Assembly: GCA_026416455.1 (NCBI GenBank) | Contig: JAOAFE010000012.1 | Location: 1 to 59,921 of the forward strand | Direction: 5' to 3' | DNA length: 59,921 nt | DNA from: Syntrophales bacterium | Lineage (GTDB): Bacteria > Desulfobacterota > Syntrophia > Syntrophales > UBA8958 | In this document: piece after piece, positions 1 to 59,921 of the stretch | Layout of the letters: every line of letters starts with the position of its first letter | How positions within the stretch are numbered: position 1 is the first letter of the stretch | The notes under the pieces: generated by a model | Databases searched by the model: none | Told to the model about the DNA's origin: nothing | What the model saw: the letters and a program-made list of their open reading frames with translations, nothing else | Program-made: the position numbers and the translations under genes

Positions 1-141
1 GGGTCGCCCATTATGGAGCAGATTGCCATTACGACCCAGTATGACATCGAATCTCGGAAGAAGCTGGTTCGGTATATCGCCGGTATGAGCGGAGGAGACC
101 GCGAGGCCTTGGCAAAAGAGATACTTAATCCGGAAAAATAA
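1..141 (+). CDS. C-terminal end of a probable 4-hydroxybutyryl-CoA dehydratase / HpaB-family protein (partial)
   Basis: An open frame enters the window at base 1 and ends with TAA at 139-141, giving 46 residues. The stretch reads GSPIMEQIAITTQYDIESR and then a short helix ending in AGM. In my memory this resembles the tail of the 4-hydroxybutyryl-CoA dehydratase and 4-hydroxyphenylacetate hydroxylase family, where a GSPQ-type segment precedes a 'YD.E..K.L...AG' helix. The neighbouring acyl-CoA genes fit a CoA-ester dehydratase. The catalytic part lies outside the window, so the family call is tentative. A strong terminator follows 20 bases later, so the gene ends its transcription unit. Confidence 0.4.
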   Translation, partial: GSPIMEQIAITTQYDIESRKKLVRYIAGMSGGDREALAKEILNPEK

Positions 142-160
142 AGAGTAAAGAAGTGACAAG

Positions 161-200
161 CGGGGAATTGGGACTCATCCCACCTCCCCGTTTTATTTTA
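161..200 (+). terminator. Rho-independent terminator
   Basis: CGGGGA at 161-166 pairs with TCCCCG at 185-190, and TGGGA at 169-173 pairs with TCCCA at 178-182. A two-base mismatch separates the two helices and the loop is CTCA. TTTTATTTTA follows. It separates the partial upstream gene from the acyl-CoA ligase. Confidence 0.8.
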
Positions 201-226
201 ATTATAGTGATAGAAAAGGAGTGGAC

Positions 227-1837
227 ATGGTTGACCGCAGTAAACGTGTGCAACGTTCTTTGATCCCTCTGGAAGAATTACCCTTGCTTAAAGGCAGGCG
301 GCGTGACTTTTCCAATGTGGCGGAGATGATCACCCATAGAGCAGAAGAATTTGCCGAAAACAGAATGGTTCTCTATTACGAGGATGTTATCTCCTACGGC
401 GAGGTAAACGAGAGGGCGAATCGGGTGGCCTCTTTTCTCATTAACCAGGGTGTAAGCAAAGGTGATATCGTATCTGTTATGGTTCTCAATTCCCCAGAGA
501 TTTACTACACTATGTTCGGTGCACAGAAGATTGGAGCAATTGCTGGCGCCATTAATTACATGTTGAAAGGCCCAGAGATAGCCTATGTTCTCGATGATTC
601 GAAACCAAAGGTTGCTTTTGTCGGAAGCGAATATATGGTGGAATTTGCTCGAGGTGTGTCTTTGGCTAAACACAAACCTCTGGTTGTGGAAGTTAAAACA
701 GAAGTGGAGCATGGTCAGAGCATAGCAGCGACAACCCTCACAGATATCTTGCAAGCTTATCCGGCCGTCGAACGCCTCACGAAACAATCGCTGGATGACC
801 CTTTCTTGCTACTTTATTCTTCGGGAACTACAGGTGTGCCTAAGGGAATTCTCCTTTCCAACCGCAATCAACTGGCCATCTGTAAAGGGAAAGCAACCTT
901 TGGTCTGAGCGAACCGGGGGATGTTATATTGATTATTCTACCTATGTTTCACGTCAATCCCCTGTGCGTTTGGACCTATCCGACCATCTACCTAGGGCTC
1001 ACCCTGTGCATAAGAAAAACCTTTTCTCCTAAAGAGTTCTGGCATGTTCTCACTCGGTATGGTGTTACCACCGTACAGGGTGTACCAGCCATGTATGCTT
1101 ATGTGTACAATATAGCCGATCCGTCTACGATCGAATTCGATAAGTTGAAGTTACGCCTGGCTTACACGGGCGCAGCTCCTATGCCGGTGGAATTGATTCG
1201 GGGTTTCAAAGAAAAGTACGGGGTGCAGGTAATTGACGGCTATGGCCTGACGGAAGCAACCGGGGTTTCCACGACGTGTTCTCTCGTGCCAGAAAACATA
1301 GGTTCCATCGGAGTAGCCTTCCCGGGCTTGGAAGTAGAAATAATGGATGACGATAACAACATTATGCCGTACGGAGAAAGAGGGGAAATATGTGTCAAAG
1401 GGGAGGCCGTCATGTTGGGTTATTTGAACAAACCGGAAGCGACGGCGGAGACCATCAAAGACGGTTGGCTCCATACGGGGGATATGGGATGGATGGACGA
1501 AAGAGGTTACGTTTACATCTCCGGACGGAAAAAAGAGATGATTAACCGAGGAGGTGAAAACATTTATCCCCGGGAGATAGAGATTCCTCTGGAGCAACAT
1601 CCAGCGATAGAAGAAGTGGCTGTTATCGGTGCGCCAGATCCGGCGTTGGGTGAGCGGGTAAGGGCAGTCATTCGCCTGAAAGACGGGTTTTCCCTTACGG
1701 CGGAGGAGGTCAAGACCTACCTGGAGGATAAAATTGCGAAGTACAAAATCCCTGAGTATGTCAACTTTGTGAAAGAATTTCCTCGTAATCCGACGGGCAA
1801 GATACTCAAACAAGAGCTAAAAAAGCTATTTTCGTGA
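227..1837 (+). CDS. Acyl-CoA ligase (AMP-forming, ANL superfamily)
   Basis: This 536-residue protein activates a carboxylic acid with ATP and CoA through an acyl-adenylate. The core motifs are in order: the phosphate-binding loop SSGTTGVPKG near residue 197, DGYGLTEATG in the middle, HTGDMG near residue 417, the hinge region SGRKKEMINRGGENIYPREI, and the C-terminal PTGKILKQ that carries the catalytic lysine. The substrate cannot be read from sequence; fatty, cyclic or aromatic acids are all possible. I chose ATG 227 over GTG 221 because AGGAG at 217-221 sits five bases upstream of it. The 3' end overlaps the convergent metallo-hydrolase gene by 12 bases. Confidence 0.92.
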   Translation: MVDRSKRVQRSLIPLEELPLLKGRRRDFSNVAEMITHRAEEFAENRMVLYYEDVISYGEVNERANRVASFLINQGVSKGDIVSVMVLNSPEIYYTMFGAQKIGAIAGAINYMLKGPEIAYVLDDSKPKVAFVGSEYMVEFARGVSLAKHKPLVVEVKTEVEHGQSIAATTLTDILQAYPAVERLTKQSLDDPFLLLYSSGTTGVPKGILLSNRNQLAICKGKATFGLSEPGDVILIILPMFHVNPLCVWTYPTIYLGLTLCIRKTFSPKEFWHVLTRYGVTTVQGVPAMYAYVYNIADPSTIEFDKLKLRLAYTGAAPMPVELIRGFKEKYGVQVIDGYGLTEATGVSTTCSLVPENIGSIGVAFPGLEVEIMDDDNNIMPYGERGEICVKGEAVMLGYLNKPEATAETIKDGWLHTGDMGWMDERGYVYISGRKKEMINRGGENIYPREIEIPLEQHPAIEEVAVIGAPDPALGERVRAVIRLKDGFSLTAEEVKTYLEDKIAKYKIPEYVNFVKEFPRNPTGKILKQELKKLFS

Positions 1838-2593
1838 GGGTTTTTTAACGGCGACTTGAAGTCCGTCACGGGCCGATCTGGTGGCGGGGAATACCGTCTT
1901 CGCCAATTGCTCGGCTTCTTTTCGATGAGAGACAGAAGGGTATTGGAAAGCGTCGAAGTGGACGAGTACAAGTTCTTTTACCTCTGCTTCTTTGGCTATT
2001 TGGGCTGCCACGAGCGGGTTTAAATGGGGCCATTCTTCGCTAGTCAAAGTGCCAGCGTAGGCGCATTCGGCAAGGAGTAGCTCGGCTCTTAAAGCCAATT
2101 CCACGGCATTGGGGCAATATCCGGTGTCGGGCAGGTAGGTGACGGTAACCCCATCGATCTCAAGGCGATATCCCAGACATCTAGTCACATGACGGAGATC
2201 TTTAGCCACCACTTTGAGGGGCTGGAGTTTTTCTTCGTCCCCAGGTAGCTCTAAAATTGTAACGTCATAAGGTAGGCTGTTTAATGGAGCGGTGTATGGT
2301 TCTCCCACAATGGTTTCTAAATAGTTAACAGTACCTGAAGGAATAACGATGGTCAGTCCCTGGGAAAAGAGGAATTTATTCAACACGTGGAGACCTACAG
2401 TATGGTCGAGATGGTAATGGCTAAGAAAAAGAACGACTGGCTTTTCTCCTGGTTTCACATATTTATCGAGTTTTGCCAGGCCGTATCCTGCATCAAATAT
2501 CACATGGTAGCTAGAAGTCTCTACTAAAACGCAGATGGTATTTCCCGTTTTCGTGTCGTACCATCCGTTGGTGCCGAGAAAAATTACCTTCAT
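1826..2593 (-). CDS. Metallo-beta-lactamase-fold hydrolase (ribonuclease Z-like)
   Basis: This 255-residue protein has the MBL-fold zinc site LSHYHLDH (HxHxDH), followed by a later histidine in RHVTRCLGY, an aspartate in YLPDTGY and a C-terminal VHFDAF. The strand order and the opening KVIFLGTNGWYDTKTGNT resemble the RNase Z / AtsA-like branch of the fold. Family knowledge says such proteins hydrolyse phosphodiesters, sulfates or thioesters; the substrate here is unknown. An in-frame extension to 2785 exists, but the start at 2593 has GAGGTGG upstream and is where family similarity begins. It is divergent from the dehydrogenase gene and convergent with the acyl-CoA ligase. Confidence 0.8.
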   Translation of the reverse strand: MKVIFLGTNGWYDTKTGNTICVLVETSSYHVIFDAGYGLAKLDKYVKPGEKPVVLFLSHYHLDHTVGLHVLNKFLFSQGLTIVIPSGTVNYLETIVGEPYTAPLNSLPYDVTILELPGDEEKLQPLKVVAKDLRHVTRCLGYRLEIDGVTVTYLPDTGYCPNAVELALRAELLLAECAYAGTLTSEEWPHLNPLVAAQIAKEAEVKELVLVHFDAFQYPSVSHRKEAEQLAKTVFPATRSARDGLQVAVKKPSRK

Positions 2594-2717
2594 AGGGGCC
2601 ACCTCAAAATTTTTCCCTTCATGGCATAGACGAAAAATAAATGCAATGGAACGACGAATCCTGTTGACCTCTGGGTTTTTTGCAAGTAAAAAAGAGGTAA
2701 AGAAAGGGGGGGATAAA

Positions 2718-3485
2718 ATGGAGATTGCTGGTCGCACGGCGATTGTAACAGGTGGGGCATCGGGTCTAGGGGCGGCCACGGTCAAGGTGCTCGCAGGCGC
2801 CGGAGGGAACGTGGTGATTGCCGATATTCAGGGGGATCGAGGACGCTCATTGGCTGCAGCCCTTGGAGGGAGGGTGACCTTTACCTCAATAGACGTCACG
2901 GATGGGGAAAGTGTCAAAAAAGCCCTAGAAGAAGTGGTAGCCCTCTTTGGGACGGTGCATATTTTAATTAACGCTGCCGGTTCGGGTTGGTCAGAAAGGA
3001 CCGTAAAAAAAGATGGTCCCCATAGCCTCTCCATCTTTGAACAGATAGTGAGGTTGAACCTGGTCGGTACTTTTAACTGCGCTTCGCAGGCGGCCTTCGT
3101 CATGAGCAAGAATACACCAGATGAAAACGGGGAACGCGGTGTTATTGTGAATGTGGCCTCCACGGCCGCCTTTGACGGGCAGATAGGGCAGGTAGCCTAT
3201 GCTGCCTCCAAAGGTGGAGTGGTCAGCATGACCCTCCCCATGGCTCGCGATTTGGCAAGTCTCGGCATCAGATGCGTAACCGTTGCCCCCGGGGTATTTG
3301 ACACCCCTCTTTTAAATCTTTTGCCACTGGAAGCGAAGCGCGCCCTATCAGAAATGGTACCATTCCCTCGACGATTGGGTGCCCCCCACGAGTTCGCTAT
3401 CCTTGTTGAGCATATTATTAGAAATCCATACATCAACGGAGAGGTTATTCGTATAGACGGTGCCTTGCGCATGCCGCCACGGTAG
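2718..3485 (+). CDS. Short-chain dehydrogenase, type II 3-hydroxyacyl-CoA dehydrogenase-like
   Basis: This 255-residue Rossmann protein has the SDR cofactor motif VTGGASGLG near residues 9-17, an Asp at the end of the second strand (VIADIQ, which favours NAD), NAAG at the fourth strand, and a catalytic Ser near 147 with YAASK near 160. The insert around KNTPDENGERGVIVN is typical of human HSD10-like 3-hydroxy-2-methylbutyryl-CoA dehydrogenases. It probably oxidises 3-hydroxyacyl-CoA in beta-oxidation or branched-chain degradation. The open frame extends upstream to 2535, but ATG 2718 follows a G-rich ribosome site and starts directly at the fold. The thiolase-like gene begins 12 bases after its stop. 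Confidence 0.88.
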   Translation: MEIAGRTAIVTGGASGLGAATVKVLAGAGGNVVIADIQGDRGRSLAAALGGRVTFTSIDVTDGESVKKALEEVVALFGTVHILINAAGSGWSERTVKKDGPHSLSIFEQIVRLNLVGTFNCASQAAFVMSKNTPDENGERGVIVNVASTAAFDGQIGQVAYAASKGGVVSMTLPMARDLASLGIRCVTVAPGVFDTPLLNLLPLEAKRALSEMVPFPRRLGAPHEFAILVEHIIRNPYINGEVIRIDGALRMPPR

Positions 3486-3497
3486 GGGAGGTGCATG

Positions 3498-4787
3498 ATG
3501 AAAAAAGAAGTGTTCATTGTGGGCGTCGGAATGACACAGATTAAAAAGCAGGGACCCAGTTACGAAGATCTGTGCCGCGAAGCGATCGCAGAGGCGATGG
3601 CAGATGCGGGCTTAGACTACGAGGGGGAAAAAAAAGCGATCGAAGCCATCTATTACGGGAATTGCACGCAAGGTCTCTTTACGAGCCAACACTCCGTCAG
3701 GGGGCAGGTGATAACGAGACGCCTTGGATTTTCGGAAATACCGGTGATCAATATTGAAAATGCTTGTGCAACTGCGTCTACGGCACTTCACGAAGCCGTC
3801 ACCCGCATCAGGGCGGGGATGGCCAATTTGGTGTTAGCCGTAGGAGTGGAAAAGATGTTCCCGGATATGGAAAGAATAGATGATTTCCCAGAGATAAAGG
3901 CAGCCTTGCCTTATCTCGGTTTTGCGTCTTTTTGGATTGCCTGTGAACAGGACCGAAGAGAAAAATATATGGAGACATGGAGAAGAGAAAAGGCCGAACT
4001 TCTAGGCATCCCCTACGAAGAAACTTCGGTCGGAGGAGATAGAAGCCCATTTATGGATTATTATGCCATAAAGGCCCTCTATTTGATGAAGAAATACGGT
4101 TACACGCAAGAAGATTTAGCTCGGGTATGTGCCAAAACTCATTTCCACGGGTCTTTAAATCCCAAAGCCCAATATCGGAAAGCTATGACTTGGGAAGAGG
4201 TTCTTTCCGATAAGTTGGTGACGTATCCATTGACCCGGCCCATGTGTTCTCCCATCGGGGAAGGGGCAGCGGCGGCCCTCGTCTGCTCCGAAGAATACTT
4301 GAAACAGCATCGAATAGTGAATTCGCCAGTTCTGATCCGAGCCTCCGTACTTATCTCCGGGAGAGATCGGGATCCATATGAGGAGGATATATCTGCGAGA
4401 GGGGCGCGATTCGCTTTCACCGAAGCGGGTCTTACACCCCAAGACATAGACGTTCTGGAAGTGCACGATGCCACGTCCTTCGGAGAAATATATCAGACGG
4501 CCCAGGCCGGTTTCGTTTCTCCGGAAGAAGCGGGAAAATTCTGTACCTCCGGGGAAACATCCCTCACAGGTTCTCTACCCACTAACACGAGCGGAGGTCT
4601 CGTCTCCCGGGGTCACCCCGTGGGATGTACGGGTCTTGCTCAAGTATATGAGATCGTAACTCAATTGCGCCATAGAGCGGGAGAAAGACAAGTATCCCGT
4701 GCTTCAATTGGTATGTGCTTAAATGGTGGAGGTGTGATCGGGGCGGAAGAAGCCTCATTTTGTGCTCATATCTTTGAAGCATGTTGA
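3498..4787 (+). CDS. Thiolase-like acyl-CoA acetyltransferase (SCP-x / lipid-transfer type)
   Basis: The 429-residue protein belongs to the non-classical thiolase group. It starts EVFIVGVGMTQIKK, has the nucleophilic cysteine in ENACATASTA near residue 90, the histidine in SRGHPVGCTG near 372 and a C-terminal CLNGGGVIG. These three positions are the expected catalytic set. Family members cleave 3-ketoacyl-CoA or act in condensing complexes. ATG 3495 and ATG 3498 are adjacent; the second is better spaced from GGAGG at 3487-3491. It lies between the SDR and CoA-transferase genes with gaps of 12 and 3 bases, so one operon is likely. Confidence 0.85.
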   Translation: MKKEVFIVGVGMTQIKKQGPSYEDLCREAIAEAMADAGLDYEGEKKAIEAIYYGNCTQGLFTSQHSVRGQVITRRLGFSEIPVINIENACATASTALHEAVTRIRAGMANLVLAVGVEKMFPDMERIDDFPEIKAALPYLGFASFWIACEQDRREKYMETWRREKAELLGIPYEETSVGGDRSPFMDYYAIKALYLMKKYGYTQEDLARVCAKTHFHGSLNPKAQYRKAMTWEEVLSDKLVTYPLTRPMCSPIGEGAAAALVCSEEYLKQHRIVNSPVLIRASVLISGRDRDPYEEDISARGARFAFTEAGLTPQDIDVLEVHDATSFGEIYQTAQAGFVSPEEAGKFCTSGETSLTGSLPTNTSGGLVSRGHPVGCTGLAQVYEIVTQLRHRAGERQVSRASIGMCLNGGGVIGAEEASFCAHIFEAC

Positions 4788-4790
4788 TTT

Positions 4791-5954
4791 ATGGCCTTTC
4801 TACACGGTCTAAAAATTTTAGATTTTACGGCCCTTTTGCCTGGACCATTTGCTACTCTCTGTCTCTCCGACCTGGGAGCAGAAGTGCTATGGGTTAAATC
4901 TCCAACCCGTCCCGACCTGGTGGACCTTTTGCCTCCATTTATAGATGAACTGGGAATGTCGGCCGCCTCAGCTTATCTGGGACGGGGTAAACGCATCATA
5001 AAGCTCAACCTCAAGGACCCACGAGCGGTTCAAATCGTCTATAAGCTACTTAACAATTATGACATCGTAATTGAGCAGTTCCGTCCGGGAGTGATGAATA
5101 GACTAGGTCTTGGTTACGATCACCTGAGAGCCATTAATCCCAGTATCATTTATTGCTCTCTGAGTGGCTACGGCCAGTCGGGGCCTTTCAGCAAGAAAGC
5201 GGGGCACGATATAAATTATTTGGCCCTTTCTGGTCTTATGGACTATTCGGGTAGGAAATCCTCAGGTCCAGTTCTATTGGGTATGCAGGTAGCGGATTTG
5301 GCCGCCGGTGCCCAAAATGTTGTCATCGGAGTGCTTTCAGCCGTTATCCATCGCCTAAGTACAGGAGAAGGCTCTTATCTCGATCTAGCTATGGTTGATG
5401 GCCTGATGGCATTTCATGCCCTCTATGGGGCGTCTTTCTTGGCTGGCGGACGGGTGCCGAGAAGGGAGGAAGAGGTATTAAATGGCGGGTCGCTTTACGA
5501 TTTTTATGAAACGGCGGACGGCAAGTATATAAGCGTAGGTCCCCTGGAGCTTAATTTTTTTAGTGACTTTTGTCACCGATTGGGAAGGGCAGATCTAGCA
5601 CCCTATGGAGTGCTTCCACCCCAGTTAGAGAAGGTTAAAGGGGAGTTACGAGATATTTTCAAATCTAAAACGAGAGACGAATGGGTAAAAATATTCGAGG
5701 GATCTGAGGCCTGTGTGGAACCGGTATTGACATTGGAAGAGGCATTAAATTCAGAGCTCGTCCATTTCCGGGGGCTGATAAAAACTATAAGACTGCCCGA
5801 AGGGAGGGAAATCAAGCAGATAGGTTCACCCTTTCCTCAGGCCAGAGAGAGGGAATATACCCCCCCCGTTGAGTGTACACGAGAGATTCTATCCAGTCTC
5901 GGCTATAGGGAAGGAGAGATTGAAGACCTTTTCCAGGCGGGCGCAGTTTCCTGA
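4791..5954 (+). CDS. CaiB/BaiF class III CoA-transferase family protein
   Basis: The 387-residue sequence opens with GLKILDFTALLPGPFATLCLSDLGAEV, the N-terminal signature of class III CoA-transferases and alpha-methylacyl-CoA racemases. Other family marks are KLNLKDPRA, VIEQFRPGVM..LGLGYD, YCSLSGYGQSGP and QVADLAAGA, where the Asp near residue 168 matches the catalytic aspartate. The SLYDFYETADGKYISVG segment is closer to the racemase branch (AMACR/Mcr) than to formyl-CoA transferases. It could epimerise a 2-methylacyl-CoA or move CoA between acids. It starts three bases after the thiolase-like gene and ends the operon, since a strong promoter follows. Confidence 0.85.
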   Translation: MAFLHGLKILDFTALLPGPFATLCLSDLGAEVLWVKSPTRPDLVDLLPPFIDELGMSAASAYLGRGKRIIKLNLKDPRAVQIVYKLLNNYDIVIEQFRPGVMNRLGLGYDHLRAINPSIIYCSLSGYGQSGPFSKKAGHDINYLALSGLMDYSGRKSSGPVLLGMQVADLAAGAQNVVIGVLSAVIHRLSTGEGSYLDLAMVDGLMAFHALYGASFLAGGRVPRREEEVLNGGSLYDFYETADGKYISVGPLELNFFSDFCHRLGRADLAPYGVLPPQLEKVKGELRDIFKSKTRDEWVKIFEGSEACVEPVLTLEEALNSELVHFRGLIKTIRLPEGREIKQIGSPFPQAREREYTPPVECTREILSSLGYREGEIEDLFQAGAVS

Positions 5955-5961
5955 GATGGCC

Positions 5962-5990
5962 TTGACATGTGTCCGTCCGTAATTTATATT
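5962..5990 (+). promoter_or_regulatory. Sigma70-type promoter for the zinc-ribbon / hydrolase pair
   Basis: TTGACA at 5962-5967 is separated by exactly 17 bases from TATATT at 5985-5990. This is close to consensus and lies about 65 bases upstream of the zinc-ribbon gene. It implies a transcription unit independent of the preceding operon. Confidence 0.75.
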
Positions 5991-6054
5991 GATATACGCT
6001 TAAAAGAGTATGGAAGGCTGTCTGTAAGAGAATTAGGAGAAAGGAGGATTTGAG

Positions 6055-6219
6055 ATGCCTACGTATGAGTACGTGTGCCAAGGCTGCAATCATGAATTCT
6101 CCGTGATCCACAGTATCTCCGAGCACGAAAAGGCAAAAGTAGCTTGCCCCAAGTGCAAGAGCAAGAAAGTAAAACAGCAGGTGTCCACCTTCCAGGTCAA
6201 GACATCGAAGAAGAGCTGA
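6055..6219 (+). CDS. FmdB-type zinc-ribbon regulatory protein
   Basis: This 54-residue gene begins MPTYEYVCQGCNHEFSV and carries two CxxC knuckles, VCQGC near residues 8-11 and CPKC near 31-34, the single zinc ribbon of the FmdB family. The lysine-rich tail lacks other domains. Family members are small, often annotated as regulators of amidase or formamidase genes, but their biochemical role is unsettled. AAAGGAGG at 6041-6048 is a strong ribosome site seven bases ahead of ATG. It is the first gene after the promoter at 5962-5990 and lies 33 bases upstream of the alpha/beta hydrolase, so co-transcription is likely. Confidence 0.85.
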   Translation: MPTYEYVCQGCNHEFSVIHSISEHEKAKVACPKCKSKKVKQQVSTFQVKTSKKS

Positions 6220-6252
6220 TTGATTAAGGCCGGCGCCGGTCGGAGGAAAAAG

Positions 6253-7116
6253 ATGAAGACATCAAAAGTCAGTGTACCGAGGGGTTTTTTTAACTATCGC
6301 TATGGGGGAGATGAAAAGGGGTTCCCCATAGTTTTTATTCACGGCTGGCCGGAAAGTTCGTATTGTTGGGAGCAGGTAGTGAAATATTTAAGTCCAAACT
6401 TTCGCCTCATAGCTCCTGACTTGCGCGGCTTGGGTGACAGCGAACGAACTCTTGATCCTGCTCTTTATCTCAAAGTGGAACTGGCCCGTGATATGGTAGA
6501 GGTGATCGATGCCCTAGATATAAAGGATTTTTATCTCGTCGGACATGACTGGGGCGGCATAGTGGCCCAAGAGGTGGCAATTGCTTGCCCAACGAGGGTA
6601 AAAAGGCTCGTCATCATGAATATACCCGTAATAACTAACTCCCGAGGGAATAAAGAGGCAAGAGATGTAATCAACAGCTGGGGAGGGCTTCCCCACTGGT
6701 ATCAATATTTTCAACAGCAGCCTGGATTGGCCGAGGCTATGATCAAAGGGAACGAGGAAGTCTGGGTAAGTTATTTTTTCGGCCGAGCCGGGCGCGAGGG
6801 GAAAATTCCTCGGGAGGCCATTGAAGAGTATATTCGTTGTTACAAAATAGAACATACGCCTGCTACGGCGGCTTACTATTACCGGGCTATGCGTCATGAT
6901 TACGCCCGTTGGGAAAGCCTAGCAGGGAAGAAATTCCCCATGCCTACCCTCTATGTCTACGGTGAAAAAGATGTCGTCATCATTCCTCAATATCTAAATC
7001 ACATTGAGGATGTTTTTGACTCCATTCGGGTGGTGCGCATTGAGGCGGGGCATTTTGTTCAGGAAGAGGAACCGGAAAAAGTGGCGCAGGCCATGAATGA
7101 GTTCTTCATGTCTTAA
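6253..7116 (+). CDS. Alpha/beta hydrolase, epoxide hydrolase-like
   Basis: The 287-residue protein has the oxyanion motif HGWPES near residue 31, the nucleophile elbow GHDWGG with Asp near residue 99, an acid in VYGEKDVV and the catalytic histidine in EAGHFVQ near 266. An aspartate nucleophile with HGxP points to epoxide hydrolases or haloalkane dehalogenases rather than serine esterases. The DWGG context is epoxide hydrolase-like, and the Arg-rich elbow of fluoroacetate dehalogenases is absent. ATG 6253 follows CGGAGG at 6241-6246; a TTG at 6220 would overlap that ribosome site. The 3' end overlaps the convergent DAHP synthase gene by 11 bases. Confidence 0.85.
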   Translation: MKTSKVSVPRGFFNYRYGGDEKGFPIVFIHGWPESSYCWEQVVKYLSPNFRLIAPDLRGLGDSERTLDPALYLKVELARDMVEVIDALDIKDFYLVGHDWGGIVAQEVAIACPTRVKRLVIMNIPVITNSRGNKEARDVINSWGGLPHWYQYFQQQPGLAEAMIKGNEEVWVSYFFGRAGREGKIPREAIEEYIRCYKIEHTPATAAYYYRAMRHDYARWESLAGKKFPMPTLYVYGEKDVVIIPQYLNHIEDVFDSIRVVRIEAGHFVQEEEPEKVAQAMNEFFMS

Positions 7117-8128
7117 CCGAGGCACCTAGAAAGTCTCGTATCAATTTCCACTCGTTCATTAATCGATCGAAGCCGGGAAAATTTAATGATTGGGCTCCAT
7201 CGGAAAGGGCCTTGTCAGGCTCCGGGTGTACCTCGACCATGATCCCATGAGCGCCAGCTACTAATGCCGCCTTGGCCATGGGGGGAACGAGGGAGCGTCG
7301 ACCGGTCGCATGGGATGGATCCACTATGATGGGTAGATGGGAGAGCTCCTTGATTAAGGGGATAACGGATAAATCGAGGCTGTTCCTTGTTGCCGTTTCG
7401 AAAGTTCTGATGCCCCTTTCGCATAGAATTACATGAGGGTTACCCTCCGTAAGAATATACTCGGCGGCGGCGAGAAATTCTTCTACCGTCGCACTGAGCC
7501 CCCTTTTCAGAAGCACCGGCTTTCCCGCCTGCCCCAGCTCACGCAGGAGGTCGAAATTCTGCATGTTTCTCGCTCCAACCTGTAGGCAGTCAGCATAAGA
7601 AGCAACGAGCTCCACATTCTCTGGTGACATAACTTCTGTCACCACCGGAAGTCCATAGGCGAGGCCGGCTTCTTTCAGCAATTTAAGTCCCTCTTCTTTT
7701 AGTCCTTGAAAAGAGTGCGGTCCCGTGCGAGGTTTGAAAGCTCCTCCCCTCAGCAAGTCAGCGCCCGACTTCTTTACGGCTTGAGCCGTTTTTATGATCT
7801 GCTCTCTACTTTCTACGGCACAAGGGCCGGCTATGACTACCGGTCTTTTTCCTTCCCCCACCTCCACGTGGGCAATCTTCACTACCGTCGAACGAGGATG
7901 AAAATCTCGGGATACGAGTTTGTAAGGTTTTGTCACATGGATGACTTCCTGGACCCCAGGTAAATCACGAATGGTTGTATCATCTACGTAGCCCTTATTG
8001 CCGAGGACACCGATGGCCGTTCTTTCCGAGCCGGGGACCGGAACAGGCGTCAGACCCATTTTTTCAACTGCGGCTAAAACGGCCCCAATCTGTTTTGGCG
8101 TCGCCTTGCGATGCATGACGATAAGCAT
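7106..8128 (-). CDS. aroF: 3-deoxy-7-phosphoheptulonate (DAHP) synthase, type I-beta
   Basis: The enzyme condenses phosphoenolpyruvate and erythrose 4-phosphate in the first step of aromatic amino acid synthesis. The 340 residues contain an N-terminal ferredoxin-like regulatory domain (about residues 1-75), as in the Thermotoga maritima enzyme. The KDO8P/DAHP synthase barrel follows, with [58 protein letters not shown] and [10 protein letters not shown]. The N-terminal domain is the one that gives feedback inhibition by aromatic amino acids in this subgroup. AAGGAGGG lies upstream of ATG 8128. It is transcribed alone or together with the two minus-strand dehydrogenase genes upstream. Confidence 0.95.
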
Positions 8129-8167
8129 GCTCTTTAACCCTCCTTAAGATTCAGGCCCCGAAGGCTA

Positions 8168-9352
8168 TCAAATAACTTGGCATATGTGACACACGGGAAT
8201 GGAAAGCTTTGAAAGTTGGATAAGACAGCCGGGGCATGAGGTTACTACCATTTTCGCACCGGTTGCTTCAATGTTCAATTTCTTTTTTTCCAGAAGGCGT
8301 TGCGCTGTGTCTGGATAATCGAGATGAAAGGAGCCAGCACCGCCACAGCAAATATTCGACCCCTCCATATCTCGATAGTCGCCTACGGCGGATAAGAGTT
8401 TTCGGGGCTCCCATTTGATTCCTTGACCTCGGGATAGGTGACAAGGGTCGTGAAAGGTAAGAGGTCCCATATCTTTAGATTGGGGAATATAACCTACCTT
8501 CACGAGGTATTCAGACACGTCCATCACCCGCTGAGCGAATGCTTCTGCCTCCTTTGTTGGCAGGAAGCGGCCAAGATGTTTTAAGGTACTCCCACAACTA
8601 GCACAGTCTGTGATTACGGCATCGACATCGGAAAAGATGGCCAAGTTTTTCTCGCTGAGGCGGATGAAATCTGCCATCATTCCATGAGCCAATAGAGGGA
8701 GGCCGCAGCAGAAATTGTTAGGAGTCTTGAGCTTTTCGGAAGTAGAAGCCAGAATGCGCTTCGTCTGATGCGCCACGGAAGGGAAAAAGAGTTTCATTCC
8801 ACATCCTTCAAAGTAGGCTACTTTCTCCATTCGTCTCGGGGAGAGGTCCGATATGTCTGATTTGTTTCCCAATATGGCTGGACCTGCGACGATAGCCAGA
8901 TACTCGTCCGGCAACCAGCCGGGGGGAAAGAGTTTGTTCATCCTGAGCCGCCTGAGAAGGGAGAAGAGAGTTGCCGTTGTTTTCACCGATAGTCTATTCC
9001 CCAGCCATTGACCGATAAGCCTATACTTAATCCGTGTTCCACCCGTTTTTTCCGTTAGGTACTGGCGGGCATAAATGACGGCCTCGTCGGTTTGTACCTG
9101 GCTGGGACAAACCTCCACGCAGGCACGACATAAGAGGCAATATTCTAGAGCTTTTAGAGCCTCTTCTTCCGATTTTAGGATACCCTTAGCGATGGCCCTT
9201 ACGATAACGTTTTTACCTCTTGCCGAAGTGCGCTCCACTCCGTCGGATGCGAAGAGGGGGCATACGGTAAGGCAGGTGCCGCATCGATCGCAGGAGCTGA
9301 CAATGCCATAGGCCCGGTCAAGAAGGCCAATGTCAGAATGAATTATCACCAT
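8168..9352 (-). CDS. glcF: GlcF-type iron-sulfur subunit of a 2-hydroxyacid dehydrogenase
   Basis: The 394-residue protein carries two 4Fe-4S ferredoxin motifs, CDRCGTCLTVCP near residues 21-32 and CLLCRACVEVCP near 71-82. Two CCG-type cysteine-rich domains follow, seen as GCGM...CCGLPL and DPCHLSRGQG...CCGGAGSFH. This is the architecture of GlcF, LutA and the HdrD-like family, which pass electrons from a flavin dehydrogenase subunit to membrane or soluble carriers. The upstream glcD frame overlaps it by seven bases, so the pair is translationally coupled. The natural substrate (glycolate, lactate or another 2-hydroxyacid) is not decided by sequence. Confidence 0.87.
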   Translation of the reverse strand: MVIIHSDIGLLDRAYGIVSSCDRCGTCLTVCPLFASDGVERTSARGKNVIVRAIAKGILKSEEEALKALEYCLLCRACVEVCPSQVQTDEAVIYARQYLTEKTGGTRIKYRLIGQWLGNRLSVKTTATLFSLLRRLRMNKLFPPGWLPDEYLAIVAGPAILGNKSDISDLSPRRMEKVAYFEGCGMKLFFPSVAHQTKRILASTSEKLKTPNNFCCGLPLLAHGMMADFIRLSEKNLAIFSDVDAVITDCASCGSTLKHLGRFLPTKEAEAFAQRVMDVSEYLVKVGYIPQSKDMGPLTFHDPCHLSRGQGIKWEPRKLLSAVGDYRDMEGSNICCGGAGSFHLDYPDTAQRLLEKKKLNIEATGAKMVVTSCPGCLIQLSKLSIPVCHICQVI

Positions 9353-10731
9353 ATCTTTCCCGGGTTTAATATGCCCTTAGGGTCCAGGGCTATCTTTATG
9401 GCTTTTAGGGTAGCTACCCCGCTATCACCCAGAGCTTTTCGAATATAGGGTTTTTTTGTAATACCGATGCCGTGTTCGCCTGAAAGTGTGCCGCCTACGG
9501 CCAAAGCGGACTCAAATATCTCCTCCACCGCCTCGTGGACACGTTTTTCCTCTTCGGGGTTTTTAAGGTTGCACAGGATGGAAGGATGAATATTCCCATC
9601 TCCTGCATGTCCGTAGACGGCAACTGTAAGATTGAACTTCTTAGCGATAGATTCTATACGCCTGACCACTTCGGGAAAGGCCGAGCGCGGTACAGAAATG
9701 TCCTCCCCAATTCGGTCTGGGGCCAGGGAGGCAATAGCTGAACTGATTCCCCGTCTGATGGCCCACAGTTCTTCTGTTTCCTTTGAGTCTTTAGCAACCC
9801 GAAAGGAAAGGGTGTCGAAGTCATCGGCAATCGAACGGATAGCCTCGATTTGTCTCTCTATTTCAGGTTCATAATTGCCGTCGATTTCTATAATCAGGCA
9901 GGAGCCAACTTCGGGATTAATAGGGATCTTCCGATATTTCGACACGGCCTCAAGGCATATCTTGTCCATAATTTCTGCTGCGGCGGGTGTAATTCCGGAG
10001 ACCAGCATCTTTTGCACGGTGAGGCAACCTGCTTCCAGGTTGGGAAACATGATCTGAATCGTGTTCCTCATCTTCGGCAGAGGGATGAGGCGGAGGATGG
10101 CTTTGGTTATAACACCCAGAGTTCCCTCCGAGCCGATAAAGAGGCTCGTTAGGTCATATCCCGTCACATTTTTGATCGCTTTCCCCCCAGTTTGGATGAT
10201 GGTACCGTCGGCAAGAACTACCTCCAGTCCCATGACATAGTTTTTCGTCACGCCGTATTTTACCGCTCTCATCCCTCCTGCATTTTCCGCAATGTTTCCG
10301 CCGATGGTCGAAAATTTCCAGCTCGCCGGGTCCGGCGGGTAAAAGAGTCCTTGTGTAGAACAAAAATCATACACGTCTGACGTCCTTACCCCCGCTTCCA
10401 CTGTCACCATCATATTTGCTGCGTCAAGTTCTAAAATTTTCGTCATCCGGTCCAGCGTAAGGGAAATACCCCCGGCGACGGGTATGCTTCCCCCCGTGCG
10501 GCCACTGGCGGCTCCGCGAGGGGTTACGGGTATTGCGTGCTCATACGCCAGTTTTAAGATTTGGGAGACTTCTTCCGTCGTCCCAGGGCGGACGACCAAT
10601 TCTGGTCTCTGTTTAGCCTCCAGGGGAACGAAAGAGGCATCGTATGAGTAACCGAAGAGATCCAGTTCCCCGTCCAGACAGTTTTCCCTCCCGACAAGAT
10701 GTCGAATTCTTTCTTTTACACTTTCGTTCAT
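9346..10731 (-). CDS. glcD: FAD-linked 2-hydroxyacid dehydrogenase (GlcD-type)
   Basis: The 461-residue protein has the PCMH-type FAD domain in its N-terminal half (RPGTTEEVSQILKLAYEH, PVTPRGAASGRTGGSIP, GGNIAENAGGMRAVKYG, SLFIGSEGTLGVIT). The C-terminal FAD-oxidase domain has YGHAGDGNIHPSIL, GTLSGEHGIGI and a final DPKGILNPGKIW. These motifs define the GlcD/DLD family that oxidises glycolate or D-lactate. The 3' end overlaps the iron-sulfur subunit gene, so the two subunits very probably form one complex. A length near 460 residues is normal for the family. Confidence 0.9.
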   Translation of the reverse strand: MNESVKERIRHLVGRENCLDGELDLFGYSYDASFVPLEAKQRPELVVRPGTTEEVSQILKLAYEHAIPVTPRGAASGRTGGSIPVAGGISLTLDRMTKILELDAANMMVTVEAGVRTSDVYDFCSTQGLFYPPDPASWKFSTIGGNIAENAGGMRAVKYGVTKNYVMGLEVVLADGTIIQTGGKAIKNVTGYDLTSLFIGSEGTLGVITKAILRLIPLPKMRNTIQIMFPNLEAGCLTVQKMLVSGITPAAAEIMDKICLEAVSKYRKIPINPEVGSCLIIEIDGNYEPEIERQIEAIRSIADDFDTLSFRVAKDSKETEELWAIRRGISSAIASLAPDRIGEDISVPRSAFPEVVRRIESIAKKFNLTVAVYGHAGDGNIHPSILCNLKNPEEEKRVHEAVEEIFESALAVGGTLSGEHGIGITKKPYIRKALGDSGVATLKAIKIALDPKGILNPGKIW

Positions 10732-11039
10732 GAAGTTTTCTATTAGGGTAAGGCGAGGAACCTGTCAACGACTTTCAGAAGAAGGGTCTTTGTCTTCTTC
10801 TGTGAGTTCGGGGAAACAGTCAGAATCGACCCAAAGACCACCTATTTTGCAGGCCCGTTTTTTGGGCGCAGGAATTGATTTTTCCTTTTTGGTCTTCTTT
10901 TCTTTGTCAGCCGGCTCCTCTTTCATGAGGTATGGGGTACCTTGCCCATATAAGAGGCTCAATCGGCTACCTTCTGAATTAACCGTGGGAGGATTGGCAA
11001 ATCTCTAATCGGCATTAGTCCGATGGCTGGAAGGTTGCC
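10732..11039. other. Spacer with only a weak short frame
   Basis: These 308 bases separate the glcDF pair from the transglutaminase-like gene. I see no tRNA, riboswitch or convincing terminator. A lysine-rich minus-strand frame at 10765-10926 is listed separately at low confidence. Confidence 0.5.
10765..10926 (-). CDS. Possible small lysine-rich protein (53 aa)
   Basis: A minus-strand frame from ATG 10926 encodes 53 residues. It has a very charged first half rich in Lys, Glu and Pro, then KKRACKIGGLWVDSDCFPELTEEDKD with two cysteines 14 residues apart. It could be extended to a TTG at 10962. The ribosome site is weak and I recognise no family. It lies in the same direction as the flanking genes, which makes translation possible. 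It could equally be non-coding spacer. Confidence 0.25.
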   Translation of the reverse strand: MKEEPADKEKKTKKEKSIPAPKKRACKIGGLWVDSDCFPELTEEDKDPSSESR

Positions 11040-12734
11040 TTACTTTACCGTTTTTCCGATGAGGCGGTAATTGAACTCGTACCCCAGGGCCCCACTCCAG
11101 TCTTCTTCGAAGACCCCCTTGTATCTGGTGCCATCAACTGGTCCTACGGGCTTACCGTAAGTGTAAAACCAATTGACGACGGGTGATCCCGTGAAACCAA
11201 GGGCGATCCAATAACGACCAGGCATGAGAATGGGTTGGTCGGGAAATTCGAAATCTTCCCAACGATAACCGGGTCGCAGAGAAAGCCTTTCCAGATCAAC
11301 GAAGGCACTGGCCGTAATTATCTGGCCCGGCTTCCCGTTTTTGTCGGAAAAAAGATCTACCCAGAGTATGCCTTCTCCTCCGAACTTGTGCAGAGCTAGC
11401 CCTACTTTTTCCAATTTTACCGGGCGATTGATAACGAAGGCTTGGGCGTACTGGGTTACGCCTTGGGTTACGTATTCTGCCGTTTCAACGAGGAAGTTCT
11501 TTTTCATTTCAAACTGGTTTTCCTTGGTTTTGGATGTTGTTCGTGGGAAGGCAAAATCTACGTTCTCCGGGAATTTAAGATTACCGTAAAGAAACGGCTG
11601 GTCGTATTTTAAAGTCTTTTTCTCTTCCTCTGTAATGACTGGGGGTGGAGGAGGCGGTGGAACTACAACGGGTTGAAAAGTGGCCAAAACTGGTGGGGTC
11701 AAAAGCAGGTTTTTCGGCCCATAGGATTCACGTTTTCCCGCTACATTAACCCGGTCATCTTTGAATTCTGCGTTGATATTTTCCTGCAGAGATGGTTGCG
11801 CCGCTCCCTTTATCTGCACCCAACGTACGAGTCCGTCATTCTTGGTTTCTCCATTATCCGTCCCAATTTCAATCCTCAAGAAACGATTCGAGACGAAAAG
11901 CACGGAGTTCTGGGCATCGAACGGTACCCAACCCAAATCGGGGAACCACACCTCAATCCAGGAATGACGTCCTTGTCCCATCTTAAAGGTAAGGATACCC
12001 CGTTCCCATTTGACATCGAGAGGCTTATTCAGAGTAACCCCGTTTACAATCCGAGTCGGGATGCCCACTGCCCTGAGGAGGGCGGCGCTTAAGTGTGAAT
12101 AATTCTGACAATTTCCCTGCCCCGATTCGAGCGTGTAGAGAGCATCGTAATGAGGTGGAGGGGTTACATATTTTACATGGTCTACAACCCATGAAACGAT
12201 CCTCTGGACGGCATCATATTCCGTTGTTACCCCTTTTGTTAGTTCATCTGCCAGCTTTTTAATGCGTGAATCGTCAGATTGGACGAGGGCGGTAGGTTTA
12301 AGAAAATCGGCCGTTTCTGCGGGAGGAGAAGCGATAGGAAAGGGAGCGTTGGTCTTGATCTTGTCTAGGCGAGTGAAGCTTTTTGTGTCGCAGGTAAGGG
12401 TGATGTCTATATTGGTGGGCCTTGAGGTCCATGTTGCTTGCAAAATCTTGTTCCCCCGCTTATCGGTGGTGGTATTCCTTTCTTGGGGTTCGGGGGAGAA
12501 GGAAAAATTGCACCCCTTTACCTCTTGTCCGTATGTCGGGGAGTTAAAGCTCTGTGGTATAACGAAGGAGGCCTCCAGTCTTCTAACTCCGTCAGGAGCC
12601 GTAATTTGTTGTTTCAACTCATACCGAAGGACGGAATCCATATTACCGTTTAAAGTGTAGTTCTCCGCCCCAGCATAAAACGCCTGTCCTAAGAGAAAAA
12701 GAAATACTGCAGATTGGAAGGTTTTTCGTTTCAC
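11040..12734 (-). CDS. Exported transglutaminase-like protein
   Basis: The 564-residue product starts with a lysine-rich n-region and a hydrophobic core (FLFLLGQAFYAGA), a classical signal peptide. A transglutaminase/protease-like core follows, with the catalytic cysteine in GQGNCQNYSHLSAALLRAVGIPTR, the histidine in GRHSWIEVWFPDLGW and an Asp in PFDAQNS. A proline run (PPPPPPP) links this to a C-terminal beta-sandwich of about 170 residues. I chose GTG 12734, which has AAAGGA six bases upstream; the TTG at 12752 would overlap the upstream stop. The function is probably peptide processing or cross-linking outside the cytoplasm, and the substrate is unknown. Confidence 0.75.
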   Translation of the reverse strand: MKRKTFQSAVFLFLLGQAFYAGAENYTLNGNMDSVLRYELKQQITAPDGVRRLEASFVIPQSFNSPTYGQEVKGCNFSFSPEPQERNTTTDKRGNKILQATWTSRPTNIDITLTCDTKSFTRLDKIKTNAPFPIASPPAETADFLKPTALVQSDDSRIKKLADELTKGVTTEYDAVQRIVSWVVDHVKYVTPPPHYDALYTLESGQGNCQNYSHLSAALLRAVGIPTRIVNGVTLNKPLDVKWERGILTFKMGQGRHSWIEVWFPDLGWVPFDAQNSVLFVSNRFLRIEIGTDNGETKNDGLVRWVQIKGAAQPSLQENINAEFKDDRVNVAGKRESYGPKNLLLTPPVLATFQPVVVPPPPPPPVITEEEKKTLKYDQPFLYGNLKFPENVDFAFPRTTSKTKENQFEMKKNFLVETAEYVTQGVTQYAQAFVINRPVKLEKVGLALHKFGGEGILWVDLFSDKNGKPGQIITASAFVDLERLSLRPGYRWEDFEFPDQPILMPGRYWIALGFTGSPVVNWFYTYGKPVGPVDGTRYKGVFEEDWSGALGYEFNYRLIGKTVK

Positions 12735-12748
12735 TTTTTTTTCCTTTC

Positions 12749-13309
12749 TCAAAAGTTAGCCGGCTTACACAGAATCTCCCTCACTTTGAGGTCGAAGAAG
12801 TCAGCACTGTTGGCCGGTTTTACAATTAGGGCTGCATCTATTCCGGTGGCAGTTCCTCCCGTAGATATGCAGTCTTGATCCGTTCTTACCAATCCGGCGT
12901 CAGCGGCCATGAGAGTTATTTCGATGGCCACTTTGACCCCTTGACCGAAGGTTCTCAGGGTGTAGGCCATGATCTCGTCTATTTGATAGGTACCGAGCTT
13001 TTTGCGCACTGCTCTTCCCACACCGCCAAAGGCGTGCTGGCATGTAAGGACTTTAACTCCCATATCCTCTAGTTTACGCCTGGTGTCTGTGGGCATTTCT
13101 TGGACGTTAGGTTCGCTGAACCCAGTGACGTGGGTCACGCAGATGATATTCGCCCTGTTTTTTAAGATCTCCACCGCTTTAAGGGCTGTCTCACCGGAGC
13201 AGGAGGGAATAATTACGTCTTTTATTCCCCGCTCTTCTACACATTTAAGCACGACCTCAAGTACCATGGCCGTATTTTTCCCCCCTGGTTTTGGAAAGTA
13301 GCGGTACAT
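12749..13309 (-). CDS. Pyruvate kinase C-terminal-domain-like protein
   Basis: The 186-residue protein resembles the stand-alone pyruvate kinase alpha/beta (PK_C-like) family. The parts I recognise are KPGGKNTAMVLEVVLKCVEERG, IKDVIIPSCSGETALKAVEIL and CVTHVTGFSEPN at the N-terminus. The C-terminus contains AIEITLMAADAGLV and ISTGGTATGIDAALIVKPA. No pyruvate kinase catalytic barrel is present, so it is not an enzyme of that name; the domain may bind a small ligand. Its stop at 12749 lies 15 bases from the chosen transglutaminase start, so the two are probably one operon. The role is unknown. Confidence 0.65.
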   Translation of the reverse strand: MYRYFPKPGGKNTAMVLEVVLKCVEERGIKDVIIPSCSGETALKAVEILKNRANIICVTHVTGFSEPNVQEMPTDTRRKLEDMGVKVLTCQHAFGGVGRAVRKKLGTYQIDEIMAYTLRTFGQGVKVAIEITLMAADAGLVRTDQDCISTGGTATGIDAALIVKPANSADFFDLKVREILCKPANF

Positions 13310-13375
13310 AAGGCCTCAACCTCCCTGAATTGAATAGGCATTCGATTTGTTAATCATCTCTGTTTTTGTCGTTGG

Positions 13376-13404
13376 TTGTCAATGGGAAATATACATGTTA
13401 TTCA
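13376..13404 (+). promoter_or_regulatory. Probable promoter for the NAD(P)HX repair gene
   Basis: TTGTCA at 13376-13381 and TATTCA at 13399-13404 are separated by 17 bases, ending about 25 bases before the start codon. The same -35 region reads TTGACA on the other strand, so the divergent minus-strand gene may share it. Confidence 0.45.
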
Positions 13405-13430
13405 AATATATATTTTGGGGAGGAGGCACC

Positions 13431-15002
13431 ATGAAAGTAGCCCGGGTAAAAGAAATGAGACAGATGGATCGCTATGCCATTGAAAATTTACAGATTCCTG
13501 AGACGGTGCTTATGGAAAACGCTGGATTGGCCGCCTTGGAGGTTCTAGAAAGGGAAATAGGGGTCAGAGGACGGAGGTTCCTTTTTTTGTGTGGCCAGGG
13601 AAACAATGGTGGTGACGGATTCGTTTTAGCCCGACAGGTAATTTCGCGCCGTGGACAGGTACAGGTTTTCATTCTCGGTGACGAATCTCACATTCAGGGT
13701 GCGGCCGGAGTAAATCTGACCATCTTAAGAAAAATTACCTCTTCGATCACCGTTATATCATCCGTTGAAGAGATAAGAAGCGCTGTACAGGAGGCAGATG
13801 CCATCGTCGATGCCTTATATGGTACAGGCTTGAATCGGGAAATTGATGGGTTGGCGAAGGAAGTGATAGACTATGTTAACGGCTCGAGTAAACCGGTATT
13901 AAGCCTGGATATACCTTCCGGTATAAACGGAGATACAGGGGCAATAATGGGGACGGCCATACGGGCGAATTATACCGTTACTTTTGGTCTCCCTAAGGTA
14001 GGGAATCTCCTCTATCCTGGTTTTGCCCGGGCAGGGAAACTTTATCATTCTTATATTTCCTTCCCACCCGCCCTTTATGAAGATGAAACCTTGAAGGTAG
14101 CCTTAAATGAACCATTACCTTTGCCTCCCCGTAATCCGGATGTTCACAAAGGTGGAATGGGAGACTGTCTAGTTATTGCAGGAGCTCGGACTTATTTGGG
14201 CGCCCCCTTTTTCGCCGCTATGTCATTTCTCAAAGCGGGTGGTGGTTATGCTCGCTTGGCCGTGCCGTCTTCGATTATAGGTACAATTGCCTCCTTGGGA
14301 CCGGAAATTGTCTTTCTCCCTCAGAAGGAGACACCCGAAGGATCTATAGCAAAAGAGAACGCTGGGGACCTGATGGAGGTGGCGGAAAAATGTGATGCAG
14401 TCATAATAGGTCCTGGCCTCTCGTTGGTGGGGGAGACGAAGGAACTTGTTCGTTTCCTAGTGAGTAAAATAAACCGACCCATGATCATTGACGGAGATGG
14501 ACTTACGGCCATAGCAGAAGACCCTTCTTGCCTCAAGGGGCGCTCTGCTCCCACCTGTCTTACTCCCCATCCGGGGGAGATGGCAAGGATTGTGGGTTCA
14601 TCTATTAGAGATATTGTCGCCCGTCGATTGGAGGTCACTGAAGAAACAGCCGGCCGGCTCGGGGTTACCGTCGTGTTGAAAGGAGCTCATTCCGTGATTG
14701 GCCTGCCAGATGGCCGTACTTACATCAATCTGACCGGTAATGCCGGTATGGCGACGGCAGGAAGTGGGGATGTATTGACGGGAACAATTGCGGCCATGTA
14801 TGGACAGGGCTTATCTTGGGAAGAAGCGGTGAAGAAAGGGGTTTATATGCATGGCTTAGCTGGTGATCTTGCTAGCCGAGACTTGGGAGAGGAGGGAATT
14901 ACGGCAAGTACTATTATGTCTTATCTGCCCTGTGCCGTTAGGGAAGATAGAATCAATGGGTTTCAGGCCGTGGTTGCAAAAAAGATTATTTCTCTCTCGT
15001 GA
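13431..15002 (+). CDS. nnr: Bifunctional NAD(P)HX epimerase / ADP-dependent dehydratase
   Basis: The 523-residue enzyme repairs hydrated NADH and NADPH. The N-terminal YjeF domain (about residues 1-215) shows MDRYAIENLQIPETVLMENAG, GQGNNGGDGFVLAR and SLDIPSGINGDTG. The C-terminal ribokinase-like dehydratase domain shows HKGGMGDCLVIAGA, LTPHPGEMARI and GNAGMATAGSGDVLTG. Both domains look complete. ATG 13431 follows GGGGAGGAGG; the frame extends upstream to 13347 but without family similarity. The stop overlaps the convergent polyprenyl synthase gene by 17 bases. Confidence 0.94.
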   Translation: MKVARVKEMRQMDRYAIENLQIPETVLMENAGLAALEVLEREIGVRGRRFLFLCGQGNNGGDGFVLARQVISRRGQVQVFILGDESHIQGAAGVNLTILRKITSSITVISSVEEIRSAVQEADAIVDALYGTGLNREIDGLAKEVIDYVNGSSKPVLSLDIPSGINGDTGAIMGTAIRANYTVTFGLPKVGNLLYPGFARAGKLYHSYISFPPALYEDETLKVALNEPLPLPPRNPDVHKGGMGDCLVIAGARTYLGAPFFAAMSFLKAGGGYARLAVPSSIIGTIASLGPEIVFLPQKETPEGSIAKENAGDLMEVAEKCDAVIIGPGLSLVGETKELVRFLVSKINRPMIIDGDGLTAIAEDPSCLKGRSAPTCLTPHPGEMARIVGSSIRDIVARRLEVTEETAGRLGVTVVLKGAHSVIGLPDGRTYINLTGNAGMATAGSGDVLTGTIAAMYGQGLSWEEAVKKGVYMHGLAGDLASRDLGEEGITASTIMSYLPCAVREDRINGFQAVVAKKIISLS

Positions 15003-15960
15003 TGATGTAGTCGGCTAAAGTATATAGGGCCCAAACGTCTTCCGATGAAGGAAGGAAAGAAAGGCTTTTCTTTCCCTCATGCACAAAATCGCGAGCCCTT
15101 TTCATTGCGTAACCAATGCCATCGTAATGGTCGATGAAATCCTTAATCCAGAGGAAATCGCCTTCGTATCGTTCCGATCGGTGAAGGATAGCTTTTACTC
15201 TTTCTTTCTCCCCTGGGGTCCCCAATGAGAGGGCATGAATAAGGGGAAGAGTAATCTTCCCCTCGTCCAGGTCTTTGCCAATCGATTTGCCCAGTTGTCC
15301 TACTTCGGCTATGTAGTCGAGGGCGTCATCGACTATTTGAAAGGCCATGCCAACGGTGTGACCATAATGGGAAAAAAGCCTTACTTGATCATCATCTGCC
15401 CCGCCAATGATGGCACCTATCTCACAGGCCGCAGCTATTAGCACCGCCGTTTTTCCTTCGATTATCCTTAGGTAGTCTTCCTCCGTGATATCCACATCGC
15501 CGACTTTTGTCAGTTGGAACACCTCTCCCTCCGCCATGGCGGTCGTGGCCTGGGCTAAGCACCTGATGACCCTTTCATTTCCGTATTTGGTCATGAGGTC
15601 GAAGGAACGGGCGTAGAGGTAGTCACCCACTAGAATACTAGCTTGATTTCCCCAAATGTTATTTGCAGAGCGCCTTCCACGGCGCGTTTGTGCGTTATCT
15701 ATGACGTCATCGTGAAGAAGGGAGGCAGTATGAATGAATTCCACTACTGCCGCCAGGGGATATCGACCGTCCCCTTTTCCACCACACGCAGACGCAACTG
15801 AGAGAAGAAGAAGAGGTCTTATACGTTTACCACCACCGCCGATGATGTGGCCTCCCACCTCGGAAATCAATCTTACTTCCGAAGAGATAGACTCAGTCAT
15901 CCAGCGCTCCACCTCCTGGAGCTCCTGTTGATACAAATTGATGACGTCCGTCATTTTCAT
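14986..15960 (-). CDS. ispB: All-trans polyprenyl diphosphate synthase
   Basis: The 324-residue enzyme elongates isoprenoid diphosphates for the quinone side chain. The first aspartate-rich motif is LLHDDVIDNAQTRRG and the second is VDDALDYIAE. GGKRIRPLLLL binds the homoallylic substrate, and GKTAVLIAAACE lies between the two motifs. Small residues before the first motif suit a long-chain (C35-C50) synthase, but chain length is not certain. A near-consensus promoter sits so close that the transcript may begin at the ATG itself (see the promoter entry). Confidence 0.92.
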   Translation of the reverse strand: MKMTDVINLYQQELQEVERWMTESISSEVRLISEVGGHIIGGGGKRIRPLLLLSVASACGGKGDGRYPLAAVVEFIHTASLLHDDVIDNAQTRRGRRSANNIWGNQASILVGDYLYARSFDLMTKYGNERVIRCLAQATTAMAEGEVFQLTKVGDVDITEEDYLRIIEGKTAVLIAAACEIGAIIGGADDDQVRLFSHYGHTVGMAFQIVDDALDYIAEVGQLGKSIGKDLDEGKITLPLIHALSLGTPGEKERVKAILHRSERYEGDFLWIKDFIDHYDGIGYAMKRARDFVHEGKKSLSFLPSSEDVWALYTLADYIITREK

Positions 15961-15966
15961 GGCGTT

Positions 15967-15995
15967 CCTATAGGTGACTTACAGGATATTGTCAA
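15967..15995 (-). promoter_or_regulatory. Promoter of the polyprenyl diphosphate synthase gene
   Basis: On the minus strand TTGACA (15995-15990) and TATAGG (15972-15967) are separated by 17 bases. Only six bases lie between the -10 box and ATG 15960, so the expected transcript start falls on or next to the A of the start codon. This predicts a leaderless or nearly leaderless mRNA. Confidence 0.6.
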
Positions 15996-16002
15996 TATGC
16001 CT

Positions 16003-17325
16003 TCATTCTATCTGGGCGAAGAGATCGTAGGTATCAGCTGCGATGATAAATCCTTCTACGATCCCGCCTACTTCTAGTCCCTCCCCTTTAACGTACGTGA
16101 TGCCATCTATATCTGGGGCCTGTCGACGTGTTCGCCCCCGATAGGGAAAGTCACTACTTTCGGTTAGCCCTTCGATTAAAATTTCTTGCCGCGTTCCGAT
16201 CTGGCGTTCATTCAACTCTCGGGAGATGGCTGCCTGCATTTCCGTGATAAGATGTATCCGTTCGTCTTTTATTCGGCGAGACACTCGCGATGAGGTCATC
16301 CTGGCCGCTCGTGTGCCCTCTTCGGCATAGAACGGGAAAACCCCCAAGTGATCGAAACGAATTTCTTCTAGAAAGGACAAGAGCTCTTCAAATCTCTTTT
16401 CCGTTTCACCGGGGAAGCCCACCATGACGGTCGTACGCAACGCCATATCTGGTATGGCGTCTCTGATTGCGGCAATAATTTTCTCCACGTCTCGGCGTCG
16501 ATAACCCCGGTTCATTGCCTTGAGAAGATCGTCGTTTATGTGTTGGATGGGTAGATCGAGATAGGAACATATTTTTTTATTGTCGGCCATAACTTCGATC
16601 AAACTTTCTCGGATGTGAGCCGGGTGCGCATATAGCAATCTAATCCAAGACACAGATTCAATGGTGCAGAGGTCTTGAAGAAGTCCCTCAAGGGTGGGGT
16701 GACCTGGCAGATCGGTTCCATAGACGGTTGTATCTTGGGCCACGAGAACAATTTCTTTCACTCCAGAATAAGCTAATTTTTCCGCTTCTTGCCTAATATC
16801 TTCCGGAGGCCGACTCCTTTTCCTCCCTCGAAGGCGGGGAATGAGGCAATAGGAACAAAAGTTGGAACACCCCTCTGCTATTTTTAGATAAGCTACTGGG
16901 CCGGAGGGAGGAAGAACCCTGTCTTCATGCCTCATAAGATTCCTGGGTTGGGACAGGCAAAACGGTACCTTTTCGCCCCTTTGGAGTTTTTTTAGATAAG
17001 GAACGAGGTGGTGAATATCTCCCGGGCCGACGAAGAGGTCTACCTCAGGGAGGGCTTGTTTCAGAGGACGCCCGTACCGCTTGGGGAGGCAACCGGTAAC
17101 GGCTAGGATACGACAATTTTTTTCTTTATAACGGGCGAGTTCTAATATTTCTTCTATTGCCTCCTCGACAGCTGGGCGGATAAAGGCGCAGGTATTGACG
17201 ATGATTATCTCTGCTTCTTCTGGTCGCGCCACAAGAGAAAAGCCCCCTCGGAAAAGGGCTCCCATCATTACCTCTCCATCTATATTATTTTTCGGGCAGC
17301 CGAGATTGACGAAAAAAGTTTTGAT
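16003..17325 (-). CDS. rimO: Ribosomal protein S12 methylthiotransferase RimO, with AUC start
   Basis: RimO is a radical SAM enzyme that adds a methylthio group to an aspartate of ribosomal protein S12. The frame shows the N-terminal cluster motif LGCPKNNIDGEV, then NTCAF and TGCLPKRYG. The radical SAM motif CSNFCSYCLIP, MVGFPGETEKRFEEL and a C-terminal TRAM domain follow. The first ATG (17271) would remove the LGCPKN cysteine, one of three cluster ligands. Upstream of it the same frame stays open to a TAG at 17334-17332, and the only near-cognate start is ATC at 17325. AGAGGA lies just ahead of it. A sequencing error is an alternative. The FtsK stop overlaps the ribosome-site region. Confidence 0.85.
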   Translation of the reverse strand: MKTFFVNLGCPKNNIDGEVMMGALFRGGFSLVARPEEAEIIIVNTCAFIRPAVEEAIEEILELARYKEKNCRILAVTGCLPKRYGRPLKQALPEVDLFVGPGDIHHLVPYLKKLQRGEKVPFCLSQPRNLMRHEDRVLPPSGPVAYLKIAEGCSNFCSYCLIPRLRGRKRSRPPEDIRQEAEKLAYSGVKEIVLVAQDTTVYGTDLPGHPTLEGLLQDLCTIESVSWIRLLYAHPAHIRESLIEVMADNKKICSYLDLPIQHINDDLLKAMNRGYRRRDVEKIIAAIRDAIPDMALRTTVMVGFPGETEKRFEELLSFLEEIRFDHLGVFPFYAEEGTRAARMTSSRVSRRIKDERIHLITEMQAAISRELNERQIGTRQEILIEGLTESSDFPYRGRTRRQAPDIDGITYVKGEGLEVGGIVEGFIIAADTYDLFAQIE

Positions 17326-17336
17326 ATTCCTCTACC

Positions 17337-19457
17337 TCACCGAGGGCTCTTTCTTATAAGGACTTTACGCGGCTTGACACCATCAGATTTGCTCACTATG
17401 CCTTCCGCTTCCATGCGCTCTATTATTCTCGCCGCGCGGTTGTATCCTACTTTTAAATATCTCTGGATGAGAGAGATGGAGGCTTGACCCAGATCAGCGA
17501 CCAGGGCTACGGCTTCGTCATACTTTTCATCGTAGTCCCCTCCTTGTCTGCCCTCTTCTTCTTCCATTTCCATCTTTCCTATCGACTCGTCGTAAGTGGG
17601 CTCAGCCTGTTTCTTCACAAACTCCACAACCCTTTCTATTTCGCTGTCTGAGACATAAGCACCGTGGATTCGGGTGAGTCTCGAGGTTCCAGGGGGCATG
17701 AAAAGCATGTCACCGTTACCTAAGAGGGCCTCGGCGCCCAGCTGATCTAGTATGGTGCGGGAATCGACCTTCGAAGAAACCTGAAAGGATATGCGTGTAG
17801 GAAAGTTGGCCTTAATGATACCTGTAATAACGTCAACGGAAGGGCGTTGGGTTGCAAGAATAAGATGAATACCCGAAGCCCTTGCCATTTGCGCAATGCG
17901 AGCGAGAGATTCCTCAACATTTCTTTGTGCCACCATCATGAGGTCAGCAAGTTCGTCAATAATGATGACGATGTAGGGTAGGCGTGGTAGGGCCGTTTTC
18001 TCCTTTTCAATGATTTCATTATACGAATCAATACCCCGTACCCCCTTTTCGGCCATGATGGCGTACCTTTTCTCCATTTCCTCCACCGCCCATCGGAGGA
18101 CTAAAGCGGCCTCTTTTGGATCTGTCACAACCGGATGGAGGAGATGTGGGATTCCTTCGTAAGATGACAACTCCAGCCTTTTGGGGTCGATGAGGATGAA
18201 CTTTACCTCCTCCGGCGTGGCCTTGAAGAGAATACTCATGATCATTACGTTAAGGCACACACTTTTCCCCGATCCGGTGGTGCCGGCGATGAGAAGGTGG
18301 GGCATGCGAATAAGATCGGCAATGACAGGGTTACCAACCGTATCCACCCCTAAGGCAATCGGAAGTTTGGATCGTGAAGCGAGAAAGGTATCGTGATCCA
18401 GTACTTCTCGAAGGGAAACGACATCCCTTTCCGGATTTGGAATTTCGATACCGATAGCTGCCTTTCCCGGGATGGGGGCAATGATACGGATACTTGCCGC
18501 CTTTAAAGCCAGGGCCAGGTCGTCTGTAAGATTAGTGATACGGTTAATCTTAACCCCCGGTGCCGGCTCCAGTTCGTATATGGTGATGACCGGACCTGGC
18601 CTAATCTCCGTTACCCGTCCTTCCACCCCGAAATCAGCCAGCGTTTTCTCCAGAGTCCGGGCATTGGCAATAAGTGTGTCTTTTTTTACCCGTCCTTCCT
18701 TTTTCTCTTTTTGGTTGAGTAAGCTTATGGGAGGGAGTTGATATTTGACTTCTTCCTCGCTAAAGGCAAAGGGTAGTTGAGCTTCCGGTACTTCTTCTTT
18801 AGCTTTTGCTTTCTTTTGAGGAGATGGGCGCATCTCGAAAGAAGGCGCGAGGGTGATCTCCTTCTTGCTCTGCTGTTGCATCTTTTCCCGGATCCTGGCG
18901 CCCAGCTTTTGTGCTACAAATCGACCTTGCTCCCAAATTCGCACGACGGAAAGGTCAAAAACGAGTATTAGGGATAGTAAAAGGGCCGTACCGAGAATGA
19001 GAAAAGAGCCGGTCTGATTGAAATAGTAAGCAAGGTAAAGGGTTAGACCTTGTCCGATCACACCGCCTGCTTCCATTTCTTCACCGTATATTCTGACTTT
19101 TCCAATCAAAAGGGTGAAAAGGCCGCAAAGGGAGAGGAGAAAACATCCCAGACCACCTATTTCACTCATCTGTAGGACGTATCCCTGAATGCGGAAGTAT
19201 CTAACGGCAACTATAGCGCAGATAAAGGGCATAAGAAGTGCTCCTATACCGAGGATGCGAATTAAGGTGTCGGCGAGGTAAGAGCCAAATTTCCCCATCA
19301 AGTTATGAGTCTTGACGTCCCCTTCTACGAAGTGCGTAAACGACGGATCGGCGGGATGGTAAGAAACAATGCTAAAGAAGAGCAGGAAGGCAAAAAACAG
19401 GTAGAGGCTTCCTTTTATTTCCCATGGCCTTTTTATGACGGGCACCTTGGTCGTCAT
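17337..19457 (-). CDS. ftsK: DNA translocase FtsK
   Basis: The 706-residue protein pumps chromosome DNA through the division septum. Four hydrophobic segments lie in about residues 18-165. A short linker of roughly 100 residues follows, then the alpha/beta motor with Walker A TTGSGKS and Walker B IVIIIDELADLMM. QRPSVDVITGIIKANFPTRISFQ lies in the motor, and a C-terminal winged-helix gamma domain (LVADLGQASISLIQRYLKVGYNRAARI) reads polar KOPS-like sequences. The linker is much shorter than in E. coli FtsK and matches the SpoIIIE-like size of most bacteria. The rimO gene follows directly and is probably co-transcribed. Confidence 0.95.
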   Translation of the reverse strand: MTTKVPVIKRPWEIKGSLYLFFAFLLFFSIVSYHPADPSFTHFVEGDVKTHNLMGKFGSYLADTLIRILGIGALLMPFICAIVAVRYFRIQGYVLQMSEIGGLGCFLLSLCGLFTLLIGKVRIYGEEMEAGGVIGQGLTLYLAYYFNQTGSFLILGTALLLSLILVFDLSVVRIWEQGRFVAQKLGARIREKMQQQSKKEITLAPSFEMRPSPQKKAKAKEEVPEAQLPFAFSEEEVKYQLPPISLLNQKEKKEGRVKKDTLIANARTLEKTLADFGVEGRVTEIRPGPVITIYELEPAPGVKINRITNLTDDLALALKAASIRIIAPIPGKAAIGIEIPNPERDVVSLREVLDHDTFLASRSKLPIALGVDTVGNPVIADLIRMPHLLIAGTTGSGKSVCLNVMIMSILFKATPEEVKFILIDPKRLELSSYEGIPHLLHPVVTDPKEAALVLRWAVEEMEKRYAIMAEKGVRGIDSYNEIIEKEKTALPRLPYIVIIIDELADLMMVAQRNVEESLARIAQMARASGIHLILATQRPSVDVITGIIKANFPTRISFQVSSKVDSRTILDQLGAEALLGNGDMLFMPPGTSRLTRIHGAYVSDSEIERVVEFVKKQAEPTYDESIGKMEMEEEEGRQGGDYDEKYDEAVALVADLGQASISLIQRYLKVGYNRAARIIERMEAEGIVSKSDGVKPRKVLIRKSPR

Positions 19458-19461
19458 AGAT

Positions 19462-20193
19462 TCATTCTACAGGTGGAGTGCCTTCTTTTCTCCACTGGTT
19501 GAAATTGTTTACTATGACTTGCCTTACCCGGGCAATCAGTTCATGCCTCGTCTCCGATGAATAGGGACTAACATCGATCGGTTTGTCTATGATCATTGTA
19601 ATCTTTCCCGGATTGATTCGAATTTTCCTTTTGGGCATGATGTCTGAGGCCCCAATAATTGTTATGGGTACGATCGGTACTCCCGCCTGCAAGGCCAGAT
19701 GAAACATCCCCTGTTTGAAAGCCTTAATCCTTCCATCTTGACTACGGGTGCCTTCGGGAAAGCTCATGACAGATTTTCCTTCCCTAATCTTTTGAGCGGC
19801 GATCTTGAGGCTCTCCATCGCCTTATCGTGATGTTGGCGGTCGATTTCTATATACCCCGCTTTTCTCATAGCTTGACTGAAGACGGGGATACGGAAAAGT
19901 TCTTTCTTGGCAATCCATCGAAATTGACCCGGAACGTGGGCCAAGACGATAAAGATATCAAATCCACTTTGATGATTGGACATGAAAATCTGCGGCTGGT
20001 CGGTGAGAACATTTTCCACGCCTTTTACCTCAACCTTTACCCCCGAAAGAAACAGAATGAGACGCGCCCACAGACGGGCCAACTTGTGGATGGAATTTTC
20101 CGTTCCTCCCACTACAGCCATGAACAGAGCGGTAAAGCTGAGGTAAGCAGTAATCAAGACTCCAATTGGCACAAGCACGTAAGTGCGAATCAT
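19462..20193 (-). CDS. plsC: 1-acyl-sn-glycerol-3-phosphate acyltransferase
   Basis: The 243-residue membrane-associated enzyme makes phosphatidic acid. It has an N-terminal hydrophobic segment (about residues 5-30), the catalytic NHQSGFD (HX4D) motif near residue 73, the glycerol-phosphate motif FPEGTRSQDG and a later PIVPITI strand. AAGGAGGG lies five bases ahead of ATG 20193. The stop is four bases before the ftsK start on the same strand, so the genes are likely co-transcribed. Confidence 0.92.
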   Translation of the reverse strand: MIRTYVLVPIGVLITAYLSFTALFMAVVGGTENSIHKLARLWARLILFLSGVKVEVKGVENVLTDQPQIFMSNHQSGFDIFIVLAHVPGQFRWIAKKELFRIPVFSQAMRKAGYIEIDRQHHDKAMESLKIAAQKIREGKSVMSFPEGTRSQDGRIKAFKQGMFHLALQAGVPIVPITIIGASDIMPKRKIRINPGKITMIIDKPIDVSPYSSETRHELIARVRQVIVNNFNQWRKEGTPPVE

Positions 20194-20237
20194 GTTCCCT
20201 CCTTAATGGTAAATTAATTCTCCCCTTTTTCTCATCT

Positions 20238-21527
20238 CTACCTGTCCGGTACCGGTCTCTCCTTTAAACCGACATATATTTGACGAGGCCGCATGATTCG
20301 GGCGTTTCTATCCAGAGCCCCCTCTCTCCAGTGGGCGATCCAACCTGCCATCCGGGCAATGGCAAACATGACGGTGAACATATCTTCCTCAATGCCGATG
20401 GCGCGTAAGAGAATACCGGAGTAAAAGTCGATGTTGGGGTAGAGATTTTTCTCTTTGAAATATTCGTCCCCTAAGACCTGTTTCTCTATTTCTTGAGCGA
20501 TGGGGAGGAGAGGATCGGAGGTATGATATTCCTCAACCAAGCGACTAACCGCTTGTTTTAAGATGGCGGCCCGTGGGTCGTAGGTTCGGTAGACTCGGTG
20601 ACCTAAGCCGGGAATCTTTTCCCCCTCTTTTCTTTTCGCGGCGGCGATGATTTTCGGAATAGTTTTTTTCCCTTCGTATATGTCTTTGAACATCTTTATC
20701 ACTTCCCGGTTGGCGCCACCGTGAAGGGGACCGGAGAGGGCGCTGATTCCCGCCGAAACGGAATCGAACAAGTTCGCCCGGGAAGAGCCCACCATCCTCA
20801 CGGTAGAGGTAGAACAGTTTTGTTCATGATCTGCGTGGAGCATAAAGAATAGATTGAGGGATTCGACCACAATTGGGGGTGCCATATATCGTTTGTAGGG
20901 GAGAGAGAACATCATATGAAGAAAATTGCTACAGTAATCGAGTGATGGATCTGGATATTCGAAGGGCATGCCGATTGATTTCTTGTAACTAAAAGCAGCA
21001 ATTGTCCTTACTTTGCTTATTAGTTTGGCCGCTGCCATCATAAAGGCTTCTTGGTTGCGGGGGTCGATTGACCTCAAATCTGGATGGTAGAGGCTACTAC
21101 ATTGAATGGCCGCGGCGAGAATAGCCATGGGGTCACCGTACGGTGGCAGGGCATCGAAAAATTTCAACATTCCTTCGTGCAAGATCTCTTGTGTGGTCAG
21201 AAGCTCTCTAAAGTATGCCCTCTCTTCTTTAGTCGGTAGCTCACCATTGATGAGCAGCCAAGCAGTTTCGACAAAGCTAACCTTTTTTTTCGCCAGATCG
21301 GCTACATTGTAACCTCGGTACCGGAGCACCCCTTGTTCACCATCGATGAAGGAGATGGCAGAATAACAACTGCCTGTGCTCATGTAGCCTGGGTCGCAGG
21401 TAAGTACTTTCCATTTTCGGTATAGGTCCGTGATGTCTACGGCTATTTCTCCCTCCGTTCCATGAACCACCGGAAGGAGAATGGGCTCGTAGCCTTCGAT
21501 TTTCAATTCTGCCTGTAACGTCTTCAT
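20238..21527 (-). CDS. gltA: Citrate synthase (type II, GltA-like)
   Basis: The 429-residue enzyme condenses acetyl-CoA and oxaloacetate. The active-site elements are GPLHGGANREV, PGLGHRVYRTYDPRA and PNIDFYSGILLRAIG, which supply the two histidines and the catalytic aspartate. The N-terminal beta-rich domain (residues 1-50) is present, as in the hexameric Gram-negative type that is regulated by NADH. ATG 21527 overlaps the TGA of the upstream gene in an ATGA, with AAGGAG a few bases upstream, so the two are translationally coupled. Confidence 0.94.
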   Translation of the reverse strand: MKTLQAELKIEGYEPILLPVVHGTEGEIAVDITDLYRKWKVLTCDPGYMSTGSCYSAISFIDGEQGVLRYRGYNVADLAKKKVSFVETAWLLINGELPTKEERAYFRELLTTQEILHEGMLKFFDALPPYGDPMAILAAAIQCSSLYHPDLRSIDPRNQEAFMMAAAKLISKVRTIAAFSYKKSIGMPFEYPDPSLDYCSNFLHMMFSLPYKRYMAPPIVVESLNLFFMLHADHEQNCSTSTVRMVGSSRANLFDSVSAGISALSGPLHGGANREVIKMFKDIYEGKKTIPKIIAAAKRKEGEKIPGLGHRVYRTYDPRAAILKQAVSRLVEEYHTSDPLLPIAQEIEKQVLGDEYFKEKNLYPNIDFYSGILLRAIGIEEDMFTVMFAIARMAGWIAHWREGALDRNARIMRPRQIYVGLKERPVPDR

Positions 21528-21979
21528 TCTTGGCTCCTTTTAATTTTTTCACAAGACAGGTTGACAACTTCGTGCCAGAGAGAACCTGCTATCGCTGGTT
21601 TCCACCTCGCTTCTGGCGAGACTATTTTTAGCATCGGCTTGTTTTTATGGTCATAATAAATGAGTTCTATATGTTTTATTTTCTGTTCTTTGCAGTTAAT
21701 CTCTTCTTTCATTTCGATGTATTTTACTTCCTCAATCCTTTTTGGGATCCTCTCAAAATCCTGCTTCATTACCTGGCGAAAAAGACTTTTCTTTCCGATG
21801 GTGAGTTTTACCCACAGCTGGACCGATTCATTCGTTACACGTTCTACCCTATCTTCGTCAATATAGAAAGCGTCCCGGTAGCGGTTGAAACCGACAAACT
21901 TCCAGGAAGCGCCCCATGCTTGCTCAAATAGGATGCACAAGAGTGTGAAACATACAATTAATAGGCCCTCTTTGCTCAT
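21524..21979 (-). CDS. Secreted surface-adhesin E-like small protein
   Basis: The 151-residue product begins with a hydrophobic signal sequence (LLIVCFTLLCILFEQAWGA). It continues ASWKFVGFNRYRDAFYIDEDRVERV and VQLWVKLTIGKK. The pattern 'WKxVG...YIDxDxI...VWVK' is typical of the surface-adhesin protein E family domain. Two cysteines (INCKEQK and LSCEKIK) could form a disulfide. AAGGAG lies six bases before the start. It is coupled to citrate synthase by an ATGA overlap, which seems to be positional rather than functional. Confidence 0.6.
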   Translation of the reverse strand: MSKEGLLIVCFTLLCILFEQAWGASWKFVGFNRYRDAFYIDEDRVERVTNESVQLWVKLTIGKKSLFRQVMKQDFERIPKRIEEVKYIEMKEEINCKEQKIKHIELIYYDHKNKPMLKIVSPEARWKPAIAGSLWHEVVNLSCEKIKRSQE

Positions 21980-22009
21980 ATTTTCTCCTTGTCCCCATGA
22001 CCTCTTGCA

Positions 22010-22037
22010 TTGTAAAAGTTAGTAGCTCATTTTACAA
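22010..22037. promoter_or_regulatory. Inverted repeat between divergent genes, possible operator
   Basis: TTGTAAAA at 22010-22017 and TTTTACAA at 22030-22037 form a perfect 8-base dyad with a 12-base spacer. It lies between the divergent adhesin-like and flavodoxin genes, 13 bases before the flavodoxin ATG. It may bind a dimeric regulator or form an mRNA hairpin near the ribosome site. The regulator is not identified. Confidence 0.4.
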
Positions 22038-22050
22038 CGAGGAAATCAAT

Positions 22051-22506
22051 ATGGCAAAAATTTTGATTGTTTACCATACTCAAACGGGGCACACAGAGGA
22101 GTTGGCAAAAGCGGTAGCCGCTGGGGTAAGAGAAGTTGAGGGGGCCGAGGCCGTTTTAAAAAGGGCCGGAGAGGCCACGGTCGAAGATCTTTTGGCGGCT
22201 GACGGTGTAATTATTGGTTCTCCTGAGAATTTCGGTTACATGGCCGGAATGGTAAAAGATTTCTTCGACCGTACCTTTTACCAAGCGCACGATAAGGTAT
22301 TCCGAAAGCCGTTTGCCATCTTTATCAGTGCCGGAAATGACGGAACGGGAGCCTTGAAAGCTATCGAGAGAATCGCCCTGGGATACAAATTCAGGACCGT
22401 GTTCCCTCCTGTGATTGCCAAAGGAGAAATAAGGGAAGAAGATTTGAAGCTGTGCCGTGAGATGGGGGGCACGATGGCGGCTGGATGCGAGCTGGGGATT
22501 TTTTAG
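22051..22506 (+). CDS. Flavodoxin-like protein / NAD(P)H-dependent FMN protein
   Basis: The 151-residue protein has the flavodoxin FMN phosphate loop YHTQTGHTEELAKA at residues 7-20, GVIIGSPENFGYMAGMVKDFFDRTF around residue 60-85, and an AIFISAGNDGTGALKAI segment. These are marks of the WrbA/flavodoxin branch. It probably carries electrons or acts as a quinone reductase. ATG 22051 follows GAGGAA; the frame extends upstream but without similarity. An inverted repeat lies just upstream. The stop overlaps the convergent MBL gene by four bases. Confidence 0.8.
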   Translation: MAKILIVYHTQTGHTEELAKAVAAGVREVEGAEAVLKRAGEATVEDLLAADGVIIGSPENFGYMAGMVKDFFDRTFYQAHDKVFRKPFAIFISAGNDGTGALKAIERIALGYKFRTVFPPVIAKGEIREEDLKLCREMGGTMAAGCELGIF

Positions 22507-23324
22507 GACAGGGACTTCGATTCAATCGCCTCGATTATAGACTGTACGAGATTTTCAATACTGAATTGGTCTTGCGTCAAGATCCGGCGTGGATCTTCGC
22601 CGCCGAAAAGCCGTTCGACTATTTCCGCGGGCCTTAAGCCAGAATAGTAGCAATCGGCTACTTTGTCCTTCAAATCTGATAAATACGATAGGAGCATGTC
22701 GGTAGTTTTTCGGCCATCGAAGAAAATCCGGCCTGTCCCAGAGAAGAGAATCATCCTTTGCGTCTTTATCTTTCTTAATTTCGCGATAGACGAGATGATT
22801 TCTTCTATTTTCTCTTCCCGTCGTATCGTTTTGACCCTTTCTCCAGGGATAAGATCTCCGGTAAAAAACCACCCTCTTTCTTTTTCCACTAAGGTGATGT
22901 GATCCACACTGTGACCTGGGGTGGGAACTACTAAAAAGGTATATTTTCCCGTCTCAATCTCCTCTGACAGAGGCAGAGGACAGGAGGGCTCTGGATATCC
23001 CCAGACCAGTTCCTGATAGGGATGGAGGCGAGGGCGGGTCGCAATAAGCGGAATCGCATTTTGAGACGCGTAGATAGGACAGCCAAAAGTTTCACTAAGG
23101 AGGTGATTACCCCCGATGTGGTCTTCGTGATAGTGGGTGTTAACGATCATTTTGGGTGGGTGGGTGATTAAGAAATCCTTTAACTCCTGGGCCGTGTAAC
23201 TTGGACCCGTATCGATGAGAATTCCGTCGACAAAAAAAGCGGAAGTCCAGTAAAGGGGTTGGCCGTTATGTTCTCGACTCATTCGTAGATGGATTACATC
23301 CTCGAATTTTTCTGAAAGAAGCAT
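22503..23324 (-). CDS. Metallo-beta-lactamase-fold hydrolase (glyoxalase II-like)
   Basis: The 273-residue protein has NTHYHEDHIGGNHLL, the zinc motif HxHxDH near residue 59. A second metal histidine is in TPGHSVDHITL and an aspartate in FFTGDLIPGERV. This set matches glyoxalase II and related thioesterases of the MBL fold. A C-terminal helical region (AEIVERLFGGEDPRRILTQDQFS) resembles the HTH-like tail of LACTB2 relatives. The substrate is unknown. GAGGT lies five bases ahead of the start codon. Confidence 0.82.
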   Translation of the reverse strand: MLLSEKFEDVIHLRMSREHNGQPLYWTSAFFVDGILIDTGPSYTAQELKDFLITHPPKMIVNTHYHEDHIGGNHLLSETFGCPIYASQNAIPLIATRPRLHPYQELVWGYPEPSCPLPLSEEIETGKYTFLVVPTPGHSVDHITLVEKERGWFFTGDLIPGERVKTIRREEKIEEIISSIAKLRKIKTQRMILFSGTGRIFFDGRKTTDMLLSYLSDLKDKVADCYYSGLRPAEIVERLFGGEDPRRILTQDQFSIENLVQSIIEAIESKSLS

Positions 23325-23399
23325 AAAAACCTCGTAAATTCTGTTGCGTCCTTAAGCCTGGTCGTCTATAAAGTCAAATAAAAAAATTGGGAGGCAGAG

Positions 23400-24089
23400 A
23401 TGGATAAAACGGCACTGAACAGAATCGTCTCCGGCGTTTATGTCGTAGGCTCAACCAAAGACGGAAGGCTAAATGGTCAAATAACTAATACTCTACTTCG
23501 TATTACGGCTGATCCCGTCTATGTGGCAATCAGTATCAACAAAAACAATCTCACCTGCGATTACATAAGGGCTAGTCGGGTTTTCTCTGTTTCTATCCTG
23601 TCCACCTCCGTTCCCATGACCTTTATCGGTCTTTTCGGTTTTAAATCCGGTCGCGAAGTGGACAAGTTCACGGCCACCGGATACCGTATCGGTAAAACGG
23701 GAGCCCCTATTGTCATAGATCATGCCACTGCTTGGTTGGAGGCGCGCGTAACTAACGAAATAGAATGTGAAACCCACGTGATCTTTATAGGCAAGGTGGA
23801 GGATTGCGGAACCCTCTCGGATGCCCCGGTTCTCACCTATGAGTATTACAGCACTGTGATGAAGGGCAAGTCGGCCCGGAATGCACCCACCTATACGCCA
23901 CCGGAGGAAAAGAAAACTATCGCCGCAGAAAAGAAATATGCATGTACCGTCTGTGGTTACATTTATGATCCTGAAATAGGGGATCCAGACCACGGAATTA
24001 AACCCGGGACGCCTTTTTCTGATCTTCCCGAGGATTGGACATGTCCTATTTGTGGGGCTCACAAATCCCAGTTCGAACCGGTAGTTTAA
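23400..24089 (+). CDS. Flavin reductase-rubredoxin fusion (flavoredoxin / high-molecular-weight rubredoxin)
   Basis: The 229-residue protein joins an N-terminal FMN-binding flavin-reductase-like domain (residues 1-155, with [19 protein letters not shown] and [15 protein letters not shown]) to a C-terminal rubredoxin. The rubredoxin has iron ligands in [19 protein letters not shown] and [14 protein letters not shown]. Fusions of this kind occur in anaerobes such as Moorella (Hrb) and pass electrons to flavodiiron proteins that remove oxygen or nitric oxide. The flavodiiron partner is not in this window. The stop ends immediately beside the stop of the convergent selenoprotein gene. Confidence 0.9.
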
Positions 24090-24434
24090 TTACTTAAAGA
24101 GCTGGGCAAGGGTTTTGGTGTCAGCGCCGAAGTAGGTTTCTTTTCCGATAACAACGATAGGTCTTTTTATCAGACGGGGTTCTTCTATCATTAAGGAGAT
24201 AAGATCTTCATCGGTAAGCTGATCCGGGGAAAGTCCTCTCTTTTTTACCTCCGGGCTTCTTGGATTGAACATGTCTTTAGCTGACCGCCCGTGGAGGAGA
24301 GATTTTATTTCCTCCGGAGAAAATGGGAAGCGAAAGAAATCCCTTTCTTCCAAATCAAGGTGCTGCTGCAAGAGGAACTCCCTTGCTTGGCGACAGGTAT
24401 TTCAGCGGCTCCAGCAGAAAAATTTAACCTTCAT
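24090..24434 (-). CDS. Selenocysteine-containing ArsC/Spx-family thioredoxin-fold protein (UGA = Sec at 24404-24402)
   Basis: Read from ATG 24434 the product is 114 residues with one in-frame TGA at codon 11. The start reads MKVKFFCWSR-U-NTCRQAREFL, and the C-terminal half has IEEPRLIKRPIVVIG, the conserved arginine strand of ArsC/Spx proteins. The TGA falls where this family has its catalytic cysteine, giving a UxxC redox pair with Cys14. A hairpin fitting the bacterial SECIS model follows (24386-24368). The ATG overlaps the TGA of the upstream radical SAM gene as ATGA, which fixes the start. A shorter frame from TTG 24371 would lack the active site. The likely role is a thiol/selenol reductase; a nonsense mutation is the alternative. 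Confidence 0.8.
24368..24404 (-). promoter_or_regulatory. Bacterial SECIS-like element after the in-frame UGA
   Basis: On the minus strand the UGA at 24404-24402 is followed after 15 bases by GCAAGGG (24386-24380), loop AGUUC (24379-24375) and CUCUUGC (24374-24368). The stem is seven pairs including one G-U. The loop starts 22 bases after the UGA and has G in its second position, matching the published general model for bacterial SECIS elements as I remember it. Confidence 0.72.
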
Positions 24435-25939
24435 CGGCTACGAATCCTTTCATCTCCCGTTTTTACCCGTTCGAAGACCCGACGGAAGTGGTAACCATAG
24501 ATGGCATAAGTTATATAGAGAGGGAAAATTTTTGGCTTCTTGAGGAGGGTCCAGATAAATCCCTTCCAGTAGTGCCATCTTTCCCTGCCTTTGATTCCGA
24601 GGACAATGATAGATCGAAGTAAGGCTTTGAAATGTTCTATACGGAGGATGAACACCTTTTTTTGCGGAGGATTGTATTCTCTCAGAAATTTAAGGACCCG
24701 CGTGTAATATACTTTGGGTGCATACAGGGTGCGCACTACTTTTTCGTATCCCTGGATGAGGTGTTCCATTTTCATTTTAGGTAGGATGTTAGTAGAGAAA
24801 TCGGTATTGTCGCCCGTAGTTTTGCTTATGATTCTTCCCTCCCTCTTCAACCTCTCATAGAGTCTAGTGCCGTAAGGTGCATTGAGCAAACCCACCATAG
24901 CGGTTACTATGCCTGTGTTATTTACAAATTCGATCAGACGATCGAAAATGGTCGGCGGATCGTGATCGAAACCGAGGATGAAGCCTGCCTGCACTTCTAA
25001 CCCATGTTTCTGAATTCTTTTTATGCTCTCCATCAGATTGCGATTAACATTGTGTATTTTATTGCACTCTCTTAGGCTTTCTTCATGAGGTGTTTCCAAA
25101 CCTATGAATACCGTATCAAAGCCCGCTTTTACCATTTGTTCCATTAGTTCTGAATCATCGGCGAGGTTGATAGAGGCTTCGGTGTAGAATTTGAAAGGAT
25201 GATTTTTTTTGTCCATCCATGACTGGAGGGCAGGTAGGATCTCTATTTTGAGCCTCTTTTTATTCCCGATGAAGTTATCATCTACGAAAAACACACCACC
25301 ACGCCAGCCGGTTTCGTAAATGCTCTCCAGTTCCCTAATAATTTGAGCACTTGTCTTCGTTCTAGGTACGCGGCCGAAAAGGACTGTAATATCGCAGAAT
25401 TCGCAATCGAAAGGGCAGCCTCGCGAAAATTGAATGTTCATGGCCCCGTATTTTTTTATGTCTATCAGTCCATGGAGGGGAACGGGGCTTTTTTCCATAT
25501 CCGCCCATCCGTTCGCTCGATAGATGCGCTTGGGTACCCCTGCCTCTAGATCGGCCAGGAATGGGGGTAGGGTAATTTCTCCCTCATTTAACACAAAATG
25601 ATTTACCTCTGGATACTCCTCGTAATGGGCGGTAAAGAGAGGCCCTCCGGCGACAATGGGTTTCCCGAGAGTACGGCACCTTTCTATCACTTTCCGCGCC
25701 GATTTCGCCTGAATGATCATGGCGCTTATGAACACGTAATCGGCCCAGAGAATATCATCGTCAGAAAGGGAGGATGTATTCATATCTATGAGCTTTTTCT
25801 CCCACTCCGCAGGCAATAAGGCGGCAATCGTCATAAGACCTAGGGGTGGATAGGCTGCCTTTTTGGAGATAAATTCCAGGGCATATTTAAAACTCCAGAA
25901 GGTAGTAGTATATTCTGGATAGACGAGTAACGCTTTCAT
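24431..25939 (-). CDS. B12-binding-domain radical SAM protein (DUF4070 type)
   Basis: The 502-residue protein has an N-terminal cobalamin-binding-like Rossmann region (MKALLVYPEY, PPLGLMTIAALLP, ADYVFISAMIIQ, KPIVAGGPLFT). The radical SAM cluster motif CPFDCEFC lies near residue 180 and GFDTVFIGLETP later. A C-terminal region from about residue 330 contains MVGLLNAPYGTRLYERLKREGRI, characteristic of DUF4070 proteins such as the hopanoid methylase HpnP. It could be a methylase or another B12-dependent enzyme; the substrate is not evident. Its stop overlaps the start of the selenoprotein gene, which implies coupled translation. Confidence 0.85.
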   Translation of the reverse strand: MKALLVYPEYTTTFWSFKYALEFISKKAAYPPLGLMTIAALLPAEWEKKLIDMNTSSLSDDDILWADYVFISAMIIQAKSARKVIERCRTLGKPIVAGGPLFTAHYEEYPEVNHFVLNEGEITLPPFLADLEAGVPKRIYRANGWADMEKSPVPLHGLIDIKKYGAMNIQFSRGCPFDCEFCDITVLFGRVPRTKTSAQIIRELESIYETGWRGGVFFVDDNFIGNKKRLKIEILPALQSWMDKKNHPFKFYTEASINLADDSELMEQMVKAGFDTVFIGLETPHEESLRECNKIHNVNRNLMESIKRIQKHGLEVQAGFILGFDHDPPTIFDRLIEFVNNTGIVTAMVGLLNAPYGTRLYERLKREGRIISKTTGDNTDFSTNILPKMKMEHLIQGYEKVVRTLYAPKVYYTRVLKFLREYNPPQKKVFILRIEHFKALLRSIIVLGIKGRERWHYWKGFIWTLLKKPKIFPLYITYAIYGYHFRRVFERVKTGDERIRSR

Positions 25940-26023
25940 CGGGTCTCCATTCTTGGTTTTCCATTTATTTTAATTATCATCTCACCAGCTGTGAATGTCA
26001 AGTTACAATTTCATGAAAGTTGC

Positions 26024-26050
26024 TTGACAAGCTTGAATTCTCCCTATATG
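26024..26050 (+). promoter_or_regulatory. Probable promoter for the MBL-fold gene at 26082
   Basis: TTGACA at 26024-26029 is followed by TATATG at 26045-26050 with a 15-base spacer, slightly short. It lies about 30 bases before the start codon of the next gene. Confidence 0.45.
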
Positions 26051-26081
26051 GTGGAACCCATATGGAAATTGAGGATGTAGA

Positions 26082-26915
26082 ATGATAGTTCGATGCTGGG
26101 GCGCACGCGGCTCAATTCCCGTATCTGGTCGGGAATATGTGAAATATGGGGGAGATACCCCGTGTATTGAAATCAGAACCCGCAATGATGACGTCTTAAT
26201 TGTAGATGCGGGTACGGGTATTCGTCGATTGGGTAATGCCCTGATAAAGGAAGGGCGTTTTGAATATACAATGTTTTTCACCCACGCCCACTGGGACCAT
26301 CTTATAGGATTTCCTTTTTTTAAGCCTATCTATTTCTCCCAGGTCAAGATCGGTATGTACGGTTGCCCGGCGGCTCAGACAAGCATAAAAGATATGCTTT
26401 CCAATGTGATGATAGCTCCTCATTTTCCCGTCGATTACAGGGAGATACATTGTCAAATTGAATATCATGAAGCCTGTGCCGAACAGTACATTCTTGATTC
26501 ACTCTTTGTTTCTACCATAGCCATCAGCCACCCCAACGAGGGGGTGGGTTATAAATTTGAAGAAGAGGGAAAGAAGTTTGTCTTCCTTACGGATAACGAG
26601 CTCACATTCCGACATCCTGGAGGGGGGGTATTTGAAGATTATCGAAATTTTTGTTTGAATGCAGATCTCCTCATCCATGATGCGGAGTTTACACCCGAAG
26701 ATTACAAGAAGACCTGGGGGCATTCAACTTATAAAGATGCAGTAAAGCTGGCCCTTGCGGCTGGGGTGAAAAAATTGGGCCTTTTTCACCATAATCAGGA
26801 ACGCACAGATGAAGATATAGATAAAATAACGCTCCACTGCCAGGAACTTATAAGAGAAGCAGGCTCTTCTATGGAATGTGTAGCTCTCTATCAGGGGATG
26901 GAACTTGACGTTTAG
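26082..26915 (+). CDS. Metallo-beta-lactamase-fold hydrolase (cyclic-phosphodiesterase-like group)
   Basis: The 277-residue protein starts IVRCWGARGSIPVSG, followed by YGGDTPCIEI, IVDAGTGIRRLG and the metal motif THAHWDHLIGFPFF. Later metal ligands are in HPNEGVGYKFE, FLTDNEL and DLLIHDAEF. This N-terminal 'WGARGSIP....YGGxT.C' signature marks an MBL subgroup often annotated as cAMP or general phosphodiesterases and as relatives of PhnP. The substrate is unknown. The ribosome site is GAGGA, nine bases upstream. The feoAB fusion gene follows after 37 bases on the same strand. Confidence 0.82.
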   Translation: MIVRCWGARGSIPVSGREYVKYGGDTPCIEIRTRNDDVLIVDAGTGIRRLGNALIKEGRFEYTMFFTHAHWDHLIGFPFFKPIYFSQVKIGMYGCPAAQTSIKDMLSNVMIAPHFPVDYREIHCQIEYHEACAEQYILDSLFVSTIAISHPNEGVGYKFEEEGKKFVFLTDNELTFRHPGGGVFEDYRNFCLNADLLIHDAEFTPEDYKKTWGHSTYKDAVKLALAAGVKKLGLFHHNQERTDEDIDKITLHCQELIREAGSSMECVALYQGMELDV

Positions 26916-26952
26916 CTTCTTCCCTATTCTTCCCGTATGATAAGGTCCCACC

Positions 26953-29220
26953 ATGTCTGAAGAAGTACCGCTAGTTCCTCTTTTTCAGCTCCGCGAAGGT
27001 GAAGAGGGGACAGTTAAGAGTCTCTTAGGGGGTAAACATTTCTCCAGTCGTCTGGCTGCCCTCGGTATTGCTTTGAATATGGGAGTCAAGATGCTCCGCA
27101 ACCATGGTGGCATGGTCATCGTCCAAGCGGGGGATACTCGTGTCGCCTTGGGGGCGGGAGAAGCAGGAAAGGTGCTCGTTCAATTGAAGGATGTAGGTCA
27201 GTGCGGAGAAGTAGAAACGAGGACCGAAAAGATACTCGTCGCCCTCGCCGGGCAGCCGAATGTTGGCAAGTCTACGGTATTCAACATTCTAACAGGTCTT
27301 TCACAGCATGTGGGTAATTGGCCGGGTAAGACGGTGGAGAAGAAAGAAGGTACTTATCTCTGCGGTGAAGTAGAAATGAGGATCGTAGATTTGCCTGGCA
27401 CGTATAGCCTAACCTCCTTCTCCGAAGAAGAACGCATTGCTCGGGACTTCATCTTAAGAGAGAAACCAGACGTGGTAGTTCTTATTGCCAGTGCCGCTGC
27501 CCTGGAACGGGGCCTCTACTTATTATCGGAGCTACTCCTTTTGGGGCCTCCCGTGATAGTGGCGGTGAATATGTTGGATGTAGCAGAGGCCCAGAATATC
27601 TATGTTGACCTCGATGCCCTCCAGAATGCTTTAGGCATACCAGTAGTGGGGATGGTGGCAAACAAAAACCGAGGGATAAACGAATTGGTCTCCCAGATTA
27701 TAGCCACCGCCAGAAAGGATATCACCTATCTTCCTCGTCATCCGCGGGTCGCGGCCCATCACCGCCACGTATTTCAAGAAATATACAGCCTTTTGGAAGA
27801 TTATTTGGATTACGGTCCCCCGAATGATGCGGGGTACAAAAGATTTCTAGCTGTAAAGCTAATGGAGGGAGATGGGGAGATATCAAGTCTGGTGGAAAAG
27901 AATTTACCAACGGAAGTATGGGAAAAAATAAGGGGATTATTGGTAGCTCATGAAGATTCCCTCCACGCCGTCGTCGGTGGCAGATACGAGTGGATCGGGA
28001 ATGTAACACGGGCGGCGGTTTCCCGCCATAAGATGGGACAGGTGCTCCTCACCGACCGCATAGACAAATTTCTTACCCGTCCTTTGTTTGGCATCCCGGC
28101 CCTTGTAGGAGTGTTTGTCCTTGTTTTCATCGTAACTTATGGTTTGGGTGCGCCCATGCAGAAGGGAATGGAATCGGTCATGAGTTTTTTGGGGCAGAAA
28201 ATATACGATTTTCTCGGCTCTTTGCCAGAATGGGTAAGAGGCCTTGTCGTCGATGGCATTATGAGTGGTGTCGGGATGGTGCTTACCTTCATTCCCATCT
28301 TATTAATCTTCTTCGTAGTTCTCGCTATCCTCGAAGATGTAGGTTATATGGCGAGGGTGGCTTTTGTCATGGACCGATTAATGCATGTCATCGGACTCCA
28401 CGGGAAAAGTGTCCTACCTATCTGTCTGGGCTTTGGTTGTAACGTGCCGGCCGTGATGGGAACGAGGATCATCGAATCGGTTAAGGAGAGATTAATTACC
28501 ATTTTTCTTACCCCTTTTGTTCCCTGTACCGCCCGACTCACGGTTCTTACGTTTGTTACGGCAGCTGTATTCCCTACCCATGCCTGGCTCGTTGCCTCGG
28601 GGCTCTTTACTTTGAACATGGTATTACTTGGAGTAACAGGTATGGTGGCAAAGAAAATAATTTCTCGTGATGAAGTAACACCTTTCATTATGGAGTTGCC
28701 TCTCTACCATAAACCTGATGTGAAAACGATCAGCATGGTTGTCTGGAACAGACTCATTTCCTTTGTGAAAAAGGCAGGAACGATTATTCTCGCCGTATCA
28801 ATTGTTATCTGGGCGCTGTCCTATTGGCCCACGGGCAGAATAGAGGAAAGCTATCTCGCTTTTCTGGGAAGGATCATAGAACCTTTGGGCAAACCTTTGG
28901 GATTTGATTGGCGTATCATGATGGCTTTGGTGACTAGCATTATCGCGAAAGAGAATGCCGTTGCGACGCTGGCCGTTCTGTATAATGTAGGTCGAGAAGG
29001 TCTTATACAGACCCTCTCGACCTATATACCCCCTGCTTCAGCCCTTTCATTCCTGGCTGTCCTGCTCCTTTTCATTCCTTGTGTTGCCACGGTGGCGGTG
29101 ATGAAGCAGGAGTTTAAAAGTCGCAGGTGGTTTCTTTCTTCCCTTCTTTTTATGCTCTTCGTGTCTTACTCCATTGGCTTTCTCGTTTACAACGTTAGCC
29201 GAGCTTTCGGTTTATCTTGA
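26953..29220 (+). CDS. feoB: Ferrous iron transporter, FeoA-FeoB fusion
   Basis: The 755-residue protein imports Fe(II). Residues 1-80 form a FeoA SH3-like domain (VPLFQLREGEEGTVKSLLGG, RLAALGIALNMGV). The FeoB G domain follows, with G1 GQPNVGKST near residue 100, G3 DLPGTYSL and G4 NMLD, and then about nine membrane segments with the Gate motifs (LPICLGFGCNVPAVMGTR, PCTARL). In most bacteria FeoA is a separate gene. The C-terminus matches full-length FeoB. This supports life in anoxic, Fe(II)-rich surroundings. No Fur box was clear upstream. Confidence 0.94.
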   Translation: MSEEVPLVPLFQLREGEEGTVKSLLGGKHFSSRLAALGIALNMGVKMLRNHGGMVIVQAGDTRVALGAGEAGKVLVQLKDVGQCGEVETRTEKILVALAGQPNVGKSTVFNILTGLSQHVGNWPGKTVEKKEGTYLCGEVEMRIVDLPGTYSLTSFSEEERIARDFILREKPDVVVLIASAAALERGLYLLSELLLLGPPVIVAVNMLDVAEAQNIYVDLDALQNALGIPVVGMVANKNRGINELVSQIIATARKDITYLPRHPRVAAHHRHVFQEIYSLLEDYLDYGPPNDAGYKRFLAVKLMEGDGEISSLVEKNLPTEVWEKIRGLLVAHEDSLHAVVGGRYEWIGNVTRAAVSRHKMGQVLLTDRIDKFLTRPLFGIPALVGVFVLVFIVTYGLGAPMQKGMESVMSFLGQKIYDFLGSLPEWVRGLVVDGIMSGVGMVLTFIPILLIFFVVLAILEDVGYMARVAFVMDRLMHVIGLHGKSVLPICLGFGCNVPAVMGTRIIESVKERLITIFLTPFVPCTARLTVLTFVTAAVFPTHAWLVASGLFTLNMVLLGVTGMVAKKIISRDEVTPFIMELPLYHKPDVKTISMVVWNRLISFVKKAGTIILAVSIVIWALSYWPTGRIEESYLAFLGRIIEPLGKPLGFDWRIMMALVTSIIAKENAVATLAVLYNVGREGLIQTLSTYIPPASALSFLAVLLLFIPCVATVAVMKQEFKSRRWFLSSLLFMLFVSYSIGFLVYNVSRAFGLS

Positions 29221-29226
29221 GATACT

Positions 29227-29991
29227 TCATTCACCTTTGAAAACAGGTTCTCTCTTCTCCAAAAAGGCCGTAAATCCTTCAATAGCGTCTTTTGAGCGCG
29301 CGACCATGAAACTGCCTTCTAGTTCAGCCTTTGTTCCTTCTTCGAGTCCTTTTTCTATACCTATGTTGACGGCATTTAGAACTGCTCGGACAGCGAGAGG
29401 CGGTCTTTTGGCCAAAAATTCTGCCATTTCCATTACATCCTTCATCAATTCACCTACTTTCGACACACGATCCACGAGTCCTATTTCTAGGGCCTCTTGA
29501 GCTGATAAGCGTTTACTGAAGAGAATAAGTTCCAGCGCTTTAGATTTTCCCAAAATGCGGGGCATCCGCTGAGTGCCACCCCAGCCGGGGATAATGCCTA
29601 AATTCAGTTCCGTGAGCCCAATCTGGGCATTTTCCTGCATTATACGGAAGGTAGAGGCCATGGCAAGTTCACATCCTCCGCCGAAAGCATAACCATTGAT
29701 CGCAGCAATTACTGGTTTAGGGAAGTGGTCGATCCTCGTCCACAGTTGCTGGCCTTTAGGAGCCGTCTGATCTGCTTTTCCTGCATCCTTAACATCGAAT
29801 CCTGCTGAAAATCCCTTTTCTCCCGCTCCTGTGATGATAAGAACCCTTACTTCCTTGTCGTTTTCGGCGTCATCGAGCACTTTTTCGATATCAAGTAGAG
29901 TGGCGAGATTGATCGAGTTGGCCGGTGGACGGTTTAACGTCATTTTGGCAATGTGTCCCTGCTTTTCATAAAGGACGTTTTCCAATTCCAT
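29227..29991 (-). CDS. Enoyl-CoA hydratase/isomerase
   Basis: The 254-residue crotonase-fold protein shows LNRPPANSIN, ITGAGEKGFSAGFDVKD (oxyanion hole strand), AAINGYAFGGGCELAMA and IGLTELNLGIIPGWGGTQRMPR. One glutamate, in the TELNLG segment, is conserved, while the other catalytic position is less clear. Hydration of 2-enoyl-CoA is the most likely reaction, but isomerases and ring hydrolases share this fold. The start at 29991 is preceded by AAAGGAGG; an upstream in-frame extension to 30072 lacks similarity. Confidence 0.85.
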   Translation of the reverse strand: MELENVLYEKQGHIAKMTLNRPPANSINLATLLDIEKVLDDAENDKEVRVLIITGAGEKGFSAGFDVKDAGKADQTAPKGQQLWTRIDHFPKPVIAAINGYAFGGGCELAMASTFRIMQENAQIGLTELNLGIIPGWGGTQRMPRILGKSKALELILFSKRLSAQEALEIGLVDRVSKVGELMKDVMEMAEFLAKRPPLAVRAVLNAVNIGIEKGLEEGTKAELEGSFMVARSKDAIEGFTAFLEKREPVFKGE

Positions 29992-30128
29992 TGTGACAAA
30001 AACCTCCTTTCTTTTTTTTTGCGTAAAGACCCTTGCACAGTTGGGCTCAATTGTCAAAGTAATCGTTGACATACCGGAAAAATTCTAGCAAAGACCGAAA
30101 AAATTAGAGGTAAAGAGTTGAAAATAGG

Positions 30129-30758
30129 ATGACCCTAAGCTTTCAGGAGATATCGAGAAAATTACTTCACTTGGTTGCCCTTTCCATGCCCATAAGCATT
30201 CTATACCTACCCCTTTTAGCTCCCTTCGCCTTGGGGTTACTCTTTTTTGTTATCTTGATAGTAGAATGGGGTCGTTTCCGCCATCCCATGATTCAGGGAC
30301 TGTTTCGTCGTTTTTTCGGGTTCATGATGCGGAAAGAAGAGTCTCGTATGATAACAGGGGCCACCTGGATAATTCTTTCGGCCTTTCTGTGTGCTCTCTT
30401 TTTTTTCAACAAACCTTACATACCTTTCATGGCCCTCACTATGTTCATCTTAGGTGATTCCGCGGCTGCCATAGTAGGCCAGACGATGGGAAGGGTAAAA
30501 TGGGGGAAAAAAACCCTGGAAGGGTCTTTCGCCTGCCTGACGATGTGCTTGATACTTTGCTATGCCGTTTTCCCCTTCATTCCACAAATGGATAAAAAGT
30601 TTCTCCATCCTGCTGTAATCTGGGTGAGTTCTTTGGTAGTTACTTTTTTTGAACTGGTTCCCCTTCGGGTTGGGGATTACAGGATTAACGATAATCTTTC
30701 TGTACCGTTAATTGCGTCCTTCGTCCTTTACCTATTGGAAGGTATGGTGAGAATTTGA
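30129..30758 (+). CDS. Dolichol kinase / CTP-dependent prenol kinase-like membrane protein
   Basis: The 209-residue integral membrane protein has about six hydrophobic segments. It carries ISRKLLHL at the N-terminus, GDSAAAIVGQTMGRVKWGKKTLEGS in the middle and DNLSVPL near the end. These are the motifs of the dolichol kinase, phytol kinase and CTP:phosphatidate cytidylyltransferase-like group, where GD.(A)A...G...GKKT.EGS binds CTP. It could phosphorylate a polyprenol or other isoprenoid alcohol. The ribosome site is weak. Confidence 0.72.
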   Translation: MTLSFQEISRKLLHLVALSMPISILYLPLLAPFALGLLFFVILIVEWGRFRHPMIQGLFRRFFGFMMRKEESRMITGATWIILSAFLCALFFFNKPYIPFMALTMFILGDSAAAIVGQTMGRVKWGKKTLEGSFACLTMCLILCYAVFPFIPQMDKKFLHPAVIWVSSLVVTFFELVPLRVGDYRINDNLSVPLIASFVLYLLEGMVRI

Positions 30759-30779
30759 GATTTTTTGGGGGTAGCATAT

Positions 30780-30968
30780 ATGTGGATGTTTGAAGGGCAA
30801 GGGCTTATCATTGTTTTGCTTTTCTGGCTCCTGTGTGGGTGTGTAAGCGCATTCCTTGCATCTACTAGAGGTAAAAACAGCTTTCTCTGGTTTTTTTTAG
30901 GGCTTCTTTTTGGTCCTTTTGCCTTTATCGGGGCCGTCTGGAGAGGAGACGGAAAAAAGTCCGATTAA
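30780..30968 (+). CDS. Small membrane protein
   Basis: The 62-residue product has two hydrophobic helices (about residues 9-27 and 38-54) separated by the basic turn STRGKN and the phrase FLWFFLGLLFGPFAFI. That 'KG.S..WF..GLLFGPFA' pattern is common in very small bacterial membrane proteins of unknown role. GGGGGT lies upstream of ATG 30780. The gene follows the prenol kinase-like gene by 21 bases and its stop overlaps the convergent greA stop by four bases. Confidence 0.6.
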   Translation: MWMFEGQGLIIVLLFWLLCGCVSAFLASTRGKNSFLWFFLGLLFGPFAFIGAVWRGDGKKSD

Positions 30969-31447
30969 TCTCCGTTGTCCACAAAAATCTCCACAATTTG
31001 GAATTCTCTTACGCCCCCAGGTGTATGAACCTGGATTTCATCGCCTACCTTGTGACCGATCAGGGCTTTACCGATGGGAGAAGTAACGGAAATCATGTTA
31101 TTAGCGATATCAGACTCAAGGGGTCCGACGAGTTTATAGGTTATAACCTCTCCCGTATCGAGATCTGTAATAACCACGGAGGCACCGAAAACTACATGGT
31201 CGGTCGTGATGTTTCTAATTTCTATAATATCGGAGGCGGCGAGCTGACTTTCTAACTCCTGAATTCGATTTTGAAGAAAGGTTTGCCTTTCTTTGGCGGC
31301 TGTATACTCGGCATTTTCCGACAAGTCCCCATGGGCCCTGGCGGCCTCAATATCTCTTATATTTTCCGGTACGACAACTGATTTTAAGTGATCAAGTTCC
31401 CGCTTTATTTTCAGGAACCCTGCTTTGGTAATAGGTATTTTTTTCAT
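30965..31447 (-). CDS. greA: Transcription elongation factor GreA
   Basis: The 160-residue factor rescues backtracked RNA polymerase by stimulating transcript cleavage. The N-terminal coiled coil includes ITKAGFLKIKRELDHLK and the tip motif ARAHGDLSENAEYTAAKERQ, whose acidic residues enter the polymerase channel. The C-terminal FKBP-like domain has ITVTSPIGKALIGHKVGDEIQV-type sequence. Length and motif order are normal. It is divergent from the ilv operon. Confidence 0.95.
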   Translation of the reverse strand: MKKIPITKAGFLKIKRELDHLKSVVVPENIRDIEAARAHGDLSENAEYTAAKERQTFLQNRIQELESQLAASDIIEIRNITTDHVVFGASVVITDLDTGEVITYKLVGPLESDIANNMISVTSPIGKALIGHKVGDEIQVHTPGGVREFQIVEIFVDNGD

Positions 31448-31528
31448 TTCATCCGTACATCCTTTTGCTTGGGAGTCAAAAGTAAGGCTATTAGATAACT
31501 ATTACCCTGTCAAGGATTAAAATTTTCC

Positions 31529-31556
31529 TTGACAAAGGAAAATCCTTTTTTATAGT
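31529..31556 (+). promoter_or_regulatory. Promoter of the ilv operon
   Basis: TTGACA at 31529-31534 and TATAGT at 31551-31556 are separated by 16 bases. The predicted start, a few bases later, places the leader peptide start codon about 20 bases into the transcript. Confidence 0.75.
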
Positions 31557-31581
31557 GTGAGTTCCCATGGAGAGAGAAATT

Positions 31582-31665
31582 ATGGCGGATCTAGCGGTCG
31601 AAAGAGTTTTGGATTTATTGCTTAGCGTAGTAGTAGTACGTACGGGGACCGCTGCTCCGTGCTAA
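31582..31665 (+). CDS. ilv leader peptide (attenuator)
   Basis: A 27-residue peptide starts at ATG 31582 after GGAGAG and reads MADLAVERVLDLLLSVVVVR, then a short tail ending in PC before TAA. Five leucine and six valine codons, four of the valines consecutive GTA, make it a sensor for charged Val and Leu tRNA. The E. coli ilvB leader has a similar run of valines. Terminators at 31684 and 31729 follow, then ilvB. An upstream in-frame ATG at 31567 is possible but lacks a ribosome site. Confidence 0.82.
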   Translation: MADLAVERVLDLLLSVVVVRTGTAAPC

Positions 31666-31683
31666 TGATTTAGTAGCAGCCAG

Positions 31684-31720
31684 AGCCGCGGGCCCCGAAA
31701 ACCCGCGGCTTTTCATTTTT
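31684..31720 (+). terminator. ilv attenuator terminator 1
   Basis: AGCCGCGGG (31684-31692) pairs with CCCGCGGCT (31702-31710) around a nine-base loop, followed by TTTCATTTTT. In the leader, CGGGG at 31643-31647 can pair with CCCCG at 31693-31697, and GCTGCT at 31651-31656 with AGCAGC at 31675-31680. These could form the competing antiterminator and pause hairpins. Confidence 0.8.
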
Positions 31721-31728
31721 ACGATGAT

Positions 31729-31760
31729 AAGCCGCAGTCAAAAAGGACTCGCGGCTTTTT
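31729..31760 (+). terminator. ilv attenuator terminator 2
   Basis: AAGCCGCAGTC (31729-31739) pairs with GACT and GCGGCTT (31746-31757, one bulged C), followed by a T run. Its left arm AAGCCGC is also complementary to GCGGCTT at the end of terminator 1 (31705-31711). The two hairpins can therefore exchange arms. Confidence 0.7.
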
Positions 31761-31781
31761 AATTATGGAGGAGGTAGGTAA

Positions 31782-33479
31782 ATGAAATTAAAAGGCGCTC
31801 AGATACTAATCCAGGCCTTAAAGCAGGAAGGGGTGAAGGTAATATTCGGCTATCCAGGTGGTGCAGTAATCGACATCTACGATGAATTGTACCGGGAGAA
31901 TATAAAGCACGTACTTGTCCGTCATGAGCAAGGTGCCGTCCACGCTGCCGATGGTTATGCTCGGGTAACAGGTCAGGTAGGCTGCGTACTTGTTACATCC
32001 GGTCCGGGAGCGGCCAACACGGTGACTGGAATCGCTACGGCATATATGGATTCTATTCCCCTCGTCGTGTTAACTGGGCAGGTACCCACCGCCCTCATCG
32101 GCACCGATGCCTTCCAGGAGGTAGATATTGTCGGCATTACTCGACCGTGCACGAAGCACAACTTTCTAGTCAAACGCATTGAAGATTTGGGGAAGACGAT
32201 TCATGAAGCGTTTCATATCGCAAGATCGGGGAGGCCAGGACCGGTATTGGTGGATCTGCCAAAGGACGTTATGCAAGCGACAGGTGATTATGAGCCCGTA
32301 TCCTTTCCCGACCATGCCCCGAAGAGTTCTCCCGTACCGTCCCAGATATTTTACATAAAAGACCTTATTGCTCAATCAAGAAGGCCGGTCTTACTCACAG
32401 GTGGCGGTGTGATTTTGGGTCGGGCTTCGGAGGAATTGAGAAGGCTGGCCCGGAGGACGATGATCCCCGTAACCTCCACCCTAATGGGTATCGGGGCTTT
32501 CCCGGGTTCTGACTCTCTGTGGCTTGGTATGCCGGGCATGCACGGAACCTATTATGCCAATATGGCTATAAGCCATTGTGACCTGTTGATAGCTGTCGGT
32601 TGTAGATTTGATGACCGGGTTACAGGCAAAGTGGATCATTTTGCTCCAGAAGCAAAGATCGTTCACATCGATATTGACCCTTCATCGATAAACAAAAACG
32701 TAATAGCCGATGTACCGATTGTCGGAGATTGTAAGGCCATTCTGAAGGCCATAAATGATCTCTTGGAAAAGGATAATTTTACGGTGAAGGAAGAAGAAAG
32801 AACAGAATGGCTGAGACAGATTGATACGTGGAAGACGGAAAATCCCCTCTCTTATTGTCAAAGCGATGAAGTGATAAAACCACAGTTTGTGATTCAAAAG
32901 CTCTACGAGCTGACGAGAGGGAAGGCCATTATTACAACTGAAGTGGGGCAAAACCAGATGTGGGCGGCCCAATTTTATCTGTTCGACGAACCAAATACAT
33001 TCGTGACCTCCGGTGGACTGGGTACTATGGGCTATGGTTTTCCCGCTGCCATAGGGGTTCAGATAGCTTTTCCCGATCGTTTGGTTGTTGATATTGCCGG
33101 TGATGGCAGTATTCAGATGAATATTCAAGAAATGGCGACGGCCATTCAGGAGATGTTGCCCATAAAAATTGTGATTCTCAATAATGGATACTTAGGTATG
33201 GTGAGGCAGTGGCAACAGCTGTTTTACGAGAAAAGGTATTCGCAAACGGACATGACTTATCAGCCTGATTTCGTCAAACTCGCAGAAGCCTATGGCTTTA
33301 TGGGTCTTAGAGCGACCAAACCGGAGGAAGTAGAACCGGTGTTAAAGAAGGGATTGTCCCATCCCGGGCCGGTGCTCATGGATTTTCGTGTTGCCCGCGA
33401 GGAATGCGTTTATCCCATGGTACGCCCGGGGGCGCCGATTCATGAAATGACTCTTGGTAGTCGTGAAATGACAAATTAG
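31782..33479 (+). CDS. ilvB: Acetolactate synthase large (catalytic) subunit
   Basis: The 565-residue ThDP enzyme makes acetolactate or acetohydroxybutyrate. Motifs are [34 protein letters not shown] (glutamate that activates ThDP), [38 protein letters not shown] and the ThDP-binding [17 protein letters not shown]. The FAD domain in the middle is intact. It is the first structural gene of the ilvBNCD operon behind the attenuator, with GGAGGAGG upstream. The small subunit gene follows after 18 bases. Confidence 0.96.
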
Positions 33480-33497
33480 TCCAGAAGGAGGTTGTCT

Positions 33498-33980
33498 ATG
33501 GAAAAGAAGGAATATACCCTGTCGCTCCTTGTCAACAATAAGCCAGACGTGCTTGCTCGTGTGGCCGGTGTTTTGGGTGGTCGGGGTTACAATATCGAAA
33601 CCCTCTGTGTGGATGCCACCTTGGATCCGAGATATTCGAAGATTGTCTTGACAACCATACAGGATAAGAGCACCATCAACAAAATTGAAAAACAGCTCAT
33701 CAAACTTCATGACGTCCACAAGGTAACAGACATTACGGATACAGGCGCAGTTTCCCGAGAGTTGCTGCTTGTGCGCATGAAGTTGACGGAAAAAAACAAG
33801 GCTGATATAGCCCTTATAATCAACTCCTTTAACGGGCGCGTTGTAACCATGAACGGTGACCACTGTGTGATAGAAATAACAGGCGAAAAAGAATTTTTGG
33901 AAAGGGCGATTGAGAGTTTGAAACCCTTGGGAATAGAAGATTCGGCCAGGACGGGCATTGTAGCCCTCGAGCGATATTAA
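33498..33980 (+). CDS. ilvN: Acetolactate synthase small (regulatory) subunit
   Basis: The 160-residue protein has an N-terminal ACT domain (YTLSLLVNNKPDVLARVAGVLGGRGYNIETL) that binds valine for feedback inhibition. The C-terminal ACT-like domain includes SRELLLVRMKL and GEKEFLERAIESLKPLGI. ATG 33498 lies six bases after AAGGAGG; a TTG at 33492 would overlap it. Length matches IlvH/IlvN of the long type. Order in the operon is ilvB, ilvN, ilvC, ilvD. Confidence 0.95.
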   Translation: MEKKEYTLSLLVNNKPDVLARVAGVLGGRGYNIETLCVDATLDPRYSKIVLTTIQDKSTINKIEKQLIKLHDVHKVTDITDTGAVSRELLLVRMKLTEKNKADIALIINSFNGRVVTMNGDHCVIEITGEKEFLERAIESLKPLGIEDSARTGIVALERY

Positions 33981-34002
33981 TTTTGATAGGAGGACGGAAA
34001 TA

Positions 34003-35055
34003 ATGGCGACACTGAACATAGGAGGGGTGATCGAGGAAGTAATTACGGCCGACGAATTTACTCTCGATCGGGCAAGAGAGGTGCTAAAGGATGAAATTGT
34101 AGCTGTGGTCGGCTATGGAGTGCAAGGGCGGGGTCAGGCCCTCAACCTACGTGATAACGGTATCCGAGTAATAGTAGGGGAGGGAGATTACAATTGGAAA
34201 AAGGCAATCGAAGAGGGGTTTGTTCCAGGAGAGACTTTGTTTCCACCGATCGAGGCAGCGAAACGGGGGACGATCGTTATGTACTTACTTAACGATGCCA
34301 TGCAAAAGGAAATGTGGCCGGAGTTGAAACCTACCTTGACAGCGGGCAAGGCACTTTATTTTTCTCACGGTTTTTCAATAGTTTATAAAGACCAAACTGG
34401 GGTAATTCCTCCTTCGGATATAGACGTCATCATGGTGGCACCGAAAGGGGCAGGAAGAACGGTGAGAGATAACTTCCTGGCGGGCAGCGGAATCAACTCC
34501 AGTTATGCCGTTTATCAGGATGCAACGGGGCGAGCCTTGGAAAGAACGCTGGCTGTAGGTATTGCAATTGGCTCAGGCTACCTTTTCCCCACCACATTTG
34601 AAAAAGAGGTTTATAGCGATCTCACCGGTGAAAGGGGTGTGCTTATGGGGTGCCTGGCCGGTGTTATGGAGGCACAGTACAATGAGCTGCGGCGTCGGGG
34701 ACATAGTCCCAGTGAGGCTTTCAATGAAACGGTAGAAGAACTCACTCAGAGCCTGATACCGCTGGTGGCAGAGAATGGTATGGATTGGATGTTTGCCAAC
34801 TGTAGTACGACGGCACAAAGAGGTGCTCTCGATTGGCGTCATCGGTTCCGCGAGGCTGTAGAGCCTGTCTTTAAAGAGCTTTACGATCGAGTAGCTTCTG
34901 GTAAGGAGACTGAGATAGTCCTCAAAGCGGGTGCAGCTCCCAACTATAGAGATATTTTACAAAAGGAGCTGGAGGAAATGCGCATGAGTGAGATGTGGCA
35001 GGCGGGAGCAGTTTTGAGGGCCTTGAGACCGGAACGAAGGGCTAAAAAGAAGTAA
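34003..35055 (+). CDS. ilvC: Ketol-acid reductoisomerase
   Basis: The 350-residue enzyme converts acetolactate to dihydroxyisovalerate. The Rossmann motif is VVGYGVQGRGQALNLRDNG, near residue 37, and the C-terminal knotted domain contains FEKEVYSDLTGERGVLMG and QYNELRRRGHSPSEAFNETVEEL. The GYGVQGRGQ variant differs from the common GYGSQGHAH form. The strand-2 to helix-B loop reads VGEGDYNWKKA, where acidic residues stand in place of the usual basic or Ser residues. That could mean NADH use (inference). The dihydroxyacid dehydratase gene follows with a hairpin in between. Confidence 0.94.
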   Translation: MATLNIGGVIEEVITADEFTLDRAREVLKDEIVAVVGYGVQGRGQALNLRDNGIRVIVGEGDYNWKKAIEEGFVPGETLFPPIEAAKRGTIVMYLLNDAMQKEMWPELKPTLTAGKALYFSHGFSIVYKDQTGVIPPSDIDVIMVAPKGAGRTVRDNFLAGSGINSSYAVYQDATGRALERTLAVGIAIGSGYLFPTTFEKEVYSDLTGERGVLMGCLAGVMEAQYNELRRRGHSPSEAFNETVEELTQSLIPLVAENGMDWMFANCSTTAQRGALDWRHRFREAVEPVFKELYDRVASGKETEIVLKAGAAPNYRDILQKELEEMRMSEMWQAGAVLRALRPERRAKKK

Positions 35056-35072
35056 TCCGGCTTGTTTGGTAT

Positions 35073-35092
35073 GCCTTGCTTAGGAGCAAGGC
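35073..35092 (+). promoter_or_regulatory. Intercistronic hairpin between ilvC and ilvD
   Basis: GCCTTGCT (35073-35080) pairs with AGCAAGGC (35085-35092) around a TAGG loop. There is no T run, so it is not a standard terminator. It may stabilise or process the mRNA between the two genes. Confidence 0.5.
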
Positions 35093-35124
35093 CGGTTATT
35101 GTCGAATGAGAGGAGGTGCAATCG

Positions 35125-36786
35125 ATGCGTAGCGATTTGATGAAGAAGGGATTGGAACGGGCACCCCATCGCTCTCTATTTAAGGCTATGGGTTATACGG
35201 ACGAAGAGCTGAAAAGGCCGCTTATCGGGGTTGTGAATTCGGCCAACGAGATAATACCAGGGCATATTCATCTCGATATAATTGCTTCCGATGTTAAGGC
35301 TGGGATTAGAATGGCTGGTGGGACACCGGTGGAATTTTCTGTCATCGGTATTTGTGACGGGATAGCCATGGGCCATACGGGCATGAAATATTCTTTGGCG
35401 AGCCGTGAGCTCATCGCCGACTCAATCGAGTCGATGGTTATGGCTCATCCTTTTGACGGATTGGTCATGATCCCCAATTGCGACAAAATAATTCCGGGCA
35501 TGCTCATGGCGGCGATGAGGTTAAACATTCCAACGGTGGTTGTAAGCGGTGGCCCCATGCTCGCCGGGAAACTTGAAGGAGAAACGATTGACCTTATTTC
35601 TGTGTTTGAGGGAGTAGGGGCGGTAAAGGCCAAAAAGATGACCCCGCAGAAATTAAAGATGTTGGAGGATTATGCCTGCCCGGGATGTGGTTCCTGTTCC
35701 GGCATGTACACGGCCAATTCTATGAACTGCATAACCGAAGTCCTGGGTTTGGGACTACCAGGTAACGGCACCGTGCTGGCCGTAAGTGCCGCGAGGCGAC
35801 GGCTGGCAAAGCAAGCGGGTATGCAAGTTATGACCCTCCTCAGAGAGAATGTTAAGCCGAGGGATATTGCGACCCTCGCTGCTTTCAAGAATGCGATCGC
35901 CGTCGATATGGCATTGGGATGCTCAACCAATACGGTCCTTCACCTGCCGGCCATTGCGCACGAGGCAGGCATAAAATTGGATCTCGATCTCTTCAACAAG
36001 ATTAGCGCCAAGGTGCCAAACCTCTGTAAGTTAAGTCCGGCCGGGAGACATCACATTGAGGATCTCGATTCGGCCGGAGGGATACAGGCGGTAATGAAAC
36101 GCATTTCTCCTCTCGGTGTCCTTGATCTAAAAGCCAAAACGGTCTCGGGTAAAACCGTTGGCGAAAATATAAAAAATGCAAAGGTTCTCGATGATAGTGT
36201 AATTAGGCCTTTGGATAATCCGTACGGTAAAGAAGGAGGCCTTGCCATTCTACGAGGGAATTTGGCACCCGATGGAGCGGTCGTAAAGCAGTCGGCAGTA
36301 GCAGAAAATATGCTTGTAAACGAGGGACCAGCGCGGGTATTCGATTCGGAGGAAGATGCAATCTCCGCAATAATGGGTGGTAAGATTAAGCCTGGTGATG
36401 TGGTGGTGATCAGATACGAGGGACCTAAAGGGGGACCCGGCATGAGAGAAATGTTGGCCCCCACCTCGGCCTTGGCCGGTATGGGGTTGGATACGAGCGT
36501 TGCCCTCTTAACGGATGGGCGGTTTAGCGGGGGTAGTCGTGGAGCGGCGATTGGTCACATCTCACCGGAGGCCGCTGAAGGGGGCCCGCTAGCATTGGTG
36601 AAAGAAGGTGACATCATTGCGATCGATATTCCCGGAAAGAAGATCAACCTGAAAGTGTCGGAGGAAGAACTGAAAAAGCGTAGAAAAAACCTTAAGCCCT
36701 GGGCACCTAAAGTTACGACGGGATACCTGGCCCGCTATGCGAGGTTGGTCACTTCCGCCAGTACAGGAGCCGTCTTTAAAGATTAG
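35125..36786 (+). CDS. ilvD: Dihydroxy-acid dehydratase
   Basis: The 553-residue iron-sulfur dehydratase makes the 2-keto acid precursors of valine and isoleucine. Family marks are [65 protein letters not shown] and [17 protein letters not shown] with the cluster ligands in the cysteine motifs. ATG 35125 follows AGGAGGTG by six bases; a GTG at 35116 lies inside the ribosome site. It ends the ilv operon and overlaps the convergent acyl-CoA ligase by four bases. Confidence 0.96.
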
Positions 36787-38300
36787 AAACCTTTTTGGGG
36801 TGGAGCGAGAAGCTCTACCCCCATTTGTTTTACCCGTGCACGATCGACTGAACCGTCAGGTTTTTTGGGGATATCTGCGACGATCAGTACCCGCCGGGGT
36901 CGCTTATATCGTGCAATGCGAGCGGCTACGTAGCTTATGATCTCGTCTTCCGAAAGATGCTTGTTCTCTCTCAGAGTACAGACGGCGACGACCGTCTCCC
37001 CCCATTTTTCGTCGGGCACTCCGATCACGCACACTTCTTTTATATCGGTATGTGTCAGAATGACTTGTTCTACCTCTCGGGGGTAGACGTTTTCTCCCCC
37101 CGTCTTGATCAGGTCCTTTTCGGGCTTTCTTCCGGAGAAAATAAGGGTACCGTTGGGTAAGAGTTGTCCCAAATCACCTGTATGGTGCCATCCACCGCGC
37201 ATAGTATAGTTCGTCTCTTCTTTCAAGCGCCAGTAGCCCAGAAAAACTGATGGTGAGCGCACGCATATCTCTCCTACTTTACCTATCGGTAGTTCTCGGT
37301 CATCCTCATCCCGAATAGAGATGTGCGTAAGGAGTGTAGGATGCCCGATAGAATTCCTTTCTGCCCGATAGATGCCTCCTGAGACGGGCATACACTCTGT
37401 CTGACCGTAGATATGGTAGAAATTGGAGCCTGGATGGATGGAAAGAAATTGCTCGATCGTCTCTGGGGTGTCCACACCCCCCACCAGCCGAAGAGAGGAA
37501 GACACCTTATTTTCTTTCTTTTCCGCATCGAGAATGGCTGAAAGCATTGGAGGAAAGGTGATGAAAAAGGTAATCTGCTCCCGCTCAATGATTTCTGGAA
37601 CCTTTTCCGGTTCAAAGCGCGGGCTGATGACGTTTTTCCCTCCGACCATGATGGTTGCCAGGCTAAAGGCTAACCCTCCGATATGAAAGAGGGGTAGGAG
37701 ACAAAGATGACGGTCTTCTTCTGTAAGATTGAGGAGATGGGCGAGTTGTACCGCCGTGGATATTAGATTGGCATGCGTCAGCACCGCCCCTCTTGGTTTA
37801 CCACCCACGGCAGCCGTATGGATAATAAGGCAAGGACTGTCAGCGGATATTTCCTTTGAATGGTTGTTGTCCTCTTTATCCTTGCCCTTCGAGAAAACAT
37901 GTTCCATATCTTCGATGGGAAGGTCTTTCATCTTTGTTGCTGTTTTTTGCGCCAATGTAAGATAATTGGCCGAAGCGATAAATAGAGATGGCTTTGTATC
38001 TTTCAGCACGTGAACAATCTCCCCTTCACTCAAGCGTGTATTAATAGGAACAGCGATGGCACCAATCTGCCAGCAAGCAAATATGCTAAAAAGGAATCGG
38101 GGACTTCCCTCGGCTAAGAGGGCTACACGCGAGCGATGTCTTATCCCTTTATCTGTAAGATAGGCGGCAAGATATCTGACCTGGCGATAGACATCTGCAT
38201 AGGAATAACGCTCATTTCCCATGACAATCGCTTCTGCCTTTTCGTGGAAGGTCGCATGTTTTTCCAATAGGACCGCTATGTTGTAAGGCACTTGTTTCAT
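36783..38300 (-). CDS. AMP-dependent acyl-CoA synthetase
   Basis: The 505-residue ANL enzyme shows the domain order [35 protein letters not shown] (a divergent P-loop), [42 protein letters not shown] and a C-terminal [13 protein letters not shown]. The P-loop AAVGGKPRG lacks the usual (S/T)SGTTG(x)PKG wording, which may lower or change activity. It starts as ATGA overlapping the stop of gpmA, so the two genes are coupled although unrelated in pathway. The acid substrate is unknown. Confidence 0.85.
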
Positions 38301-39046
38301 GCGCTTTTTTTCCCCTGGTTTGCTACTGCTTGGATGGCCGCCTTAAGTGTCTCTTCGTCGGCCAGGTAGTAATGTCTTAATGGGTTGAGATCGTTGTCCA
38401 ATTCGTAAACGAGAGGAATTCCGGTAGGGATGTTGAGTTCGACGATGTCGTCATCGGATATACGGTCTAAATACTTAACTAGGGCGCGCAGGCTGTTTCC
38501 GTGGGCCACAATAATAACCCTTTTACCTGACTTAACGACCGGTGCAATCACCTCGTGCCAGCAGGGCATAAAACGGGCAATGGTATCTTTCAAGGATTCC
38601 GTAAGTGGCAGGTCGGTTTCTGGAAGATTTCCATACTTGAGTTCGTGTCCGGGATAGCGCTCGTCCTCCTTTGAGAGGGCAGGAGGCCTTACATCGAATC
38701 CCCGGCGCCATAGCTTAACCTGATCTTCACCATACTTGGCTGCCATTTCCGCCTTATTCAGGCCCTGCAGTGCTCCGTAGTGTCTTTCGTTTAGTCTCCA
38801 ATCTTTCACGACGGGTATCCACTGCAAGTCCATCTCCTCGAGGATAATGTTGAGGGTTTTTATGGCCCTCTTCAAGACGGACGTAAAGGCAATGTCAAAG
38901 AGGTAACCCTCCTTTTTCAAAATTCTTCCCGCTTCTCTGGCCTCGGCGATTCCCTTATCCGACAGATCCACATCCGTCCATCCGGTAAATCGGTTCTCCT
39001 TATTCCATATACTTTCTCCATGCCTAACAAGAACCAGCTTTTTCAT
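38297..39046 (-). CDS. gpmA: 2,3-bisphosphoglycerate-dependent phosphoglycerate mutase
   Basis: The 249-residue enzyme interconverts 3- and 2-phosphoglycerate. It begins [29 protein letters not shown], with the phosphohistidine in RHGE at residues 9-12. [24 protein letters not shown] and [19 protein letters not shown] follow. The catalytic Arg, Glu and His positions are present. The 39046 start has GGGGTGG upstream; a longer frame to 39112 lacks similarity. It is divergent from the plus-strand fluoride riboswitch transcript. Confidence 0.95.
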
Positions 39047-39164
39047 CTTCGCCACCCCTAATCGTTGCCGTAATGATTGGTTACAATGCCTTACCATGCC
39101 GGTCAAGGGCAAATTTAAGGTGTTGACTTTTTTGGCCGGTTAATCCATTTTCCGAGAAAATCTT

Positions 39165-39250
39165 GGGGCGATGAAGTTCGCCGGAACCGCCCGCCTTTGA
39201 ATTCCGGGCTGATAACTTCTACTTTACTTATCCATGAGAAGGGGGTTATC
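39165..39250 (+). promoter_or_regulatory. Fluoride riboswitch (crcB motif) A with translational platform
   Basis: GGCG (39167-39170) pairs with CGCC (39179-39182) as P1. GCCCG (39189-39193) pairs with CGGGC (39205-39209) as P2. GAAGTT (39173-39178) pairs with AACTTC (39214-39219) as the long-range helix, around the conserved AUG, GGAACC and UGAU elements, and it ends in CUAC. This order matches the crcB motif that binds fluoride. In the unbound state CTTCT (39216-39220) can pair with AGAAG (39237-39241), which overlaps the G-rich ribosome site (39241-39245). Fluoride should therefore turn on translation of the gene at 39256. Confidence 0.9.
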
Positions 39251-39255
39251 TCGAT

Positions 39256-39993
39256 ATGGAATCGAAGGCGCGATGTTCAACCATCAGTGAAAGGGATGGA
39301 CATTTCTTGCGTCCGTCGAACGGTGAAATCCATTACATTTGGTGGTACATGCAAGGTAGCATTATGAATCCCGAGGTGCGTGGTTCTCTGCGCCGTGCCT
39401 GGGGATTTTGTGAGAGGCATGCTTGGTTGGCCCTTTCCATCGAAGCTTCTCTCCGACATTCTTTCCTCATGGGTCCCGCGATCGTCTACGAAGAACTCAT
39501 GGGGCGGGCAAACCAGATTATGAAGAAGAGGGGTCCATGGGGCGGATTTAGACGGCTGACAGCCCTCCGGGCTCATGGCAGGTGCCTTATGTGTGAGATG
39601 GGTTTGGGACCGCACTCGCGGGGTTTCCCCTCTCCAGAAGTTGTGGTCAAAGCGCAAGATACGAGGGAACTTATGAATTTTGCTGAAATTACAAAACCAT
39701 TCTGGGAAATGACGGTCTGCGGAGTGTGCGCCGGTAGTGAAAGTAAGGTGCTCTGTAGGTCCCACTTGATAGAAGGCTTAGTCAAAGGTCATAAGGTAAA
39801 CTTGCAAGAGCAGAGGGAGCTAGTGAAATCTATCGCCAATCGCCTACATATTTATTCGAGGGCCTTTGTTTGGGAGCATCGCGGTACGGATACGATGGCC
39901 GACCGCGCTGCCCTCATCAGTGCCGTCGGTTGGACAAGTGGTTGGGGGCCCCTGATTCGTCTCGTCTATGATAGAAAGGGCAAAAGAAGCTGA
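39256..39993 (+). CDS. Cys/His-rich protein of unknown function under a fluoride riboswitch
   Basis: The 245-residue soluble protein has CxxC or CxxH pairs at RCLMC (residues 110-113), CGVC (155-158), GFCERH (52-55) and LCRSH (167-170), plus a lone Cys7. This suggests metal binding. It resembles the repeated 'CxxC ... GFCxxH' pattern of a DUF6062-like family, but with the first pair degenerate. No membrane segment or known fluoride exporter fold is seen. It is the only gene directly downstream of fluoride riboswitch A, and its 3' end overlaps the convergent operon by 28 bases. The function is unknown. Confidence 0.7.
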   Translation: MESKARCSTISERDGHFLRPSNGEIHYIWWYMQGSIMNPEVRGSLRRAWGFCERHAWLALSIEASLRHSFLMGPAIVYEELMGRANQIMKKRGPWGGFRRLTALRAHGRCLMCEMGLGPHSRGFPSPEVVVKAQDTRELMNFAEITKPFWEMTVCGVCAGSESKVLCRSHLIEGLVKGHKVNLQEQRELVKSIANRLHIYSRAFVWEHRGTDTMADRAALISAVGWTSGWGPLIRLVYDRKGKRS

Positions 39994-40823
39994 AAGGAAG
40001 AGATGGCCAAATAGGTGTCTTCCAAGGAGGCGATACCCGTATTGGTGGTGCGGGCATAACCTCCATTCACTCGATAGCAGGCTTGCAGGAAGTTAAATAT
40101 ACTTCCGGGATAGGTTGGGGAAAAGGAAAGCCAATGACATATTTCTAAGCCGGCCTGGATGTGTTCGAGGTAGGAAAAACGAATCCCCTTTATGTTTACG
40201 AAACCATGATTAATGTCTTCGCAAGCGGATAAAAAATCTGTAATGTTCCAAGGACAGGTTACGCCAAGGCCATCGAGAATGACCATAGCGTCCCTTGTTT
40301 CCATAAGGGTCGCCTTTATGTGCCCGAAGCCGCCACTTTCTTTTCGATGGTAGAGAACGAAAGAAGTGATCTGGTGTCTGCTCTTTTTTGGCACCTTTAT
40401 ATTCAGCCATTTTAAGGTGTTCACCAGAAAGTAAAGAGGGGCGAAGATGGAATTGGTCCCGGGAGGGAGAAGGGAGACGTCGTAAGCTTGGGTATGGGCG
40501 AAAAGGTATTCTCGAGGATCGTAAAGGGGTTTCAACTTTAAGAGGCGTAGACCCCCAATGGAAAAAAAGGCTTGGGAGAGGCTCTCGTATGAACCGTCTG
40601 GTCTTTGACGGGAAAGCAGAAAATCTGCCGTCTCTTTATCGAAGGATAGGCGATCCATTAAATGAAGAGTTGCTAGGGCGAAATAAGTGTCTGAGCAATT
40701 AGGCTCTTCTAAGCGGTAGAAGCAATAGCCTCCGGATTGGCATCGTCTCATTCTGATGTAATCCAATGTTGAATCGAGATGAGGAATGAACCTATGAAAG
40801 GAGATTTTTTTCGATACACACAT
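39966..40823 (-). CDS. Terpenoid-cyclase / prenyltransferase-fold protein
   Basis: The 285-residue protein has tandem alpha-alpha repeats of the squalene-cyclase and protein-prenyltransferase type. These are GGYCFYRLEEPNCSDTYFALATLHLM, FLLSRQRPDGSYESL, KESGGFGHIKATLMETRDAMVILDGL and NGGYARTTNTGIASLEDTYLAI. No DxDD cyclase motif or clear zinc set of farnesyltransferase is visible. ATG 40823 lies 10 bases after the dynamin stop, so it is the second gene of the fluoride riboswitch B operon. The role is unknown; it may bind a lipid or protein ligand. Confidence 0.65.
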   Translation of the reverse strand: MCVSKKISFHRFIPHLDSTLDYIRMRRCQSGGYCFYRLEEPNCSDTYFALATLHLMDRLSFDKETADFLLSRQRPDGSYESLSQAFFSIGGLRLLKLKPLYDPREYLFAHTQAYDVSLLPPGTNSIFAPLYFLVNTLKWLNIKVPKKSRHQITSFVLYHRKESGGFGHIKATLMETRDAMVILDGLGVTCPWNITDFLSACEDINHGFVNIKGIRFSYLEHIQAGLEICHWLSFSPTYPGSIFNFLQACYRVNGGYARTTNTGIASLEDTYLAISSFQLLLPFLS

Positions 40824-40833
40824 TTTCTGTGCC

Positions 40834-42510
40834 TTAGGCCTTGCCCAGCTCAAGCATTGCTTCGTCTAATTTTTTGATCATTGTCCCTATTTCTGCCGAA
40901 CGACCCTTCGTTTGCGACAAGATTGATTCGATGGTTTGAATTTCTTCCTTGATGTAGCGTGATGCCTGCTTGCGCATGTCCTCAATTGCCCGGTTTATAC
41001 TCATCTCCCATTGGGCCCCCAGACGGGAAAAATTGACAAATACCTCTCGGTAAACGAGGCGCAAAAAGTGCCTTTCGAAAAGGGGACGGAAGATGAACAT
41101 GGGGATCAAGAACCACAGGAGGTCAAAGTGAAATTCAAAGACGTGACCTACGCGGATATCGGGCCGTGCAGGTTCAATTACCTCTATCTTCCATTCCGCT
41201 GGGGCCATTTTTACTCCCAAAACACGCTCTATATTCATGCCGAGCATGGTCCTGAAGGTTTCCAGGTAACGTTCCAGGGCTGCTTGAGCCTTGATTAGTG
41301 TTCCGAAAAAGTGCTTCCGTTCCCGGAAGGAGATGACGTCTATCTCAGAATAAAGGTTTTGTTCCATCCACTCTTCGTACTGGCGGGTCAAGCGCCAGAG
41401 ATTGCCCTGCCATGAAGCCATATCTCTCTTCAGTTCTTCTCGAAGTCGATTTGCCATGGGGGCCCGAAAGGCCTCGAGATGTTTTTCTATGTGGGTTCGC
41501 GTATGGATGGCTTGGGCTCGGGTGAGCACAATGAGTTCTTCCTCGATTTGGGCAAGGTTTGATTTTTCCCCAAGAATTTGAGCCTTTAAGTTTTCCCTGT
41601 CCGTTTCCGCTTGTTGGGAAGTCTTAAGGGCTACTTCTAAGTAATCCCGAGTTGCCTGGGCGAGGGATCTGATCTTATGCTTGACAATGCTCTTGAATTC
41701 CCGATCTTTGTTTGCCGTGAGAGGTAATAAGAGCTCCATATCGAGACGGTGTTTGAACTTCTCTAAGTTTTCCCGGTTTGAGTAGAGGAAGATGGGAAAT
41801 TCCCGATTCAACTCTCGAGTCAAAGTTTCCTTAAAGAATTTAACTACTTCCTCTCTTTGTTCGGGCGTAATGAGATCTACTTTTGTGATCATGAGTACAA
41901 TGCGAGGGGTGTAACGGAGCAACTCTCGGATCAATCCGACGTCGTTTTCTGCCAACGGCCTTTCGGCACTTACGGCAAGGATGGCCGCGCCCACTTCAGG
42001 TAACCACTGTTCGGAGGTTTCCATGTGGTATTTAAATACACTTCCTAAACCGGGTGTATCCACTATTCTCAGTCCCTCATAATCCTCGAGGGAGGGAAGT
42101 TCTATGTCTACGACGGCCACATCTTTTTGGTTGGCAGGATTTTTAGCCTCCGAAGTAAATTCATCTAGCCTCTCCAAGGGGATTTCTTCTTCCGTGCCGT
42201 CGAAATGAGTAACTATGGCTCTTTCTTCCGGGCCGTACTTTAGTCTCGTGATCACCGTCGTGACGGGAATGACCCCCACGGGGAGAAGACGTCGCCCAAT
42301 TAGACTATTTATAAAAGAGCTTTTCCCGGCCTTAAACTGTCCCAAAATGGCCACATCTATTAAAGGTGATTGACTTACGAGGCGATTGGCAACCTGTAAT
42401 TCCCGCTGAAGGGAAAGGAGATTGAGTCCTTGGGTTGCTTCCTGCACGACTTTCAGTACCCCTTTGGCGGGGGTAGTAATAAAGGATGGGTTTGAATTGT
42501 TTTCTGTCAT
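40834..42510 (-). CDS. Dynamin-like GTPase under a fluoride riboswitch
   Basis: The 558-residue protein has a dynamin-family G domain with G1 GQFKAGKSSFINSL near residue 57, the G2 threonines in VIPVTTVITRL, G3 DTPGLGSVF and G4 TKVD. Long helical regions follow, and a hydrophobic segment LLWFLIPMFIFRPLF lies near residue 470, which could insert in the membrane like the paddle of bacterial dynamins. ATG 42510 has GGAGGCG upstream. The transcript leader holds a fluoride riboswitch and terminator. Bacterial dynamins remodel or protect membranes; a link to fluoride is an inference from position. Confidence 0.85.
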   Translation of the reverse strand: MTENNSNPSFITTPAKGVLKVVQEATQGLNLLSLQRELQVANRLVSQSPLIDVAILGQFKAGKSSFINSLIGRRLLPVGVIPVTTVITRLKYGPEERAIVTHFDGTEEEIPLERLDEFTSEAKNPANQKDVAVVDIELPSLEDYEGLRIVDTPGLGSVFKYHMETSEQWLPEVGAAILAVSAERPLAENDVGLIRELLRYTPRIVLMITKVDLITPEQREEVVKFFKETLTRELNREFPIFLYSNRENLEKFKHRLDMELLLPLTANKDREFKSIVKHKIRSLAQATRDYLEVALKTSQQAETDRENLKAQILGEKSNLAQIEEELIVLTRAQAIHTRTHIEKHLEAFRAPMANRLREELKRDMASWQGNLWRLTRQYEEWMEQNLYSEIDVISFRERKHFFGTLIKAQAALERYLETFRTMLGMNIERVLGVKMAPAEWKIEVIEPARPDIRVGHVFEFHFDLLWFLIPMFIFRPLFERHFLRLVYREVFVNFSRLGAQWEMSINRAIEDMRKQASRYIKEEIQTIESILSQTKGRSAEIGTMIKKLDEAMLELGKA

Positions 42511-42520
42511 TTTCGCCTCC

Positions 42521-42553
42521 AAAAAAAAACTCCTGCTTTTTTCATGCAGGAGT
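42521..42553 (-). terminator. Riboswitch-controlled terminator in the dynamin leader
   Basis: On the minus strand ACTCCTGC (42553-42546) pairs with GCAGGAGT (42536-42529) around ATGAAAAAA, followed by nine U. The left arm includes ACTCC, which the aptamer uses to pair with GGAGT. The aptamer and terminator therefore exclude each other. The ribosome site GGAGGCG begins directly after the U run. Confidence 0.88.
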
Positions 42554-42597
42554 CATCAGCCCGTTTTGGGCATTTTTAGCGGTGAACTCCATCACCT
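42546..42597 (-). promoter_or_regulatory. Fluoride riboswitch (crcB motif) B, transcriptional
   Basis: GGUG (42596-42593) pairs with CACC (42584-42581) as P1. GCCC (42571-42568) pairs with GGGC (42562-42559) as P2, around AAAAC. GGAGU (42590-42586) pairs with ACUCC (42553-42549). The conserved GAUGG, UUC and CUGAUG elements are in place, as in published Thermotoga and Pseudomonas crcB motifs. Bound fluoride should hold ACUCC in the aptamer and prevent the terminator, turning the dynamin operon on. Confidence 0.9.
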
Positions 42598-42609
42598 AAA
42601 TCGTTGTTA

Positions 42610-42638
42610 TTTAAATACATTATCATGTCCCTTGTCAA
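42610..42638 (-). promoter_or_regulatory. Promoter of the dynamin operon
   Basis: TTGACA on the minus strand (42638-42633) is followed after 17 bases by TTTAAA (42615-42610); the overlapping TATTTA gives a 15-base spacer. Either places the transcript start a few bases ahead of fluoride riboswitch B. Confidence 0.55.
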
Positions 42639-42681
42639 GGGAAAAGTTGACCTCCGCCGGGTATGATGATAGTGTTTAACC

Positions 42682-43317
42682 ATGTGCGGCCGTTATGTGC
42701 TTCTATCCGATCTCTCCCAGATAGAGAAAAGCTTCGGTTTGAGTTCCCTTCCATCTTCTTTTAGCCGAGGGAATAACATCTTTCCGGGAGAAAAGGTGTT
42801 GGCCTTATGCAAGGTAGGAAACCGAAGAGAGGCAGAGGTTTTTCGCTGGGGGTTAATACCTGCATGGATGAAAGAGGTACCTAAAAGTGGGGGCTTCATC
42901 AACGCCCGAGCAGAAACGCTGGCATCGAAAGTCAGCTTTCGTGATGCCTTTCGCTCCAGGCGGTGCCTTATCATAGCCGACGGTTTCTATGAATGGCAAA
43001 AGGTGGAGGGGAAGAGAAAACAACCCTGGTTCTTTTGTCTGAGTTCCGGTGAGCCTTTTGCCTTTGCTGGCCTTTACGAGTCTTGGAAACCGCCTCAGGG
43101 TGAACCTGTAAATACGTGCGCGATCATTACGACTCAGGCCAACGAGATCGTTGCCCCTGTCCACGACCGCATGCCGGTCATTCTCCCCCCCGACGTTTAC
43201 GATTCTTGGCTGGATCCTGCGAACAGAGACATAAGGAAATTGACCGATCTTCTTCGCCCCTATCCTGCTTCAGAAATGGCAAGCAGAGCTGAGTTTCCGA
43301 TCTTGAGAATAATATAA
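42682..43317 (+). CDS. Abasic-site processing protein (SRAP domain, YedK/HMCES)
   Basis: The 211-residue protein starts MCGRYVLLSDL, where Cys2 forms the DNA-protein crosslink at abasic sites after removal of Met1. Other SRAP marks are NIFPGEKVLAL, RWGLIPAWMKE, FINARAETLASKVSFRDAF, CLIIADGFYEWQ and VHDRMPVILPP, including the Asn, Glu and His of the active site. It shields single-strand DNA abasic sites at replication forks. No ribosome site precedes the ATG and a promoter-like TTGACC lies 30 bases upstream, so the mRNA may be nearly leaderless. It is divergent from the dynamin operon. Confidence 0.9.
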   Translation: MCGRYVLLSDLSQIEKSFGLSSLPSSFSRGNNIFPGEKVLALCKVGNRREAEVFRWGLIPAWMKEVPKSGGFINARAETLASKVSFRDAFRSRRCLIIADGFYEWQKVEGKRKQPWFFCLSSGEPFAFAGLYESWKPPQGEPVNTCAIITTQANEIVAPVHDRMPVILPPDVYDSWLDPANRDIRKLTDLLRPYPASEMASRAEFPILRII

Positions 43318-43350
43318 CTCAAAAGTAGTCTTTCTTTCAGAGTAAACTCC

Positions 43351-43378
43351 GACCCCTCTTGAGGAGGGATGGTCTTTT
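43351..43378 (+). terminator. Terminator after the SRAP gene
   Basis: GACC (43351-43354) pairs with GGTC (43371-43374), and CCTC pairs with GAGG inside it around TTGA. TTTT follows. The stem has a small internal bulge. Confidence 0.5.
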
Positions 43379-43430
43379 GGCGGTTGGTTACCCATTTTTA
43401 AAAAATTTGTCGGGACAGATTACCCAAGGG

Positions 43431-44738
43431 TTATAATTTCAGATGCAAGAGAGGGAGCCCTATGTGCTTGCGTTTTGTCTCTCCCGGCAGGGTTGTGGTT
43501 TCCCGGTAGGTGGGTTCTCCCCGTTTTCCCTTCCCCCTTTCTTCAATGAGATGAGAAGAAGCGAGATGCAAGGTGTGTTTCCCATACTTGCCATTGATCT
43601 CGTCTACAGCATGGTAGAGGAGACGAGTTTTTTCTGCTCGAATGGGATCTTCGAAGAGGGAGTACGACACCTGCTCTTCCGGTTTGAGATGGATGAGAAT
43701 GACACCCGTTGCCCGGTAAGTATTGTGGGGTCGGTAGAGATAGTTGAATTGCTCCCGCAAAAAAGGAGAAATCTCCAGAGGGTAGCTGGAGGGACGATTG
43801 AGCTTCGTTTCCGCTGCCTGGATTTCGAAATTTTGTTGTTTGAGAAAAGATACGAGTCCTCCTGCCGCCAGGTCATATCGACGGGCTTTGATGCACGCGG
43901 ATTCCAGGTTTCTTAAAAGGTGGGCATAAAGGTAGTCGGGGTCATTGGTAGGAGGAGAGAAGGTTTTCGTTTTGCTGATGGAGGCGTAAGTTTCCTTTTC
44001 TCCATCCACAACGGGGAGGACCGATTCTCCTCTCAATTCGCGCCAGATTTCTACTCCCGGTTTGGTAAGTCTTTTTCGGACAACGTGTTCGGGCAGGCGG
44101 GCGAATTCGAGAGCCGTTAGGACTCCCAGTTTGTGTAGGTAGGCGGAGGTGGCAGGCCCAATGCCCCAAATCTTCTCCACGGGCAGATCCTTAAGGAAAT
44201 AGGCAATTTCACGCCCAGGAATAAAGGTGACGCCTCCCGGCTTACGGTATTTGGAGGCAACCTTGGCGAGGACCTTGGAGAGGCTCAACCCTACAGAAAC
44301 GCTGATCCCCACCTCTTTCAGGATTTTCTCCCGGATGGCAAGAGCGATCTCCTCGTAAGACATATTTAGCGCCCGCCTCATTCCCGTTATATCGGCAAAG
44401 GCCTCGTCGATGGAGTATTCCTCAACCTGAGGAGTGAAGTGGCGAAGGACGGAGAACATGCGACGGGAGAAGAGGGAATAGGTTTCATAGTCCGAGGGCA
44501 GAACAATAAGGTTAGGACAGCGCCTTTTTGCCTCTTGGATGGGAATTCCCCGCTCAACACCGTAAGCCTTGGCGGCATAACTGGCACAGGCGATGATGCC
44601 CCTCTCCGCTCCCGTGACAATAGGCTTCCCTTTCAGCTCGGGGTGAATCGCCTCTTCGCAGGAGGCAAAGAAGGCATCGGCGTCGATGTGTACAATGGCC
44701 CGAGGCCAAGAATGAAGACTGAAGATAAGGTCTTGCAT
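43431..44738 (-). CDS. dinB: DNA polymerase IV / Y-family polymerase
   Basis: The 435-residue polymerase copies damaged DNA. The palm domain has HIDADAFFASCEE (catalytic Asp), YSIDEAFADI with the second acidic pair, and SVGLSLSKVLAKVASKYRKP. The helix-hairpin-helix (WGIGPATSAYLHKLGV) and a little-finger domain follow. The C-terminal 60 residues are basic, with no obvious beta-clamp motif of the DinB type. GGAGGG precedes ATG 44738. A LexA-type box lies in its promoter. Confidence 0.9.
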   Translation of the reverse strand: MQDLIFSLHSWPRAIVHIDADAFFASCEEAIHPELKGKPIVTGAERGIIACASYAAKAYGVERGIPIQEAKRRCPNLIVLPSDYETYSLFSRRMFSVLRHFTPQVEEYSIDEAFADITGMRRALNMSYEEIALAIREKILKEVGISVSVGLSLSKVLAKVASKYRKPGGVTFIPGREIAYFLKDLPVEKIWGIGPATSAYLHKLGVLTALEFARLPEHVVRKRLTKPGVEIWRELRGESVLPVVDGEKETYASISKTKTFSPPTNDPDYLYAHLLRNLESACIKARRYDLAAGGLVSFLKQQNFEIQAAETKLNRPSSYPLEISPFLREQFNYLYRPHNTYRATGVILIHLKPEEQVSYSLFEDPIRAEKTRLLYHAVDEINGKYGKHTLHLASSHLIEERGKGKRGEPTYRETTTLPGETKRKHIGLPLLHLKL

Positions 44739-44773
44739 CGAAGAATCCCTCCCTTCCGGAGGACGAATTCTAT

Positions 44774-44789
44774 TAGAACATATGTTCTA
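44774..44789 (-). promoter_or_regulatory. LexA (SOS) box in the Pol IV promoter
   Basis: TAGAACATATGTTCTA is a perfect 16-base palindrome with the GAAC-N4-GTTC core used by LexA in Gram-positive bacteria and in many other phyla. On the minus strand TTGACA (44796-44791) lies one base upstream, so the box fills the spacer between the -35 and -10 regions. Repression by LexA and induction by DNA damage are expected. Confidence 0.8.
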
Positions 44790-44873
44790 TTGTCAAGAAG
44801 AATAATTGGTGCTTGAAGGGTGACAGGCGAAGGTGTACAGTTTCGCGGGAGAAGGTGGTGGAGGGTACTGGGA

Positions 44874-45317
44874 ATGAAGTATTCTGAGGCTAAATTGGGT
44901 AGAATTTTTGTCATTCGTCTGGAAGATGGTGAGGTATTGCACGAGGCGGTAGAATCTTTTGCCCGCAGGGAGGGTATTCGTTCTGCCGCCCTCATCGTGG
45001 TGGGCGGGGCGGATGAAGGCAGTCGTCTCGTCGTGGGTCCGCAAGAGGGTAGGGCAAGGCCCGTTGTGCCCATGACGCGCGAGCTATGTAACGTCTATGA
45101 GGTAACTGGTGTAGGAACCATCTTTCCGGATGAAGAAGGTCATCCCGTGCTCCATATGCACGTCTCTTGTGGCCGAAGAGGGGAAACTACCACCGGTTGC
45201 GTTCGAACAGGGGTAAAGGTCTGGGAGGTGATGGAAATTATACTTTGGGAGCTCATGGATTGTAAGGCCACCAGACGATTGGACGAAAAGACGGGTTTCA
45301 AGTTGCTCGTCCCGTAG
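44874..45317 (+). CDS. PPC/DUF296 domain protein
   Basis: The 147-residue protein is a single PPC (plants and prokaryotes conserved) domain. It has RIFVIRLEDGEVLHEAVESFARREGIRSA, a GGADEGSRL segment and the metal-binding-like histidines in HPVLHMHVSCGR. Prokaryotic members form trimers and their function is poorly defined. ATG 44874 follows a GGAGGG; a frame to 44820 exists. The CobO gene begins nine bases after the stop. Confidence 0.75.
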   Translation: MKYSEAKLGRIFVIRLEDGEVLHEAVESFARREGIRSAALIVVGGADEGSRLVVGPQEGRARPVVPMTRELCNVYEVTGVGTIFPDEEGHPVLHMHVSCGRRGETTTGCVRTGVKVWEVMEIILWELMDCKATRRLDEKTGFKLLVP

Positions 45318-45326
45318 GCAAAAGTC

Positions 45327-45854
45327 ATGGCACATAAGAGAGGTATCGTTTACGTTATCACCGGTGACGGCAAAGGAAAGACGACGGCAGCTTTGGGACT
45401 TGCCCTCCGAGCCATTGGTCATGGACAGAAGGTCTATTTTGCCCAGTTTATGAAAGGACGAGAGTATGGGGAGGTAAAGGCAGCCAGGGAATTTATACCT
45501 TCCCTAGTGATCGCACAATTCGGGAGAGACGAGTTTGTAAAAAAGGGAGATGCCGATCCCATAGATATTAGGTTGGCCCAAAAAGGTTGGCATGTTGTTC
45601 GCCAGGCCATAGATACTGGCCAGTACGATCTTGTCGTCCTGGATGAAATCAATGTGGCGGTTGACTTTGGCCTGATCCCTTTGGAGTGGGTTCTCGATTT
45701 AATCAAGTCCAAGCCTGAAGGACTGGATTTGGTACTGACCGGACGAAACGCTCCGCCGGAGGTAATTGCCTTGGCTGATACGGTCAGCGAGGTGAAGGAG
45801 ATTAAACATCATTTTCGCCAAGGCATCAAGGGCCGGGCGGGTATGGAGTTCTGA
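45327..45854 (+). CDS. cobO: Cob(I)alamin adenosyltransferase (CobO/BtuR type)
   Basis: The 175-residue enzyme attaches adenosyl to corrinoids. The P-loop GDGKGKTTAALGLALRAIGHG is at residues 13-33, followed by FAQFMKGREYGE, YDLVVLDEINVAVDFGL and a C-terminal EIKHHFRQGIKGRAGMEF. These match CobA/CobO. It fits the presence of a B12-binding radical SAM protein in the window. The gene follows the PPC-domain gene and probably shares its transcript. Confidence 0.92.
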   Translation: MAHKRGIVYVITGDGKGKTTAALGLALRAIGHGQKVYFAQFMKGREYGEVKAAREFIPSLVIAQFGRDEFVKKGDADPIDIRLAQKGWHVVRQAIDTGQYDLVVLDEINVAVDFGLIPLEWVLDLIKSKPEGLDLVLTGRNAPPEVIALADTVSEVKEIKHHFRQGIKGRAGMEF

Positions 45855-45886
45855 TTGCGATATTTATCCCCGGATGAAAGGTATTT

Positions 45887-45930
45887 CTTCAGTCCCAGTC
45901 GGCCATAACCTAATCGGTTGACTGAAGTCT
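45887..45930. terminator. Possible bidirectional terminator between convergent genes
   Basis: CTTCAGTC (45887-45894) is complementary to GACTGAAG (45920-45927) across a 25-base loop, followed on the plus strand by TCTTTTATTCTT. The right arm overlaps the 3' end of the minus-strand gene. The large loop weakens the call. Confidence 0.35.
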
Positions 45931-46659
45931 TTTATTCTTAATGGCCCATGATATCTGACGACAGATGCCCCGAATGATCTTGACATCCCGGGCAAGTAGC
46001 CCCGTTCGGGAGAAAAAGCGGCGCAGGTGATACATAAAATAATCAGGATTCTGAGGATTTAGAAACCCTATTTCTGTAAGCACCTCCTTCAGGTTTGCAT
46101 ACATGCCTTCGATTTCAGCCGAAGTGGCCAGTTTCGGAACGAAACCTTCCGTCGGCTGACAGCTTGCCATGAATACCTCATAGCAGACGATCATAACTGC
46201 ATGGGATAGATTCAAGGATTTGAACTCTCCTGCTGTGGGTATCGTTACTATTTCATGGCAAAGCCTCAAATCTTCGTTGGTCAGCCCACGATCTTCTGCA
46301 CCGAAGAGAAGGGCAACTTTATTTTCTTTGGCTAGATGAACAATTTTTCTCGCTACATCTCTAAGAGCACCAGTGGGCCCTCTTTGAGAACCGGTTCGGG
46401 CTGTTGTACCTACTATGAATTGGAAATCGGATAAGGCTTCTTTTAAACTATTTGCGAAGGTGGCCTGTTCTATTATATCTTGGGCGAAATGGGTGGCCAT
46501 CATATACATTTCTTCGGGCACAAATGGGCCCCCTTCTGACACTATTAAATGTGTGAACCCCATATTTTTCATGGCCCGGGCAGTAGAACCAACGTTTCCG
46601 GCATATTTTGGCCTATGGAGGACAACAGCAATCTGATGGGTAACTTTTTTCTCATCCAT
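45910..46659 (-). CDS. RNA methyltransferase, TrmJ/SpoU family
   Basis: The 249-residue SPOUT enzyme has VVLHRPKYAGNVGSTARAMKNMG, LFGAEDRGLTNEDLRLC and FKSLNLSHAVMIVCYE, the three SPOUT motifs that build the SAM-binding knot. The N-terminal start and the C-terminal helical tail match TrmJ, which 2'-O-methylates position 32 of tRNA. GAGGTG precedes the start. Other SpoU members cannot be excluded. Confidence 0.85.
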   Translation of the reverse strand: MDEKKVTHQIAVVLHRPKYAGNVGSTARAMKNMGFTHLIVSEGGPFVPEEMYMMATHFAQDIIEQATFANSLKEALSDFQFIVGTTARTGSQRGPTGALRDVARKIVHLAKENKVALLFGAEDRGLTNEDLRLCHEIVTIPTAGEFKSLNLSHAVMIVCYEVFMASCQPTEGFVPKLATSAEIEGMYANLKEVLTEIGFLNPQNPDYFMYHLRRFFSRTGLLARDVKIIRGICRQISWAIKNKRLQSTD

Positions 46660-46735
46660 GTTTCACCTCTTTTAATAACGCTAAGGGGAAGAAAACTATC
46701 TTCCATCTGTTCAGGCGATTTGTTATGATAATACC

Positions 46736-47464
46736 ATGATTGAAAGTACGGTGCCTGTAAAAGTTAAAGTTAAGAGGAGCAGGAAACCGAGGCGTTGCCT
46801 TGCTTGTGGGGTCGAAATAACGAAGGGACAAAAAAAGTATTGCACGCCTGATTGTCGGCAAAAGCTGAAATTAAAATTAGAGGCCCGGGTCGGCCTGGTT
46901 CAAGCACTCAACGTTCGTTACGCCACCTTCTATTTCTCCGATAAAATGATAATGATGGACTTGTTACTCTACGGAACGGCTGAGATCTTCAGCTTTTTGT
47001 ATCCCCGAACACCCGGGAAAAAGCCGGCCGATGATTTCAGTGCCATGGCCAATCTCTTGGGCAATATTTGGTGGGCCGAAAAGAGGAGAACGAACAAACG
47101 CCATTTGGCAGCGGTAAAGGTGTTGAGCCTGGCCGAGAGGAATATTAACGGACTGGCGGACGTAAAGCCTTCTCTCATCACTATCTACTCCATAAACAGA
47201 AAATATCTAAAGCAACTGCAGATCGATAAAAGAGATCTCCTCTCTCCTGAGCTGATGAATATAATAAAAAACGCCTATCGAAGGCTAGCCAAGATTTATC
47301 ACCCCGATGTGGGAGGAGATGCTGATGCATTTCGAAAACTCCAGGAAGCTTATGAGGGCATGATGACTTGGAGTGTAAACCCTCGTTTCCAAAGGCGACG
47401 AGGTTTCCCTGATAAGTGGCTATACGATGGGGAAAAAAGAAGGTGGCTGCAACCCTTAGGATAA
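46736..47464 (+). CDS. J-domain protein with N-terminal zinc finger
   Basis: The 242-residue protein carries a small CxxC zinc finger (CLACGVEITKGQKKYC...DCRQ, residues 21-41), a middle region with no family match, and a C-terminal J domain near residues 178-215. The J domain shows AYRRLAKIYHPDVGGDADAFRKLQEAYEG with an intact HPD. J domains stimulate Hsp70 ATPase, so this may deliver a specific client to DnaK. The start lacks a clear ribosome site. It is divergent from the TrmJ-like gene and followed by elbB after 14 bases. Confidence 0.7.
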   Translation: MIESTVPVKVKVKRSRKPRRCLACGVEITKGQKKYCTPDCRQKLKLKLEARVGLVQALNVRYATFYFSDKMIMMDLLLYGTAEIFSFLYPRTPGKKPADDFSAMANLLGNIWWAEKRRTNKRHLAAVKVLSLAERNINGLADVKPSLITIYSINRKYLKQLQIDKRDLLSPELMNIIKNAYRRLAKIYHPDVGGDADAFRKLQEAYEGMMTWSVNPRFQRRRGFPDKWLYDGEKRRWLQPLG

Positions 47465-47478
47465 GGAGGTAATAAGAT

Positions 47479-48135
47479 ATGAAAGTAGGAGTGGTTTTAT
47501 CTGGATGTGGTGTTTACGATGGGGCTGAGATCCACGAAGCTACGCTGGTTCTTTATTTTCTCGATCGGGCGGGGGCGAATATCATATGCATGGCCCCGGA
47601 TATGGAGCAGATGCACGTAGTGGATCATCGTACGGGTAACCCCACAGGGGAGAAGCGCAGTGTACTTGTAGAGGCGGCACGTATTGCGCGCGGCGAAATA
47701 AGAGACATGGCTTCGGTGACAGCGGGTGATATAGATGCCCTTATCTTTCCCGGCGGTTACGGTGCAGCGAAAAACTTGTGTGACTTTGCCGTAAAAGGTG
47801 TGAACTGCAGCGTGAAGCCGGAAGTTGAAAGATTAATAAAAGAGATGCATGCGGCCGGTAAGCCCCAAGGATTCATCTGTATCGCGCCTGTTTTGGCGGC
47901 CAAAGTATTGGGATCTTATGGTCCGCGATTAACGATCGGAAATGATGAGGCTACAGCCCAAGCGATAATGGCTATGGGGGCGGCGCACCTTACGGCGGCG
48001 GTCGATGAGATAGTTGTCTGCAACAAAAATAAAATAGTTACCACGCCGGCTTACATGTTGGGACCCACTATTTCTCATGTAGCCAAAGGAATTGAAAAGC
48101 TCGTGGCAGAAATTTTGCGACTGGCCCAAGGGTGA
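47479..48135 (+). CDS. elbB: ElbB-like DJ-1/PfpI family glyoxalase
   Basis: The 218-residue protein matches ElbB with VGVVLSGCGVYDGAEIHEATLVLYFLDRAGA, IICMAPDMEQMHVVDH, NVLVEAARIARG-like KRSVLVEAARIARGEI and PGGYGAAKNLCDFA. The FICIAPVLAAK strand carries the nucleophile cysteine. E. coli ElbB has glyoxalase III activity and is linked to isoprenoid synthesis. AAGGAGG lies upstream. The aspartate oxidase gene follows after 15 bases. Confidence 0.9.
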   Translation: MKVGVVLSGCGVYDGAEIHEATLVLYFLDRAGANIICMAPDMEQMHVVDHRTGNPTGEKRSVLVEAARIARGEIRDMASVTAGDIDALIFPGGYGAAKNLCDFAVKGVNCSVKPEVERLIKEMHAAGKPQGFICIAPVLAAKVLGSYGPRLTIGNDEATAQAIMAMGAAHLTAAVDEIVVCNKNKIVTTPAYMLGPTISHVAKGIEKLVAEILRLAQG

Positions 48136-48150
48136 CGGGAAAATCGGCCC

Positions 48151-49770
48151 ATGGAGGTAAAAACCGATTTTCTTGTTATTGGCAGTGGTGTAGCAGGCCT
48201 TACTTTTGCCATTAAGGCAGCTTCCGTTGGTACCGTTGCGGTGGTAACCAAGAAGGAAGCGTGGGAATCAAATACGAATTACGCTCAAGGTGGTATTGCC
48301 GCCGTTGTAGATCCCTCTGATACCTTCGAGTATCATATACAAGATACGATTGTAGCGGGAGCGGGTCTTTGTCGAGAGGAGGTAGTCGAATTTGTAATTC
48401 GAGAGGGTCCGGAAAGGATTAGAGAGCTTGTTGAATGGGGTGTGACGTTTACCAAATCAGATCAGGAAGAAGGGGAATTTTTTGACCTCGGTCAGGAAGG
48501 AGGGCACTCCCGCCGCCGGGTGCTACATGCCACTGATTTTACAGGAAGAGAAATAGAGCGGGCTTTGCTCGAAAAGGCCCGGTCTCTTCCGTCGGTGGAA
48601 ATCTACGAGCATTTCTTTGCCATTGACCTCATTATGAAGTCAAAGGTATTGGGTCGGCGGGGAGCCAATACCGATCGTTGCCTCGGGGCGTATGTCTTCG
48701 ATGTTGCACGCAATGTGGTGCACACGTTTCTCGCCAGGTTTGTGATTTTGGCCACTGGGGGGGCGGGGAAAGTATACACGGTAACGACTAATCCCGATGT
48801 TGCGACTGGCGATGGTATAGCCATGGCCTATCGGGCCGGGGCCAGGATTGCAAACATGGAATTTATCCAATTTCACCCAACCTGTCTCTATCATCCCGAG
48901 GTAAAATCTTTTCTCATCAGCGAGGCGGTGAGAGGCGAAGGCGGTGTTCTGCGATTAAAAAACGGAGAACCGTTCATGGAGAGGTATCATCCCTTAAAGG
49001 ACTTGGCGCCTCGTGATATTGTAGCCAGGGCCATAGACAATGAGCTCAAAAGGACTGGGGATGATTGTGTCTACCTCGATATCAGCCATCGCGACAGAGA
49101 CTTTATCAAAAGTCGTTTTCCTAACATCTATGAACAATGCCTGCGCTTGGGTATTGATATTACCGTTGACCCCATTCCTGTAGTACCGGCGGCGCACTAC
49201 ATCTGCGGAGGTGTTATGGTCGATGAACACGGCATGACGAATATACCGGGTTTGTTTGCATGTGGAGAGGTTTCTTGTACAGGGTTCCACGGAGCAAACC
49301 GCTTAGCCAGCAATTCTCTTTTGGAAGGAGTCGTATTTGCCCATCGAGTTTTTATCAAGGCTAAGGAATTGCTCTCCGAAACGTCCGATGAGGAGCTTAC
49401 CATACCCGCTTGGGATACAAAAGGAGCGACAGAGAGCGACGAGTCAATCGTCGTGTCCCACAACTGGGAAGAGATTAGAAGGTGCATGTCGAATTACGTA
49501 GGAATCGTGCGCTCCAACAAGAGACTCGCCCGGGCCGAAAGACGCATCGATCTCATTAGCCGAGAAATAGATGAATACTATTGGGATTTCATTATTACTC
49601 GTGATCTTTTAGAGCTGAGGAACATTGCCGTCGTGGCCCGTCTCATCATTCTTTGTGCCAGGATGAGAAAGGAAAGCCGGGGCCTCCACTACAATATTGA
49701 CTATCCTGAGAGGGATGACCAAAACTGGCTCCACGATACGGTATTGGACCGCTATTCAACGGGCTTCTAA
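48151..49770 (+). CDS. nadB: L-aspartate oxidase
   Basis: The 539-residue FAD enzyme makes iminoaspartate for NAD synthesis. It has FAD-binding GSGVAGLTFAIKAA, TNYAQGGIAAVVDPSDTFEYHIQDT, ATGGAGKVYTVTTNPDVATGDGIAMAYRAG and EFIQFHPTCLYHP. Catalytic-site segments are LISEAVRGEGG and HYICGGVMVDEHGMTNIPGLFACGEVSCTGFHGANRLASNSLLE. In anaerobes fumarate is the likely electron acceptor instead of oxygen. The partner nadA is not in the window. The LysE-like gene starts five bases after the stop. Confidence 0.95.
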   Translation: MEVKTDFLVIGSGVAGLTFAIKAASVGTVAVVTKKEAWESNTNYAQGGIAAVVDPSDTFEYHIQDTIVAGAGLCREEVVEFVIREGPERIRELVEWGVTFTKSDQEEGEFFDLGQEGGHSRRRVLHATDFTGREIERALLEKARSLPSVEIYEHFFAIDLIMKSKVLGRRGANTDRCLGAYVFDVARNVVHTFLARFVILATGGAGKVYTVTTNPDVATGDGIAMAYRAGARIANMEFIQFHPTCLYHPEVKSFLISEAVRGEGGVLRLKNGEPFMERYHPLKDLAPRDIVARAIDNELKRTGDDCVYLDISHRDRDFIKSRFPNIYEQCLRLGIDITVDPIPVVPAAHYICGGVMVDEHGMTNIPGLFACGEVSCTGFHGANRLASNSLLEGVVFAHRVFIKAKELLSETSDEELTIPAWDTKGATESDESIVVSHNWEEIRRCMSNYVGIVRSNKRLARAERRIDLISREIDEYYWDFIITRDLLELRNIAVVARLIILCARMRKESRGLHYNIDYPERDDQNWLHDTVLDRYSTGF

Positions 49771-49774
49771 TTCT

Positions 49775-50428
49775 ATGTTTGTTTTAGCTACTGTGTTCTT
49801 TACATCTTTTATCGTTGCTCTTTCCGGAGCTTTGATGCCGGGCCCTTTACTGATGGTGACGGTAAGCGAAAGTCCCCGTCGGGGATTTTTGACGGGACCC
49901 CTTCTGATCATAGGTCATAGTATTTTGGAAGGGATGTTAGTAGTAGCTGTCGTTTTGGGACTATTACCCTATCTCCGAAAATTTGGCGTCTTTGAGGTGA
50001 TAGCCGTCCTAGGTGCGGTGATGCTTATCTTCATGACCTGGGAAATGATCAAGGAGCTTCCTTCTCTTACCCTTAATGGACCTGTTATGGAGAAAGAAAC
50101 CCGTTCCCTCATGCTGACGGGAGTAATGGTCAGCCTAGCTAATCCTTACTGGAGTCTTTGGTGGCTGACGGTTGGCCTTGGTTACATTGTATGGAGTATG
50201 AGTTTTGGTGTGCCAGGGGTCGTGCTCTTTTTTCTCGGTCACATTTTCGCCGATTTTCTTTGGTACTCAGGCATCTCTTTTGCCTTAGCACGGGGTAAAA
50301 GTTTCTTCTCCGATCGTTTCTACCGGGTGCTCGTTGGTATATGCGCCTTTTGTCTTGGGTGTTTTGCCCTCTTTTTTCTTTATACTGGATTATCGCGCAT
50401 CTATCGTTACTTCTTTGTCGTCACCTAG
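49775..50428 (+). CDS. LysE/RhtB family exporter-like membrane protein
   Basis: The 217-residue protein has about six membrane helices and the family opening GALMPGPLLMVTVSESPRRGFLTGPLLIIGHSILE, with the conserved Pro-Gly-Pro and Gly pattern. ANPYWSLWW in the middle also fits. Such proteins export amino acids or related small molecules. A frame to 49697 overlaps nadB without similarity, so ATG 49775 is chosen. The stop overlaps the convergent radA stop by four bases. Confidence 0.8.
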   Translation: MFVLATVFFTSFIVALSGALMPGPLLMVTVSESPRRGFLTGPLLIIGHSILEGMLVVAVVLGLLPYLRKFGVFEVIAVLGAVMLIFMTWEMIKELPSLTLNGPVMEKETRSLMLTGVMVSLANPYWSLWWLTVGLGYIVWSMSFGVPGVVLFFLGHIFADFLWYSGISFALARGKSFFSDRFYRVLVGICAFCLGCFALFFLYTGLSRIYRYFFVVT

Positions 50429-51789
50429 AAGAGGTATTCGGACAGTTCTTTGAGGGATTTGATACGAAAAGAAGTAAGGCTACCCGCCGTAGAGATGACT
50501 TTCTTCGTTCCTGCTACGGCCGGCATGATGCATCTCCTGAACCCCAGTCTCGCTGCCTCCTTCACTCTTGCCTCCCAATTGAGAGAACCCCTAATTTCGC
50601 CGGCTAGTCCTACCTCGCCGAATACTACTGTGTCGGGCGAAATGGGGCGATCCAGAAAGCTAGACACCAATGATGCACATATGCCCAGGTCCACGGCCGG
50701 CTCTGAAACCTTTACCCCACCGGCTACATTGACAAAAACGTCATGGCCACCAAGGCGCAGGCCGCACATCTTGTCAAGGACGGCAATAAGAAGGGAAACC
50801 CTATTTAGATCAACTCCTATGACCGTTCTTCGAGGGATGCCAAAGCCACTGGCGGGAACGACGAGGGATTGAATTTCGACCAAGATAGGCCTAGTCCCCT
50901 CCATGCTCGGGGTAACAACAGATCCAGGAGTTTTCTCCGGCCGGTCGGACAGGAAGTATGCAGATGGGTTCCCTACTTCCACAAGTCCCTTTTCTTTCAT
51001 TTCAAAGACGCCTATTTCGTTGGCTGGACCAAATCGGTTTTTGATGCTCCGGATGATACGAAAGGCGTGCTCAGCCTCTCCTTCAAAGTAAAGCACCGTA
51101 TCCACCATATGTTCCAGCACCTTAGGCCCTGCGATGGTCCCGTCTTTCGTCACATGTCCGATGAGGAACAGGGGAACCCCCTTTTTCTTGGCCATGAGAA
51201 TAAGCTGTTCCGCCGATTCCCTTATTTGCCCCACACTACCTGGGGCCGACGTCAAAAGGGGGCTATAGACTGTTTGAATGGAATCTATTGCAACCGCATC
51301 GGGGTTTACTTTTTCTATCTCGCTCATGATGGCATCTAAGGCAATTTCGACTAGAATATACAGGTTGCCTGTAATTGCCCCAATCCGTTCTCCTCGTAAC
51401 CTGATTTGCTTTGCCGATTCCTCGCCCGTGACATAGAGTACTTTTTTCCCCTGCTGGCTAAGGTGGCAAAAGAGCTGTAACAAAAGGGTGGATTTTCCAA
51501 TACCCGGATCTCCTCCAATCAAAATGGCCGCGCCCGGGACAATACCTCCCCCCAGAACTCGGTCTATTTCATTGATATTTGTCGGCCAACGATCTTTTTC
51601 ATCTTTGGGAATATCTGTTATGGGTACCGGTTTCCCCTGAAATTTCATTCCTCGGCTGGATGACGGAATGGGGGATTCTTCCTCGGAAAAGCAGTTCCAT
51701 TCTCCACAGGCGGGACATCGGCCCAGCCATTTGAGGGAATGGTATCCACAATTCGTACAGAGAAAAGACGTTTTGCCCTTCTTTTCCAT
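50425..51789 (-). CDS. radA: DNA repair protein RadA (Sms)
   Basis: The 454-residue protein helps branch migration during recombination. It has an N-terminal zinc finger CTNCGYHSLKWLGRCPAC, Walker A GGDPGIGKSTLLLQ, the RadA-specific SIKNRFGPANEIGVFEM and a C-terminal Lon-like domain with DVFVNVAGGVKVSEPAVDLGICASLVSS. All motifs are intact and the length is normal. Confidence 0.95.
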   Translation of the reverse strand: MEKKGKTSFLCTNCGYHSLKWLGRCPACGEWNCFSEEESPIPSSSRGMKFQGKPVPITDIPKDEKDRWPTNINEIDRVLGGGIVPGAAILIGGDPGIGKSTLLLQLFCHLSQQGKKVLYVTGEESAKQIRLRGERIGAITGNLYILVEIALDAIMSEIEKVNPDAVAIDSIQTVYSPLLTSAPGSVGQIRESAEQLILMAKKKGVPLFLIGHVTKDGTIAGPKVLEHMVDTVLYFEGEAEHAFRIIRSIKNRFGPANEIGVFEMKEKGLVEVGNPSAYFLSDRPEKTPGSVVTPSMEGTRPILVEIQSLVVPASGFGIPRRTVIGVDLNRVSLLIAVLDKMCGLRLGGHDVFVNVAGGVKVSEPAVDLGICASLVSSFLDRPISPDTVVFGEVGLAGEIRGSLNWEARVKEAARLGFRRCIMPAVAGTKKVISTAGSLTSFRIKSLKELSEYLF

Positions 51790-51890
51790 ATTCTTACACT
51801 TCTTTGATCGTTTTTACCTAAAAAAACTTGTATCGAAAAGAGAAGATTTGGTAAACAGAAAAAGTTTTTTCAGAATGGAGGGTGTAAAGT

Positions 51891-53021
51891 ATGCATAATC
51901 CGTGTTTTAGCTCAGGACCCTGCAGCAAGAGGCCGGGCTGGGGTATTGAAGTGCTTAAGGATGCGTTGATAGGACGGTCTCATCGGTCGGCAGCCGGGAA
52001 AGAGAGGTTATTCAGGGCTATTGAAGAGACAAAGCGTATACTGGAGGTACCTGACGGGTTTCTCGTGGGCATCATGCCGGGGTCCGATACAGGTGCCTTT
52101 GAAGCGGCTATGTGGAATCTTTTAGGACCGAAGAAAGTTACGGTGCTCGTATGGGAAAGCTTTTCTGAAGGGTGGGCTACGGATGTAGAGAAGCAGCTTA
52201 AACTCTCTCCAAAAATTATGAGGGCACCTTACGGTGAGCTCCCTGATTTAAAGAAAATTGATTGGGATACGGATGTAGTATTTGTAGCCAACGGCACGAC
52301 GAGCGGAGTTATGGTTCCAGGCTGGGATTGGATTCCATCGGACCGGGGAGGGCTTTCTTTGTGTGATGCCACCAGTGCCGTATTTGCTATGGAGATAGAC
52401 TGGTCAAAAATTGACTGTTTGACTTTTTCCTGGCAAAAGTGTTTGGGTGGAGAAGCGGCACACGGGATGCTGATTTTAGGCCCGCGGGCGATTGAGAGGT
52501 TGGAATCCTACGAACCTCCCTGGCCTCTGCCAAAAATATTCAGAATAAAGAAGGGCGGTAAAGTAAATCGGGAGATTTTTGAGGGTGATACTATCAATAC
52601 CCCTTCCCTCCTCTGTGTTGAAGATTACCTCGACGCCCTCAGATGGGCATCGGAGTTAGGTCTTTCCGGACTTATAGCAAAAAGCAAGGCCAATTTTCGC
52701 ATTGTCGAGAAGTGGGTGGATAAGAATAAGGATTGGATTCAGTTTCTCGCCTCCGACCCGGCCACCCGGTCTCATACCTCTGTGTGCCTTAAAGTGGTAG
52801 ACCCGAGGGTTGTATCCCTTTCTAAAGGAGAACAAGAAAAATTCCTGAAAGGCATTTCTTCGGAGCTGGCAGTACGAGGCGTAGCGTACGATATAAATCC
52901 CTATCGAGAGGCGCCGCCAGGTTTTCGATTTTGGTGTGGCCCGACAGTGGAAGGAAAGGATTTGGAGAAGGCCCTCGAAGCCTTGGCTGATCTTTTTAAG
53001 GAGCGAGTTCAACTTTTGTGA
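51891..53021 (+). CDS. serC: Phosphoserine aminotransferase-like enzyme
   Basis: The 376-residue class V PLP enzyme begins [14 protein letters not shown] and has [21 protein letters not shown], a [16 protein letters not shown] helix and the PLP lysine in [15 protein letters not shown] near residue 185. The sequence is closest in feel to the alphaproteobacterial and archaeal SerC branch. It makes phosphoserine from phosphohydroxypyruvate. SerA follows after 13 bases, which supports the role. The ribosome site is GGAGGGTG. Confidence 0.9.
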
Positions 53022-53034
53022 GAGGAGAAAGAAA

Positions 53035-54618
53035 ATGAAGCGAGTGCTGATTAGCGATTCCCTTGCCCCGGAAGGGGTTGAAGTGTTCAGAAGGGTGCCG
53101 GGAATCGAAGTCGATGTGATGACTAACCTTACCCCCGATGAACTCAAGGGAGTGATTAAGGAATATGATGGGCTGGTGATTCGTTCAGCGACGAAAGTGA
53201 CGAAGGACATCTTAGACCACGCCCACAATCTAAAGGTAATAGGTCGGGCTGGTAGTGGACTCGATAATGTGGACGTTGTCGCGGCAAGTAAAAGGGGTAT
53301 TGTCGTCATGAATACTCCGGGTGGAAACACGATTACCACTGCCGAACACGCCATCGCCTTGATGCTTTCTCTCGCTCGAAGCATTCCTCAAGCCACGGCT
53401 TCTATGAAGGCCGGAAAGTGGGAGAAGAATAAATTTATAGGTAAAGAACTGTATAATAAGAAATTGGGGGTAATAGGCATTGGTCAAATAGGTTCCATCG
53501 TGGCTGATAGGGCTCAAGGTCTAAAGATGCAGGTGATGGCTTACGATCCCTACATATCACCTGAAAAGGCAGAGCAGATGGGTATAGCCGTTGTGAGCTT
53601 GGAGGAACTATTGGAAACGGCTGATTTTATTACAATACACACGCCGTTATCGAAAGAAACGCGCGGGCTAATAGATGCCAAAGCCTTTTCCCGAATGAAA
53701 AAAGGAGTATTCATCATCAATTGCGCCCGTGGAGGTATTATCAACGAAAAGGATTTACTCGAGGCTTTGAATTCGGGAAAGGTGGGTGGAGCAGCTCTGG
53801 ATGTCTTCGAAGAAGAGCCCACGAAGAACATGGAGCTCGTCTCCCATCCTAACGTCATCTGTACCCCCCATTTAGGCGCCTCCACGGACGAGGCCCAGGT
53901 AAATGTGGCCATTGCAATTGCAGAACAAATGGTAGCTTATCTAACCACGGGAGAGATCAGGAACGCAGTGAATTTTCCATCCGTGAGTGCGGAGATTTTG
54001 TCAGTGATTGAACCTTACCTGGATTTGGCAGAAAAACTGGGAAAATTTCATATTCAGCTCATACACGGGGGTATTCAGGAGGTTAGAATTGAGTACAGTG
54101 GAAAAATCTTGGAGTACAATATTGCTCCCATTACTATTGCCCTCCTTAAAGGTTTGCTTACGCCCATTTTGGGAGATACGGTTAATTTCATCAATGCTCC
54201 CCTCCTCGCCAAGGAAAGGGGAATAGGGGTAATCGAGTCAAAAAGCTCGGAAATGAAGGATTACACTAGCTTAATTACATTGATCACAAAGACGACCAAG
54301 GAGACGCTGACAACCGCCGGGGCGTTGTTCGGCCTGAAAGACCCACGCATTGTTTTGTTGAACGATTTCGTGCTCGATGTCGTACCAGAAGGGTATATGC
54401 TTGTCGTATATAATGAAGACCGTCCAGGAGTAATAGGAAATATTGGAACGACACTGGGAGCGGAAAATATTAACATTGCAAGATTGCATTTGAGCAGAGA
54501 GCAGAAGGAGAAGCAAGCCCTCGTCATTTTGAGTACCGATACGCCAGTAACAAAAGAGGTCATAGAAAAGCTGCGGGCCTTGCCTCACGTCATTTCTGTG
54601 ACCGCCCTGGAAATGTAA
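53035..54618 (+). CDS. serA: D-3-phosphoglycerate dehydrogenase
   Basis: The 527-residue enzyme opens serine synthesis. It has the NAD-binding VIGIGQIGSIVADRAQGLKMQVMAYDPY, catalytic GRAGSGLDNVDVVAA, NCARGGIINEKDL and PHLGASTDEAQ. The intervening domain (residues 320-450) and a C-terminal ACT domain (YMLVVYNEDRPGVIGNIGTTLGAENINIARLHLSRE) make it the long form that is often serine-inhibited. GAGGAG lies upstream of ATG 53035, and an extended frame back to 52936 overlaps serC. Confidence 0.96.
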   Translation: MKRVLISDSLAPEGVEVFRRVPGIEVDVMTNLTPDELKGVIKEYDGLVIRSATKVTKDILDHAHNLKVIGRAGSGLDNVDVVAASKRGIVVMNTPGGNTITTAEHAIALMLSLARSIPQATASMKAGKWEKNKFIGKELYNKKLGVIGIGQIGSIVADRAQGLKMQVMAYDPYISPEKAEQMGIAVVSLEELLETADFITIHTPLSKETRGLIDAKAFSRMKKGVFIINCARGGIINEKDLLEALNSGKVGGAALDVFEEEPTKNMELVSHPNVICTPHLGASTDEAQVNVAIAIAEQMVAYLTTGEIRNAVNFPSVSAEILSVIEPYLDLAEKLGKFHIQLIHGGIQEVRIEYSGKILEYNIAPITIALLKGLLTPILGDTVNFINAPLLAKERGIGVIESKSSEMKDYTSLITLITKTTKETLTTAGALFGLKDPRIVLLNDFVLDVVPEGYMLVVYNEDRPGVIGNIGTTLGAENINIARLHLSREQKEKQALVILSTDTPVTKEVIEKLRALPHVISVTALEM

Positions 54619-54627
54619 GGATCTTAA

Positions 54628-55926
<1,299 letters not shown>

Positions 55927-55943
55927 TTGAGGAGCGATTTTTC

Positions 55944-55972
55944 TTGACAGTGAGTTTAGTTATTGGTATCTC
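55944..55972 (+). promoter_or_regulatory. Promoter of the tRNA-Lys gene
   Basis: TTGACA at 55944-55949 and TATCTC at 55967-55972 are separated by 17 bases, ending 23 bases before the mature tRNA 5' end. Confidence 0.6.
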
Positions 55973-55995
55973 GCGAAACCCAAAATTTAAATTAA

Positions 55996-56071
55996 GGGCC
56001 GTTAGCTCAGGTGGTAGAGCAGCGGACTTTTAATCCGTTGGCCGGGAGTTCGAGTCTCCTACGGCCCACCA
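55996..56071 (+). tRNA. tRNA-Lys (UUU)
   Basis: The 76 bases fold as acceptor GGGCCGT/ACGGCCC, D stem GCTC/GAGC, anticodon stem GCGGA/TCCGT with loop CTTTTAA and T stem GGGAG/CTCCT with TTCGAGT. The anticodon is TTT. The CCA end is encoded at 56069-56071. Confidence 0.96.
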
Positions 56072-56076
56072 TTTTT

Positions 56077-56113
56077 AAAAAAGGGAAGGTTCCGAAAGAG
56101 CTTTCCCTTTTTT
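56077..56113 (+). terminator. Terminator after tRNA-Lys
   Basis: A run of A and GGGAA (56077-56087) pairs with TTCCC and T (56103-56113). The T-rich right arm acts as the release tract. It ends the tRNA transcript shortly after the CCA end. Confidence 0.75.
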
Positions 56114-56148
56114 CTTGGCGGTGGTCATGCAGATTATTTTCAAATATA

Positions 56149-57474
56149 CTACAGGCGGCTTTTGTAATCTTCGTAGCCGAAAGTTTTGACTACGCGCACT
56201 TTCGTCCCTTCTAAGAGAGCTATATCGGGAAGATTAATACCGTTAAAGGTCGTGTTTTTTACTATACTGTAGTGGGCCATGTCGGTAAAAACGAGCCGGC
56301 TTCCTACGGATAAGGGTTGATCGAAGGAATAGTCTCCCACAATGTCGCCGGCCAGACACGTCGGTCCTGCGATGCGATATGTGTATTTTTTCTCACCTGG
56401 TAGACCGGAGCCGATAATATAGGGGCGATAAGGCATGAGTAAAACATCGGGCATGTGAGTTTCGGCAGATGCGTCGATGATGGCAATCTCCATCTCATTG
56501 GTGACGATGTCAAGGACAGTGGCGATAAGCACTCCCGTGTCTAAGACACTCGCCTCTCCAGGTTCTAAGTAGACTTGAAGGTGGTATTTTTTCTTAAACG
56601 ACGAAACAAGGTCGATGAGCTTCTCGATATCGTAATCGTCTCTAGTAATATGGTGTCCGCCACCGAAGTTGACCCATTTGAAAAACCTTAGGTATTCACT
56701 GTATAACCTTTCGAAAGAATTTACGACCCTTTCCAATACATCTGCCCCTTGTTCACACAAGACGTGAAAGTGCAGGCCGTCTATTTCTTCTTTATAGGCG
56801 GGATACTCTCGACTGAAGATTTCATAAGTTACACCGAGCCGAGAGGCGGGGGCGCAAGGGTTGTACATGGGCGTTTTTACCTCCGAGTAACCAGGGTTTA
56901 CCCGTAATCCTACCTCACATCCCTTTTCCCTTGCCATGGGCCCGTACTTTCCGAGCTGATAGAAAGAGTTAAAAATGATGGTGTTAGAGTGTTGTAAAAT
57001 ACCTTCGAATTCATCTTCCCGGTAAGCAGCCCCGAAAGTATGTACTAGCTTTCGGAATTCTTCTTTCCCTAAGCGCGCCTCGTGATAGCCGCTGGCACAA
57101 GTTCCGTCAAGATATTTGCTCATGACGGGAAATGTGGAATAGGTGGCATAGGCCTTGAGGGCATGGAGGATCAAGCAACCTGTGCGGTCCTTAACATACG
57201 AGAGTACTTTCATGTTCTCTTCAATGAGGGCGAGGTCCATGAGGTAAACGGGAGTCCTAATTTTTTTGCTGCTGACCTCTAAGAATCTTGCCATCCCTGC
57301 CTGAAAGGCGTGCCTTCTGCCTTTTTTGATTAAGTCGGTGAGTCTGAATAATTCCCCCTGCGAAAGGGTAGGAAGCAGTTCTTTCTTTTCTTCGCCACTT
57401 AAAAGAAAGTAGTAATCCACTACGGAAAGGTCTCCTCGGGCTAAAAGATTTTTTAGCTCCGTAAGGTGGGCCAT
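56149..57474 (-). CDS. nspC: Carboxynorspermidine/carboxyspermidine decarboxylase with N-terminal extension
   Basis: The 441-residue PLP enzyme (alanine-racemase fold) removes carboxyl from carboxyspermidine. The core starts at about residue 77 with RTPVYLMDLALIEENM. It has the PLP lysine in HALKAYATYSTF, then CASGYHEARLG, LHFHVLCEQG, VNFGGGHHITRDDYD, YLEPGEA and the CGPTC-like GPTCLAGDI. The first 75 residues are additional to the usual NspC and are rich in charged helices. ATG 57474 has GAGGTC upstream; TTG 57489 is less likely. The partner gene ends 12 bases upstream. Confidence 0.9.
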   Translation of the reverse strand: MAHLTELKNLLARGDLSVVDYYFLLSGEEKKELLPTLSQGELFRLTDLIKKGRRHAFQAGMARFLEVSSKKIRTPVYLMDLALIEENMKVLSYVKDRTGCLILHALKAYATYSTFPVMSKYLDGTCASGYHEARLGKEEFRKLVHTFGAAYREDEFEGILQHSNTIIFNSFYQLGKYGPMAREKGCEVGLRVNPGYSEVKTPMYNPCAPASRLGVTYEIFSREYPAYKEEIDGLHFHVLCEQGADVLERVVNSFERLYSEYLRFFKWVNFGGGHHITRDDYDIEKLIDLVSSFKKKYHLQVYLEPGEASVLDTGVLIATVLDIVTNEMEIAIIDASAETHMPDVLLMPYRPYIIGSGLPGEKKYTYRIAGPTCLAGDIVGDYSFDQPLSVGSRLVFTDMAHYSIVKNTTFNGINLPDIALLEGTKVRVVKTFGYEDYKSRL

Positions 57475-57485
57475 TGAAAGTGACC

Positions 57486-58718
57486 TCAAAATTTTTCGGG
57501 CAGAGGTTCGTGTTCTTCAATCTGCCAGGGAAGACCATACTGGTTGAGGGCTTCCATGAATGGATCGGGATCGAGTTCTTCTACATTGAAAACCCCTTCC
57601 CCTTGCCACTGACCGGTGATCATCAGAAGGGCGCCCATCATGGCCGGTGCGCCGGCGGTATAGGCTACTGCTTGGGTACCCGTCTCTTCATAAGCATCTC
57701 TGTGGTCGCAAATGTTATAAATGTATCGGGTTAGTATATGTCCATCCTTTTTCCCCGTCATAATGTTGCCGATGACCGTTTTTCCTTCGTACGTTTCCCC
57801 CAAAGAACCGGGATCAGGAAGAACGGCCTTGAGAAAACGCAAAGGCACAATCTTATGTCCCTCAAATTCGACCTCGTCAATTCGCGTCAGACCTACATTA
57901 TGTAGAACCCTGAGATGGGTGAGATAATTTTCGGAAAAGGTCATCCAGAAGCGGGCTCTCTTTAGGCCTTTAAGATTGAGAACAAGGGATTCGAGCTCTT
58001 CATGATAGATGAGATACACCTCCCGCGGGCCGACCACGGGGAAATTAAAGGAAAAGTGAATGCTCTTTTCGTCCAGTATGGGCGCGGTTGTTATCCAACG
58101 ACCGTCTTGCCAGTAACGACCTGGCTGGGTGACCTCTCGGATATTGACCTCCGGGTTGAAGTTGGTGGCAAAGGGGTAACTGTGCTTACCCGCGTTGCAA
58201 TCCAAAATGTCGAGATAGTTTATCTCATCGAAAATATGCTTTAGTGCATAAGCGGCGTAAGCATTGGTTACGCCGGGATCGAAACCACAACCCAGAATAC
58301 CCATAATGCCGCGCTCCTTATACTTTTCCCGATAGGCCCATTGCAGTTTGTATTCGAAAGATGGTTTATCTTCGCTTTCGTAATTGGCGGTATCTAAATA
58401 ATCCACGCGCGCCTGAAGGCAGGCCTCCATAATGGCAAGGTCCTGATATGGGAGAGCCAGATTGATGACTATATCTGGCCGGAAATCGTTGATTAACGAA
58501 ACAAGGGCAGGGATGTCGTTGGCGTCAATGCGGGCGGTCTTTATATCTCGATTGTATTTCTTTCTGATAGCATTTTTAATTTCCTCACATTTTGAGAGGG
58601 TCCTACTTGCCACCATTATTTCCTTAAAAAATTGGGGCAACTGGGCGCACTTGTGAGTCGTCACGGTTGCCACGGCACCAGCACCTATAATCATAACCCT
58701 ACCTTTTCGCTCTTTCAT
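57486..58718 (-). CDS. Carboxynorspermidine/carboxyspermidine dehydrogenase (saccharopine dehydrogenase family)
   Basis: The 410-residue protein begins GRVMIIGAGAVATVTTHKCAQLPQ, a Rossmann NAD(P) motif. It continues with PDIVINLALPYQDLAIMEACLQARVDYLDTANYE and GFDPGVTNAYAAYALKHIFDEI. It reductively joins aspartate semialdehyde to putrescine or diaminopropane, making the substrate of NspC. The gene order and 12-base gap to nspC support the alternative polyamine pathway. GGAGGTG precedes the start. Confidence 0.92.
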   Translation of the reverse strand: MKERKGRVMIIGAGAVATVTTHKCAQLPQFFKEIMVASRTLSKCEEIKNAIRKKYNRDIKTARIDANDIPALVSLINDFRPDIVINLALPYQDLAIMEACLQARVDYLDTANYESEDKPSFEYKLQWAYREKYKERGIMGILGCGFDPGVTNAYAAYALKHIFDEINYLDILDCNAGKHSYPFATNFNPEVNIREVTQPGRYWQDGRWITTAPILDEKSIHFSFNFPVVGPREVYLIYHEELESLVLNLKGLKRARFWMTFSENYLTHLRVLHNVGLTRIDEVEFEGHKIVPLRFLKAVLPDPGSLGETYEGKTVIGNIMTGKKDGHILTRYIYNICDHRDAYEETGTQAVAYTAGAPAMMGALLMITGQWQGEGVFNVEELDPDPFMEALNQYGLPWQIEEHEPLPEKF

Positions 58719-58765
58719 TTCTCACCTCCTGAAAATTGATTCTGGGGCTTCCTGGTTTTGAGCGG

Positions 58766-59707
58766 TCATAACTGGGTTGCCTCTTCTTTCATGAGGTCTC
58801 GGATCCTAGAAAAACTAGTCATAGCCACGGCGATGTATTTGTCCGCTGCACCATAGTACATGATGAGCCTATCATTATGTCGGTCATAGAGGAGACCGGT
58901 GGGAAAAGTAACTCCCGGTACATCACCTACGAAGTCTAGTTCTTCTTCAGGTCCGAAAACCCAACGGTCGCTCCGGTAAACGATTTTTGTGGGATCGTCA
59001 AGGTCAAGTAGGACGATACCTACCCGGTAAAGGCTACCGGAGGCTGTGATCCTCACTCCATGGTATAGGATCAGCCACCCTTCCGATGTTTCGATAGGTG
59101 GTGGTCCCAGCCCGACGCGGTGGTTGTCCCACCACCCCGGTCGCACGGGGATAAGGATGCGATGGTCACCCCAATATTTGAGGTCAGGAGAAAAGGAAAT
59201 CCATACATGGGCTTCCCCCCGGATAATTGGGCGATGGATAAGCACGTATCTACCTTTCACCTTTCTGGGAAAGAGAGAGGCATCTTTGTCCTCCGGAGGC
59301 ATGATACAACCCAGACGTTCGAAGTTGCAGAAATCTTCGGTCAAGGCAATAGATACGACGGGACCTCCCCGGGAGAAGGAAACGTAGGTGATGGCATATT
59401 TGCCCAATTCTTCCAGAAAGACGATGCGCGGGTCTTCTAACCCGAATTGTTCTTCCTGGTAGTTAGGATCCGGTTGTAGGGTAGGGTGAGGGTCGATCTT
59501 CCAATTTGTGAGTCCGTCTTCGCTTATAGCCTTCGTAAGATGTGAAAAACCACGCAGGTCTTCCACCCTCATAAGTAATAGGGTTTTATTATTAAAAAAA
59601 ACGGCTCCCGGATTAAAGACGGAATTGGCGGGGTAGGGTAGATCGTTTGAGGTTATAATTGGGTTACCGGAGTATCGGGTGAAGACAGCTCGATTTTTTC
59701 GATCCAT
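58766..59707 (-). CDS. GH130-family glycoside phosphorylase/hydrolase
   Basis: The 313-residue five-blade beta-propeller protein shows the GH130 phrases RYSGNPIITSNDLPYPANSVFNPGAV, LLLMRVEDLRG, FGLEDPRIVFLEELGKYAITY and WDNHRVGLGPPPIETSEGWLILYHGV. The Asp in EDPR is the expected proton donor. GH130 members phosphorolyse beta-1,2- or beta-1,4-mannosides. The start at 59707 follows GGAGGGGAGG. A terminator separates it from the partial thiolase gene. Confidence 0.88.
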   Translation of the reverse strand: MDRKNRAVFTRYSGNPIITSNDLPYPANSVFNPGAVFFNNKTLLLMRVEDLRGFSHLTKAISEDGLTNWKIDPHPTLQPDPNYQEEQFGLEDPRIVFLEELGKYAITYVSFSRGGPVVSIALTEDFCNFERLGCIMPPEDKDASLFPRKVKGRYVLIHRPIIRGEAHVWISFSPDLKYWGDHRILIPVRPGWWDNHRVGLGPPPIETSEGWLILYHGVRITASGSLYRVGIVLLDLDDPTKIVYRSDRWVFGPEEELDFVGDVPGVTFPTGLLYDRHNDRLIMYYGAADKYIAVAMTSFSRIRDLMKEEATQL

Positions 59708-59780
59708 GCCTCCCCTCCTCAATCGGATCGGGATAGATTGATTCCTATAGCAATTTCCCTGTGTCTTTACCAGAAGTTTT

Positions 59781-59819
59781 GGATAATAAAAGTGTCCCCG
59801 GTTTGGTAGCCGGGGACAC
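59781..59819 (-). terminator. Terminator after the partial thiolase gene
   Basis: GTGTCCCCGG (59792-59801) pairs with CCGGGGACAC (59810-59819) around TTTGGTAG. Reading on the minus strand, TTTTATTAT follows, so it terminates transcripts of the gene that ends at 59844. Confidence 0.85.
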
Positions 59820-59843
59820 ATGTTTTAACTGGTGAAGATTATG

Positions 59844-59921
59844 TTATCTTTGCAGATTTTCGATAACTGTTGCTACACCGAGACCGCCACCACAACAGGA
59901 ACTGAAGAAACCGTACCGACC
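59844..59921 (-). CDS. C-terminal end of a thiolase (partial)
   Basis: The frame enters the window at its last base on the minus strand and ends with TAA at 59846-59844, giving 25 residues. GRYGFFSSCCGGGLGVATVIE is the conserved thiolase end 'CxGGGxGxA', whose cysteine is the second catalytic cysteine. A strong terminator follows. It is probably an acetyl-CoA acetyltransferase or 3-ketoacyl-CoA thiolase. Confidence 0.75.
   Translation of the reverse strand, partial: GRYGFFSSCCGGGLGVATVIENLQR

Follow-up and report, generated by a model that had tools for sequence, protein, structure and literature searches.

The closest characterised analogue of the GTPase described here is IniA of Mycobacterium (PDB 6j72), a stress-induced protein in which a dynamin GTPase is combined with a helical bundle within about 560–600 aa. 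IniA is induced by drugs, cuts membranes in a GTP-dependent manner and has been proposed to have a role in membrane integrity (PMC6715688). The same dynamin class, with a two-bundle layout, includes Nostoc BDLP, the Campylobacter DLP pair and mitofusin/Fzo1. We know of no link of these proteins to fluoride, nor, to our knowledge, is LeoA/LeoBC under fluoride control. On the regulatory side, fluoride riboswitches of the RF01734 class govern known regulons comprising Fluc, CLC-F, Na+/H+ antiporter, enolase, pyrophosphatase and MutS genes, while HF entry, acidification and Na+/H+ antiporters are recognised parts of fluoride stress (PMC11139923). The locus analysed here uses the same aptamer, but its genes code for a dynamin, an alpha/alpha-toroid protein and a relative of DUF6062, none of which is present in the riboswitch-gene lists of PMC11139923 and PMC2864571. 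Both the riboswitch class and the dynamin superfamily are known; what is new is that the two are coupled, and that a fluoride regulon can consist of little else. Indeed, a full-text literature search did not retrieve any paper linking dynamins to fluoride riboswitches, an entry in the tables of Baker 2012 being possible.

The locus (39165–42638) is part of a window of 59,921 nt, the whole stretch of DNA that was analysed, from the contig JAOAFE010000012.1 of a Syntrophales bacterium (GCA_026416455.1). Two crcB-motif aptamers had been claimed in the original prediction, and the RF01734 covariance check, run by cmscan, matched both sites above the gathering score of 34 (Table 1); a scan of the whole genome gave two RF01734 sites, both at this locus. 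The aptamers are indeed opposed and inward-facing, with three ORFs between them, the spacing being 3.3 kb instead of the 3.4 kb originally proposed. The ORF ends previously reported for the two converging units (39993 on the plus strand, 39966 for the last minus-strand ORF) were found again, thus giving a 28-bp overlap at the 3' ends. The pseudoknot covaries between the two aptamers, being GAAGU/ACUUC in the plus-strand one and GGAGU/ACUCC in the minus-strand one, and a shared fluoride control of the three genes, as earlier suggested, agrees with the riboswitch data. As for the start codons, translation of the GTPase most likely begins at the ATG at 42510, behind a GGAGG, and not at the TTG at 42522 assumed before, and that of the toroid protein most likely at the ATG at 40823. 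A promoter consensus scan did not call the TTGACA listed in Table 1 as a candidate -35 box. Upstream, and divergent from the plus-strand riboswitch, a 2,3-bisphosphoglycerate-dependent phosphoglycerate mutase gene (38297–39046, minus strand) lies outside the control of the switches; the step catalysed by this enzyme directly precedes enolase, a classic fluoride target.

Table 1. Features of the riboswitch-bracketed locus (positions in the window).
Feature	Position	Strand	Evidence
Fluoride riboswitch aptamer (RF01734)	39158..39228	+	52.7 bits, E 8.5e-12
Candidate translational platform: 3' aptamer strand GAUAACUUCU can pair with AGAAGGGGGUUAUC, containing the ribosome site	39208..39252	+	Local fold
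DUF6062-like Cys/His protein, 245 aa	39256..39993	+	Profile-profile hhalign; Pfam alone makes no call
Alpha/alpha-toroid (prenyltransferase-beta-like) protein, 285 aa	39966..40823	-	PF00432 E 3.8e-13, model
Dynamin-like GTPase, 558 aa	40834..42510	-	PF00350 E 1.2e-24, G1-G4 motifs, model
Conserved hydrophobic segment DLLWFLIPMFIFRPLFERHF of the GTPase, candidate membrane contact	41065..41124	-	Alignment, DSSP of model
Intrinsic terminator GACUCCUGC-N9-GCAGGAGUU-U7, sharing a strand with the aptamer 3' pseudoknot ACUCCU	42520..42556	-	Leader fold
Fluoride riboswitch aptamer (RF01734)	42540..42605	-	55.9 bits, E 7.6e-13
Candidate -35 box TTGACA, GTPase operon promoter	42633..42638	-	Sequence only

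Fluoride binding and induction by both leaders are predicted from the RF01734 class, and the two leaders differ in their putative expression platforms. In the minus-strand leader, whose fold of -30.5 kcal/mol (z -3.62) was not equalled in stability by any of 200 shuffles, the last aptamer strand ACUCCUGC doubles as the 5' arm of a perfect terminator, so that the platform and the aptamer pseudoknot are mutually exclusive. Fluoride would keep ACUCCUGC in the pseudoknot, thus blocking the terminator and making the leader a transcriptional ON switch. A terminator was found at the same place in 16 of 67 homologous GTPase leaders by a strict, ungapped pattern search. The local fold of the plus-strand leader (-10.1 kcal/mol) has a z of only -0.99, no better than shuffles, so the pairing listed in Table 1 is readable but statistically ordinary; if it forms, fluoride binding would free the ribosome site in AGAAGGGGGUUAUC and act as a translational ON switch for the DUF6062-like gene.

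Among bacterial dynamin-like proteins, the minus-strand GTPase belongs to a clade of its own. Its G1-G4 motifs (GQFKAGKS, PVTT, DTPG and TKxD) are invariant in 21 homologs. The best Foldseek match of its AlphaFold model, which is of moderate quality (pLDDT 81.9, pTM 0.67), is IniA (E 1.4e-19); BDLP, mitofusin/Fzo1 and the Campylobacter DLP pair match it as well. Structure alignment of the model by VIA-align gave a Z of 21.1 over 483 residues with an rmsd of 12.8, so that the orientation of the domains is only provisional, and comparison over the full length with IniA and with BDLP gave TM-scores of about 0.34; the model has the helical bundles and the BDLP/IniA-like overall fold expected of a dynamin. 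Identity with IniA is as low as about 17–18%, and the inducers of the latter are cell-wall drugs instead of a fluoride riboswitch. With BDLP, the Campylobacter pair and mitofusin/Fzo1, good alignment is confined to the GTPase domain and the first bundle. LeoA gave a weak PADLOC match to the GTPase (E 8e-12), but no LeoBC partner is present at the window locus. In a tree of 85 proteins the riboswitch-linked GTPases group together, far removed from the other dynamins included, the branches between them being very long (7.8 and 9.2 changes per column).

According to DSSP of the GTPase model, the loop that joins its two longest helices contains a hydrophobic segment, DLLWFLIPMFIFR, which was found in all of the 77 full-length homologs measured. 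In the alignment that gave the G1-G4 motifs, D462, W465, F466, L467, P469, M470 and F473 of this segment are invariant. In BDLP and IniA the membrane contact is in this same place, the loop between the long helices. Fold family and segment together suggest a possible membrane role of this region. IniA binds lipids by a charged loop (PMC6715688) and not by a hydrophobic segment.

That this GTPase family is under fluoride control is nearly certain from the sequence data. A search with the single GTPase sequence retrieved no related loci, whereas an alignment-based search succeeded; 80 homologs were gathered by conserved protein patterns, blind to riboswitches, and their loci were scanned with a covariance model derived from 46 of the order's own aptamers. 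Homologs lacking the riboswitch had been named in the original prediction as evidence against it, and the opposite outcome was obtained, since 67 of the 80 are preceded, on their own strand, by one at a distance of no more than 500 bp. In 8 further loci, which include Spirochaetota, Ignavibacteriota and Bacillota, the switch is elsewhere in the locus and heads the operon or an adjoining one. As to the remaining five, one (L173) starts at a contig end, one (L182) has a weak upstream match of 20.7 bits, and at three (L117, L180 and L192) no switch was found by the scan. In the order Syntrophales the GTPase is the commonest gene directly behind fluoride switches, being the first gene after 24 of 50 riboswitches, as compared with 10 for the Na+/H+ exchanger and one for Fluc. 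More distant dynamin genes of the same genomes are on switch-free contigs. A second, distantly related dynamin (32–33% identity over the GTPase domain) follows a switch and precedes a toroid gene in L095:5300-8172, and shares one cluster with a toroid gene and a switch in L106:725-5314, which suggests that dynamin function itself is wanted at this place. Results at the level of sequence are thus the presence of the riboswitches with platforms of the ON type, the arrangement of the operons and the coupling of GTPase and switch across phyla.

In the same genome region as L117, a GTPase of 64% identity (L078:8047-9723) is without an upstream riboswitch, although a Na+/H+ exchanger gene of this genome (L101) is preceded by one. 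Moreover, at L098:6104-6166 (G006), L109:5856-5917 (G013) and L092:7616-8060 (G056) the switch is followed only by a short C-terminal fragment of a GTPase, with about 45–60 matching residues in ORFs of 70–130 aa, being either decayed copies or short stand-alone proteins.

The toroid protein was modelled with a pLDDT of 90.0 and has a fold close to that of RabGGTase beta (TM 0.63–0.71); its family carries the signature GG[YF]CFY[RK]L.EPN..D. Unlike in RabGGTase beta and the other protein prenyltransferase beta subunits, the Asp-Cys-His ligands are not conserved: in the homolog alignment no D-x-C pair was found in the repeats, and the sole candidate histidine (231) is replaced by Tyr or Phe in a number of homologs. 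Neither is a gene for an alpha subunit present at the locus. With its zinc ligands missing, the toroid was no longer considered to be an active protein prenyltransferase of the zinc type.

The product of the plus-strand gene had been described as an unknown Cys/His-rich protein. On profile evidence this Cys/His protein is no longer unknown, being a divergent relative of DUF6062. A Pfam search gave no PF19538 (DUF6062) match for the window protein, and its L112 homolog scores 19.9 against a cut-off of 27; hhalign of the profile of these two proteins against a DUF6062 cluster profile gave instead a probability of 96.5% (E 9e-10). The window protein is without the first CPxC pair. DUF6062 loci from 199 Bacillota genomes served as an independent check: in L219, L220 and L221 a riboswitch scoring 32 to 57 bits is about 99–120 bp upstream, and in a few others it is farther away on that side. 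DUF6062 may thus be a wider fluoride-response family. A 614-aa protein in a fluoride cluster (L144:4009-5853) has a C-terminal DUF6062 domain behind about 400 N-terminal residues without recognised relatives; it was considered as a dynamin-DUF6062 fusion, and the DUF6062 half alone was supported.

Several genes sharing clusters with the GTPase in relatives have long been known behind fluoride riboswitches (PMC11139923, PMC2864571). Across the 80 loci the partners are enolase (28), Na+/H+ exchanger (22), HIT (19), toroid (12), MutS (12) and DUF6062 (9), and genes for AAA ATPase, Usp, MFS, H+-pyrophosphatase and TauE-type transporters occur as well. In this respect the original prediction needs amending: through its relatives, the locus is linked to known fluoride genes. 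The window locus can accordingly be seen as a stripped-down form of a larger fluoride island, and the further fluoride genes of other carriers imply that the GTPase may be auxiliary.

As originally stated, no known exporter is encoded by the three genes, and no match to PF02537 (CRCB/Fluc) or PF00654 (CLC) was found in the Syntrophales genome, where neither switch controls a transporter. The same searches were positive in 10 and 12, respectively, of 14 control genomes; as the assembly is a draft in 44 contigs with a completeness of 95.8%, a small Fluc gene may have escaped. Fluc was detected in 2 of 60 relatives of the order; of 30 GTPase carriers belonging to several phyla, 2 have it. CLC proteins are present in 19 of the 60 relatives, and their assignment to CLC-F was rejected, every readable motif being GxEGP and none GEVTP; a few could not be read by the pattern, and those with a readable motif look chloride-type. 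A fluoride exporter is present in more than 85% of surveyed strains and the exporter-free ones are mostly symbionts (PMC11139923), which makes its absence here unusual; within the order this absence is shared by the whole lineage and is not confined to GTPase carriers. Of the named relatives, most are genomes from the environment or from digesters, and the lineage looks free-living.

These data are consistent with a response that does not work by export, as earlier suggested. We regard the chances as even that the GTPase, the toroid and the DUF6062 protein form a minimal, export-free fluoride-response island. A wider and more tentative proposal, which we consider possible but somewhat doubtful, makes the dedicated dynamin clade the core of an export-independent system: free-living anaerobes lacking Fluc and CLC-F would tolerate fluoride through membrane upkeep driven by dynamin, in which the toroid and DUF6062 proteins are partners. 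In the island itself, rising cytoplasmic fluoride would switch on the GTPase and its RabGGTase-beta-like toroid partner, together with the Cys/His protein of DUF6062 type. The GTPase would then assemble on the inner membrane, its contact being the hydrophobic tip that lies between the long helices. GTP hydrolysis would remodel or reseal the membrane, which would thereby stay tight despite HF influx and acidification and the threat they pose to the proton-motive force. The toroid would bind a lipid, an isoprenoid or a peptide and serve as an adaptor, and the DUF6062 protein would bind metal. Membrane upkeep by the GTPase under HF and fluoride stress is suggested by analogy with the drug-induced IniA.

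The main rival is that the GTPase has a general job in the cell, at the membrane or elsewhere, and is poisoned by GDP-metal-fluoride, the switch just raising its amount. Overproduction of fluoride-sensitive enzymes, such as enolase and pyrophosphatase, is an accepted logic of riboswitch-controlled genes (PMC11139923), enolase shares the cluster at 28 of the 80 loci, and a GDP-AlF4 complex has been solved for the dynamin-family protein Vps1 (6djq). A housekeeping role predicts, however, copies beyond fluoride control, whereas members of the clade are found almost exclusively with the fluoride switch and it is the other dynamins of the same genomes that are switch-free; we thus consider this explanation unlikely. 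Export would still operate if the GTPase and toroid aided an unrecognised fluoride or proton transporter encoded elsewhere in the genome, and the Na+/H+ exchangers, MFS and TauE-type transporters of related clusters fit such a role, but with no transporter governed by either switch of the Syntrophales genome this appears rather improbable.

P-loop GTPases bind GDP-AlF4 and MgFx. With its invariant G1-G4 motifs, an abundant GTPase in the GDP form could in principle trap MgFx or AlFx and lower free fluoride. We deem this highly improbable: stoichiometric trapping needs very large amounts of protein and leaves the dynamin helical region and the conserved hydrophobic tip unexplained, and nothing in the data speaks for the metal-fluoride handling also put forward in the original prediction. 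A chance occurrence of riboswitch-like sequences beside unrelated genes can practically be dismissed, being contradicted by the E-values of both aptamers (at most 1e-11) and by the recurrence of the switch at 67 of 80 homologs.

The locus provides a concrete candidate for fluoride resistance without export in a lineage that looks free-living, a defined inducer for a clade of bacterial dynamins and a stress context for DUF6062 and the toroid family, with a bearing on engineered microbes that free fluoride from organofluorine compounds. Among the relatives' clusters, a gene pair was also observed downstream of the fluoride-switched GTPase in L139:7685-9387, as well as in L159, L167, L169 and L172, coding for a 230-aa protein with a weak NifU_N match and for a GGGtGRT protein (PF14057, E 1e-186).
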